Below, in pieces: positions 1-46,575 of a stretch of 46,575 nt of DNA (positions are counted from its first letter, which is position 1; each line of letters starts with the position of its first letter). The stretch comes from an uncultured Flavobacteriaceae bacterium (GTDB lineage Bacteria > Bacteroidota > Bacteroidia > Flavobacteriales > Flavobacteriaceae). The notes below the pieces were generated by a model, which worked only from the letters and a program-made list of their open reading frames with translations, did not search any database and was not told the origin of the DNA. The position numbers were made by a program, and so were the translations under genes. The stretch is taken from the NCBI GenBank assembly GCA_937924845.1, contig CALDUQ010000004.1, positions 1 through 46,575 on the forward strand, in the 5' to 3' direction.

Positions 1-1082
1 CGTATGTTTTTTTTCAAAAATTTAAAACCGAAGAGCGTATTAAAATTGAAACTTGGTCATTAGCACAAAGTAGTTTGTTGGAGGCTAATGATGATTTGAC
101 TGAAGATATTGACCCTATTGTGTTGTTTGCGTATACTAATTTAAATACATCAACACCTATGATTTTGGTTGAGGCCAAAGATGGCAGTATGAGTTTTAAT
201 AATATTGATGATGTTAAAACTAAAGATTCTGTTTATGTTGCTGAGCTTTTAGCTAAGTTTGAAAAAGAAAACACACCTATTCCTATACGCTATAAAGGCG
301 AGTTGTATAGCACAATTTATTATGGTAATTCAGTAGTTTTAAATAAGCTTAAATATTACCCGCTTACTTTAATTTTGGTTATTGGGCTTTTTGGTGCTGT
401 TGCTTTTTTCTTTTACAGAAGTACAAAAGTAGCTTCGCAAAATAAGCTTTGGACAGGTATGGCCAAAGAAACAGCGCATCAAATTGGTACACCATTATCA
501 TCTTTAGTAGGTTGGGCTGAGCTTTTGAAGATAGAAAATGTTAACCCTGAGTATATTACTGAAATTGAAAAAGATATTGATAGGTTAATTATTATTGCTG
601 AGCGATTTAGTAAAATTGGCTCTGTACCAAAGCTCGAAAAAAGTGATATTGTTATAGAAACGATAGAATCTTACGAGTATTTAAAAACTAGGTTTTCAAA
701 CCTTATAGATTTTCAACTAAAAACTATAGAGCCTCCATATTATGTTAATTTAAACAGGCAATTGTTTAGTTGGACTATTGAGAATTTGGTTAAAAATGCC
801 ATTGATGCCATGAAAGGTAAGGGGGTTTTGAAAGTAGTTATAGAAAAAACTAAAAAAGAAGTATTGATTACGATTACCGATACGGGTAAGGGTATCGAAA
901 AAGCCAAGTTTAAAACCATTTTTGAGCCTGGTTACACAAGTAAAAAACGTGGTTGGGGGCTTGGCTTGTCTCTAGCTAAACGTATTATTGAAGATTATCA
1001 TAATGGCAAAATAAAAGTGATTTCGTCTCAAATAAATAAAGGAACTTCAATACAAATAAGTTTAAATGCTTTTATAGATTAG
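1..1082 (+). CDS. Sensor histidine kinase, 5' end outside window
   Basis: C-terminal part of a membrane sensor histidine kinase, which autophosphorylates a histidine and passes the phosphate to a response regulator. The frame is open from base 3, so the gene starts upstream; the TTG at 75 is only an internal codon. Seen: an extracytoplasmic segment, one membrane helix (about 358-415), an H-box ETAHQIGTPLSSLVGW with the phospho-acceptor His codon at 477-479, an N-box NLVKNAIDAM, and G-boxes DTGKGIE and GWGLGLSLA. A second, N-terminal membrane helix is expected outside the window. No HAMP or PAS domain is visible between the membrane helix and the H-box. The stop overlaps the 3' end of the convergent HIT gene by 11 bases. 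Signal and partner regulator cannot be told from here. Confidence 0.9.
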   Translation, partial: YVFFQKFKTEERIKIETWSLAQSSLLEANDDLTEDIDPIVLFAYTNLNTSTPMILVEAKDGSMSFNNIDDVKTKDSVYVAELLAKFEKENTPIPIRYKGELYSTIYYGNSVVLNKLKYYPLTLILVIGLFGAVAFFFYRSTKVASQNKLWTGMAKETAHQIGTPLSSLVGWAELLKIENVNPEYITEIEKDIDRLIIIAERFSKIGSVPKLEKSDIVIETIESYEYLKTRFSNLIDFQLKTIEPPYYVNLNRQLFSWTIENLVKNAIDAMKGKGVLKVVIEKTKKEVLITITDTGKGIEKAKFKTIFEPGYTSKKRGWGLGLSLAKRIIEDYHNGKIKVISSQINKGTSIQISLNAFID

Positions 1083-1461
1083 CCTGTATTGCTTTTGCAG
1101 TAGCAGCAAATTCTTCTGCCGAAAGGCTAACTTTATTGATAAATTGTGCATCTTTCATACTGTTTAACGGTATTAAGTGTACGTGCACATGAGGTACTTC
1201 AAGCCCAATAACGGTCATGCCAATACGTTTGCAATCAATTGTTTTTTCTAAAGCAAAAGCTACTTTTTTAGAAAAAGCCATTAGTTTTAGGTAAGTATCA
1301 TCACTTAAGTCAAAAATTTTGTTAACCTCTTTTTTAGGAATGCAAAGTGTGTGGCCTTTAGCGTTAGGATTAACATCCAAAAAGGCTAAAAACTCTTCGG
1401 TTTCTGCTACTTTATGACAAGGAATTTCGCCGTTTATTATTTTTGTAAAAATTGAGCTCAT
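1072..1461 (-). CDS. HIT family nucleotide-binding protein
   Basis: Small (129 aa) cytoplasmic histidine-triad protein of the Hint branch, a family that hydrolyses nucleoside phosphoramidates and related substrates. The triad HVHVHL is present (H91, H93, H95), followed by the usual IPL, and the N-terminal SIFTKIINGEIPCHKV block is typical of the branch. It lies two bases downstream of greA, so the two are almost certainly co-transcribed, an arrangement I remember as common in Flavobacteriia. Its stop overlaps the convergent histidine kinase. The physiological substrate in bacteria is not known. Confidence 0.92.
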   Translation of the reverse strand: MSSIFTKIINGEIPCHKVAETEEFLAFLDVNPNAKGHTLCIPKKEVNKIFDLSDDTYLKLMAFSKKVAFALEKTIDCKRIGMTVIGLEVPHVHVHLIPLNSMKDAQFINKVSLSAEEFAATAKAIQANL

Positions 1462-1463
1462 AG

Positions 1464-1937
1464 TTATCTTGATATTTCTATAATGTCAAATTTCATAACT
1501 CCAGTAGGCACTGTTATTTCGGCAACGTCTCCTACCGATTTCCCTAAAAGTCCTTTTCCTATAGGTGAATTTACAGATATTTTGCCCGATGATAAATCGG
1601 CCTCCCCATCGGCAACTAATGTATAGGTCATTTCCATGCCATTGGTTTGATTTTTGATTTTTACTTTTGATAACACAAGTGCTTTACTTGCATCAAGTTG
1701 AGATTCGTCAATTAATCTTGCGCCAGATAATGTGCTTTCTAGTTTCGAAATTTTAAGTTCTAATAGGCCCTGTTCTTCTTTTGCAGCATCATATTCGGCA
1801 TTTTCACTCAAATCACCTTTGTCTCTCGCTTCGGCAATTGCTTGTGATACTCTTGGGCGTTCTATGTCTTTTAAGTGACGTAATTCGTTTCTTAATTTTT
1901 TTAATCCTTCTTCTGTATAATAGGAAGCTTTACTCAT
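1464..1937 (-). CDS. greA: Transcription elongation factor GreA
   Basis: GreA enters the RNA polymerase secondary channel and stimulates cleavage of backtracked transcripts, rescuing stalled complexes. 157 aa, the normal length. The N-terminal coiled coil (about 1-75) carries the tip motif GDLSENAEYDAAKEEQG, with acidic tip residues D42 and E45 equivalent to E. coli D41 and E44. The C-terminal FKBP-like domain ends with SPIGKGLLGKSVGD. It is the first gene of a greA-hit operon; its leader has a consensus -7 box at 2040-2047 and a terminator-like hairpin at 2009-2032, suggesting control in the leader. Confidence 0.97.
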   Translation of the reverse strand: MSKASYYTEEGLKKLRNELRHLKDIERPRVSQAIAEARDKGDLSENAEYDAAKEEQGLLELKISKLESTLSGARLIDESQLDASKALVLSKVKIKNQTNGMEMTYTLVADGEADLSSGKISVNSPIGKGLLGKSVGDVAEITVPTGVMKFDIIEISR

Positions 1938-2008
1938 AAATAATATTTTTTTGTTGACTTTGTATAAACCTGATTTTTTAGCACTTAATGTTGTTGTTAA
2001 TCAGGAAT

Positions 2009-2032
2009 AAAAAAATCCCGTATGTACGGGAT
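2009..2032 (-). terminator. Terminator-like hairpin at the 5' end of the greA transcript
   Basis: Arms at 2015-2022 and 2025-2032 (ATCCCGTA / TACGGGAT) form a compact GC-rich stem. Read on the minus strand it is followed by seven U residues (2009-2015), as in an intrinsic terminator; there is no T run on the plus strand. It lies between the greA -7 box and the greA start, so it would be transcribed in the first 20-30 nt of the greA mRNA. It could attenuate greA, protect the 5' end, or stop read-through from the ABC operon. Confidence 0.6.
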
Positions 2033-2039
2033 AATAAAG

Positions 2040-2047
2040 CAAATATA
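2040..2047 (-). promoter_or_regulatory. Promoter -7 box of greA
   Basis: On the minus strand this reads TATATTTG, an exact match to the Bacteroidota -7 consensus TAnnTTTG. No clear TTG -33 element is seen at the expected distance. The start point would fall near 2033-2036, about 100 bases before greA. Confidence 0.5.
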
Positions 2048-2060
2048 CAAAATTTTAGTC

Positions 2061-2068
2061 TAATTTTG
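2061..2068 (+). promoter_or_regulatory. Promoter -7 box of the Rieske-like lipoprotein gene
   Basis: TAATTTTG matches TAnnTTTG and lies 32 bases before the ATG at 2100. No good -33 TTG. It sits back to back with the greA box, so the two promoters are divergent and close. Confidence 0.4.
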
Positions 2069-2099
2069 TTTTGTGATATTTACGTTTTTAAATTTATAA

Positions 2100-2531
2100 A
2101 TGATGAAACATTTTTATATACTAATTGCCTCAATTTTACTATTAACTTGTGATAGCGATAATGAAATAGATCCTAGTTGTAGTTTTTTAACCACAGGGTT
2201 AACTATTAATAGGCAGCTCAATTTAAACTTGCCTCAATTTAGTGATTTGCAATTTACAGGTAATTCTGTTTATCTGCCAGGCCTAGGTAATCAAGGCGTA
2301 ATTGTGGCAAATGTTGGGAATAATTTTTTTGCATGGGATGCTGCCGATCCTAATCATCAAATACAATCATGCTCGGTTTTAGTACCCAATGGCTCTCTGG
2401 CTACCTGTGGTTGTGATGATGAAAATACGTATAGCCTTGTTAATGGTAGGATAAGTGGTGCCGATTTGCCATGCACATTACTTTTTTACAATATAACATT
2501 GCAAGGCAATACCTTGTTTATTCAAAATTAA
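2100..2531 (+). CDS. Small lipoprotein with degenerate Rieske-like domain
   Basis: 143-aa predicted lipoprotein: N-terminal hydrophobic stretch ending LLLTC with lipid-accepting C17 (threonine at -1 is unusual). The rest reads like a Rieske fold: a strand GVIVANVGNNFFAWDAADPNH (split here only as a description of residues 66-86), then C91, then C103-G-C105-D, then ENTYSLVNGRISG, and a final strand ITLQGNTLFI. A true Rieske cluster needs CxH and CxxH; here the corresponding sites read D83-P-N-H86 and C103-G-C105-D106, so a normal [2Fe-2S] cluster is unlikely. From memory, related flavobacterial lipoproteins have the same altered pattern. Fold is inferred; function unknown. Two ATGs are in tandem (2100 and 2103). 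Confidence 0.75.
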   Translation: MMKHFYILIASILLLTCDSDNEIDPSCSFLTTGLTINRQLNLNLPQFSDLQFTGNSVYLPGLGNQGVIVANVGNNFFAWDAADPNHQIQSCSVLVPNGSLATCGCDDENTYSLVNGRISGADLPCTLLFYNITLQGNTLFIQN

Positions 2532-2546
2532 ATTAAAATATTTTTG
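2514..2546 (+). promoter_or_regulatory. Promoter of clpS
   Basis: TTG at 2514-2516, a 22-base spacer and TATTTTTG at 2539-2546 fit the Bacteroidota TTG-N(17-23)-TAnnTTTG pattern. The -33 element lies inside the end of the preceding gene; the start site would be about 30 bases before clpS. Confidence 0.5.
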
Positions 2547-2584
2547 TTAGAATAAGCGTTGTTGTAAATGTATATGAATTAGTT

Positions 2585-2860
2585 ATGAGTGTAAAAGAAC
2601 AAATACTTGAAAAAGTTGTAACAAAAGAAAAAACTACACCGCAAAATGAATTAGTACTTTATAATGATGATGTAAATACTTTTGATCATGTTATTAATGT
2701 GTTAATACATGTGTGTAGTCATACCGCCGAGCAGGCCGAGCAGTGCGCTTTAATTGTTCATTACAAAGGTAAATGTACGGTTAAAACAGGAGTGCTTAAA
2801 GAGTTGAAGCCGCAGTGCGAAAAATTATTGCAAGCAGGTTTGAGCGCAGAAATTATTTAA
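2585..2860 (+). CDS. clpS: ATP-dependent Clp protease adaptor ClpS
   Basis: 91-aa N-recognin that binds the N domain of ClpA-type unfoldases and delivers N-degron proteins to ClpAP. The family core is visible: LVLYNDDVNTFDHVINVLIHVCSHTAEQAEQCALIVHYKGKCTVKTG, cited here by its landmarks NDDVNTFD (substrate-pocket Asn-Asp-Asp, about residues 27-34) and the terminal HYKGKC. Length is within the usual range for the adaptor. It is monocistronic by context: its own promoter upstream and a convergent ABC operon seven bases beyond its stop. Confidence 0.93.
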   Translation: MSVKEQILEKVVTKEKTTPQNELVLYNDDVNTFDHVINVLIHVCSHTAEQAEQCALIVHYKGKCTVKTGVLKELKPQCEKLLQAGLSAEII

Positions 2861-2867
2861 ATTAACA

Positions 2868-3692
2868 TTATAAGTCTCTTTTTTTTAGCAGCATATAAGC
2901 TGCTAAAATAAAAATTAACGTCCAGCCTGTAACCACAATTAATTCATGTGCGTGTACGGCATAATCATATACTAATTCTGTTTTTTCAGCAAATTTGGTC
3001 ATTGCCAATCGTTGTATGGGTTGGTCAATTAGTTTATACATTGACTCAAGCGGAAGTAGGTTTTTAATTCGCCAAGCTATATCCGTAGTGGTGTATTTTG
3101 TAGCAAGTCCAAAAACAATCCATTCAAAAATATAAAGTAAAAATAAAAAGCCTAATGCAAAAGCCGAACGCTTAAGTAACACCCCAAAAAACAGACATAA
3201 ACTAAAAAAGCCTGTAAGTTTTATAAAATAGGCTAGTAAATAATTTAAATCTATAGTTATTAATGACAACTCTGTATAACTTGAGTAATATAAACCTATT
3301 AAAAGCGAAGCTGTGCCTATTAAAAGTGTAGAAATTAATGAAAAAAATACAATGACGTAAAACTTAGATAGTATAAATTCTTTTTTACTTAACCCATCTA
3401 TTAAGTTTTGTTTTATCGTTTTGTTGCTGTATTCATTGCCAATCATGCTAACTACCACAATAGCAAAAAATAATTTAAAATAGGAGGCAAAAAATGTTGT
3501 AATATGCCAAATTAATGGAAAATTAAAAATACCAAGTTCACCTAATTCTAGTGTAAAAAAGCCAAAAAAATCAATTTTAATTGAGGCTAATATAAGTACA
3601 GTAAAAGGAAGTATAAATGATATAAAAATTAAAACTTTGCTAGAACGATTAAGCCATAGTTTTTGAAGTTCAAGTTGAAGTAACCTTAGCAT
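2868..3692 (-). CDS. ABC transporter permease (ABC-2 type)
   Basis: 274-aa integral membrane protein with about six hydrophobic segments (first around residues 18-40, last around 250-268) and the beginning LRLLQLELQKLWLNRSSK typical of ABC-2 permeases that pair with BcrA-like ATPases. It lies 18 bases after the ATPase gene on the same strand and is presumably the membrane half of the same exporter. Such pairs move peptides, antibiotics or lipids outward, or act in gliding and Na+ export; the substrate cannot be read from sequence. Confidence 0.85.
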   Translation of the reverse strand: MLRLLQLELQKLWLNRSSKVLIFISFILPFTVLILASIKIDFFGFFTLELGELGIFNFPLIWHITTFFASYFKLFFAIVVVSMIGNEYSNKTIKQNLIDGLSKKEFILSKFYVIVFFSLISTLLIGTASLLIGLYYSSYTELSLITIDLNYLLAYFIKLTGFFSLCLFFGVLLKRSAFALGFLFLLYIFEWIVFGLATKYTTTDIAWRIKNLLPLESMYKLIDQPIQRLAMTKFAEKTELVYDYAVHAHELIVVTGWTLIFILAAYMLLKKRDL

Positions 3693-3710
3693 ATTGTTGT
3701 TTTTATTAAG

Positions 3711-4607
3711 TTATTGTTTTTCTGTAAGTTTTAAAAATTGTTCTTCAAGGCTTTCCTTTCGTTTTACTAAATGCGATAGTACAATATTATTTTTTATCAG
3801 CATGGCGTTAAATTCGGCAGCATCCATGTCGGTGTTTAAGTAGGCGATTATAAGGTCATTGTTTGTTTTGGTAGCTTTGATGTTATTATGAGCTTTTAAA
3901 AATTCAAGTAATTGGTTATGGTTATTTGTTTTAAGTTCAAAAAAACCCTGAGTTGATATCATTTCATCTACTCTGCCATCGTAAAGTTTTTTCCCTTTTT
4001 GTAGTACTAAAACGTGACTGCATACTTTTTCAACCTCATCAAGTAAGTGTGATGCTAATAAAATTGTTGTGCCGTTGCTGGCAATAGTTTTTATGATTTC
4101 GCGTATTTGATGTATGCCTTGCGGGTCAAGCCCGTTTGTGGGTTCATCCAAAATTAATATTTCAGGATCATTTAATAGGGCAGATGCTATAGCTAGGCGC
4201 TGTTTCATCCCTAGTGAGTAGGTGCTAAATTTGCTGTTTTTTCGGTTTAGTAAACCAACAATTTTTAACTTTTCGTCAATTTTAATATGACTAACACCCT
4301 TAATTTTACACACTAGTTTTAAATTTTGTTCGGCGGTCATGTAGGGGTAAAAATTGGGTCGCTCAATAATAGCACCTACTTTTTTTAATGCCTCATGAGT
4401 TGAGGTTGTACCATCAAACCAGCTAAATTCGCCCATCGTTTTATTAACTACATTTAATGCAATGCCAAGTGTGGTTGATTTGCCACTTCCGTTAGGCCCT
4501 AAAATACCATAAACATTACCTTTGTGTATAGTGAATGACAAATTATTTACAGCTACTAAATTGCCGTATTTTTTTGTAAGGTTGCTAATGCTTAAAATAG
4601 GATCCAA
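3711..4607 (-). CDS. ABC transporter ATP-binding protein (BcrA type)
   Basis: 298-aa ATPase of an ABC-2 exporter. Walker A GPNGSGKST (37-45), signature YSLGMKQR (130-137, the LSGGQ variant normal in BcrA-like ATPases), Walker B ILILDEP (D154, E155), and switch H187 in LLASH. The C-terminal 80 residues are an accessory domain. The start is TTG at 4605-4607: an in-frame TAA lies at 4611-4613, so no upstream ATG is possible, and the next Met is too far inside the domain. Shares its upstream region with the divergent kinase-like gene; an 18-bp palindrome there (4660-4677) may be its operator. Confidence 0.93.
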   Translation of the reverse strand: MDPILSISNLTKKYGNLVAVNNLSFTIHKGNVYGILGPNGSGKSTTLGIALNVVNKTMGEFSWFDGTTSTHEALKKVGAIIERPNFYPYMTAEQNLKLVCKIKGVSHIKIDEKLKIVGLLNRKNSKFSTYSLGMKQRLAIASALLNDPEILILDEPTNGLDPQGIHQIREIIKTIASNGTTILLASHLLDEVEKVCSHVLVLQKGKKLYDGRVDEMISTQGFFELKTNNHNQLLEFLKAHNNIKATKTNNDLIIAYLNTDMDAAEFNAMLIKNNIVLSHLVKRKESLEEQFLKLTEKQ

Positions 4608-4659
4608 AATTTATGTTTTTAATTAAAGATGAGTTAAATATATTAACTTGACTTTATTA

Positions 4660-4677
4660 TGTGTAAATTGTTACACA
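4660..4677. promoter_or_regulatory. 18-bp palindrome, possible operator
   Basis: TGTGTAA-attg-TTACACA: two perfect 7-base arms with a 4-base spacer, in the middle of the 91-base divergent gap between the ABC exporter and the kinase-like gene. The size and symmetry suit a dimeric helix-turn-helix repressor. No such regulator is encoded next to it, so this is a guess from symmetry and position. Confidence 0.35.
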
Positions 4678-4698
4678 AAAAGTGATATTTATTTATAA

Positions 4699-5784
4699 GT
4701 GATGAATGAAGAACGATTAATGTCTAAAAAAAAACCTGCTTATCCTATTAAAGCAGATCTTAATGATTATTTAGTTCAATATAATCGTACTATAGAAATA
4801 CCTGTGTTTTATGATGATTTATTGAGGTTTACAGGGTCAATAGTGGTTTATGACGACAATGAAGAAGATACACTTTGGGTAAGAGTGTATTATCCCGAGT
4901 TTGAAAGAGAAGAAATTGATGCGAGTTTAAAAAAAGTATACTCTATTTTGCATAGTGATGGTAATGATGCCATTATGGATTATTTAAATGTGGACGCTGT
5001 TGATTACTGCACGTTTGGCAACTCTAAACCTTTTAGAATAAAAATTAGAAACGTGCTTAATGATAATTACACCTATTTTTATGTAAAAAAAGCCGATGCA
5101 TCTCGAGTATATGGGCTAGAGTTAGAGCATATGTTATCACCCTATAATTTAAATTTTTTAGTTTATAAAGATACGCTTATTGAAGAGCATATAGCAGGTA
5201 TACCTGGTGATGTGTTTATAAAAGATATGCTGCCTAAGTGTACCGAATCAGAAAAAGCGCAACTAGCCAAAGAGTTTGTGAAGTTTAATGAGCGGTGTAT
5301 GATTAGGCTTTTGGGTGATATGCGATCATATAATTATGTTATTGTGCCTACGCACGATTTTGATCATGTTGTGTATAAAATACGAGCAATAGATTTTGAT
5401 CAGCAATGCTTTGAAGGGAAATTTAATGTATACCGGCCGCAATTTTTTAAAGAAAATTTTAAAATGGTTGATTTGGTTAAAAATAAACTAAAAAAACAGT
5501 CGGTAAATCAATATAAAATAGAGGAACGCTCAATTGTTGCTAAACGTATTATTAGCTGGGAAACGCGAATTGAAAAATTGGTAACTATTTGTAAAACCGA
5601 CACGATATCAATCGAAAAAAATATTACCCAACTAAAAATGCAGATTTATAAGTATGTTACCGATGTTAAATTTAAAAACGCCCAAAGCATGGGCGAAGTT
5701 TTAGAACATTCGTTAGATTTTGTAAAACGCAATTATGAAACCGTAAGTATGCAACAAATTATCGAAAGCCGCTTTGATAATTAA
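4699..5784 (+). CDS. Uncharacterised protein with protein-kinase-like fold
   Basis: 361-aa cytoplasmic protein with no standard family name I recognise. Residues 110-240 read like an aminoglycoside-phosphotransferase/HipA-type kinase: a strand YFYVKK (K130/K131, ATP lysine position), a helix with E141/E143, strands and hinge NFLVYKDTLIEEHIAGIPG (151-169), then a catalytic loop LLGDMRSYNYV with D207 and N212 at the canonical +5 spacing, and AIDFDQQ with D232 in the metal-binding DFG position. The N-terminal 100 residues and the basic C-terminal helices (255-350) are unassigned. Start options: GTG 4699, ATG 4702 or ATG 4720; the last gives MSKKKPAYPIK. Divergent from the ABC pair, and ends three bases before the convergent aldo/keto reductase. 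Confidence 0.7.
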   Translation: MMNEERLMSKKKPAYPIKADLNDYLVQYNRTIEIPVFYDDLLRFTGSIVVYDDNEEDTLWVRVYYPEFEREEIDASLKKVYSILHSDGNDAIMDYLNVDAVDYCTFGNSKPFRIKIRNVLNDNYTYFYVKKADASRVYGLELEHMLSPYNLNFLVYKDTLIEEHIAGIPGDVFIKDMLPKCTESEKAQLAKEFVKFNERCMIRLLGDMRSYNYVIVPTHDFDHVVYKIRAIDFDQQCFEGKFNVYRPQFFKENFKMVDLVKNKLKKQSVNQYKIEERSIVAKRIISWETRIEKLVTICKTDTISIEKNITQLKMQIYKYVTDVKFKNAQSMGEVLEHSLDFVKRNYETVSMQQIIESRFDN

Positions 5785-5787
5785 TAA

Positions 5788-6822
5788 TCAAGGCGCTGGG
5801 TTTGGTATAGCGGCATGTATTGCATTAATTTGTTTTAATACATCCTCACTTAAAGTTATATCTATGCTACTTAAATTTTCTTTGAGTTGGTTTAGGTTGG
5901 TTGCGCCAATAATATTACTAGTTACAAAGGGTCTTTGGTTTACAAACGCTAATGCCATTTGAGTTAACGACATGTTGTTGCTTTCGGCTAGTTGTAAATA
6001 ATGTTTTGTTGCATTAGTAGCTTGTTCGCTGCTATAGCGTGCAAACCGAGGAAATAATTTTAATCGTGCATTATCGTTTTCAATACCTTTAATGTATTTT
6101 CCAGATAACACACCAAATCCTAGTGGTGAGTAGGCAAGTAATCCAATGTTTTCGCGATGCGAAACTTCAGCTAAGTCGCCTTCAAAAGTGCGATTTAATA
6201 ATGAGTAGGCATTTTGTATGGTTATGGGTTGAGGTAAATTATGTTGCTTAGCCTCTTGTATGTAACGCATTGTGCCCCATGCCTTTTCGTTTGATAAGCC
6301 GATATGTCTAATCTTTCCGGTTTTAACTTGATCGTTTAATGAATTGAGAATTTCATTAAAATTATCATTCCATTTTTCGTTAGCATTGTGTTTGTAATCA
6401 CGTACACCAAAAAAGTTAGTTTGTCGCTCAGGCCAATGTAATTGGTATAAATCAATATAATCGGTTTGTAAGCGCTTTAATTCGTTGTTAATAGCCTCAT
6501 TAATTGCAGTTTTGCAAAAGCCTGTAGTACGTATATGTGCAGTGTAGTCGCCTGGGCCTGCAATTTTTGAAGCAATTACAAGTTTGTCTCTATTTTGTGT
6601 TTTAAGCCAGTTGCCTAAAATTGTACTGGTTTTTCCTTGTGTTTCGGCTGTCGCCGGAACAGGATAAAGCTCGGCAGTATCAATAAAATTAACACCATTA
6701 TCAATGGCATAATCTAGTTGTTGGTGGCCTTCTTTTTCGGTGTTTTGGTTGCCCCATGTCATGGTGCCAAGGCAAATTTTACTTACTTTTATAGTGGTAT
6801 TAGGTAACGTAGTATATTTCAT
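5788..6822 (-). CDS. NADP(H)-dependent aldo/keto reductase, Tas-like
   Basis: 344-aa aldo/keto reductase closely resembling E. coli Tas (346 aa) in its start (LGTMTWGNQN), the block IDTAELYPVPATAETQGKTS (residues 47-66) and QTDYIDLYQLHWPER. The catalytic tetrad is complete: D48, Y53, K86, H129. Enzymes of the group reduce aldehydes and ketones with NADPH on a TIM barrel; the natural substrate is unknown. It follows xth by 12 bases on the same strand and is probably co-transcribed with it. Confidence 0.9.
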   Translation of the reverse strand: MKYTTLPNTTIKVSKICLGTMTWGNQNTEKEGHQQLDYAIDNGVNFIDTAELYPVPATAETQGKTSTILGNWLKTQNRDKLVIASKIAGPGDYTAHIRTTGFCKTAINEAINNELKRLQTDYIDLYQLHWPERQTNFFGVRDYKHNANEKWNDNFNEILNSLNDQVKTGKIRHIGLSNEKAWGTMRYIQEAKQHNLPQPITIQNAYSLLNRTFEGDLAEVSHRENIGLLAYSPLGFGVLSGKYIKGIENDNARLKLFPRFARYSSEQATNATKHYLQLAESNNMSLTQMALAFVNQRPFVTSNIIGATNLNQLKENLSSIDITLSEDVLKQINAIHAAIPNPAP

Positions 6823-6834
6823 AATATAAGGTTG

Positions 6835-7593
6835 TTAGTCTATTTCTAATAAAATAGGGCAATGATCGCTGTGTACCGCTTCGGTTAAAATAACTGCACG
6901 TTTTAAGCGTTTTTCCATTGCGGTAGTGGTCATAGCGTAATCTAATCGCCAACCTTTATTGTTAGCTCTAGAGTTTGCACGGTAACTCCACCATGAAAAC
7001 TGCTGTGTTGTTGGGTTTAAGTGTCTAAAGGAGTCTATAAACCCACTTTTGGTAAAAGCAGATAACCATTGTCGCTCTTCGGGTAAAAATCCAGAGACAC
7101 CTTTCATTTTAGGGTTATGTATGTCAATCTCTTCATGACAAATGTTATAGTCGCCACAAACAATTAAATTAGGAATGCTCTTTTTTAATTCCGATAGGTA
7201 AATTAAAATATCATCCATATATTTAAATTTGAAATCTAATCGCTCAGCATTAGTGCCAGATGGCAGATACATGCTCATTACAGATACGTCGTCAAAGTCA
7301 GCTCTAATATTTCGACCTTCAAAATCCATATAGTCAATGCCTGTACCATATTCAACGTGATTTGGTTTGGTTTTGCAAAGTAAAGCTACACTACTGTAGC
7401 CTTTTTTTTGAGCGCTAAACCAATAGTTGTATTTGTATCCAGCGGCTTCAAATAGGCTTAAATCTAATTGTTCTTTGTGGGCCTTGGTTTCTTGAATACA
7501 AACCACATCAGGATTAGCGGCAATGAGCCAATCGATAAATCCTTTTTTTAAAGCAGCTCTAATGCCGTTAACGTTGTAAGAAATGATTTTCAT
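6835..7593 (-). CDS. xth: Exodeoxyribonuclease III
   Basis: 252-aa AP endonuclease/3'-5' exonuclease of the exonuclease III family, acting in base excision repair. Seen: MKIISYNVNGIRAALKKG with N7, CIQETKAH with metal ligand E35, GDYNICHEEIDI (catalytic Asp and Asn), WSYRANSRANNKGWRLDY, and the terminal SDHCPI with D243-H244. Length is normal. A -7 box (7619-7626) precedes it; the Tas-like reductase gene follows closely. Confidence 0.95.
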   Translation of the reverse strand: MKIISYNVNGIRAALKKGFIDWLIAANPDVVCIQETKAHKEQLDLSLFEAAGYKYNYWFSAQKKGYSSVALLCKTKPNHVEYGTGIDYMDFEGRNIRADFDDVSVMSMYLPSGTNAERLDFKFKYMDDILIYLSELKKSIPNLIVCGDYNICHEEIDIHNPKMKGVSGFLPEERQWLSAFTKSGFIDSFRHLNPTTQQFSWWSYRANSRANNKGWRLDYAMTTTAMEKRLKRAVILTEAVHSDHCPILLEID

Positions 7594-7618
7594 GAACTAA
7601 ATGTTAGTTGTAACTAAA

Positions 7619-7626
7619 CAAAAATA
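7619..7626 (-). promoter_or_regulatory. Promoter -7 box of xth
   Basis: Minus strand TATTTTTG matches TAnnTTTG, 26 bases before the xth ATG. No -33 TTG at a suitable distance. Confidence 0.4.
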
Positions 7627-7659
7627 ACAAATGATAATGTAAATAACAGATACTTTAAC

Positions 7660-8607
7660 TTATATCTGCTTAGATAGCTGGTCTAGCATTTCATTAGTAA
7701 TGTCATCAAGATTAAACTCGTGTTTCCAGCCCCAATCGGTTTTGGCTACAGAGTCATTAATAGATTTTGGCCAGCTATCTGCTATTTTTTGTCTAAAATC
7801 GGGTTTGTAATTTATTGAAAAATTAGGCAATACCTTTTTAATGCTTTCGGATATTTGTTTTGGTGTAAAGCTAATGGCTGAGATATTATAAGACGAACGA
7901 ATGCTTAATTTTTCAGACTTAGTTTGCATGAGTTTTACCGTAGCATCTATGGCGTCGTCCATAAACATCATCGGTAATTCGGTATGTTCATTTAAAAAAC
8001 AGGTGTATTGTTCGTTTTTCAATGCTTCGTGATAAATATCAATCGCATAATCGGTCGTGCCACCGCCAGGAGGGTTTTTCCAGCTAATAATGCCTGGGTA
8101 TCTTAAGCTTCTTACATCTACATCATAGTTATTGTGGTAATATTCGCACCATCTTTCGCCCATTTGTTTAGAAATGCCATACACTGTAGTTGGCTCCATA
8201 ATGGTGTGTTGCTCAGCGTTATTTTTAGGGGTGTTTGGTCCAAAAACAGCAATACTCGAAGGCCAAAAAATATGTTTTATATAGCCGTCTTTAGCTAAGT
8301 TAAGTACATTAAATAATGAGTTTGTGTTTAATTGCCATGCTAATTCGGGGTGCTTTTCGCTAGTTGCACTTAGCATCGCAGCCATTAAATACACAGTGTC
8401 TACATGATATTTTTTTACGCATGTTTTTATTGCCTCATAACCCATGGCATCTAAAATTTCAAAAGGACCCGAAAATACTAGTTTTTCATTACTAGCTTTA
8501 ATGTCTGATGCGATAACATTGTCTTTGCCATAAATATCACGTAGTTTTTCGGTAAGTTCAACACCTATTTGTCCGCCAGCACCAATAACAAGTATTTTTG
8601 AGGTCAT
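7660..8607 (-). CDS. L-threonine 3-dehydrogenase, short-chain (epimerase-like) type
   Basis: 315-aa extended SDR enzyme that oxidises L-threonine to 2-amino-3-oxobutyrate with NAD+. The Rossmann motif GAGGQIG (9-15) is followed by D35, which favours NAD over NADP; the active site has S117/S118 and Y143-x3-K147 (YGISK). Blocks such as LRYPGIISW, PMMFMDDAIDAT and DSWPKSINDS are those I remember from the Cytophaga/Flavobacterium-type threonine dehydrogenases, unrelated to the zinc-dependent Tdh of E. coli. It degrades the product of the thr operon found 13 kb away, but is separately transcribed. Confidence 0.9.
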   Translation of the reverse strand: MTSKILVIGAGGQIGVELTEKLRDIYGKDNVIASDIKASNEKLVFSGPFEILDAMGYEAIKTCVKKYHVDTVYLMAAMLSATSEKHPELAWQLNTNSLFNVLNLAKDGYIKHIFWPSSIAVFGPNTPKNNAEQHTIMEPTTVYGISKQMGERWCEYYHNNYDVDVRSLRYPGIISWKNPPGGGTTDYAIDIYHEALKNEQYTCFLNEHTELPMMFMDDAIDATVKLMQTKSEKLSIRSSYNISAISFTPKQISESIKKVLPNFSINYKPDFRQKIADSWPKSINDSVAKTDWGWKHEFNLDDITNEMLDQLSKQI

Positions 8608-8700
8608 TGTAATTGAAATATAAATGAGGTTGTAAAAATAGTTTTTTTTAGTATCATATCAGCAATTTTAACGTTAATAGGAATATCTTTAATTTCGTAA

Positions 8701-8708
8701 TATATTTG
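8701..8708 (+). promoter_or_regulatory. Promoter -7 box of the 8731 lipoprotein gene
   Basis: TATATTTG, an exact TAnnTTTG match 22 bases before the ATG. No convincing -33 TTG. Confidence 0.45.
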
Positions 8709-8730
8709 TAGCTAAACGTGTTTAAAAACT

Positions 8731-9279
8731 ATGCCTTTTTTTTATAAATATTTTGTTGGTTTAATACTGTTACTGTTTTGCTTGTCTTGCAAGAAGGAAA
8801 CTAACATAAATCCAGAAAATCTTAATGCAGTACCTCAGGATACTATAGCTAAAGTTAGTAATAAAATTACTAAAAAAAATGTCAGTGCACTAAACTATAA
8901 AGATTACAGATTAAGTAAGCCTTCGAGTGCAATTATAGTGAATTGGACTAAATTTTTTGAGTTAGAAAAAGAGATAGAGAAGCTTAAAAAAGCAGATTTA
9001 TCAACATTTACACAAAACGATAGCCATACTGTTTTAAGTAGCTTTTTTGCAGATTTTAAAAATGAAATTCCACGACAATTATTCGCAAACCAAATCAAAA
9101 GTCGTATGCTAGTGTTAGAAACGTTTTTTTTTGAGTTACAAGATTTAATGAATTATAGCTATACCAAAACCGAAGTGTTAAAATGTATAAAAAAAATACT
9201 TGAAGCACATGCAAACCTAATTTATCATATTAATAAAAAAGTAGAAAAAGACGCACAAGATATTATTAAACCTTTATAA
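8731..9279 (+). CDS. Small hypothetical lipoprotein
   Basis: 182-aa predicted lipoprotein: MPFFYKYFVGLILLLFCLSC is a clear type II signal peptide with lipidated C20, followed by KKE and a low-complexity linker to about residue 55. The rest is helical and charged, with repeated Leu/Phe heptad-like spacing (about 70-175), suggesting a small helical bundle. No known motif or metal site. It stands alone between the divergent threonine dehydrogenase gene and the M13 peptidase; function unknown. Confidence 0.8.
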   Translation: MPFFYKYFVGLILLLFCLSCKKETNINPENLNAVPQDTIAKVSNKITKKNVSALNYKDYRLSKPSSAIIVNWTKFFELEKEIEKLKKADLSTFTQNDSHTVLSSFFADFKNEIPRQLFANQIKSRMLVLETFFFELQDLMNYSYTKTEVLKCIKKILEAHANLIYHINKKVEKDAQDIIKPL

Positions 9280-9352
9280 CGGGCTTTTGTAACGAAATAT
9301 AAATAATTGCGTCTATACTATTAAGTAATAAATGTAACACTAAATTGAAATT

Positions 9353-11416
9353 ATGAAGATTAATTTAAAAACGTTGAGTGCGTTAAGTTGTGCTGCTTTT
9401 TTTGGAGTAGTAGCGTGTAAGCAAGAGGCTGAAAAAACAGTTAAAGCTGAAGTGATTCCTGGTATTATTTTAGAAAACATGGATACTACGGTAAATCCAA
9501 AAGATGATTTTTATAATTATGTTAATGGTAGTTGGATGGCTAAAACAAAAATACCAGACGACAGATCGTCTTGGGGAGGGTTTTCTGTGTTAAGAAAATC
9601 TACAGATGCTGATGTGTTAAAAATACTTGCAGAAGCAAAAGCTAGTGGTAAATATGCTTCATCAACCGATCAAGCAAAAGCCTTAGCTATTTTTGATACT
9701 AAATTAGATACAATTGCACGTAATAAAGCAGGTTTAGCACCATTGCAACCAGCATTAAAGGCTATTGAGGGTATTGGCAGTTTAGCAGATATGCAAACAG
9801 TTTTAGCAACTAATGCAGCCGTGTCTTCACCGTTTATGAGTATTGGTGCTGGTGCTGATTTGAATGACAGCTCAATGAATACGGTATATTTTAGTGCAAA
9901 CGGTTTAGGACTTCCTGATCGTGATTACTATTTAGAACAAGATGAAAAATCTATTGAGATTAGAGAAGCGTACAAAAAACATATTGCTAAAATGCTTAAA
10001 ATGCTTGGTGATGACGAAGCAACGGCAACAGCTGCAGCAGATAAAATTTTAGAATTAGAAACACAGTTGTCTAAACCAAGATTAGATAAAGTTGAGCGTC
10101 GTGATGCACGTAACTATAATAATCCATTTAGTGTTAAACAAGTTGATGATATGTTAACGAGTATTGATGTACCTAAGTTAATTGCCGATTTAGGAATCAC
10201 AAAAAAGTTTGATACGTTATTAGTAACACAATTACGTTTTACTAAATATTTAGATACGTTTTTAAAAACAACACCGCTTAAAGATATAAAAACGTTATTG
10301 CGTTGGGATACATTTAATAGTGCGGCAAGTCGATTATCTACCGATATTGAGTTGGCCAATTGGGAGTTTTACAGCAAGTATTTGCGTGGAGCAAAAAAAC
10401 AACGTCCTGCTGATGAGCGTGCTTTAGCAACTGTTAATGGTACTGTTGGAGAAGCTTTAGGGCAATTATACGTTGATGCTAAATTTCCGCCAGAGGCGAA
10501 AGAAAAAGCAGAAAAAATGATTGCTAATGTTATTAGTGCATTTAAAGCTAGAATTACTAATTTGGATTGGATGAGTGATGCAACCAAAGCAAAAGCTATT
10601 GAAAAGTTAGATAAATTTACAGTAAAAATAGCTTACCCTAATGATTGGGAAGATTATTCGGCAATGGATGTTAGTGCCGATAAAACGTATTTTGAAAACA
10701 TGACGGCTGTAGGTAAATGGGCACAAGATAAAAATTATGCTGAAATTGGAGAGCCAGTTGATAAAACTGAGTGGGGCATGTCGCCACAAACGGTAAACGC
10801 ATATTTTAATCCATTAAACAACGAAATTGTTTTTCCAGCGGCAATATTACAACCACCATTTTATAACTATACTGCCGATGAAGCAGTTAATTACGGAGGT
10901 ATAGGTGCTGTAATTGGACACGAAATTTCTCATGCGTTTGACGATTCTGGTGCTAGATTTGATAGTGACGGAAATTTAAAAAACTGGTGGACAGAAGCTG
11001 ACCTTGCTGCGTTTACAGAAAGAGGAAATGCTTTAGCAGCTCAATACGATAATGTTGAGGTGTTAGAGGGTGTTAATGTTAACGGTAAATTTACACTAGG
11101 TGAAAATATCGGAGACTTAGGAGGGATATTAGGTGCGTATGACGGACTTCAAATGTTTTTTAAAGAAAATGGACGTCCTGATGCTATAGACGGCTTTACT
11201 GCCGAGCAACGTTTCTTTATGTCATGGGCAACAGTTTGGAGAACTTTAAGTCGTGACGAGGCTTTGCGTAATCAAATAAAAACAGATCCGCACTCGCCAG
11301 GAAAAGTTAGAGCAACACAACCTTTACTTAATGTTGATGCGTTTTATAAAGCGTTTGATATTAAAGAAGGCGATAAAATGTATTTAGAGCCAGCTAAACG
11401 TGTTAGAATCTGGTAA
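9353..11416 (+). CDS. M13 family zinc metallopeptidase (PepO/neprilysin-like) lipoprotein
   Basis: 687-aa zinc endopeptidase that cleaves oligopeptides, here predicted to be lipid-anchored: signal ending GVVAC with C22. The N-terminal M13 domain begins DTTVNPKDDFYNYVNGSW. The catalytic site is complete: H523-E-I-S-H527 for zinc and the nucleophile water, third ligand E584 in ENIGDLGG with D588, the substrate-binding NAYFNP, and the C-terminal RVRIW that matches the family's conserved end. Length is normal. A strong terminator follows directly, so it is a single-gene unit. Confidence 0.95.
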   Translation: MKINLKTLSALSCAAFFGVVACKQEAEKTVKAEVIPGIILENMDTTVNPKDDFYNYVNGSWMAKTKIPDDRSSWGGFSVLRKSTDADVLKILAEAKASGKYASSTDQAKALAIFDTKLDTIARNKAGLAPLQPALKAIEGIGSLADMQTVLATNAAVSSPFMSIGAGADLNDSSMNTVYFSANGLGLPDRDYYLEQDEKSIEIREAYKKHIAKMLKMLGDDEATATAAADKILELETQLSKPRLDKVERRDARNYNNPFSVKQVDDMLTSIDVPKLIADLGITKKFDTLLVTQLRFTKYLDTFLKTTPLKDIKTLLRWDTFNSAASRLSTDIELANWEFYSKYLRGAKKQRPADERALATVNGTVGEALGQLYVDAKFPPEAKEKAEKMIANVISAFKARITNLDWMSDATKAKAIEKLDKFTVKIAYPNDWEDYSAMDVSADKTYFENMTAVGKWAQDKNYAEIGEPVDKTEWGMSPQTVNAYFNPLNNEIVFPAAILQPPFYNYTADEAVNYGGIGAVIGHEISHAFDDSGARFDSDGNLKNWWTEADLAAFTERGNALAAQYDNVEVLEGVNVNGKFTLGENIGDLGGILGAYDGLQMFFKENGRPDAIDGFTAEQRFFMSWATVWRTLSRDEALRNQIKTDPHSPGKVRATQPLLNVDAFYKAFDIKEGDKMYLEPAKRVRIW

Positions 11417-11440
11417 AAAAAATATAAACAATTAAGTTTA

Positions 11441-11478
11441 AAAGCATTCTGTTAATTCAGGATGCTTTTTTTATTTTT
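11441..11478 (+). terminator. Intrinsic terminator after the M13 peptidase gene
   Basis: Arms 11441-11451 (AAAGCATTCTG) and 11458-11468 (CAGGATGCTTT) give an 11-bp stem with one G-U pair and a 6-base loop, followed by a T run to 11478. Confidence 0.85.
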
Positions 11479-11525
11479 ACAGAATTAAAATTAGATTTTT
11501 AAAATCTATCCTCAATACAACTACA

Positions 11526-12092
11526 ATGAAAAAATTTTTAATTGTTGGTCTCGGTAACATCGGTACAGAGTATGATGAAACTAGACATAATATAGGTTTT
11601 AAAATTCTAGATGAATTTGCAAATTCAGAGTCTTTTACATTTAGTAGCGATAGGTTAGCTTTTAAGGCAACCTATAAGTTAAAAGGCAGAACTTTTATTT
11701 TTATTAAGCCTACAACGTTTATGAATTTAAGCGGTAAAGCTGTAAAATATTGGATGGAAAAAGAAAATATAGCTATCGAAAATATTTTAATTATTACCGA
11801 CGATTTAAATCTGCCTTTTGGAAGTTTACGTGTTAAAATAAAAGGCAGTGATGGTGGTCATAATGGATTGAAAGATATTCAAGAAAAATTAAATACAACC
11901 AAATACCCGCGTTTTAGATTTGGTATTAGCGATGCTTTTGCCAAAGGAAGACAGGTAGATTATGTACTTGGTAAATGGAACGATGAGGAAAATACCAAAT
12001 TGAAAGAACGCTTAAAAATAGGTGTTGAGATTATTAAATCTTTTGTGCTTTCTGGCGTAAGCCAAACAATGAATAACTTTAACGGTAAGTAG
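11526..12092 (+). CDS. pth: Peptidyl-tRNA hydrolase
   Basis: 188-aa enzyme that releases tRNA from peptidyl-tRNAs dropped by ribosomes. Seen: FLIVGLGNIGTEYDETRHNIGF with N11 and catalytic H21, KPTTFMNLSGKAV, ITDDLNLPFGSLRVK, and GGHNGLKDI, all standard. The stop TAG shares its last base with the GTG start of ribF, so the two genes are translationally linked. First gene of a pth-ribF-HTTM unit. Confidence 0.96.
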   Translation: MKKFLIVGLGNIGTEYDETRHNIGFKILDEFANSESFTFSSDRLAFKATYKLKGRTFIFIKPTTFMNLSGKAVKYWMEKENIAIENILIITDDLNLPFGSLRVKIKGSDGGHNGLKDIQEKLNTTKYPRFRFGISDAFAKGRQVDYVLGKWNDEENTKLKERLKIGVEIIKSFVLSGVSQTMNNFNGK

Positions 12093-13024
12093 TGGCTATA
12101 ATTAAAAACTTTAAGGACTATCAATCTGCTAAAGCATCAGTCGTAACAATTGGTACTTTTGACGGCGTTCATGTTGGGCATCAAAAAATTATCTCAAAGC
12201 TGGTGGAAAATGCAACTAAAAATAATTTAGAGCCAGTTATTTTAACATTTTTTCCGCATCCACGGGTGGTGTTACAAAAAGATGCCAATATTAAACTTAT
12301 AAATACTTTAAGTGAGCGTGCCGAGTTGTTAAAACAACACGGAATTAAGCACTTGGTGGTTAAAGAATTTACAGAAGATTTTTCAAAACTTAGTGCTGCA
12401 GATTATGTAAAGCAAGTGTTGGTAGACGCCTTAAATGTAAAGCAAATTATTATAGGTTACGACCATCGTTTTGGTAAAAATCGATCGGCAAATATTACAG
12501 ATTTAAAAGCCTTCGGGAAAACCTATGATTTTGAAGTTTTTGAAATAAACGCTCAAGATGTTGATGAGGTTACAGTAAGCTCAACAAAAGTTAGAGTCGC
12601 TTTGCAAAATGGTTATATTGTAAAGGCTAATAGGTATTTGGGTAGTTGTTTTAGTTTATTTGGTACCGTAGTAAAAGGTAAAGGTATTGGTAGGGAGCTC
12701 GAATTTCCTACAGCTAATATTAAAATCGAAGAAAATTATAAATTAATACCCAAACAAGGTGCGTATGTTGTAAAGTCTGTAATTGATGGTGCTGAGGTTT
12801 ATGGGATGTTAAATATTGGTTTTAATCCTACGGTAAACGGAACATCACAAACAATTGAGGTTAATTATTTTAATTTTCAATCCGATTTATACGATAAAAC
12901 AATTAAAGTCGAGTTTTTATATAGATTGCGAGATGAGTTTAAATTTAAATCGGTTGAAGCGTTAAAACAACAATTAAAAAAAGATAAAATTGAAGCTCAA
13001 AAATTAATAGCAAATCATGAATAA
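12092..13024 (+). CDS. ribF: Bifunctional riboflavin kinase/FAD synthetase
   Basis: 310-aa RibF makes FMN from riboflavin and then FAD from FMN and ATP. The N-terminal adenylyltransferase domain shows TIGTFDGVHVGHQKII (19-34, with the HxGH-like GHQ) and the strand ILTFFPHPR; the C-terminal kinase domain shows KGKGIGRELEFPTANI near residues 195-212. The start is GTG overlapping the pth stop by one base (TAGTG), and the end overlaps the next gene by eight bases, so all three are coupled. Confidence 0.96.
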   Translation: MAIIKNFKDYQSAKASVVTIGTFDGVHVGHQKIISKLVENATKNNLEPVILTFFPHPRVVLQKDANIKLINTLSERAELLKQHGIKHLVVKEFTEDFSKLSAADYVKQVLVDALNVKQIIIGYDHRFGKNRSANITDLKAFGKTYDFEVFEINAQDVDEVTVSSTKVRVALQNGYIVKANRYLGSCFSLFGTVVKGKGIGRELEFPTANIKIEENYKLIPKQGAYVVKSVIDGAEVYGMLNIGFNPTVNGTSQTIEVNYFNFQSDLYDKTIKVEFLYRLRDEFKFKSVEALKQQLKKDKIEAQKLIANHE

Positions 13025-14330
13025 GTTGTTGTTTAAACATATAGATAATAGCGCACTAATTATATTTAGAGTGTTTTTTGGCTTATTGATTTTTTTAGAA
13101 TCAGTTGGAGCTATTTTTACAGGTTGGGTTCGAATTACATTGGTTGAGCCAAAATTTACATTTTCATTTATGCCTTTTGATTGGTTACAGCCATTGCCTG
13201 GTTATGGCATGTATGTTTACTTTTTTATAATGGGTGTGTTTGGTTTTTTTGTAATGATAGGTTATAAGTACCGTGTTAGTATATTGGCGTTTACATTAAT
13301 GTGGGCGAGTGTTTATTTTATGCAAAAATCATCATATAATAACCATTATTATTTGTTAATTTTATTGAGTGCAATAATGTGTGTATTGCCAGCCAATAGG
13401 CGTTTCTCGGTAGATGCAAAACAAAGTAGTGACATAAAAAGTAATAATATGCCGCAATGGTGTAGTTATATTTTTATTGTGCAAATGGCAATAGTTTATA
13501 CCTATGCATCGATTGCAAAATGGTATCCCGATTGGTTAGACATTACTGTGGTTAAAAATTTAATGGCTAATCGTAAAAATTATTATGTAATTGGTGATTT
13601 GCTACAGCAACAATGGGTGCATTACAGTTTAACTTATTTAGGTTTGTTTTTTGACTTACTAGTAGTGCCTATGTTGCTTTGGAAACCAACTAGAAAATGG
13701 GCGTTTATAGCATCGCTGTTTTTTCATTTATTTAATTCTATTGTGTTTCAAATAGGTATATTTCCATACATGTCAATTGCTTTGCTTGTGTTTTTTTATC
13801 CGCCAAAAACAATCAAGAATATTTTTTTTAAAAACGAAATATTTTATCAAGCAGGTGAAGTTAAAATTCCGCCATATAAAAACTATTTACTGCCACTATT
13901 TGCTGTTTATTTTTGTGTGCAAATTGCATTACCAGTACGGCATTGGTTTATAAAGGATAACGTGCTTTGGACAGAAGAAGGTCACCGTATGGCTTGGCGC
14001 ATGATGTTAAGAAGTAAAGGAGGTATGGTGACTTATAAGGTTGTAGATAAAAATACTGGTAAAAAAACCAGAATTAAGTTAAGAGATTACTTATCGGCTA
14101 AGCAGCGCCGTACAGCGTCTACAAAACCAGATGTAATTTGGCAATTTTCTCAGCGTTTAAAACGCGAATATGCTTTAAAAGGCAAGGATGTGTCAGTTTA
14201 TGTAGATTGTAAAGTTAGTGTAAACGGACGTCCCTATAAACGGTTGATTGACGAAAAAACAGATTTGGCTAACGTAAAATGGAATACTTTTGGGCATAAT
14301 GCATGGATTTTACCATCAAAACTAGATTAA
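13017..14330 (+). CDS. HTTM / vitamin K-dependent gamma-carboxylase-like membrane protein
   Basis: 437-aa integral membrane protein with about eight hydrophobic segments between residues 12 and 308. The block YASIAKWYPDWL (K168) and the stretch LPVRHWFIKDNVLWTEEGHRMAWRMML (residues 305-331, landmarks LPVRHW, WTEEGHR, AWRMML) match the core of the vitamin K-dependent gamma-glutamyl carboxylase superfamily, in which the equivalent lysine is catalytic. Bacterial members lack a demonstrated role. The start overlaps ribF by eight bases, so the protein is co-translated with the flavin-cofactor enzyme; the soluble C-terminal 110 residues are unassigned. Confidence 0.82.
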   Translation: MNKLLFKHIDNSALIIFRVFFGLLIFLESVGAIFTGWVRITLVEPKFTFSFMPFDWLQPLPGYGMYVYFFIMGVFGFFVMIGYKYRVSILAFTLMWASVYFMQKSSYNNHYYLLILLSAIMCVLPANRRFSVDAKQSSDIKSNNMPQWCSYIFIVQMAIVYTYASIAKWYPDWLDITVVKNLMANRKNYYVIGDLLQQQWVHYSLTYLGLFFDLLVVPMLLWKPTRKWAFIASLFFHLFNSIVFQIGIFPYMSIALLVFFYPPKTIKNIFFKNEIFYQAGEVKIPPYKNYLLPLFAVYFCVQIALPVRHWFIKDNVLWTEEGHRMAWRMMLRSKGGMVTYKVVDKNTGKKTRIKLRDYLSAKQRRTASTKPDVIWQFSQRLKREYALKGKDVSVYVDCKVSVNGRPYKRLIDEKTDLANVKWNTFGHNAWILPSKLD

Positions 14331-14347
14331 TTCAAAAGTCAATTCAT

Positions 14348-14355
14348 TAAATTTG
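14348..14355 (+). promoter_or_regulatory. Promoter -7 box of serS
   Basis: TAAATTTG, an exact TAnnTTTG match 20 bases before the serS ATG; no clear -33 TTG. Confidence 0.4.
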
Positions 14356-14375
14356 TAGCTTAAATTTTTTAAACT

Positions 14376-15653
14376 ATGTTGCAAGTTGCTTTTATACGCG
14401 AAAATAAAACTTTGGTTATTGATCGTTTGGCAAAACGAAATATTGATGCTACGCAAATGATTAATGACGTGTTGGTTTTGGATGACAATCGTCGTGCATT
14501 ACAAACTAATTTAGATAACACGTTGTCAGAATCTAATGCGCTGTCAAAAAATATAGGCATGCTTTTTAAGTCGGGTGAAATCGAAAAAGCAAATGAATTA
14601 AAAGCAAAAACTAGCAGTTTAAAAGAAGAATCCAAAAAAATTACAGAGGCGCTTAATTTAAAAACTGAGGCTTTAAATGAGTTGTTGTATAAAATCCCTA
14701 ATGTGCCTCATGAATCGGTGCCAACTGGTAATACCGATGAAGATAATGAAGAGGTGTTTGCCGAAGGCGATATTCCTACATTAAATGAAAATGCTTTGCC
14801 ACACTGGGAGTTGGCAAAAAAATATGATATTATTGATTTTGAACTTGGCACAAAAATTACAGGGGCTGGTTTTCCAGTATATAAAGGTAAAGGTGCAAAG
14901 TTACAACGTGCATTGATTAACTACTTTTTAGATAAAAACACAGCCGCTGGTTATAAAGAGGTGCAAGTGCCTCATTTAGTTAATGAGGATTCGGCTAGAG
15001 GTACAGGTCAGTTGCCAGATAAAGAAGGGCAGATGTATCATGTTAATGGCAATGGCGATAATTTTTATTTAATTCCAACGGCAGAAGTACCAGCAACTAA
15101 TTTATTTAGAGGTGATTTGTTAACCGAAAAAGATTTTCCGAAGGCAATAACAGGCTACACACCATGTTTTAGGCGTGAAGCAGGAAGCTACGGTGCTCAT
15201 GTTAGAGGTTTAAATAGGTTGCATCAATTTGATAAAGTTGAAATATTAAGAGTAGAGCATCCAACACGCTCGTACGAGGCCTTAAATGAAATGGTTGAGC
15301 ACGTTAAAACAATTTTAAGAGAATTAAAGTTGCCGTATAGAATATTGCGTTTATGTGGAGGTGATTTAGGATTTACATCGGCATTAACCTTTGATTTTGA
15401 AGTGTTTTCAACAGCTCAAAACAGATGGTTAGAAATTAGCTCTGTGTCCAATTTTGAAACTTTTCAAGCTAACCGATTAAAATTACGTTTTAAAAATGCC
15501 AACGGTAAGAGCGAGTTAGCGCATACCTTAAACGGAAGTTCATTAGCGTTACCTAGGGTATTAGCAGGAATACTTGAAAACTACCAAACCAAAAATGGTA
15601 TTGTTATACCCGAAGTATTAGTGCCTTACACAGGTTTTGATAAAATTGATTAG
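14376..15653 (+). CDS. serS: Serine-tRNA ligase
   Basis: 425-aa class II aminoacyl-tRNA synthetase charging tRNA-Ser and tRNA-Sec. The N-terminal long coiled coil (about 27-105) that grips the tRNA variable arm is evident from its Lys/Glu/Leu pattern. The catalytic part has TAEVPATN (serine-binding TxE), motif 2 FRREAGSYGAHVRGLNRLHQF, and motif 3 with GSSLALPRVLAGILENYQ. Length is standard. A -7 box precedes it; a separate TPR-protein gene follows. Confidence 0.97.
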   Translation: MLQVAFIRENKTLVIDRLAKRNIDATQMINDVLVLDDNRRALQTNLDNTLSESNALSKNIGMLFKSGEIEKANELKAKTSSLKEESKKITEALNLKTEALNELLYKIPNVPHESVPTGNTDEDNEEVFAEGDIPTLNENALPHWELAKKYDIIDFELGTKITGAGFPVYKGKGAKLQRALINYFLDKNTAAGYKEVQVPHLVNEDSARGTGQLPDKEGQMYHVNGNGDNFYLIPTAEVPATNLFRGDLLTEKDFPKAITGYTPCFRREAGSYGAHVRGLNRLHQFDKVEILRVEHPTRSYEALNEMVEHVKTILRELKLPYRILRLCGGDLGFTSALTFDFEVFSTAQNRWLEISSVSNFETFQANRLKLRFKNANGKSELAHTLNGSSLALPRVLAGILENYQTKNGIVIPEVLVPYTGFDKID

Positions 15654-15752
15654 CATAATAACGCTTGTTTTTTTTAAGATAAATAGTATTGAATAGATGT
15701 TTTTGTGGTTGTTACTTATAATAAACACGTAACTGTTCGTTATATTTACAAC

Positions 15753-17543
15753 ATGCATATAATTAAAGTATTTATTTTTATAATTTTTATAAGCTCTTTT
15801 TTTAAGTTAAAGGCGCAAAGCAAAACGCTTGCTAATGATTATTTTGAAAAAGGAGAGTTTAAAAAAGCACTTGTTATTTATAATAAATTACTAAGTAACA
15901 ATGCATATAATTATGACTATTTTGATAAGGTTGTTACAATATATCAGCAATTAGAAGATTACGATAAAGCCGATTCATTATTAGTTAATAAATTAGCAAA
16001 TGATCGTGATCCAAGGTATTTGATAGATTTAGGTTATAACTATCAATTAAAAAAACAAAACGAAATTGCCGAAAATTACTATAACAAAGCTTTAGCTTTT
16101 TTAGAATCCAATACGGCGTACACCTCAATTTTAGCAAAACGATTTGAATTGTATGCGTTAATAGATTTTGCCATCAAAACCTATGAAAAATCGTTGTCAA
16201 TAAAACAAGAAGCAAGATATAGTATACAATTAGCGCGTTTGTATGGTGAGCAAGGTGATGTTGAAAAAATGTTTGTAAGGTATATTGAGTTTTTAGAAAA
16301 AAATGAAAATTATGTAAATCAAGCAAAGCGCGTATTTACTGATTTTATATCAGAAGATGGTGCTTATGAAAACAACAGTTTATTAAGACGTACGCTGTTA
16401 AAAAAAATACAAACTTCGCCCAATATACTTTGGAATAGGTTGCTAAGTTGGCTTTTTGTGCAGCAAAACGAGTATAAAAAGGCATTTGCCCAAGAAAAAG
16501 CAATTTATAAACGTTTTTCTGAAAATCTTGAAGGTGTATTAGAGTTGGCAGAAATAGCCATTGCACATAATAAATTAGTCGTTGGTGCTGAGGCTTTACA
16601 TTATGTAATAAAATATTCGCAAAATGAATCGGTGTTAATTAAAGCAAATTTGTTACTGCTAGAACAAGATTTGAAATTAGCTACAGAAGAAAAATTTGAA
16701 TCTATTGATAAAAAATACACCAACTTAATAGCCCAATTTGCTAAAAATACAAGAGTGTTAGGTATTAAGTTAGGCTATTCGCACTTTAAAGCGTTTTATC
16801 AAAAAGATTATAAAGGCGCATCAGCTTTTTTAAAAAAAACGCTTAAAACAAGGTTAAGTAACACGCAAACTGCGAAGGTTAAAATGAAATTGGCCGACAT
16901 ATTAGTGCTTCAGGAGCGCTTTAATGAAGCCTTGATTTATTATAGTCAAATTCAAAAAAGTTTAAAAAATAGTGTTTTAGCGCAAGAAGCTCGATTTAAA
17001 GTAGCCAAAACTAGTTATTATAAAGGAGATTTTAAATGGGCAGAAGCGCAATTAAAAATTTTAAAATCATCAACATCTCAACTCATTGCAAATGATGCAT
17101 TGGATTTAAAACTTTTAATTTCAGATAATAAGTTTGAAGATTCGTCGCAAACGGCATTAAAAACTTATGCTAAAGCCGATTTGGCGGTTTTTCAAAATAA
17201 TGATAAAGCAGCAATTGATTTATTAAGTGAGGTGATTAAAAATCATAAAACCGAAACTATTGTTGACCAAGCTTTGTATTTTCAGGCGCAGTTATATGAG
17301 CAAACTGCTGCATATGATAAAGCAAAATTAAACTATGAATTTATTATAGCTAATTTTAAAAATGATATATTAATAGATGATGCGTATTATGCTTTAGCAA
17401 ATTTATACATTGATTATTTTGATAATTCTGAAAAAGCAAAAACATTACTTGAAAAAATTATTTTTAACCATCCTGATAGTATTTATTTTGTGTCAGCCCG
17501 AAAAAAATATAGGGCTTTACGAGGGGATGCTAATATTAATTAA
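15753..17543 (+). CDS. Secreted tetratricopeptide-repeat protein
   Basis: 596-aa helical-repeat protein. I chose the ATG at 15753 rather than the in-frame GTG at 15705 because it yields a clean signal peptide, MHIIKVFIFIIFISSFFKLKA, cut before QSK. The mature protein is a chain of TPR-like helix pairs (NDYFEKGEFKKALVIYNKLL at the start; ALYFQAQLYEQTAAYDKAKLNYEFI and DAYYALANLYIDYFDNSEKAKTLLEKI near the end), with a less regular middle. The last repeats resemble the BamD/outer-membrane scaffold type. Probably a periplasmic scaffold; partners unknown. It starts a unit with DUF4286 and rsmA (gaps of 26 and 10 bases). Confidence 0.85.
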   Translation: MHIIKVFIFIIFISSFFKLKAQSKTLANDYFEKGEFKKALVIYNKLLSNNAYNYDYFDKVVTIYQQLEDYDKADSLLVNKLANDRDPRYLIDLGYNYQLKKQNEIAENYYNKALAFLESNTAYTSILAKRFELYALIDFAIKTYEKSLSIKQEARYSIQLARLYGEQGDVEKMFVRYIEFLEKNENYVNQAKRVFTDFISEDGAYENNSLLRRTLLKKIQTSPNILWNRLLSWLFVQQNEYKKAFAQEKAIYKRFSENLEGVLELAEIAIAHNKLVVGAEALHYVIKYSQNESVLIKANLLLLEQDLKLATEEKFESIDKKYTNLIAQFAKNTRVLGIKLGYSHFKAFYQKDYKGASAFLKKTLKTRLSNTQTAKVKMKLADILVLQERFNEALIYYSQIQKSLKNSVLAQEARFKVAKTSYYKGDFKWAEAQLKILKSSTSQLIANDALDLKLLISDNKFEDSSQTALKTYAKADLAVFQNNDKAAIDLLSEVIKNHKTETIVDQALYFQAQLYEQTAAYDKAKLNYEFIIANFKNDILIDDAYYALANLYIDYFDNSEKAKTLLEKIIFNHPDSIYFVSARKKYRALRGDANIN

Positions 17544-17569
17544 TAAACTATAACTGGTAAAAAAAACGT

Positions 17570-17890
17570 ATGTATATATATAATGTAACATTAAATGTAG
17601 AGGAAAGTATTTGCGACGCATGGTTAAAATGGGTAAAGCTTCATATTTCTAAAGTATTAGGTACGGGTAATTTTATGAGTGCCAAACTAACTAAGGTTTT
17701 GGTTGAAGAGGATATGGGAGGCGAAACTTATTCGGTTCAGTTTTTGGCTAAATCGCGCGAAGCATTAGATGCTTATTATAGCCAAAACGCTGAGGTTTTA
17801 AGAGATGAAATGGCTAAGAAGTTTGGAAATAATGTGTTAGCTTTTAGAACGGAGTTGGAAGTTGTTGAAGATTTTTTTATAACCAATTAA
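17570..17890 (+). CDS. DUF4286 family protein
   Basis: 106-aa cytoplasmic protein of the family I remember as DUF4286: begins [21 protein letters not shown], has [20 protein letters not shown] and [17 protein letters not shown], and ends [14 protein letters not shown]. The alternating strand/helix pattern suggests a ferredoxin-like dimeric alpha+beta barrel fold. Function is unknown. It sits between a TPR gene and rsmA, the usual neighbour in Flavobacteriia as I remember it, which hints at a link to ribosome work but does not prove it. Confidence 0.85.
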
Positions 17891-17900
17891 ACTATTTAAT

Positions 17901-18680
17901 GTGCAAGTAAAAGCAAAAAAACATCTTGGGCAGCATTTTTTAAATGATGAAAATGTTGCTAGTAAAATAGCCAATACGCTTAGTTTTAGTGGTTATAAAA
18001 ACGTTTTAGAGATTGGGCCAGGTATGGGGGTGTTAACAAAATACCTTTTAGAGAAGCCAACTAAAACATTTGTTGTTGAAATTGATGATGAATCTGTAGA
18101 GTATTTAAAGGCTAACTATTTAAACCTTTCAGATCGAATTATTGAGCATGATGTTTTGAAATATAACTTAAATGAAGTTTTTGAAGGTGAGCAATTTGCA
18201 ATGACAGGAAACTATCCTTATAATATTTCTTCTCAAATTGTGTTTAAAGCTTTAGAAATGCGCCATCAAATTCCAGAGTTTTCTGGCATGTTTCAAAAGG
18301 AAGTTGCACAGCGTATTTGCGAGTCCGAAGGCAATAAAACCTATGGTATTTTGTCGGTTTTGGTGCAAGCATTTTATGATGCTAAGTATTTGTTTACAGT
18401 GCCACCAAATGTGTTTAGTCCGCCACCCAAGGTTGATTCTGGTGTGTTGTTGTTAACTCGTAAAGAAAATTTTACACTACCATGTGATGAAAAATTATTT
18501 TTTAGAGTAGTGAAAACAGGATTTCAACAGCGAAGAAAAACACTTCGAAATAGTTTAAAAACACTTAATTTAAGTGATAATTTACGAGAAGATAGTATAT
18601 TTGGGAAAAGGCCAGAGCAGTTAACTGTATCAGAATTTATTGACTTAACTTGCTTAATAGAAAAAGACTTGAAAGCGTAG
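17901..18680 (+). CDS. rsmA: 16S rRNA (adenine(1518)-N(6)/adenine(1519)-N(6))-dimethyltransferase
   Basis: 259-aa RsmA (KsgA) dimethylates two adjacent adenines in the 3' loop of 16S rRNA during late 30S assembly, using SAM. Seen: [14 protein letters not shown]-binding [14 protein letters not shown], acidic VVEIDDE, catalytic NYPYNIS (the NxPY motif) and [12 protein letters not shown]. The start is GTG at 17901; the nearby ATG at 17899 is out of frame and soon hits a stop. Ten bases after the DUF4286 gene. The SAM it uses is made by the metK product encoded in this window. Confidence 0.96.
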
Positions 18681-18683
18681 TTT

Positions 18684-18691
18684 TTACCTTT
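18684..18691 (+). promoter_or_regulatory. Promoter -7 box of mgtE
   Basis: TACCTTTG, an exact TAnnTTTG match about 38 bases before the mgtE start; no -33 TTG at a proper distance. Confidence 0.4.
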
Positions 18692-18726
18692 GCTTTTATA
18701 AATTATAAACTGCTTAAATCTCTAGA

Positions 18727-20103
18727 GTGATGGAAGAGAACAAGGATAACAATCAGTTTCAAATTACAGATGCCTTAATTGAAAATATTGAGCATTTAAT
18801 AGATTCTAAAACCGATAAAAAATTAGTCAGTTCATTTGCTAATTATCATTATGCTGATATTGCAGAGATATTAGACGAACTAACTTTTGAGCAAGCAATC
18901 TATATTATTAAGCTATTAGATAGCGATACCACGTCAGATATATTAAAGGAATTAGATGAAGATTTAAGAGAAAAAATTCTTAAAGTTTTGTCGGCTAAAG
19001 AGATTGCAGAAAAAATCGAAGAGTTAGATACTGATGATGCAGCCGATATTATTGCTGAGTTGCCAGAAGAACGTCAAGAGCATGTTATTTCTCAAATTGA
19101 AGATGCCGAACATAAAGCCGATATACAAGAGCTTTTAACCTATGACGAAGCTACAGCAGGTGGGCTTATGGCAAAGGAGTTAGTTAAGGTGTATGAAACC
19201 TGGACGGTTGCAGGTTGCTTACGCCGTATTAGAGGACAAGCGAAAGAAGTTAGGCGAGTACACTCGGTTTACGTTGTAGATCGTGATGAAAAATTAATTG
19301 GTCGCCTATCACTTAAAGATTTAATCGTTGCTAAAAATGATCAAAAAATAGCCGATATTTATATTTCAAATGTCGATTATGCTAAAGTTGATGATGATGT
19401 AGAGGAGGTAGCAAAAATTATGCAAAAATATGATTTAGAGGCGATACCTGTAGTAGATGAGTATTTAAAACTTAAAGGACGAATTACTATAGACGATATA
19501 GTTGATGTAATTAGGGAAGAAGCCGATAAGGATTATCAATTGGCTGCTGGTATTACACAAGATGTTGAAGCAGATGATAGTATTTTACAACTTACAAAAG
19601 CACGTTTGCCATGGTTGTTTTTGGGCTTAATAGGCGGGATAGGTGCGTTTATTATAATGGAGGCTTTTGAAACACGTTTGCCTTCGGAATTTTCTATTCT
19701 GTTTTTATTTACACCTTTAATTGCTGCCATGGCTGGTAATGTTGGCGTACAGTCTAGCGCAATTATAGTACAAGGTTTAGCAAACGACGATGTTAAGGGG
19801 AGTATAAACAACCGCCTACTTAAAGAAATGATGCTGGCGGCTTTAAACGGTGTGGTGTTATCAATATTTTTATTTGCTTTTGTTTTAATATGGAAACAAG
19901 ATTTTCTGTTAGCCTTATCTATAGCAGCGTCATTAATTGCGGTAATTATTATTGCAGGATTAATTGGTACATTTATCCCATTGTTTTTGCATAAACGAGG
20001 TATTGATCCTGCTATTGCCACTGGCCCGTTTATAACGACTAGTAATGATATTTTTGGAATAGTTATTTACCTAATGATTGCTAAATTAATTTTAGGAATT
20101 TAA
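18727..20103 (+). CDS. mgtE: Magnesium transporter MgtE
   Basis: Mg2+-gated magnesium channel of the inner membrane, about 457 aa (T. thermophilus MgtE has 450). Order of domains: acidic N domain with superhelical repeats (about 30-130, FANYHYADIAEILDEL and DTDDAADIIAELPEERQEHV), two CBS domains (about 140-265), and five membrane helices (about 288-455). Conserved pore elements are present: MAGNVGVQSSAIIVQGLA and GIDPAIATGPFITTSNDIFG. The first codon could be GTG 18727 or the adjacent ATG 18730; the ATG is more likely. Single-gene unit with its own -7 box. Confidence 0.95.
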   Translation: MMEENKDNNQFQITDALIENIEHLIDSKTDKKLVSSFANYHYADIAEILDELTFEQAIYIIKLLDSDTTSDILKELDEDLREKILKVLSAKEIAEKIEELDTDDAADIIAELPEERQEHVISQIEDAEHKADIQELLTYDEATAGGLMAKELVKVYETWTVAGCLRRIRGQAKEVRRVHSVYVVDRDEKLIGRLSLKDLIVAKNDQKIADIYISNVDYAKVDDDVEEVAKIMQKYDLEAIPVVDEYLKLKGRITIDDIVDVIREEADKDYQLAAGITQDVEADDSILQLTKARLPWLFLGLIGGIGAFIIMEAFETRLPSEFSILFLFTPLIAAMAGNVGVQSSAIIVQGLANDDVKGSINNRLLKEMMLAALNGVVLSIFLFAFVLIWKQDFLLALSIAASLIAVIIIAGLIGTFIPLFLHKRGIDPAIATGPFITTSNDIFGIVIYLMIAKLILGI

Positions 20104-20202
20104 TTTTATAATTATTTTGGTTTGTATAAATATAATTTTTTCAAATTTTAATCGTTGCTTTTAAAGCACGTTTTGTGTTTGTTAAACCAAATTATACCAT
20201 TT

Positions 20203-21159
20203 ATGAAAAAATTTTTCTTATCTTGTTTTGTTGCCTTGGCAACTTTTGCATGTTCGTCTGATGATGATAATTCAGAAACTGAAATCCCAGACATGTCTGA
20301 AGAATTTGCAGTTGTTCGAATCGCTCAAGTCGATGCCGAAAATGATCAAGTTACATTAATTAATTTAGGAGTCTCGAGTGTTGATGCAGGATCTTACTGG
20401 CTATGTTTAGGGCCGGGTACATATCGACAAGTTTCGGATATTGCTTCAGGTGATACTGTGCTTGATGTTAATGAAACCTTAACGGTGAGCTATGATGTAA
20501 ATCCAGATGCAGATGGCTTGGGTGTGTTTTCAGACAACCAATTTTCGTCCTCAGATCCAGAAATATTAATTGATTATGTGCAGTGGGGAGCTGGTGATCA
20601 AGCGCGTGTAGAGCAAGCTGTTGCAGCAGGCAGATGGGATGACTCGGACCTTTATGTGCAAGGCGTAGATGTCTTTGTGTTTAACGGAGAAGCGACAGAA
20701 TTTGGAAGTACTTTTTGGTCAGGAAATACTGAAATGGAAATAGATGGAGTTTTACGTATTTTAACCGTTCGCCCGATGGCAGATGAAATTGTGCTTTCAA
20801 ATTTGGGAGACACTAATATCGATGCAGGGTCGTACTGGTTATGTTTAGGTCCTGGTACATATCGACAAATTTCTGATATCGCAACAAGTAGTACTATGCT
20901 TGGTGCAGATGAAACCTTAACGGTTAGTTATGATGTAAATCCAGATGCAGATGGTTTGGGTGTGTTTTCAGATAACCAATTTTCGTCTTCAAATCCAGAA
21001 ATATTAATTGATTATGTGCAATGGGGAGCGGTAGACCAAGCTCGTGTGGAGCAAGCTGTTGCTGCTGGGCGTTGGGACGATGTTTCAAATTTTGTTGAAA
21101 CGGCTGAAATAATTGAGTTTACTGGTGGTGCTACCGATTTTGGAAGTACTTTTTGGTAA
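20203..21159 (+). CDS. Lipoprotein with two near-identical lamin-tail-like repeats
   Basis: 318-aa predicted lipoprotein. I use ATG 20203, which gives a perfect signal MKKFFLSCFVALATFAC with lipidated C17; the in-frame TTG at 20155 would add an unlikely N-terminal tail. The mature part is two copies of a domain of about 135 residues, shifted by exactly 146 codons (438 bp). Each has a start like VRIAQVDAENDQVTLINLG, then VDAGSYWLCLGPGTYRQ, LIDYVQWGA and AVAAGRWDD, and ends TDFGSTFW. The pattern (strand, NLG, SYWLC, QWG, AGRW) resembles lamin-tail (LTD) domains of secreted marine Bacteroidota proteins; that assignment is from memory. Function unknown. Followed by a bidirectional terminator. Confidence 0.8.
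   Translation: MKKFFLSCFVALATFACSSDDDNSETEIPDMSEEFAVVRIAQVDAENDQVTLINLGVSSVDAGSYWLCLGPGTYRQVSDIASGDTVLDVNETLTVSYDVNPDADGLGVFSDNQFSSSDPEILIDYVQWGAGDQARVEQAVAAGRWDDSDLYVQGVDVFVFNGEATEFGSTFWSGNTEMEIDGVLRILTVRPMADEIVLSNLGDTNIDAGSYWLCLGPGTYRQISDIATSSTMLGADETLTVSYDVNPDADGLGVFSDNQFSSSNPEILIDYVQWGAVDQARVEQAVAAGRWDDVSNFVETAEIIEFTGGATDFGSTFW
20491..21028 (+). repeat. Internal direct repeat, period 438 bp
   Basis: Bases 20491-20590 and 20929-21028 differ at about five positions in 100 by my count, mostly silent. The similarity weakens towards the ends of each unit, so the core has been homogenised or recently duplicated. Confidence 0.9.
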
Positions 21160-21191
21160 TGTTAAATTATTATAAAAACAATTAAAAAAAT

Positions 21192-21225
21192 AAAAAAGGC
21201 TGCCAAATTATTGACAGCCTTTTTT
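21192..21225. terminator. Bidirectional intrinsic terminator
   Basis: AAAAAAGGCTG (21192-21202) pairs with CAGCCTTTTTT (21215-21225), 11 bp with a 12-base loop. A and T runs flank both sides, so it can stop the lipoprotein transcript from the left and the thr operon from the right. Confidence 0.88.
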
Positions 21226-21235
21226 ATGTCATGCT

Positions 21236-21267
21236 GAAAACGTTTTTATTTTAATAAAAACGTTTTC
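21236..21267. repeat. Perfect 15-bp inverted repeat over the thrC stop codon
   Basis: Arms 21236-21250 and 21253-21267 (GAAAACGTTTTTATT and its complement) are separated by two bases. The right arm encodes the last residues of ThrC and the stop. It is AT-rich with no following U run, so it may be an mRNA 3'-end stabiliser rather than the terminator itself, which lies just beyond. Confidence 0.75.
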
Positions 21268-22538
21268 AAACCGGCATAATTATTAATTTTTAAACTTTCT
21301 TTTTTGCGATCCATGAGTACTGCAATCTGTTGAGGCATTTCTATGTTTTTAGAAATATCTTTAGGCATTACGTCTAAAAATTTAATAGGGTGAGCGGTTT
21401 CCAAAAACACGCCTTGTGCAGTATTGTTTTGCTTTGATAGATAAGCTTTAAGCGCTGCATAGCCAATAGCGCCGTGCGGGTCGGCAATGTATCCTTTTTG
21501 ATTTAATTCATGCAGAGTTTCTATTGTTTCTTCATCAGTATAGCTAAAGCCAGTAAGATTTTCTTTTAATAATTCAAAGTTGTTGTTGTATAAGGCTTCA
21601 ATTCTAATAAAATTACTAGGGTTTGAGACATCCATAGCGTTTGAAATGGTAGCTACAGTTTTATTTATCACATATTCACCAGTATTAAGATAATTTGGCA
21701 CAGTGTTATTTTTGTTAGTTCCTGCGATAAAATGCTGAATAGGTAAGCCTAATTTTTGAGCCATGATACCAGCGCATATATTGCCGTAATTTCCGCTAGG
21801 CACAGAAAACACAAGTGACTTGTTGTGTTTTTTTAATTGTTTGTAGGTGAAGAAAAAATAAAACATTTGTGGTAACCAACGTGCTATGTTTATGGAGTTT
21901 GCCGATGTTAATGCACGAACACCTTTGTAGTCTTGGTCTAAAAAAGCTTCCTTAACCATGTCTTGACAATCGTCAAAAGTACCATTAACCTCTAGAGCTT
22001 TTATGTTTTGCCCTAAAGTGGTTAATTGTTTTTCTTGTATATCACTTACTTTTCCGCTAGGGTATAAAATTACAACATCAACGCCTTTTACACCCAAAAA
22101 ACCGCTAGCTACAGCGCCACCAGTATCGCCAGAAGTCGCCACAAGTACTGTAACTGGATTTTGTTTTTGCTTATTGAAGTGCGCAAGACATCTTGCCATA
22201 AAGCGTGCGCCTACATCTTTAAAAGCCATTGTTGGACCATGGTACAGCTCTAATGCATGAATATTATCTTCTACGTTTACAACAGGGAAGTCAAAATTTA
22301 AAACATCTTTAATAATGGCTTTTAGGTCATCTTTAGGGATTTCGTTACCAACAAATTGCTCGATAACGTGATAAGCAATATCATGATTGCTCATGGTTTC
22401 AATGCTTTCAAAGAAAGAAGAATTTAATGGTGTGATTTCCGAAGGAAAATATAAACCTCTATCAGGCGCTAGTCCTTTTATAACTGCGTCTTCAAAAGAA
22501 ACGTTTTTAGATTTTTTGTTTAAGCTGTAATATTCCAT
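21246..22538 (-). CDS. thrC: Threonine synthase
   Basis: 430-aa PLP enzyme that converts O-phospho-L-homoserine to L-threonine, the last step of the pathway. PLP lysine K107 lies in ELYHGPTMAFKDVGARF; the phosphate-binding strand-loop SGDTGGAVASGF and FSVPSGNYGNICAG are typical. This is the shorter E. coli-like form. Last gene of thrABC, one base after thrB. Its 3' end is folded into a perfect 15-bp palindrome. Confidence 0.96.
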   Translation of the reverse strand: MEYYSLNKKSKNVSFEDAVIKGLAPDRGLYFPSEITPLNSSFFESIETMSNHDIAYHVIEQFVGNEIPKDDLKAIIKDVLNFDFPVVNVEDNIHALELYHGPTMAFKDVGARFMARCLAHFNKQKQNPVTVLVATSGDTGGAVASGFLGVKGVDVVILYPSGKVSDIQEKQLTTLGQNIKALEVNGTFDDCQDMVKEAFLDQDYKGVRALTSANSINIARWLPQMFYFFFTYKQLKKHNKSLVFSVPSGNYGNICAGIMAQKLGLPIQHFIAGTNKNNTVPNYLNTGEYVINKTVATISNAMDVSNPSNFIRIEALYNNNFELLKENLTGFSYTDEETIETLHELNQKGYIADPHGAIGYAALKAYLSKQNNTAQGVFLETAHPIKFLDVMPKDISKNIEMPQQIAVLMDRKKESLKINNYAGLKTFLLK

Positions 22539-22539
22539 A

Positions 22540-23472
22540 TTAGTTTTCTTCTGTAATTTGTACGCCTGCGTTTGCTATTTTTGATACGTAGGTGTGGTAG
22601 TTTGTGGTTGTGTTTTTGTAGCAGTTTTGCATGGCTAATTCAATTTTTTTTGCTGTTTCTATACCTTCGGATAAAGCAAAAATTGAAGGTCCAGATCCAG
22701 AAATACCTACGCCTAAAGCGCCACTTTGTAATGCCTTTTGTTTTACATTGTCAAAATGCGGTATGAGTGATTTTCTTATAGGTTCTACAATAACATCATT
22801 TAAGGATCTTCCTATTAAACTGTAATCATTAGTGTATAGCCCGCTAATTAAACCGCCTACATTGGCCCATTGCGTTACGGCATTTTTTAAAGGAACAGAC
22901 TCGGGTAAAATATTTCGAGCGTCTTCGGTTTTTAATTCTATTTGTGGGTGAATAATCGTTGCATATAAGTTGTTTGGTGTAGGTATTGATATAATATCCA
23001 AAGGTGTTGTATTGTGTCTTAAAAGTACAAAGCCACCATATATTGCAGCAGCAACGTTATCTGATATTGGTGAACCGCAAGCGAGTTGTTCGCCTAATCG
23101 GGCATATTCAACCAATTCTACTTTATTAAAAACATCGCCAAGTAGCTGATTTGTAGCGTATGCAGCGCCAGCACTACTTGCAGCACTGCTGCCTAAGCCA
23201 CTACCTGGTTTGTAGCCTTTTGTAATTTGTATATCAATGCCAAAATTAGCTTTAGCATCGGTTAGCATTTTTTGAGCAACAAAACCAGCTGCGTTTTTAT
23301 GGGGCTCGAGAGGTAGTTTTGCGCCCTCTATTTTCGAAATAGTAACAGTTTTTGCATCTATTTTTTTAAAGCACATTTTGTCTCCAAGGCCATCTAACGC
23401 AAAACCAAGTACGTCAAATCCGCATGATACGTTGGCAACTGTTGCAGGTGAAAATACAGTGATTTTTTTCAT
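22540..23472 (-). CDS. thrB: Homoserine kinase
   Basis: 310-aa GHMP-superfamily kinase that phosphorylates L-homoserine with ATP. Motif 1 VFSPATVANVSCGFDVLGFAL, the phosphate loop PGSGLGSSAASSAGAA (89-104), and motif 3 GALGVGISGSGPSIFAL are all present. Gaps of one base to thrA and one base to thrC show tight translational coupling. Length is normal. Confidence 0.96.
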   Translation of the reverse strand: MKKITVFSPATVANVSCGFDVLGFALDGLGDKMCFKKIDAKTVTISKIEGAKLPLEPHKNAAGFVAQKMLTDAKANFGIDIQITKGYKPGSGLGSSAASSAGAAYATNQLLGDVFNKVELVEYARLGEQLACGSPISDNVAAAIYGGFVLLRHNTTPLDIISIPTPNNLYATIIHPQIELKTEDARNILPESVPLKNAVTQWANVGGLISGLYTNDYSLIGRSLNDVIVEPIRKSLIPHFDNVKQKALQSGALGVGISGSGPSIFALSEGIETAKKIELAMQNCYKNTTTNYHTYVSKIANAGVQITEEN

Positions 23473-23473
23473 A

Positions 23474-25912
23474 TTATTTTTTAACTAAGCTAATGATGTC
23501 ACCAAATAAGCCAGATGCTGTTACATCGGCACCGGCACCGGCACCTTTAATAATCAATGGCTGGTCGGCATATCTTTGGGTGTAAAATAATACAATATTA
23601 TCTTTTCCGTCAAGGTTATAAAAAGGGTGCGATTTATCGACTTCTTGTAAGCTAACACTTGCTTTTCCGTTTGTAAATTCGGCTACATATTTTAGTTGTG
23701 TGTTATTAGCATTTGCCGATTTGTAAATGGCATCAAAATGTGCGGTTTCTGTTTTTAAACTTTCGTAGAAATCTGGAACCGATTTAGCATCAAGACAAGT
23801 TTGAGGTAAAAAGCTATTGTTAGTAATGTCTTCTAAATTTAGTTTGTAACCGCTTTCTCTCGCTAAAATCAATATTTTTCTAGCAACATCAACACCGCTT
23901 AAATCAATACGTGGGTCGGGTTCGGTATAGCCTTCTTTTGCAGCTAGCTTAACAACGTCATAAAAACTGGTATTTGCGTTAAAGTTATTAAATATAAAAT
24001 TTAGACTACCAGATAATACGGCTTTTATAGAGGTGACTTTATCGCCCGAGTTTACTAAGTTGTGTAGTGTGCTAATTATAGGAAGTGCCGCGCCAACATT
24101 TGTTTCGAATAAATATGATGCGTTGTATTTTTTAGATAGTTCTTTATTTAGTTGGTAGTTGGCATACTCAGAGCTACACGCAATTTTGTTACAAGCAACA
24201 ACCGCAATACTTTCTTTTAGGTAATTACTGTATGTACTTGCGATATCCGCATTTGCGGTAACGTCAACAAAAACACTGTTTCTTAAATTTAAGTTTTTAA
24301 TGGTTTCAAACCAAGTGGCTTCTGTTTTTTCAACGCCATCCTTAAGCTTATTTTCCCAATCACTTAAATCAATACCACTTTCGTTAAACAACATTTTTTT
24401 AGAATTACTTAAACCAGTAATGCGCATGTCAATTAACAAATTATCTAAAATGTATTGGTGTTGTTGGTGTATTTGGTTAATTAATTTGTTGCCAACATTA
24501 CCAACACCAACAATAAATATGTTTAATGTTTGAATTTGTTGTTCAAAAAATTTAGTATGCAAAACATTTAATGCTTTTTTGGCGTCGTGGTTATCAATTA
24601 CCGCAGAGATATTTCTTTCGGAAGCCCCTTGAGCAATAGCCCTTATGTTAACGTTGTTTTCGCCTAGAGCGCTAAACATTTTGCCGCTAATTCCTTGGTG
24701 GCTTTTCATTTTTTCGCCTACTACTGCAACTATAGCTAAATTAGTTTCGATAATTGCGGGTTTAAGTTTTTGCAAGGTAATTTCGTAAGCAAAGGCTTTG
24801 TTTACTGCGTTTTCGGCAGTAATATTATCTTTAGTATCAATTGCTATACAAATCGAAAACTCTGATGAGGCTTGTGTGATTAAAATAACATTAACATTTG
24901 CGTTTGATAGTGATTCGAATAAGCGATTAGCAACACTTTTAATTGCCGATAGTCCTGTGCCTTCTAATGTTAGTAAGCTTATATTACTTAAGTGGCTAAT
25001 GCCTTTTACAGCACCTTTGTTACCTTTTGCATCGTTACTTATTAAGGTGCCATCATCATCTGGATTAAACGTGTTTTTTATCCGCATAGGGATATTGTTG
25101 TCTAATACGGGTTTTACTGATGGTGGATATAAAACACTACTGCCAAAATGTGATAGTTCCATAGCTTCATGGTATGATATGCCTTTTACAGGGAAAGCTT
25201 GTTTTACTAATTTTGGATTTGCAGTATACATACCACTTACATCAGTCCAAATTTCAAGGCTATCTGCTTTTAAAGCTCCTGCGTATATTGCTGCTGAGTA
25301 ATCAGAGCCATCTCGCCCTAAGGTTGTGGTTTCGCCGTTTTTATTTCGTGAAATAAAGCCTGGTACAATAGTGATTTGTTTTGGGTTGGCTTTAAAAAAG
25401 GTTTCAATATTAGAGTTGGTGATGTCAAAATCAACTTCTGCCTTTGTAAAAGCAGAATCAGTAACAATTAACTCTCTACTATCTTTTAATTGACAATTTA
25501 AACCTTTAGTAATTAAACTTTCTGATATTAATAGTGAGGATAGTATTTCGCCAAAACTTTGAACTTTGTCTTTTGTTTTGTCCGAAAATTCATTGAGTAA
25601 ATATATGCCTTGAAGTATTTGTTTAAGTTTTTCAAGTTTAGTATCAAGCTTTTTTAATGTATGTTCATTTAAATTTAGCTCGGAGGCTAAATTGTGATGC
25701 CTTTCGACAATAGCATTAAAAGTATCTAAATATGAGTTGTTTTTACAGTTTGCCTGCTCACCTGCATTTAAAAGCATATCTGTTGTGCCGCCCAAAGCGG
25801 AAACAATAACAACAATTGGTGTGTTTTTACTTTCTTTTTGTAGTATAGAAGTAACTTTTAAAATATTAGTTGTGTTAGATACAGATGATCCTCCAAATTT
25901 TAATACTTTCAT
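23474..25912 (-). CDS. thrA: Bifunctional aspartate kinase/homoserine dehydrogenase I
   Basis: 812-aa fusion catalysing the first and third steps from aspartate to threonine. The N-terminal aspartokinase begins MKVLKFGGSSV and has TTLGRDGSDYSA; two ACT domains (about 310-460) carry feedback control, usually by threonine. The homoserine dehydrogenase half has the Rossmann motif IFIVGVGNVGN near 464 and the catalytic block KEGYTEPDPRIDLSGVDVARK near 655-675. First gene of thrABC, 26 bases after the terminator hairpin of an attenuator, so its transcription is controlled by Thr and Ile supply. Confidence 0.96.
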   Translation of the reverse strand: MKVLKFGGSSVSNTTNILKVTSILQKESKNTPIVVIVSALGGTTDMLLNAGEQANCKNNSYLDTFNAIVERHHNLASELNLNEHTLKKLDTKLEKLKQILQGIYLLNEFSDKTKDKVQSFGEILSSLLISESLITKGLNCQLKDSRELIVTDSAFTKAEVDFDITNSNIETFFKANPKQITIVPGFISRNKNGETTTLGRDGSDYSAAIYAGALKADSLEIWTDVSGMYTANPKLVKQAFPVKGISYHEAMELSHFGSSVLYPPSVKPVLDNNIPMRIKNTFNPDDDGTLISNDAKGNKGAVKGISHLSNISLLTLEGTGLSAIKSVANRLFESLSNANVNVILITQASSEFSICIAIDTKDNITAENAVNKAFAYEITLQKLKPAIIETNLAIVAVVGEKMKSHQGISGKMFSALGENNVNIRAIAQGASERNISAVIDNHDAKKALNVLHTKFFEQQIQTLNIFIVGVGNVGNKLINQIHQQHQYILDNLLIDMRITGLSNSKKMLFNESGIDLSDWENKLKDGVEKTEATWFETIKNLNLRNSVFVDVTANADIASTYSNYLKESIAVVACNKIACSSEYANYQLNKELSKKYNASYLFETNVGAALPIISTLHNLVNSGDKVTSIKAVLSGSLNFIFNNFNANTSFYDVVKLAAKEGYTEPDPRIDLSGVDVARKILILARESGYKLNLEDITNNSFLPQTCLDAKSVPDFYESLKTETAHFDAIYKSANANNTQLKYVAEFTNGKASVSLQEVDKSHPFYNLDGKDNIVLFYTQRYADQPLIIKGAGAGADVTASGLFGDIISLVKK

Positions 25913-25938
25913 GAGTTTGTTTTTTTAATTTTTATAAT

Positions 25939-25970
25939 AAAAAAAACCTTCCTGTTTATCAGGAAGGTTT
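25939..25970 (-). terminator. Attenuator terminator of the thr operon
   Basis: Arms 25944-25954 and 25960-25970 (AAACCTTCCTG / CAGGAAGGTTT) form a perfect 11-bp stem with a 5-base loop. On the minus strand eight U residues follow (25939-25946). It lies between the leader peptide and thrA. Confidence 0.9.
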
Positions 25971-26000
25971 TATATGTGTGCAACACTACTAAACCTTCCT
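25961..26000 (-). promoter_or_regulatory. Antiterminator of the thr attenuator
   Basis: The segment at 25991-26000 (AGGAAGGTTT on the minus strand) repeats the terminator's 3' arm and can pair with AAACCTTCCT at 25961-25970, which is the terminator's 5' arm. The two hairpins exclude each other. The leader-peptide stop codon (25999-26001) overlaps the first antiterminator arm, so a ribosome that finishes the leader covers it and lets the terminator form; a ribosome stalled earlier at Thr or Ile codons leaves it free. Confidence 0.85.
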
Positions 26001-26046
26001 AGGGTATAGATGTAATAATTGTTGATATGATATTTGTTATATTCAT
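25999..26046 (-). CDS. thrL: thr operon leader peptide
   Basis: A 15-codon ORF, MNITNIISTIITSIP, followed by TAG. Nine of fifteen residues are Thr (3, all ACA) or Ile (6), the same two amino acids sensed by E. coli thrL, though the sequence itself is unrelated. Its stop codon sits in the antiterminator arm, and an attenuator terminator then thrA follow. This arrangement shows that the ORF senses charged tRNA-Thr and tRNA-Ile by ribosome stalling. A -7 box TAATTTTG lies 35 bases upstream of its ATG. Confidence 0.88.
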   Translation of the reverse strand: MNITNIISTIITSIP

Positions 26047-26080
26047 TTATAAGCAAATGTTGTAAAATATATTGATTTGA

Positions 26081-26088
26081 CAAAATTA
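26081..26088 (-). promoter_or_regulatory. Promoter -7 box of the thr leader
   Basis: Minus strand TAATTTTG matches TAnnTTTG. The start site would be near 26073-26075, about 28 nt before the leader ATG. No -33 TTG seen, so read-through from ilvA may also feed the operon. Confidence 0.4.
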
Positions 26089-26161
26089 ATAAATGATTTA
26101 TTTTTATTTAGTTAAAGTTTTGTGATATTGTTGCTTTATGGTCTTTTTTGTTGAATAATTG

Positions 26162-27427
26162 TTAAACTAAAAATTGATATAATTCGGGTTTGTCGTTTAA
26201 GTAATCACCATAAAAGCTAAACTGTTTCATGCGTTCAATAAGTGGTTCGAGATCGGCAACATTTTTAAGTTCAATACCAACAACGGCAGCACCATTTTCG
26301 CGGTTTGTTTTCTTTGTGTATTCAAAATGTGTAATATCATCTGTAGGGCCTAAAATATTTACAACAAATTCTCTTAAAGCTCCAGCACGTTGCGGAAATT
26401 TAATAATAAAATAATGCTTAAGATTTGAGTAAAGCAGGGCTCGTTCTTTAATTTCGGCTGTACGCGTAATATCGTTATTGCTACCACTAATGACGCAAAC
26501 TACGTTTTTCCCTTTTATTTCTTCCGAAAATTGTTCTAAAGCGCACAGGCTAAGTGCACCAGCAGGCTCAACTACTATGGCGTCTTTATTGTAGAGCTCT
26601 AATATAGTTTGGCAAACATGACCTTCGTCTATTTCAACCACACGATGTAAGGTTTCTTTGCAAATTGCAAAATTTAAATCGCCAACGCGTTTAACTGCTG
26701 CGCCATCAACAAAATTTGTGATAGTTTCTAGGGTTGTGTTTTTATTATTTCTAATTGATGTTAACATTGAGGCCGCTCCTTTGGGTTCAACGCTAATGAT
26801 TTTAGTTTGTGGAGAAAGCATTTTAAAAACAGATGACAAACCTGCAGCTAAGCCTCCGCCTCCAACAGGTACAAAAACATAATGTATAGGGTGTTTTTGC
26901 GCTTGGTCTATGATTTCTAAACCAACAGTTGCTTGTCCTTCAATGATTTTTTCGTCATTAAACGGGTGTATAAAGGTTTTGTTTGATGCTTTTGATTCCG
27001 CCATAGCGGCATGATAAGCATCATCAAACGTATCGCCAGTTAATACCACATTTACGTAGTTTTCGCCAAACATTTTTACTTGTTCAATTTTTTGATTTGG
27101 TGTTGGCGAAGGCATGTAAATGGTGCCTTTTATTTTTAAAAGTTTACACGATAACGCAAAGCCTTGAGCATGGTTACCTGCACTAGCACAAACAATTTTA
27201 TTCTCTATTTGAGTTGAACTTAACGATGAAATTTTGTTATAAGCGCCTCTTATTTTATAAGAACGAACTTCTTGCAAGTCTTCTCGTTTAAAATAAATAT
27301 CGGCCTCATACTTTTTAGAGTATCGAGAGCTTTTAATTAATGGTGTCACATTAGCGATGCCAATTAGTTTTTCGGCAGCAGCTTCGATGGCATCTAGAGT
27401 AGGGCGATAGGTTGTTGTTTTTTGCAT
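26162..27427 (-). CDS. ilvA: Threonine deaminase (threonine ammonia-lyase), biosynthetic
   Basis: 421-aa PLP enzyme making 2-oxobutyrate from threonine, the entry to isoleucine. PLP lysine K58 in VRSYKIRGAYNK, the phosphate-binding glycine loop PVGGGGLAAG, and SGSNND are present. The C-terminal domain (about 330-421, KFPQRAGALREFV) is a single ACT-like regulatory domain, shorter than the E. coli two-domain form (514 aa) and like the Corynebacterium type, so isoleucine feedback is expected but unproven. It is the last gene of the ilv block, separated from ilvC by a terminator-like hairpin, and lies directly before the thr attenuator. Confidence 0.94.
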   Translation of the reverse strand: MQKTTTYRPTLDAIEAAAEKLIGIANVTPLIKSSRYSKKYEADIYFKREDLQEVRSYKIRGAYNKISSLSSTQIENKIVCASAGNHAQGFALSCKLLKIKGTIYMPSPTPNQKIEQVKMFGENYVNVVLTGDTFDDAYHAAMAESKASNKTFIHPFNDEKIIEGQATVGLEIIDQAQKHPIHYVFVPVGGGGLAAGLSSVFKMLSPQTKIISVEPKGAASMLTSIRNNKNTTLETITNFVDGAAVKRVGDLNFAICKETLHRVVEIDEGHVCQTILELYNKDAIVVEPAGALSLCALEQFSEEIKGKNVVCVISGSNNDITRTAEIKERALLYSNLKHYFIIKFPQRAGALREFVVNILGPTDDITHFEYTKKTNRENGAAVVGIELKNVADLEPLIERMKQFSFYGDYLNDKPELYQFLV

Positions 27428-27436
27428 TTGTGATTA

Positions 27437-27479
27437 TGAGAAAAAAAACTCTAGCTTTTTTTGTTTAAGCTAGAGTTTT
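27437..27479 (-). terminator. Terminator-like hairpin between ilvC and ilvA
   Basis: Arms 27445-27457 and 27467-27479 (AAAACTCTAGCTT and its complement) form a perfect 13-bp stem with a 9-base loop. On the minus strand the stem is followed by eight U residues (27441-27448), and ilvA starts only 14 bases beyond. Expected effect: lower or separately controlled ilvA expression. Confidence 0.8.
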
Positions 27480-27491
27480 AGATGATAAGTG

Positions 27492-28997
27492 TTATGCAAA
27501 AGCTTCTTCTGTAGTTCGGCTTACATTTTCAGTTTTTATTTCTTTCATAGCGGTCATAGATGCTCTTAAACGTTTACCAACAGCTTCAATAGGGTGGTTA
27601 CGTATAGCGTCGTTTACAGCTATTAATTCGGCATTATCGGTTGCTTCTGTTGGGTAAGCATTTCCTATTATAGTTGTTTCTACGGTTTTCATAAAATCTT
27701 GCAATAAAGGTTTGCAAGCATGGTCAAATAGATAACAGCCGTATTCTGCCGTATCAGAAATTACACGATTCATTTCAAATAATTTTTTTCTGGCAATAGT
27801 GTTTGCAATTAAAGGAAGTTCATGTAACGACTCGTAATACGCAGAGTCTTCAATAATACCGGCGCTAACCATTGTTTCGAAAGCTAACTCAACCCCAGAT
27901 TTTACAAAAGCGACCAATAAAACACCATTGTCAAAATACTCTTGCTCGGCAATATGCTGATCTGTCAAAGCAGTTTTTTCGAAGGCTGTTTCGCCAGTTG
28001 CGGCACGCCATTTTAATAAGTTAGCATCATTATTAGCCCAATCTTCCATCATTGTTTTTGAAAAGTGACCAGATATGATGTCGTCCATATGTTTTTCGAA
28101 TAACGGACGCATAATAGTTTTTAAATCTTCGGATATTTTAAAGGCTTTAATTTTTGCGCTATTTGATAAGCGATCCATCATATTGGTAATACCGCCATGT
28201 TTTAAAGCCTCGGTAATGGTTTCCCAACCAAATTGAATAAGTTTTGCAGCATAACTAGCATCAATACCTTCGTTAACCATTTTGTCAAACGATAAAATTG
28301 CGCCTGTTTGTAATAATCCACAAAGTATTGTTTGTTCGCCCATTAAATCACTTTTTACTTCGGCAATAAATGACGATTCTAGCACACCTGCTTTATGACC
28401 GCCTGTTGCTACAGCATAGGCTTTAGCTTGCGCCCAACCTTTATTTTCTGGATCGTTTTCAGGGTGTACTGCAATAAGAGTAGGTACTCCAAAACCTCTT
28501 TTGTATTCTTCTCTAACCTCTGTGCCAGGGCATTTAGGCGCTACCATGATTACTGTAATATCTTCACGAATTTTTGTGCCTTCTTCAACAATATTAAAAC
28601 CATGTGAGTAGCTTAATGTAGCTCCTTTTTTCATTAAAGGCATTACGCTTTTAACTACATTGGTATGTTGTTTATCGGGTGTTAAGTTAAGCACTACATC
28701 TGCATTTGGTATTAAATCTTGATAAGTACCAACTGTAAAGTTGTTTGATGTTGCGTTTTTGTATGATGCGCGTTGTTCATCAATAGCAACTTGCCTTAGC
28801 GCGTATGAAATATTTAACCCCGAGTCTCTCATATTTAAACCTTGATTAAGTCCTTGAGCTCCGCAACCAATTATTACTATGTTTTTGTTTTCTAGGGCGC
28901 TAACACCTTCGTTAAATTCTGATGAATCCATAAAGCGGCATTTTCCTAGTTGATCTAATTGTGTTCTTAAAGGTAGTGTGTTAAAATAATTTGACAT
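27492..28997 (-). CDS. ilvC: Ketol-acid reductoisomerase, class II
   Basis: 501-aa enzyme that rearranges and reduces acetolactate (or acetohydroxybutyrate) with NADPH and Mg2+, in valine and isoleucine synthesis. The N-terminal Rossmann domain has [19 protein letters not shown] (G44, G46, G49) and basic residues in ISYALR that suit NADPH. The length and duplicated C-terminal knotted domain mark it as the long class II form found in E. coli and plants. It follows ilvN by 13 bases. Confidence 0.96.
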
Positions 28998-29010
28998 TTT
29001 AATAATTGTT

Positions 29011-29541
29011 TTAGTAGTTAAATGTTTTTAGCATTTTTGATATTTCCATGGGTTGTTTGGTAATTGAAATTCGGCCTGAGCGAATAAATTGTAATATACC
29101 AAATGCACTTAATTCGCGATGTAATAGTTCTATTTCTTTACGACGGCCAGATTTTTCGAGTACAAAAAATGCTTTGTTTACGGTTACAATTCGGGCATTG
29201 CTATCCTTAATTATGTTCTGGATTTTGCGCTCGTCAAAAAGTAAATCAGATTTGATTTTAAATAAACATGACTCTTGGTAAATAGTTTCTTCGTCGGTGT
29301 GGTAAAAGGCTTTAATGACCTCGACTTGTTTTTCTATTTGACCTATTATTTTTTTCATTTGTTCTTCTGAAAGAAGCACAACAATAGTCCATCTTGATAC
29401 GCCATCAATTTCTGATGCTGATGCGTTTAAGCTTTCTATATTTATGTGTCTTCTTTGAAAAATTGCCGAAATTCGGTTTAGTAAACCTAATGTGTTTTCG
29501 GTGTAGATAGAAATTGTATATGTTGTTTTTTCTGTACTCAT
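29011..29541 (-). CDS. ilvN: Acetolactate synthase, small (regulatory) subunit
   Basis: 176-aa regulatory partner of IlvB. An N-terminal ACT domain, [21 protein letters not shown] with [11 protein letters not shown] (about 8-80), binds valine for feedback; a second small domain completes it ([22 protein letters not shown]). It lies two bases after ilvB. Length is close to the usual 160-180. Standard subunit with nothing odd. Confidence 0.94.
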
Positions 29542-29543
29542 AA

Positions 29544-31280
29544 TTAACTTAATCTAATTTCTGAAACTGAAGCTCCTGTTGGTATCATAGGAAAAACATT
29601 GTCTTCTTTCTCTACGCATACTTCAAGAAAATAAGCGCCTTCGCTTTGCATCATTTCTTTTACAGCGTTGCTTAAATTTTCGCGTTTTGTTACTTTTTTC
29701 GCATCAATTGAATAGCCTTTAGCAATGGCAATAAAATCGGGGTTAACCATTTCGGTACTTGCATAGCGTTTGTCAAAAAATAGTTGCTGCCATTGGCGTA
29801 CCATGCCTAAAAACTCATTGTTTAAAACAACAATTTTTACTGGTACTTGCTGTTGTAAAATGGTGCCTAACTCTTGAATATTCATTTGATAGCCACCGTC
29901 GCCAATTATTGCAACAACATCTCTATTAGGTGCTGCCATTTTTGCGCCAATAGCTGCTGGCAAAGCAAAACCCATGGTGCCAAGACCGCCAGATGTAATG
30001 TTACTTTTTGATTTGTTAAATTCCGCATAGCGGCATGCAATCATTTGGTGTTGCCCAACATCACTAACGATTGCAGCATTGCCTTTAGATTGTATGTTTA
30101 TTTCTTTTAAAACTTCACCCATTGTTAGGCCGTCCTTTGTGGGGTGAATGTCGTTTTTTACAACTTTGTTATATTCAATATCATAAAGTGCTTTAAACTC
30201 ATTGTGCCAATTTGTATGCGTGTTTTTATTAAGCAGCGGTAGTAATTGCTCTAAGCTCTGTTTGGCATCGCCCAAAATAGCAACATCTGTTTTTACGTTT
30301 TTATCAACTTCGGCAGGGTCAATTTCAAAATGAACAATTTTTGCTTGTTTTGCATAGCGTGATAAATCGCCCGTTACACGATCGTCAAATCGCATCCCAA
30401 TAGCTATTAAGACATCACACTCATTGGTTAGTTTATTAGGTGCATAATTACCATGCATGCCAACCATACCTACATTTAAAGGGTGTGATGTTGGTATTGC
30501 AGAAGCGCCTAAGATGGTCCATGCTGATGGAATTCCTGATTTTTCAATTACTGCCTTAAATTGTTCTTCGGCTTTGCCTAGAATAACCCCTTGTCCCCAT
30601 ACAATTAGAGGTTTTTTTGCCTTGTTTATTAAATCGGCCGCAGCAATTAAAGCGTCATTGTTTACCTTGGGCACCGGATTGTAGCTGCGTATGCCTTTAC
30701 ATGTGTTGTATGAAAAATCAAATGTGTTTAATTGGGCATCTTTAGTAATATCAATTAACACTGGGCCTGGGCGACCACTTTTTGCAATATAAAATGCTTT
30801 GGCTATAACTTTTGGTATATCTTCAGCTTTTGTAACTTGACAGTTCCATTTGGTTACTGGTGTTGATATGCCTACAATATCGGTTTCTTGAAAAGCATCA
30901 CTACCAAGTAAGTGCGAAAATACCTGACCTGTTATGCAAACTAATGGTGTTGAATCTATTTGAGCATCGGCAATACCTGTGATTAAATTGGTTGCGCCAG
31001 GGCCTGATGTAGCCATAGCAACACCAACTTTGCCCGATATACGCGCATAGCCTTGTGCGGCATGTGTTGCGCCTTGTTCGTGCCTAGTTAACACGTGATG
31101 TATTTTACCTTGATACTTATATAGCTCGTCATAAACAGGCATTATTGCGCCGCCAGGATAGCCATAAAGTGTATCAACACCTTCTTCAATTAAACAACGT
31201 ACAATGGCTTCGCTTCCAGAAATATGGTTTGATACATTGTTGTTAGTTTGTTGTTGATTTATAGTTTGTGGGTCTTTCAT
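29544..31280 (-). CDS. ilvB: Acetolactate synthase, large (catalytic) subunit
   Basis: 578-aa thiamine-diphosphate enzyme joining pyruvate to pyruvate or to 2-oxobutyrate, the first shared step of valine and isoleucine synthesis. Seen: GYPGGAIMPVYDEL, catalytic E68 in TRHEQGATHAAQGYAR, the FAD-domain region, and the ThDP motif GDGGYQMNIQELGTILQQ ending in VVLNN (about 460-490). In order after ilvD (41-base gap) and before ilvN (2-base gap). The catalytic subunit is complete. Confidence 0.96.
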   Translation of the reverse strand: MKDPQTINQQQTNNNVSNHISGSEAIVRCLIEEGVDTLYGYPGGAIMPVYDELYKYQGKIHHVLTRHEQGATHAAQGYARISGKVGVAMATSGPGATNLITGIADAQIDSTPLVCITGQVFSHLLGSDAFQETDIVGISTPVTKWNCQVTKAEDIPKVIAKAFYIAKSGRPGPVLIDITKDAQLNTFDFSYNTCKGIRSYNPVPKVNNDALIAAADLINKAKKPLIVWGQGVILGKAEEQFKAVIEKSGIPSAWTILGASAIPTSHPLNVGMVGMHGNYAPNKLTNECDVLIAIGMRFDDRVTGDLSRYAKQAKIVHFEIDPAEVDKNVKTDVAILGDAKQSLEQLLPLLNKNTHTNWHNEFKALYDIEYNKVVKNDIHPTKDGLTMGEVLKEINIQSKGNAAIVSDVGQHQMIACRYAEFNKSKSNITSGGLGTMGFALPAAIGAKMAAPNRDVVAIIGDGGYQMNIQELGTILQQQVPVKIVVLNNEFLGMVRQWQQLFFDKRYASTEMVNPDFIAIAKGYSIDAKKVTKRENLSNAVKEMMQSEGAYFLEVCVEKEDNVFPMIPTGASVSEIRLS

Positions 31281-31321
31281 TGTTTATTAAAAGTTTGAGA
31301 AACGATAAAGTCTGTTTGTTT

Positions 31322-33001
31322 TTAAAATTCATCTGTAACACAGCCTTTTGATGCTGGCGATACAGTTTTTGCATATTTGTATAAAACTCCTCTTTTAAAT
31401 TTTAACGCCGGAGCTTTCCAATTTTCTTTTCTTTTTGCTAGTTCTTGATCGGTGATATCTACAGTAATAGTGTTGGTTACTGCATCAATAATAATGGTGT
31501 CGCCATTTTTAACAAGTGCAATTGCACCTCCATCTTGAGCTTCGGGGGTGATGTGGCCAACCACAAAACCATGCGTTCCTCCAGAAAAACGACCATCTGT
31601 AATCAAGGCAACATCTTTGCCTAAACCAGCACCCATAATTGCTGCGGTTGGTTTTAGCATTTCGGGCATGCCAGGGCCGCCTTTAGGGCCTTCGTACCTA
31701 ATTACAACAACATCACCTTTTTCTACTTTACCATCTCTAATGCCGTCATTAGCATCATACTCACCATTAAATACTTTGGCTTTTCCTTTAAAAGTTAAGC
31801 CTTCTTTACCAGTAATTTTGGCAACACTACCTTCGGTTGCTAAATTGCCATAAAGCATACGTAAATGTCCTGTTGTTTTTATAGGTGCTTCTATGGGTTT
31901 TATAACATCTTGGTCTTGACTTAAGTCGTTAACGTCAAGTAAATTTTCGGCAAGTGTTTTTCCTGTAACGGTTAAGCAATCACCATGTAGTAGGCCTTTT
32001 TTTAACAAATATTTTAATACCGCTGGAATACCGCCAACGCGATGTACATCTTCCATTAAGTATTTTCCGCTAGGCTTTAAGTCGGCTAAAAATGGTGTGT
32101 TGTCACTAATTTCTTGAAAGTCTTTTAAGGTGAAATCAATTTGAGCAGCTCTAGCAATGGCTAAAAAGTGTAAAACGGCATTGGTTGATCCTCCCAAAAT
32201 GGTTACTAGTCGTACAGCGTTTTCAATAGATTTTCTAGTAATAATATCCGACGGTTTGATGTCTTTTTCTAGTAGTAATTTAATAGCTTCACCAGCACGT
32301 ACAGATTCATTTTTTTTAGCATCGCTTAGCGCAGGATTTGATGAGTTGTAAGGTAAAGCCATACCAAGTGCTTCAATCGAAGATGCCATAGTGTTAGCTG
32401 TATACATACCGCCACAGGCGCCAGCACCAGGGCAAGCTTTTTCTACAATGTTTTGATATTCATTTTCAGACATTTTACCTGAAACTTTACTGCCCCATGC
32501 TTCAAAAGCCGAAACTACATCAAGTTTTTGTCCGTTATGGCAGCCAGAATCTATAGTGCCTCCGTAAACTAAAATTGATGGCCTATTTAAACGAATCATG
32601 GCAATTAATGCACCAGGCATATTTTTGTCACAACCTACTACGGTTATTAGCCCATCGTAGCTCATGGCTTGCACAACGGTTTCCATCGAGTCGGCAATAA
32701 TATCTCGTGATGGTAATGAGTAACGCATTCCTGGTGTACCCATCGATATGCCGTCACTAACACCTATGGTGTTAAAAATCAAGCCAATTACATCTTCGTT
32801 TAAAGTGCCTTTTTTTACAAGTTTAGCAAGGTCATTAAGGTGCATGTTGCAAGGATTACCTTCGTAACCTGTACTAGCAATACCTACAATTGGTTTTGTA
32901 AAATCTTCGGTAGTTAAGCCAATAGCGTGCAACATTGCCTGTGCCGCAGGTTGTGTAGGATCTTGAGTAACGGTTTTGCTATATTTATTTAATTTATTCA
33001 T
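31322..33001 (-). CDS. ilvD: Dihydroxy-acid dehydratase
   Basis: 559-aa Fe-S dehydratase converting dihydroxy acids to the keto acids of valine and isoleucine. Three conserved cysteines, C51, C124 (GCDKNMPG) and C196 ([16 protein letters not shown]), mark the [2Fe-2S] type. The C-terminal block [21 protein letters not shown] is standard. First structural gene of ilvDBNCA; a 33-codon ORF ends five bases before its ATG and may be a leader. Confidence 0.96.
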
Positions 33002-33006
33002 TTTTA

Positions 33007-33108
33007 TTATTGAATCGTGTTGTTTTTAACAAAATACTTAAACGAAGTTAATGTTTTTATGTTGTTTGATATTGTTTTTGTAGTTTGCTTAGTTAAGTTC
33101 ATTTTCAT
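33007..33108 (-). CDS. Possible leader ORF upstream of ilvD
   Basis: A 33-codon ORF beginning [15 protein letters not shown] and ending NNTIQ, with TAA five bases before the ilvD ATG. Seven residues are Thr, three Ile, two Leu and one Val, so it is mildly rich in the amino acids of this operon. No terminator hairpin separates it from ilvD, so if it is real it would work by translational coupling or ribosome stalling, not by a standard attenuator. A second ATG is at codon 3. It may equally be chance. Confidence 0.35.
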
Positions 33109-33231
33109 TTTAATTAATTTAATTTGTTGTTAAACAGTGTTTTACGCATATGTTTTTATGATATCCAAGCTGATTTATTTATTTTTAATTAAAAAATTAA
33201 GGGATTTTATAGAGGGTAAAAATTTTACGTA

Positions 33232-33266
33232 TTTGGCAGTTAAATTTAATAATTACTGTATTTTTG
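33232..33266 (+). promoter_or_regulatory. Promoter of metK
   Basis: TTTG (33232-33235), a 23-base spacer and TATTTTTG (33259-33266) fit the Bacteroidota -33/-7 pattern. The start site is predicted near 33273, which places the whole structured leader inside the transcript. The palindrome at 33216-33228 adjoins the -33 element. Confidence 0.5.
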
Positions 33267-33283
33267 CCCTTTAATAATGAGGA

Positions 33284-33413
33284 TAAATTTGACTGATTGC
33301 AACCTCTTGCACTAATTATAAGTGTACCTGTTTTAAATAACAGATTCTGATTTTTGTTTTTCAGAATAAAAATGCTAAAGGCAGTAAGTTTAGTGCGTTG
33401 CTTTCGTCAAATT
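33284..33413 (+). ncRNA. Structured metK leader, SAM-II-like riboswitch candidate
   Basis: Upstream of SAM synthetase. The 5' part has CTGATT (33293-33298), AACC (33301-33304) and TTGCA (33307-33311) in the order and near-spacing of the SAM-II aptamer; the 3' part has AATAAAAATGCTAAAGG (33365-33381) like its conserved tail. Pseudoknot pairs are possible: CCT 33303-33305 with AGG 33379-33381, and GCA 33309-33311 with TGC 33373-33375. The loop is enlarged by two hairpins (33328-33343, 33344-33367), unlike the short proteobacterial form. Downstream, 33390-33413 is complementary to the aptamer's 5' side in three blocks (7, 5 and 8 bp). Class assignment is from memory of SAM-II and its long-loop relatives. 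Confidence 0.6.
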
Positions 33414-33436
33414 ATGTTCAAAAATGATATAAATTT

Positions 33437-34690
33437 ATGGCATATTTATTTACTTCCGAAAGTGTATCCGAAGGGCATCCAGATAAAGTTGCAGATCAAA
33501 TAAGTGACGCATTAATAGATAATTTTTTAGCTTTTGATAAAGATGCAAAAGTAGCTTGTGAGACCTTAGTGACTACTGGGCAGGTTGTATTGGCTGGAGA
33601 GGTTAAATCAAATACTTATCTTGATGTACAGAAAATAGCAAGAGAAACCATTAATAAAATAGGATATACCAAAGGCGAGTATATGTTTGACGGCAATTCG
33701 TGTGGTGTGTTGTCTGCAATTCATGAGCAATCCGAAGATATTAATAGAGGTGTAGATCGCGAAAGTAAAGAAGAACAAGGTGCAGGTGACCAAGGTATTA
33801 TGTTTGGTTATGCAACGCGAGAAACTGAAAATTTTATGCCATTGGCCTTAGATTTATCTCATAGATTAATGTTTGAGTTGGCCGAGTTACGTCGCGAAAA
33901 TAAAGAAATTACTTATTTGCGCCCTGATTCAAAAAGTCAAGTAACAATCGAGTATAGCGATGATAATAAGCCACAACGCATCGACTCAATTGTGTTATCT
34001 ACGCAGCATGATGATTTTGCGGATGAAGCTACCATGTTACAAACTATTAAAAACGACGTAATTTCTGTTTTAATTCCACGAGTAGTTTCTAAATTGCCAA
34101 AGCATATTCAAGTATTATTTACCGACGATATTACGTATCATATCAACCCAACAGGCAAATTTGTAATCGGTGGGCCACATGGTGATACTGGGCTAACAGG
34201 TCGTAAAATTATTGTAGATACTTACGGTGGTAAAGGTGCTCATGGTGGTGGTGCTTTTTCTGGAAAAGACCCAAGTAAAGTTGATCGTAGTGGAGCTTAT
34301 GCAACACGCCATATTGCTAAAAATTTGGTAGCAGCAGGTGTTTGTGATGAAATTTTAGTACAGGTGTCATATGCTATAGGAGTGGTGGAGCCAACGGGTA
34401 TTTTTGTAGATACTTATGGCACTTGCCCATTTAATATGACAGATGGAGAAATAGCAGAGAAGGTAAAGTCAATTTTTGATATGCGTCCTTCGGCGATTGA
34501 AAATCGATTGAAGTTAAGAAATCCGATGTATAGCGAAACTGCCGCTTATGGGCATATGGGGCGTAAAAATAAAACCGTATCAAAAACATTTGTACAACCA
34601 GGCGGTAACTCAAAAACTATGGATGTTGAGTTATTTACATGGGAGAAATTAGACTATGTTGAAACGGTAAAAAAGATTTTTGATATTTAA
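33437..34690 (+). CDS. metK: S-adenosylmethionine synthetase
   Basis: 417-aa enzyme forming SAM from methionine and ATP. Seen: [36 protein letters not shown], the phosphate-binding [20 protein letters not shown], and the C-terminal block TYGTCPFN. Slightly longer than E. coli MetK (384 aa), as is usual in Bacteroidota. Preceded by its own promoter and a structured leader that probably senses SAM, and closed by a strong terminator. Confidence 0.97.
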
Positions 34691-34710
34691 TACATTATAT
34701 TTTATTATTT

Positions 34711-34745
34711 GCAAATCCTTTGTGTTTACAAAGGATTTGTTGTTT
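34711..34745 (+). terminator. Intrinsic terminator of metK
   Basis: CAAATCCTTTGT (34712-34723) pairs with ACAAAGGATTTG (34728-34739): 12 bp, loop GTTT, followed by a T-rich tract TTGTTTGG. Confidence 0.82.
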
Positions 34746-34920
34746 GGTAATGTGCTTCAATATGAAGGCTACAATACGGTTTAATATTAGCTAATACTAT
34801 AATAGCGTAAATGTTAATGCAGTAAATAACACCCCAAGATAGACTAGTTAAATAATTGATTGCAAGCTTTTAGGTTAAGTGTTTTGAAAAAAGATTAAGC
34901 TGTCAATTTGTGAAATTTAA

Positions 34921-34975
34921 AAAAAAACAACCTTAGTATGTTTTAGGCCAGCATATGTTAAGGTTGTTTTTTTTT
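34921..34975. terminator. Orphan bidirectional terminator
   Basis: An A run plus CAACCTTA (34921-34935) pairs with TAAGGTTG plus a nine-T run (34959-34975); inner bases can add ATG/CAT pairs. It stands 180 bases beyond the metK terminator with no gene ending at it on either strand. Confidence 0.75.
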
Positions 34976-35019
34976 GCAAAAGATTTACGAATATTTTAAT
35001 CAATAAATAAAGAAAGCCC

Positions 35020-35027
35020 TAACTTTG
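35020..35027 (+). promoter_or_regulatory. Promoter -7 box of the secreted-protein operon
   Basis: TAACTTTG, an exact TAnnTTTG match. The predicted start site (about 35033-35036) falls directly before the perfect hairpin at 35038-35067. No -33 TTG at the expected distance. Confidence 0.45.
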
Positions 35028-35037
35028 AACTTGAATT

Positions 35038-35067
35038 ATAAGAGATTGCTTACGTGCAATCTCTTAT
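35038..35067 (+). promoter_or_regulatory. 5'-UTR hairpin of the secreted-protein operon
   Basis: ATAAGAGATTGC (35038-35049) and its perfect complement (35056-35067) with a 6-base loop. No U run follows, so it is not a terminator. At the predicted 5' end of the mRNA it could shield the message from decay; an A-rich single-stranded start region follows. Confidence 0.6.
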
Positions 35068-35112
35068 GATTTAAAAACAAAAACAAAAACAAAATTTAAC
35101 AACAAAATTATT

Positions 35113-36330
35113 ATGAAAAAAACAGTGTTAGCAGTTATTGCTTTCAGTGCGGCGCTAGCCGTGAATGCACAACAGAAAGAAAACAATGAAATTACCTATC
35201 GCAGGAGTTCGTTACACACAATGCTTATTGAGACGGATGACTTTCCTAGAAAAGATGTAGTCCTATCAGCTTACGACAATGCGCCTTTTCCAGAAAAATA
35301 TAACGACCACTCCATAAAAACTAGGTCTTTTAAGGTTGATTTACCTAAAAAAGATTCGGAAGAAGCAGATGCCACAGAAATAATTAATAGTTATTTAAGT
35401 AAAAACAAAATTGGCAATCAATTAGTAGCTAAATGGTTTAATAGGCAAACTAACGGTTCGTTTAATATGAATTTAATTGGTGAAAGAGGGTCTTATAATG
35501 CCTCTGAAATGCAAGCAAACATAGCCAAAGGTTCTGTAAGAGGTGTGTCATCTTTAGCAGATGCAGGCGAAGAGTTAATAAACAATACGTTTGTGGTAGT
35601 AAATCAATTAAACTTTGTAAGTAATGAAATAGCCGCTAATGTTATAAGAGAGGCTGCTATTAGTAAAGCAAACGAAATAAACATGTCCTTTGCTAGAAAA
35701 GCAGCTATAAAACTTGCAGATAAGGCATATGATAAAGCAAAAGAAGGTTATTCAGTTTGGACAACCGCTTATTTGTACCAATTGGTTTGGAATGAAGAAG
35801 TAGCAGCTATATTTTATAATGACCTTTGGGTAGACAATACAAGTATTAATAGTACTAAAGTCGAAAAGTTTGATACTACCGATATATTTAAAATGAAGTT
35901 TATAGGTAAGCAAAAAGCAAAAAGTTTAGTGTTGTTTTCTTTAAAAGAAAAACGCACTGAAGCACAAATTATAGAGTTAGCCACTATTAGAAACTTAGAC
36001 GCCGTATATGCAAAATTGCAAAAAGAGTATGATGTGTTTAAAACAAAGACGCCTTTGTATAGCGGACAGCCTATTACTGCAAAAATAGGGATGAAAGAAG
36101 GTTTAGTAGGCGGCGAATCTTTTGAGGTTTTAGAGCAATTGTTAGATGAAGATACAGGTTTGACAAAATATGTTAGAAAAGGAAAAATTAGTGTGTCCAA
36201 AGGTGAAGTTTGGGATAATAGATACAATGCTGGTGATGTAATTGATGATAAAAAAAATAGTAATACTGTAACTACTTTTAAAGGAGGTAAAAACTATTAT
36301 TCAGGAATGCTAATTCGACAATTAAAATAG
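35113..36330 (+). CDS. Secreted protein of unknown function, operon gene 1
   Basis: 405 aa with a type I signal peptide, MKKTVLAVIAFSAALAVNA, cut before QQ; no lipobox. The N-terminal part (20-110) contains an ITYRRSSLHTMLIE segment and a SYLSKNKIGNQLVAKWFNR block; the middle (130-260) is alanine-rich and helical with AISKANEINMSFARKAAIKLADKAYDKAKEGYS as landmark AIKLADKAYDKA; the C-terminal 90 residues are strand-rich (GQPITAKIGMKEGLVGGESFEVL, GKISVSKGEVWDNRYNAGD), looking like a small beta-barrel. I remember similar conserved proteins in Bacteroides and Flavobacteriia but no function. First of four tandem genes with gaps of 10, 14 and 8 bases. Confidence 0.85.
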   Translation: MKKTVLAVIAFSAALAVNAQQKENNEITYRRSSLHTMLIETDDFPRKDVVLSAYDNAPFPEKYNDHSIKTRSFKVDLPKKDSEEADATEIINSYLSKNKIGNQLVAKWFNRQTNGSFNMNLIGERGSYNASEMQANIAKGSVRGVSSLADAGEELINNTFVVVNQLNFVSNEIAANVIREAAISKANEINMSFARKAAIKLADKAYDKAKEGYSVWTTAYLYQLVWNEEVAAIFYNDLWVDNTSINSTKVEKFDTTDIFKMKFIGKQKAKSLVLFSLKEKRTEAQIIELATIRNLDAVYAKLQKEYDVFKTKTPLYSGQPITAKIGMKEGLVGGESFEVLEQLLDEDTGLTKYVRKGKISVSKGEVWDNRYNAGDVIDDKKNSNTVTTFKGGKNYYSGMLIRQLK

Positions 36331-36340
36331 AAAAAAAATC

Positions 36341-36874
36341 ATGAAAAATCATATAAATACTATAGTACTCTTGTTTTTAGTTGTTTTTACATTTTCTTTA
36401 AATGTAGATGCGCAAAGCAAACGTGAAAGTAAAAAAACTAAAGATGCACATGAATGGCGTTATGAGCTAGATTGTATGAGTACAGGAAAACAAGGAACGT
36501 ACTTAGTTAAAGTTTGGTCATATTCTAAAAAACCACAATTGGCTATCGAAAAAGCTAAAAGAAATGCCGTACACGGAGTTATATTTAAAGGTTTTGCAGC
36601 AGGTAAACAAGGCTGTAAATCACAAAAACCGTTAGCTAGAAACTCTAATCTAGAAAGTGAACAATCCAGTTATTTTAAAACATTTTTTGGTGAAGGTGGC
36701 AAGTATATGAAATTTGTTACGGCGTCTAATGATGGTGCAATTGCCGCAGGAGATCGATTAAAAGTAAGTAAAAAAATGTACAAAATAGGGATTGTAATCT
36801 CTGTAAATAAAGACGAGCTTAGAAAAACACTTGAACAGGACGGAATCATCAAAGGATTAGCGTCTGGATTTTAA
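36341..36874 (+). CDS. Secreted protein of unknown function, operon gene 2
   Basis: 177 aa with signal peptide cut after NVDA. The core starts with a strand-like WRYELDCMSTGKQGTYLVKVWSYSK, then a helix QLAIEKAKRNAVHGVIFKGF, then a C-terminal YKIGIVISVNKDELRKTLEQDGIIKGL. The order strand, AxxxAxxxAv helix, strand resembles FlgT/LpoB-type accessory domains that lie beside outer-membrane machines; this is a weak analogy. Three cysteines (in LDCMS, GCKS and none near the end) allow at most one disulfide. Not recognised as a named family. Ten bases after gene 1. Confidence 0.8.
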   Translation: MKNHINTIVLLFLVVFTFSLNVDAQSKRESKKTKDAHEWRYELDCMSTGKQGTYLVKVWSYSKKPQLAIEKAKRNAVHGVIFKGFAAGKQGCKSQKPLARNSNLESEQSSYFKTFFGEGGKYMKFVTASNDGAIAAGDRLKVSKKMYKIGIVISVNKDELRKTLEQDGIIKGLASGF

Positions 36875-36888
36875 AAAAAAATAATAAA

Positions 36889-37842
36889 ATGAAAAATATA
36901 GTTATAACAATATTAGTGCTGTTAAGCGGAATTGTAAATTCAGTTTCTGCTCAAGCAAAAAAACCAACATTAATGGTAGTGCCGAGTGATGTGCTTTGCA
37001 ATCAAAACGGATGGATGAAAACTTACGAAAATCAGGGGAGTATAGTAAAAGTACCTGATTATAAAAGAGCTTTTCAAGAAAGTACTTACCTTTTGTTGGT
37101 AATTAGTAAAATAAATCAATTAATGGCCGATAGAGGATTTCCTCTAAAAAACATGGAATCGGCAATTAAAACATTAGAATCTAATGCCGCCGAAAATGCA
37201 ATGCGAGGCTCTAAAGATACTGGCGCAGGTGTTAGTGAAAGTCCAATAGATCAATTAAAAGCTATAGCAAAAGCAGATATTATTTTACAATTAACATTAA
37301 CATTAAATAAAACAGGTCCTAAAAAATCTATCACATTTAATTTACAAGGTTTAGATGCTTATACCGATAAACAGGTGGCATCAGCCTCGGGTACAGGAGC
37401 ACCATCTTTTTCTGCAGAAATACCAGTTTTATTAGAAGAAGCTGTGTTATCTCACATGGATAATTTTACTTCAACCTTACAAACTCATTTTGATGATATG
37501 TTTGAAAATGGCCGTGAAATAATTGTAAGAATCCAAAAATGGGATGATTGGGACGGAGATTTAGAGTCTGAATTTGAAGATGAAGAATTAGGGATTGTTA
37601 TAGAAGATTGGCTAGCAGATAATACAGTTAAAGGTAGATTTAACACTACTGATATGACTGCAGATATGGCTTTGTTTGAGCAAGTAAGAATTCCTCTTTT
37701 TAATGAAAAAGGTAGAGCTATAGACGCAAGACGATTTGTTAGAAAATTAAGCAAAAAATTAAAAAATGTTCCTTTTGAAATACCAAATAAAGTTGTAATG
37801 AAAGGTTTAGGAAGAGCAACAATAATATTGGGCGGTAAATAA
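36889..37842 (+). CDS. Secreted protein, probably DUF6175 family, operon gene 3
   Basis: 317 aa, type I signal peptide cut after SVSA. The mature start KKPTLMVVPSDVLCNQNGWM and the block INQLMADRGFPLKNMESAIK match, from memory, the family listed as DUF6175. The pattern of strand, helix, then ADIILQLTLTLNKTG and a strand listing an attribute (YTDKQVASASG) is like the CsgG/LpoB fold of lipoproteins that line or gate outer-membrane complexes, but there is no lipobox here. The C-terminal 120 residues include a very acidic stretch (DDWDGDLESEFEDEELG, about 220-236) and a helical end with RRFVRKLSKKLKN. Function unknown. Confidence 0.8.
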   Translation: MKNIVITILVLLSGIVNSVSAQAKKPTLMVVPSDVLCNQNGWMKTYENQGSIVKVPDYKRAFQESTYLLLVISKINQLMADRGFPLKNMESAIKTLESNAAENAMRGSKDTGAGVSESPIDQLKAIAKADIILQLTLTLNKTGPKKSITFNLQGLDAYTDKQVASASGTGAPSFSAEIPVLLEEAVLSHMDNFTSTLQTHFDDMFENGREIIVRIQKWDDWDGDLESEFEDEELGIVIEDWLADNTVKGRFNTTDMTADMALFEQVRIPLFNEKGRAIDARRFVRKLSKKLKNVPFEIPNKVVMKGLGRATIILGGK

Positions 37843-37850
37843 AATATTAA

Positions 37851-38783
37851 GTGATGAAAAAAATTATATATATATTAGTATTTATAGCGGCACCTATGTT
37901 TGCTCAAGAAACTAATAATGCAGGACTTTCTTTAGCAACGTACATGCCAAATCATACAGAGTATATTCCAGCTTCTGCAAAAAAACTATTAGTTAATAAA
38001 CTGGGACAACTTATTGTAAAAAACGGTATTAGTGAAAATCCTTATCAATCAAGGTTTGTATTAGTGCCAAATGTTAGTGTGTTAAGTAAGGATATAACAC
38101 CTACAGCACCTGCAAAAACAGTGTTGGTTTTAGATGTTATGCTGCATATTGGTGATGGAATTTCGGGCACGTTATTTGCTAGCGAATCTATTGAATTAAA
38201 AGGTGTTGGTAATAATGAGACGAAAGCTTATATATCGGCAATCAAAAGATTGTCACCAAAAAATCCCGCTGTTTTAGAATTTATTGAAAGAGGGAAAGAG
38301 AAAATTTTATCTTATTATAATTCTAATTGCTCTAGTTTTATTGAAAAATCAGCGCTATTAGAATCTCAAAATCAACTTGAAGACGCTTTAGTTATCTTGA
38401 CAAATATTCCTGAAGAAAGCACATGTTTTAATAAAGTAAAATCTAAAATTAATAAACTGTATCTTAAAGTTATTAATAGAGATTGTAAGATTAAATTAGC
38501 AAATGCTTATGCCATATGGAATGCCAATCAAAATATTGAAGCGGCAAAAGAGGCTGGAGCTATTTTAGTTGAAATAGAGCCGCAAGGTTCCTGCTATAAT
38601 GATGTTAAATCATTGCATTCAAAAATTTCTAAGAGAGTAAACGAATTAAGTGATAGAGATTGGAATTACCAATTAAAGGTTTTAGATCTTGAAAAATCAT
38701 ATATTAAAGCCGCCAGGGATGTTGGCGTAGCATATGGTAAAAATCAACCTCGCACAGTAAATTATAATGTTAGAGGTTGGTAA
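37851..38783 (+). CDS. Secreted protein of unknown function, operon gene 4
   Basis: 310 aa, signal peptide cut after MFA. N-terminal half (20-150) looks like a CsgG-type module: helix KKLLVNKLGQLIVKNGI, strands FVLVPNVSVL and VLVLDVMLHIGDG, then SIELKGVGNNETKAYISAIKRL. The C-terminal half (150-295) is helical with five spaced cysteines (SNCSS, STCFN, RDCKI, GSCYN landmarks) and TPR-like pairs. It ends with NYNVRGW, an ending I remember as conserved in Bacteroides homologues. Eight bases after gene 3; a bidirectional terminator follows, closing the operon. Function unknown. Confidence 0.8.
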   Translation: MMKKIIYILVFIAAPMFAQETNNAGLSLATYMPNHTEYIPASAKKLLVNKLGQLIVKNGISENPYQSRFVLVPNVSVLSKDITPTAPAKTVLVLDVMLHIGDGISGTLFASESIELKGVGNNETKAYISAIKRLSPKNPAVLEFIERGKEKILSYYNSNCSSFIEKSALLESQNQLEDALVILTNIPEESTCFNKVKSKINKLYLKVINRDCKIKLANAYAIWNANQNIEAAKEAGAILVEIEPQGSCYNDVKSLHSKISKRVNELSDRDWNYQLKVLDLEKSYIKAARDVGVAYGKNQPRTVNYNVRGW

Positions 38784-38830
38784 ATCAATAAACAAATTGT
38801 AATATTAAAATATTGTAATTGTTTTTAACA

Positions 38831-38864
38831 AAAAAAAGAGGCTGTAATAAGAGCCTCTTTTTTT
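38831..38864. terminator. Bidirectional terminator between the secreted operon and tex
   Basis: AAAAAAAGAGGCT (38831-38843) pairs with AGCCTCTTTTTTT (38852-38864), 13 bp with an 8-base loop. Poly-A and poly-T flank both sides, so it serves the two convergent units. Confidence 0.88.
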
Positions 38865-38893
38865 GTTAAAGTACTTAGTGTTATCAAATAGAT

Positions 38894-41020
38894 TTAATTA
38901 TCAGTTTTAGTTAACTTAAGTTGGATACGTTTTCGGTTGGTGTCAACTTCAAGGACTTGTACCATAACTTGCTGATGTAAATTGATAAAGTCATTAACAT
39001 CTTTTACAAACGTATTAGAGAGGTTTGAAATATGAATTAAACCACTTTCTTTAATGCCTACATCAACAAAACACCCAAAGGCAGTAATATTGTTAACAAT
39101 ACCAGGTAGTATTTGCCCTTCTCTTAAATCGTCAATACTTTTTATATTAGGGTCAAAGGCAAAAGCTTTGGCTTTTGACCTGATATCTAGCCCTGGTTTT
39201 TCTAGTTCTTTAATAATATCATTAAGCGTAGGTAAACCAATGGTGTCTGTACAGTAGTGCTGTAGGTTTATTTGTGATAATAGTTGCGTATTTCCTATTA
39301 AATCTTTGATGTTTTTGTTTAAATCTTTAGCCATTTGTTTGACAATGGAATAACTCTCTGGATGTACAGCCGAGTTATCTAAAGGATTTTTAGCATCTTT
39401 AACACGTAAAAAAGCTGCACTTTGCTCAAAGGCTTTATGGCCTAATCGTGGTACGTTTTTAATGTCTGTTCTGCTTTTAAAAGCACCGTTTTCGCTTCTG
39501 TAGTTTATAATATTTTCGGCAAGTTTTTGTCCGATACCCGAAACATAACTAAGCAACGATTTGCTTGCAGTATTAATATTTACACCAACAGCATTTACAC
39601 AACTCTCAACCGTAGTATCTAAGCTTAATTTTAATTTATTTTGGTCAACATCGTGTTGGTATTGGCCAACGCCTATTGATTTGGCATCAATTTTTACGAG
39701 CTCGGCAAGTGGATCGGCAAGCCTACGGCCAATAGATACGGCACCTCTCACGGTGACATCTTTATCAGGAAATTCATCTCGGGCAATTTTGGAAGCCGAA
39801 TAAATACTTGCGCCTGCTTCGCTTACTACAAAAATTTCAATATCGGTTTTAAAATCGATAGCTTTAACAAGCTGCTCGGTTTCGCGTGATGCAGTTCCAT
39901 TTCCTATGGCAATAGCTTCAATATTATAATTATTTACTAGTGTTTTAATAGTATTTATGGCTGTAGCCGAATTGTTTTGCGGTGCATGCGGATAGATGGT
40001 TTCGTTTTGTTTTAAATCGCCTTTTTTGTCTAGGCAAACTACTTTGCAGCCGGTTCTAAAACCTGGGTCGATGGCAAGGATTCTTTTTTCGCCTAATGGC
40101 GAACCAAGTAAAAGTTGTTTTAAGTTTTTTGAAAACACATCGATAGCGGCATCATCGGCTTTTTCTTTAGCACGCTGTAAAATTTCGTTTGATAAAGAGG
40201 GTAATAATAAACGTTTGTACGCATCAGCAATAGCTATTTCTATTTGCGTGGCGCATTGGTTGTTTGATTTGATGAGTTTACGCTCAATTTTAGACAAAGC
40301 GTGATCGTGATCTAAATCAATTTTAACTCGAATGAAGCCTTCATGTTCGGCTCTTAAAATGGCTAATAATCGGTGCGAAGGGCAACGATTTAGAGCTTCG
40401 TTCCACTCAAAATAATTTTTAAACTTTTGTGCTTTTTCATCATCTTTTTTAGACGAAATTACTTTGGTGGTTATAAGGGCAAAACGCTCTAGTTGTTGTC
40501 TTATCGCGGTTCTAATATCGCTACGTTCATTAATCCATTCGGCAATAATGTGTCGCGCGCCTTCAAGGGCTTTGTCTTCCGTTTCTACGGCATAATTAAT
40601 GTATTTATAAGCCACCGCATCAATATCGTTAGCGTTTTGTGTCATGATGATTTTGGCTAGGGGTTCTAGTCCGTTTTTACGAGCGGTTTCGGCTTTTGTT
40701 TTTCGTTTTTTCTTATATGGTAAATACAGGTCTTCAAGACTTGTAATGTCTAGGGTGTTATTTATTTTATGCCGTAAATCGTCGGTTAAAATGGCGTCGT
40801 CTTCAAGCGTTTTTAAAATGCTAAGTTTTCGTTTTTCTAGGGTTTCAAAAAGCGTTTTAAATTTTACAATGTCTCCAATTTGGACTTCGTCAAGATTTCC
40901 TGTTTTTTCTTTTCGATATCGAGATATAAATGGAATGGTGCAATCTTGATTTAGCAACTCAATTGTATTTTCGATACCTTTTTTAGGAAGTTTGGTGTTT
41001 GATAGGATGTAATTGATCAT
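38894..41020 (-). CDS. tex: Tex family RNA-binding transcription accessory protein
   Basis: 708-aa cytoplasmic Tex protein, a nucleic-acid-binding factor linked to transcription and stress tolerance. Order of domains: N-terminal helical region (1-310, LYLPYKKKRKTKAETARKNGL), YqgF-like RNase H domain (ILAIDPGFRTGCKVV near 313), helix-hairpin-helix (VSGIGQKLAENIINYRSENG, about 492-533), and a C-terminal S1 RNA-binding domain (about 637-706, GCFVDVGIKESGLIHIS). Slightly shorter than E. coli YhgF (773 aa). Separated from metG by a terminator, so it likely has its own promoter. Confidence 0.95.
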   Translation of the reverse strand: MINYILSNTKLPKKGIENTIELLNQDCTIPFISRYRKEKTGNLDEVQIGDIVKFKTLFETLEKRKLSILKTLEDDAILTDDLRHKINNTLDITSLEDLYLPYKKKRKTKAETARKNGLEPLAKIIMTQNANDIDAVAYKYINYAVETEDKALEGARHIIAEWINERSDIRTAIRQQLERFALITTKVISSKKDDEKAQKFKNYFEWNEALNRCPSHRLLAILRAEHEGFIRVKIDLDHDHALSKIERKLIKSNNQCATQIEIAIADAYKRLLLPSLSNEILQRAKEKADDAAIDVFSKNLKQLLLGSPLGEKRILAIDPGFRTGCKVVCLDKKGDLKQNETIYPHAPQNNSATAINTIKTLVNNYNIEAIAIGNGTASRETEQLVKAIDFKTDIEIFVVSEAGASIYSASKIARDEFPDKDVTVRGAVSIGRRLADPLAELVKIDAKSIGVGQYQHDVDQNKLKLSLDTTVESCVNAVGVNINTASKSLLSYVSGIGQKLAENIINYRSENGAFKSRTDIKNVPRLGHKAFEQSAAFLRVKDAKNPLDNSAVHPESYSIVKQMAKDLNKNIKDLIGNTQLLSQINLQHYCTDTIGLPTLNDIIKELEKPGLDIRSKAKAFAFDPNIKSIDDLREGQILPGIVNNITAFGCFVDVGIKESGLIHISNLSNTFVKDVNDFINLHQQVMVQVLEVDTNRKRIQLKLTKTDN

Positions 41021-41031
41021 GAATTTTAAGT

Positions 41032-41064
41032 AAAAACCTGTTTAGTAATAAACTAAACAGGTTT
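41032..41064 (-). terminator. Terminator between metG and tex
   Basis: AAACCTGTTTAG (41034-41045) pairs with CTAAACAGGTTT (41053-41064), 12 bp, 7-base loop. On the minus strand it is followed by a short U run (41032-41036), so it ends the metG transcript 12 bases before tex. Confidence 0.75.
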
Positions 41065-41087
41065 GTTTTTTATGTCAAAAAAAAAGT

Positions 41088-43142
41088 TTAGCCAATAGTA
41101 AGCCCGTTAGTAGCTTTAATGTCTGGCTTAACAAATACAAGTTTTCCTGTTTCGTCTTCGGTCATTAAAATCATGCCCTGGCTTTCTACCCCTCGAAGTG
41201 CTCTTGGTGCTAAATTAACGAGAACAGTCACTTGCTTACCGATAACTTCTTCTGCCGAAAAACTTTCTGCAATGCCAGATACAATAGTACGTGTGTCAAT
41301 ACCCGTGTCAACTTTTAGTTTTAGTAGTTTTTTGGTTTTTGGCATTTTTTCGGCTTCCAAAATGGTACCCACTCGTAAGTCTAACTTTGTAAAATCATTA
41401 AAAGTAATTTCTTCTTTTTGAGGGTCTACTTTTTGGTTAGCAATTTCATTAGCTTTTTTACTAGCCTGTAATTTGTCTAGCTGTATTTGTATGTCGGCAT
41501 CTTCAATTTTACTAAATAACAACTCTGCTTTACCAATGGTATGTTGTGAAGGTATTAAAACGTCTTTTTCTGAAATTGAAGCCCAAGTGTTTGGAGTTTC
41601 GACATTAAGTATCGTGTTAAGTTTACTTGACGTAAATGGTAAAAATGGTTCGCTAAGTGTGGCTAATGCCGATGCAATTTGTAGTGCGACATACATAATA
41701 GTTTTTACACGCTCTTCATCTTGTTTAATCACTTTCCATGGTTCTTCGTCGGCAAGGTACTTGTTGCCTAATCGTGCTACATTCATCAGTTCAACTAGGG
41801 CTTCTCTAAAACGGTAACGTTCTATCGAGCTGGCAATCACTTTAGGGTAAGCTTTTAAGGTGGTTAAGGTTTCGGTGTCAACTGCGCTAAACTCATTTGG
41901 TGTTGGGATTACGCCATTGTAATATTTGTTGGTTAATACCACCACTCGGTTTATAAAGTTGCCGAAAATTGCAACAAGTTCGTTGTTGTTTCTGGCTTGA
42001 AAATCTTTCCAAGTAAAATCATTGTCTTTGGTTTCGGGAGCATTTGCGGTTAAGCAATACCGAAGTACATCTTGTTTATTTGGAAAATCTTCTAAATACT
42101 CATGCAGCCATACGGCCCAGTTTTTTGAGGTAGAAAGTTTATGGCCTTCAAGATTTAAAAACTCATTGGCTGGTACGTTTTTTGGTAAAATATAACTGCC
42201 TTCTGCTTTTAGCATAGCAGGAAAAATAATACAGTGAAATACAATGTTATCTTTACCTATAAAGTGAATTAAATTTGTGTTTTTGTCTTTCCAGTAAGGT
42301 TCCCAGTCTTTTCCTTGTACTTGCGCCCACTCTTTAGTTGCCGAAATATATCCTATCGGAGCATCAAACCAAACGTAAAGTACTTTTTCGTCGGCACCTT
42401 CAACGGGTACAGGTATGCCCCAGTCTAAATCGCGTGTTACAGCTCTTGGTCGTAAACCATCATCAATCCAAGATTTAACTTGACCGTATACGTTGGGTTT
42501 CCAGTCTTTTTTATGACCTTCTAAAATCCATTCTTTTAAAAATGCTTCGTGTTTATCTAATGGTAAAAACCAATGTTTGGTTTCTTTTAAAGTTGGTGTT
42601 GCGCCTGTTATAGCCGATTTTGGGTTGATTAAATCGGTAGCATTATGACTTGTGCCACAGCTTTCGCATTGGTCACCATAACTCTCTTCATTACCACATT
42701 TTGGGCAAGTGCCCACCACAAACCTGTCGGCTAAAAACTGATTGGCTTCTTTGTCAAATAACTGCTGGGTCACCTCTTCTTTAAATTCACCTTTTTGGTG
42801 TAAAGTTTTAAAAAATTCAGAGGCTGTTTCGTGATGTATTTTGGAAGAAGTACGAGAATAATTATCTAACGAAATTCCAAAATCTTTAAACGATTGTTTT
42901 ATAATTTCGTGGTATTTATCAACTATATCTTGAGGGCTTACACCTTCTTTTTTTGCTTTAATTGTAATGGGGACCCCATGCTCATCGCTACCACAAATAA
43001 AGGCAACATCATGACCTTGAAGGCGTAAATATCTTGCGTAAATATCGGCAGGTACATACACACCGGCTAAGTGCCCAATGTGTATAGGGCCATTAGTATA
43101 GGGTAATGCAGCGGTAATGGTAAAACGATTTTGATTAGTCAT
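41088..43142 (-). CDS. metG: Methionine-tRNA ligase
   Basis: 684-aa class I synthetase charging tRNA-Met. HIGH at 21-24, zinc-binding CPKCGN and CESCGT pairs (about 142-160), and the KMSKS loop as HKLSTSKNW. The C-terminal 120 residues are a fused Arc1p/Trbp111 tRNA-binding dimerisation domain ([37 protein letters not shown]). This matches E. coli MetG (677 aa) with the same appended domain. Divergent from the LD-carboxypeptidase gene and ended by a terminator. Confidence 0.97.
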
Positions 43143-43239
43143 AAATTAAAGTATTGAAAAATAGTTGTAAATAATCGGTAAAAATACACATTTTAGAACC
43201 CTTATTGAAAAAAAATGTACTTTTACAAAAAGTCAATTT

Positions 43240-44256
43240 ATGAGGTTAAAGTCAATTTTAAGTGCTTTATGTTTTGTTTATTTTTTATCTGTGTATTCAC
43301 AGTCTAATACTGATTTTAAAACCAAGTCAATGCAGCAATCTTTAATACAACCTGCTTATTTAGTAAAAGGAGATACCGTTGCTATTGTAGCAACATCGGG
43401 CATTTTAAAACAACGAGATGAGGAGATACTTCGTGCTACCAATTTGTTAAAAAATTGGGGGCTTAATGTTGTTGTGGGTAAACATGTGTTTGCCCAAGCG
43501 CGTCATTTTGCAGGTGCAGATGAAGAACGTTGTGAAGATTTTCAAAAAGCATTAGATGACCCTAAAATTAAAGCTATTTGGTGCGCCCGTGGAGGTTATG
43601 GTGCCGTTAGAATTTTAGATAAGTTAGATTATACAGCATTTAAAAAACATCCCAAATGGGTTATTGGTTTTTCTGATGTAACGGCCTTACATAATCAAAT
43701 ACATACAATTGGAGTACAATCATTACACGCCATGATGGGGGTAAGCTTAACAAAAAATTTGGACGATATAAAACACACTATCCAAACGTTTAAAAGCGCT
43801 CTTTTTGGTGCGCCACTATCGTATACCATTAAAGGTTCACCTTATAATAAAATAGGTGTGGCTAAGGGCGTTTTGGTTGGGGGTAATTTAACAATATTAC
43901 ATACCATGTTAGGCTCGTCAACAAGTATTGATACGTCTGGTAAAATTTTATTTATTGAAGAGATTGGAGAGTATAAATATCATGTTGATAGAATGCTACA
44001 AAGTTTAAAACGTGCTGGTTATTTTAAAAACTGTAAAGCTGTTATTGTTGGTGATATGACCAAAATGAAAAAAAACACAACACCTTGGGGTAGCTCAATT
44101 GAGCAATTAATTTTAGATGCTTTAGCAGAATATAATTTCCCTGTAGCGTTTAATTTTCCTGCAGGGCATGAAAAAGATAACAGAGCTTTAATTTTGGGCA
44201 GAATGGTTGAACTTGATGTTAAGGCCACCACTACGTCTTTAGTTTTTAAAGAATAA
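43240..44256 (+). CDS. LD-carboxypeptidase (muramoyltetrapeptide carboxypeptidase)
   Basis: 338-aa serine peptidase of family S66, removing the terminal D-Ala from tetrapeptides of recycled murein. The catalytic triad is S145 (VIGFSDVTALH), E240 or E241 (LFIEEIGE) and H310 (FPAGHEKDNR), with CARGGYGAVRIL as landmark. An N-terminal signal-like stretch MRLKSILSALCFVYFLSVYS suggests export, in contrast to the cytoplasmic E. coli LdcA; an alternative start M31 would give a cytoplasmic form. It is followed 11 bases later by yraN. Confidence 0.92.
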   Translation: MRLKSILSALCFVYFLSVYSQSNTDFKTKSMQQSLIQPAYLVKGDTVAIVATSGILKQRDEEILRATNLLKNWGLNVVVGKHVFAQARHFAGADEERCEDFQKALDDPKIKAIWCARGGYGAVRILDKLDYTAFKKHPKWVIGFSDVTALHNQIHTIGVQSLHAMMGVSLTKNLDDIKHTIQTFKSALFGAPLSYTIKGSPYNKIGVAKGVLVGGNLTILHTMLGSSTSIDTSGKILFIEEIGEYKYHVDRMLQSLKRAGYFKNCKAVIVGDMTKMKKNTTPWGSSIEQLILDALAEYNFPVAFNFPAGHEKDNRALILGRMVELDVKATTTSLVFKE

Positions 44257-44267
44257 AATTAAAGCAA

Positions 44268-44627
44268 ATGGCTAGGCATAATGAATTAGGTAAAAAAGGA
44301 GAGGACTTAGCTGTTACTTATTTATTGAAAAAGGGCTACGAAATTTTAGAGCAAAATTACAGGTACCAGAAAGCAGAAATAGATATTATTGCTAAAAAAA
44401 ATGATATTTTGGCAGTGGTAGAAGTTAAAACAAGATCAACAAATGTATTTGGAAATCCGCAAGATTTTGTAAAACCCAAACAAATTCTAAACCTAGTTAA
44501 GGCGGTAAATGCTTATATTGAAACCTATGATATGGATGTAGAAGTAAGGTTTGACATTATAGCAATTATAAAAAAAGCGCCTTCATTTACGATTGAACAT
44601 ATTGAAGACGCTTTTTATTATTTTTAA
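44268..44627 (+). CDS. YraN (UPF0102) family nuclease-fold protein
   Basis: 119-aa protein of the YraN/UPF0102 family, predicted PD-(D/E)xK endonuclease fold. Landmarks: GKKGEDLAVTYLLKKGYEIL, YQKAEIDIIAKK (EID with catalytic Asp) and VVEVKTRS (ExK). Ends about nine bases before the stop of the convergent redoxin gene. Role is unknown in most bacteria. Probably co-transcribed with the LD-carboxypeptidase gene. Confidence 0.88.
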   Translation: MARHNELGKKGEDLAVTYLLKKGYEILEQNYRYQKAEIDIIAKKNDILAVVEVKTRSTNVFGNPQDFVKPKQILNLVKAVNAYIETYDMDVEVRFDIIAIIKKAPSFTIEHIEDAFYYF

Positions 44628-44636
44628 AAACAACGG

Positions 44637-45962
44637 TTATTTGTTGGCCTCGTAAAACTCTTTTAGTTGCGGTAATCCGTAAGGCTTTGAAATAATGTTT
44701 TTGTTTTTGTCAAGTACATAATAACTTGGGGTTGACCTTACAGCATAATCGGCAGCAACTTTGTTATCCCATTTGTTGTCGCCAAATACATGTGTGAATT
44801 TTGGATATTTCTTAATTTCTTCAGTCCAATTGGCAGCCTCTTTTTCAAGTCCAATCGCTACTACTTTAAATTCATTGTCATTAAGCGTGTTTAAGTAGTC
44901 GTTTAATAAAGGTAGTTCTTTTAAACAGTGGCTGCAAGTGCTGCTCCAAAATAAAACAATATAGCGTTTAGCGCCTTTAAGGTTGTAAAGAGTGTTACTT
45001 GTGTTAGCTACCTTATCAATATTAAAGTTTGGTGCTTTTTTGCCAATAGCAAGCTTTAAGTAATCATTTAGCGCTTTTGTTAATTGCTTATCGTTAGTTT
45101 TTTTGCTAATATTAAGTAAATATGTTTCTGCTAAGTATGAGGCTGAAGATTCAGCTTTTTCTCTAGCTAAGCTTCTCATAATGTTTGATAAAATATTACG
45201 CTGATTTTGAAGTGATGAAGCAGCAATTTTGGATGTTAAAACATCAATATTTTGTTGGTAACTATGATTTTGATTTTTTTGAGAATCAACGTTTTTTAAA
45301 ACATAATTAGCCGTATAAGCATTAAGTAAATCTGATGTTTGTAGGTAAATGTTGTTGAAATCAATATGATCAAAAAAGTGAGATTTTAAATTAGCAGTGT
45401 AGGTGTTATAATCTTCATAGTTTTTTGGAATATAAGTGCGGCTTGCTTTTATAAAATTATGCGCAATATAACCTGTAGAGTTGGCCTCATATTGCCCCTG
45501 TAAAATACGTAATTTCTTAAATTTATTTTGTATTACTTCTTTATCATGAGGTGTTGTAGTGTATAAGTTTTCGATTTCATTCTTTAATTTTGAGGCTTGA
45601 TTAGAATAAGACTGTAATAATGTGTTTTCTTTAGATTTGATAAAGTTAACACCTGATTTGTCGTTATAATTTACCACAATATTTTCTTTACCGTTATAGA
45701 TAACTTGAAATTGACATTCATTTTGAGGTACAGAATAGGTAATCCTATAAATGCCTTTTTTAGCGGAAGCATCTAATTTAATTTCAAAATTGCCTAACGA
45801 ATCTAATTTTGAATGCGCAATGTAATTTGATTTGTTTAATTCTATTTTATAAAGAATAATGTTTTCAAAATTTTTTGCTGGTAAAAACTTTCCTGTTATG
45901 GTATGTTGTGCTAAAGTTAAAAACGGAAGCGTAAGTATAAAAATTAATAATCTTTCTTTCAT
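44637..45962 (-). CDS. Secreted TlpA-like redoxin
   Basis: 441-aa protein with signal peptide MKERLLIFILTLPFLTLA cut before QHT. The N-terminal 100 residues have the DUF4369-like pattern TITGKFLPAKNFENIILYKI and SLGNFEIKLDA; the middle is helical; the C-terminal 140 residues are a thioredoxin fold, FWSSTCSHCLKELPLL with redox CSHC near 341-344, and ending RSTPSYYVLDKNKNIISKP with cis-proline TP. Bacteroidota carry many of these periplasmic thiol proteins; partner substrates are not known. Sits between yraN (convergent) and mfd. Confidence 0.9.
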   Translation of the reverse strand: MKERLLIFILTLPFLTLAQHTITGKFLPAKNFENIILYKIELNKSNYIAHSKLDSLGNFEIKLDASAKKGIYRITYSVPQNECQFQVIYNGKENIVVNYNDKSGVNFIKSKENTLLQSYSNQASKLKNEIENLYTTTPHDKEVIQNKFKKLRILQGQYEANSTGYIAHNFIKASRTYIPKNYEDYNTYTANLKSHFFDHIDFNNIYLQTSDLLNAYTANYVLKNVDSQKNQNHSYQQNIDVLTSKIAASSLQNQRNILSNIMRSLAREKAESSASYLAETYLLNISKKTNDKQLTKALNDYLKLAIGKKAPNFNIDKVANTSNTLYNLKGAKRYIVLFWSSTCSHCLKELPLLNDYLNTLNDNEFKVVAIGLEKEAANWTEEIKKYPKFTHVFGDNKWDNKVAADYAVRSTPSYYVLDKNKNIISKPYGLPQLKEFYEANK

Positions 45963-45998
45963 TTTAAAATGTGTATTAAATTGGTATGTAATTAAAAA

Positions 45999-46575
45999 TT
46001 AGGCTAAAACTTTTTCAATTTTTTGTAAGGCACTATAAATAGTTTTTACATTATCAAAAGTAAACAATAATCGCAAGCCATTTCGGGTTTGTTTTTCTTT
46101 CATTTTACAAATATTGGGATTATGTTGTACAAATTGTATGACTTTTCCAAAAGTAGGACTTTGGTAATAGGCACTTTGTTGGTTGTATACAAAGTACCCA
46201 ATTAACTTACCTTGTTTTAAAACTACTTTTTCGAGGCCTATTTTAGTGCAAATCCATTTAATGCGCATGCTGTTTAGCAGGTCAATTACCTGTGTTGGTA
46301 ATCCGCCAAAGCGATCGATTAATTTGGCTTCAAATACTTTGAGTTGTGCTTCGGTTTTTAAGGTGTTAAGCTCGGTGTATAAATTTAAACGTTCGGATAT
46401 GTTGTTGATGTAATCATCTGGAAATAGTAATTCAAAGTCGGTATCAATAGTGATATCTTTTACATATTCTTTATTTTCTATATCTTCGGGATATAAGTCT
46501 TTAAATTCATCTTCTTTAAGCTCGTCTATCGCTTCTTTTAATATTTTTTGATAGGTGTCAAAGCCTATTTCGTTA
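45999..46575 (-). CDS. mfd: Transcription-repair coupling factor Mfd, 3' part only
   Basis: C-terminal 191 residues of Mfd, the ATPase that removes RNA polymerase stalled at DNA damage and recruits UvrA. The minus-strand frame is open to the edge of the window; ATG 46268 is an internal methionine. Seen: GFDTYQKILKEAIDELK and YPEDIENKEYV (end of the translocase), then LYTELNTLKTEAQLKVFE and DRFGGLPTQVIDLLN of the C-terminal TRCF domain, ending QKIEKVLA. The translocase motifs lie outside the window. Confidence 0.93.
   Translation of the reverse strand, partial: NEIGFDTYQKILKEAIDELKEDEFKDLYPEDIENKEYVKDITIDTDFELLFPDDYINNISERLNLYTELNTLKTEAQLKVFEAKLIDRFGGLPTQVIDLLNSMRIKWICTKIGLEKVVLKQGKLIGYFVYNQQSAYYQSPTFGKVIQFVQHNPNICKMKEKQTRNGLRLLFTFDNVKTIYSALQKIEKVLA

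Follow-up and report, generated by a model that had tools for sequence, protein, structure and literature searches.

A SAM-II long-loop riboswitch candidate of metK and its conserved anti-aptamer strand in Flavobacteriales

SAM-II riboswitches (RF00521) are known from Alphaproteobacteria, and a structure is available for that of metX. In this class, the P2 pseudoknot may contain the ribosome-binding site (PMC10907184), or the control may alternatively be transcriptional, as described for most SAM-II riboswitches (PMC6061858). SAM-V has a related pseudoknot, with a SAM site nearly superimposable with that of SAM-II (PMC6061858). A further member of this family of sensors, SAM-II long loops (RF01726), was named by Weinberg et al. 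in 2010, in a table entry that assigns it to Bacteroidetes and to marine sequences, and the main text of that work describes no anti-aptamer strand (PMC2864571).

Here we describe the leader of metK in a stretch of 46,575 nucleotides from an uncultured Flavobacteriaceae bacterium (contig CALDUQ010000004.1), referred to as the window. With a probability of about 0.82, we regard this locus as a metK riboswitch of the SAM-II long-loop class (RF01726) that has a conserved anti-aptamer strand and would bind SAM. It shares with RF00521 the H-type pseudoknot and the block order CTGATT, AACC, TTGCA and GCTAAA. However, its 3' strand lies more than 50 nt upstream of the start codon, in a phylum whose mRNAs lack Shine-Dalgarno sequences and where translation responds to structure and to upstream adenines (PMC6847099). 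SAM-V is translational and masks the Shine-Dalgarno sequence; the window gives no match to it in Rfam scans.

The SAM-II long-loop aptamer and its setting

A first-pass annotation of the window had placed a SAM-II-like aptamer in front of a SAM synthetase gene. Both parts are supported: the gene is metK, with all three S-AdoMet_synt domains matched in Pfam, and RF01726 is matched with the aptamer blocks exactly where they had been located (Table 1). This match was obtained with cmscan when the leader was scanned permissively against Rfam, in a 499-base search where all other matches were at chance level. Even though the full model is covered, the 38.7 bits fall under the Rfam gathering cut-off of 44, which explains why the scan of the whole window at gathering scores returned no matches. 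The score is lowered because the model must absorb a hairpin insert of 66 nt; relatives with spans of 100-117 nt reach 44-50 bits, and L060, whose span of 117 nt equals that of the window, reaches 44.9 bits.

The likeness to RF01726 encompasses P1, the core ATTTGACTGATTGCAACC, the 3' strand AAAATGCTAAA..CAG and the site before metK. In its core, the window agrees in every letter with the Bacteroidetes long-loop consensus AUUUGACUGAUUGCAACC, and P1 (GAGG:CCTC) and AUUUGACUGAUUGCAACCUC are the same as in the RF01726 consensus. There are two differences: the window carries AAAGGCAG instead of AAAGCAG, as many relatives do, and its insert is far longer than the usual 9-10 nt found in many of them, although inserts of 20-80 nt are present in many Flavobacteriaceae. 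The element is most probably a member of the known long-loop class at its usual gene. Of 296 genomes from this order, 202 carry RF01726, as do 38 of 247 sampled genomes of the wider phylum.

The comparisons below were made on 246 distinct leaders (the window and 245 relatives), drawn from the order with a few from outside. P1 appears in them as GAGG:CCTC, GTGG:CCAC or AGGG:CCCT. Both parts of the P2 pseudoknot, formed between the 5' core and the 3' strand, are present in the window and show compensatory changes in relatives: CTG:CAG is replaced by CCG:CGG (L246) and CAG:CTG (L127), and GCA:TGC gives way, with the pairing kept, to GCT:GGC (four leaders: L232, L248, L249 and L253), GCG:CGC (L123) and GCT:AGC (L099). 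The insert, where two extra hairpins had been proposed, is predicted to fold into three short ones, and the inserts of the relatives fold on themselves far better than shuffled sequences (median z -4.0).

Table 1. Features of the metK leader in the window (positions counted from the first letter of the window)
Feature	Position	Strand	Basis or remark
TTG, candidate -33 promoter element	33233..33235	+	23 nt upstream of -7 box; tentative
Bacteroidetes -7 box (TAnnTTTG), here TATTTTTG	33259..33266	+	motif conserved upstream of aptamer
SAM-II long-loop aptamer match, RF01726	33273..33389	+	38.7 bits, E 6.4e-6, model 1-60 of 60
P1 5' strand, GAGG	33279..33282	+	pairs with 33303-33306 in RF01726
AATTTGAC, target of anti-aptamer block 1	33286..33293	+	invariant ATTTG core; flanks co-vary with tail
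CTG, pseudoknot helix, partner CAG 33382-33384	33293..33295	+	CTG:CAG in 211/246 leaders
GCA, pseudoknot helix, partner TGC 33373-33375	33299..33301	+	GCA:TGC in 225/246 leaders
GCAAC, target of anti-aptamer block 2	33299..33303	+	sequence
P1 3' strand, CCTC	33303..33306	+	RF01726 alignment
Insert hairpin 1, TGCACT/AGTGTA	33308..33326	+	predicted fold; overlaps the block 3 target of the first-pass annotation
Insert hairpin 2, CTGTT/AACAG	33328..33343	+	predicted fold
Insert hairpin 3, ATTCTGA/TCAGAAT	33344..33367	+	predicted fold
Aptamer 3' strand AAATGCTAAAGGCAG, pseudoknot and predicted SAM pocket side	33370..33384	+	RF01726 alignment; conserved in relatives
TTTAG, can pair with CTAAA 33375-33379, removing pseudoknot 3' strand	33389..33393	+	minimum-energy fold
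TTAGTGC, block 3, pairs with GCACTAA 33309-33315	33390..33396	+	pairs exist; unsupported in relatives
GTTGC, anti-aptamer block 2	33397..33401	+	sequence; used in minimum-energy fold
GTCAAATT, anti-aptamer block 1	33406..33413	+	GTCAAA enriched in tails; co-variation
metK, S-adenosylmethionine synthetase, 417 aa	33437..34690	+	Pfam PF00438, PF02772, PF02773

The element lies in the 5' leader of a SAM-related gene, the metK start being 47 nt past the end of the RF01726 match. Just upstream of the aptamer, TAnnTTTG is found in 186 of the 190 leaders with enough upstream sequence, against 14.4 expected from shuffles. Since the Bacteroidetes -7 box occupies positions -12 to -5 (PMC6847099, PMC9723704), transcription would start near 33271, a few bases 5' of P1, and the metK leader would span 33271-33436, approximately 166 nt. 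The TTG further upstream is listed tentatively, because the -33 element is weakly conserved.

Divergent from metK, on the minus strand (23474-33001), lies a row of branched-chain and aspartate-family amino acid genes: ilvD, an ilvB-like gene, a small ORF, ilvC, an ilvA-like threonine dehydratase gene and a bifunctional aspartokinase-homoserine dehydrogenase gene. Downstream of metK, two adjacent ORFs (35113-36330 and 36341-36874) have signal-peptide-like N-termini and no Pfam match. In one relative (L027), a SAM-I riboswitch (S-box, RF00162, 85.9 bits; 1335-1434, minus strand) stands back to back with the metK SAM-II long loop (1501-1559, plus strand), so that a single intergenic region holds a SAM sensor on each strand, the two being unrelated.

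The anti-aptamer strand in the window and its relatives

Between the aptamer and metK, the tail of the leader can pair with the aptamer 5' side in three blocks, as the first-pass annotation had put forward. All 20 of these pairs are Watson-Crick: 33286-33293 with 33406-33413 (8 pairs), 33299-33303 with 33397-33401 (5) and 33309-33315 with 33390-33396 (7). With folding energies that leave out the pseudoknot and SAM, the duplex of aptamer 5' side and tail reaches -28.9 kcal/mol, against -13.3 +/- 3.0 for dinucleotide-shuffled tails, of which 1 in 5000 is as low. It had also been proposed that this strand uses bases needed by the pseudoknot, which holds for C33293 and for the GCA at 33299-33301, but not for block 3, whose partner belongs to the insert and not to the aptamer core.

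The complementarity is a property of the group. Across the 246 leaders, that between tail and aptamer 5' strand has a median z of -2.6 against shuffles, with 71% below -2, whereas the coding control (the start of the coding region at these loci, n=203) gives a median of +0.27 and 0% below -2; about 30% of leaders have no individually significant complement. Own tails outperform swapped tails by a mean of 2.1 kcal/mol, a value reached in 0 of 5000 permutations, also within the aptamer class, although such permutation values overstate independence because many leaders share ancestry. GTCAAA is present in 84 tails, against 5.0 expected, and of 181 leaders folded as a free ensemble, 86% show more than five pairs between aptamer and tail.

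The tail also changes together with the aptamer. Leaders with TTTGAC aptamers (n=122) have GTCAA in 87 tails and GCCAA in 2, whereas those with TTTGGC aptamers (n=40) have GCCAA in 26 and GTCAA in none. When tails are anchored on CAAAT, the partner of the invariant ATTTG, their flanks pair at 4.07 of 5 positions in register and at 1.3-1.9 when slid by 1-3 bases; no covariation with the tail was found at the third base before ATTTG. The pairing is AATTTGAC with GTCAAATT in the window and GATTTGAC with GTCAAATC in most relatives, and one leader with its own variant TTGGTC (L135) carries GCAATCTGACCAAATTATTC, 20 nt that are almost perfectly complementary to its core. Judged by eye rather than from a tree, the change from A:U to G:C may have as few as about three origins by family (f11; L229 and L237 of f7; L135 of f1). 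The joint absence of a model score and of covariation in the helix had been named as what would speak against the first reading; a score and covariation were both obtained, and this check did not refute it. The result is an alternative helix on aptamer bases, conserved with covariation, as expected of an anti-aptamer expression platform, and the sequences support a conserved anti-aptamer strand in the metK leaders of Flavobacteriales. No description of it was found in the literature, supplementary files aside, and an earlier one may exist; the strand is real and group-wide, and apparently undescribed.

In most Flavobacteriaceae leaders of the TTTGAC class, L036, L043 and L066 included, GACGNNNN usually precedes the anti-aptamer GTCAAATC, and a small GACG/CGTC hairpin could form there and compete for the same bases; it is absent in the window. 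A second subgroup (L045, L050 and other members of genus g2; L078, L091, L135) has an aptamer core one base longer, TTGNNC, and tails with TTTAGC, GCAATC and AAATTTTTCCTC, which aim at other aptamer parts, namely GCTAAA, GATTGC and GAGGAAAAATTT.

The blocks differ in how far the relatives back them. Block 1 is the best-backed and is strongly supported by sequence comparison. Block 2 is partly supported; in relatives, GCAAT or GCAATC against GATTGC is commoner (66 vs 14 and 28 vs 3 expected, respectively). Block 3, which had been counted as part of the switch, is unsupported, since its partner is the non-conserved insert; in relatives, this part of the tail pairs with the 3' strand of the pseudoknot instead. 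An exact three-block switch, with the tail selected to pair with 33286-33293, 33299-33303 and the insert at 33309-33315, would account for the complete Watson-Crick pairing and for a joint duplex rare among shuffles, but we consider it improbable: no pairing of insert and tail is seen in 92 relatives with long inserts (median z +0.25; the window itself has z -1.9), and the minimum-energy fold leaves block 3 out. Block 3 is rejected as a general feature. Both insert hairpin 1 and CTAAA:TTTAG stand in competition with it, and the minimum-energy fold of the window uses the latter instead (33389-33393 with 33375-33379), together with GTTGC. TTTAG, the complement of CTAAA in the pseudoknot 3' strand, occurs in 78 tails against 29.7 expected; being both enriched and part of the predicted fold, it suggests that the conserved design removes both pseudoknot strands.

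The first-pass annotation had further tied the switch to the enlarged loop, and had taken short SAM-II RNAs to lack an off/on switch. Neither idea is supported: complementarity is nearly as strong in the 150 short-insert leaders (median z -2.43) as in the 96 long-insert ones (-2.78), and published work describes most SAM-II riboswitches as transcriptional (PMC6061858). Since short-insert leaders carry the anti-aptamer too, the switch does not arise from the enlarged loop; the two-state switch is probably real in this group and not special to this locus.

Less probable still than the three-block switch is a SAM-II long-loop aptamer whose tail is conserved on other grounds, for instance as a protein-binding site or as the remnant of a duplication, and has no switching role. 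GTCAAATC is indeed conserved as a sequence in many Flavobacteriaceae, often after GACGNNNN; however, in other families the tail changes along with the aptamer variant, and other subgroups aim at other aptamer parts (ATTTTTCCTC, GCAATC). A chance resemblance to SAM-II with no riboswitch at all, for which the score below the gathering cut-off might speak, is refuted in practice by the relatives; E 6e-6 in the 499-base search, the site before metK and an element present in most of the order all speak against it.

Proposed switching and routes of output

Under the reading favoured here, P1 and the P2 pseudoknot would close round SAM when it is plentiful, leaving the tail strand 33389-33413 free. 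When SAM is scarce, the tail would pair with the aptamer (GTCAAATT:AATTTGAC, GTTGC:GCAAC, and TTTAG:CTAAA of the 3' strand), blocking the pseudoknot. On paper, the two states exclude each other, since the anti-aptamer helix uses C33293, 33299-33301 and C33303 of P2 and P1. As the gene encodes the SAM synthetase, metK expression would be expected to fall in the SAM-bound state. The sequences show the aptamer match, the promoter signal and the covariation of pseudoknot and anti-aptamer; we infer SAM binding, mutual exclusion in the cell and this sign of control.

How the switch would reach the gene was approached through the tails and the start region. No intrinsic terminator was found: none of 181 tails combines a hairpin of -6 kcal/mol or lower with a U5 run following it. 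The translational SAM-II/SAM-V type, with a masked ribosome site, was not borne out either: holding the aptamer has no systematic effect on the start codon, the unpaired fraction from -25 to +15 being 0.554 free and 0.566 held, and the start region becomes less accessible in only 44% of the modelled leaders. In the window, the modelled fraction goes from 0.49 free to 0.38 held.

Our first guess, held at somewhat under even odds, is a transcriptional effect without an intrinsic terminator, such as the action of Rho on the freed tail. In the tails of the relatives, C is frequent and G is scarce (19% and 9%), contrary to the tail of the window (5 C, 8 G); the Rho site is only a guess, because the C bias may follow from pairing with the purine-rich aptamer strand. 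An effect on translation start is a possibility to which we give about one chance in three. It is rather doubtful that the SAM-II long loops of Flavobacteriales combine a covarying anti-aptamer with neither a terminator nor masking of the ribosome-binding site, and so follow an output route new for SAM-II. To our knowledge, the means by which riboswitches control genes in Bacteroidetes, where Shine-Dalgarno sequences are absent, have been little clarified. If true, this proposal would add a SAM-II output route in a phylum without such sequences, and the covarying alternative helix in more than 100 metK leaders provides definite base pairs to mutate, which makes the question testable, for example in Flavobacterium johnsoniae.
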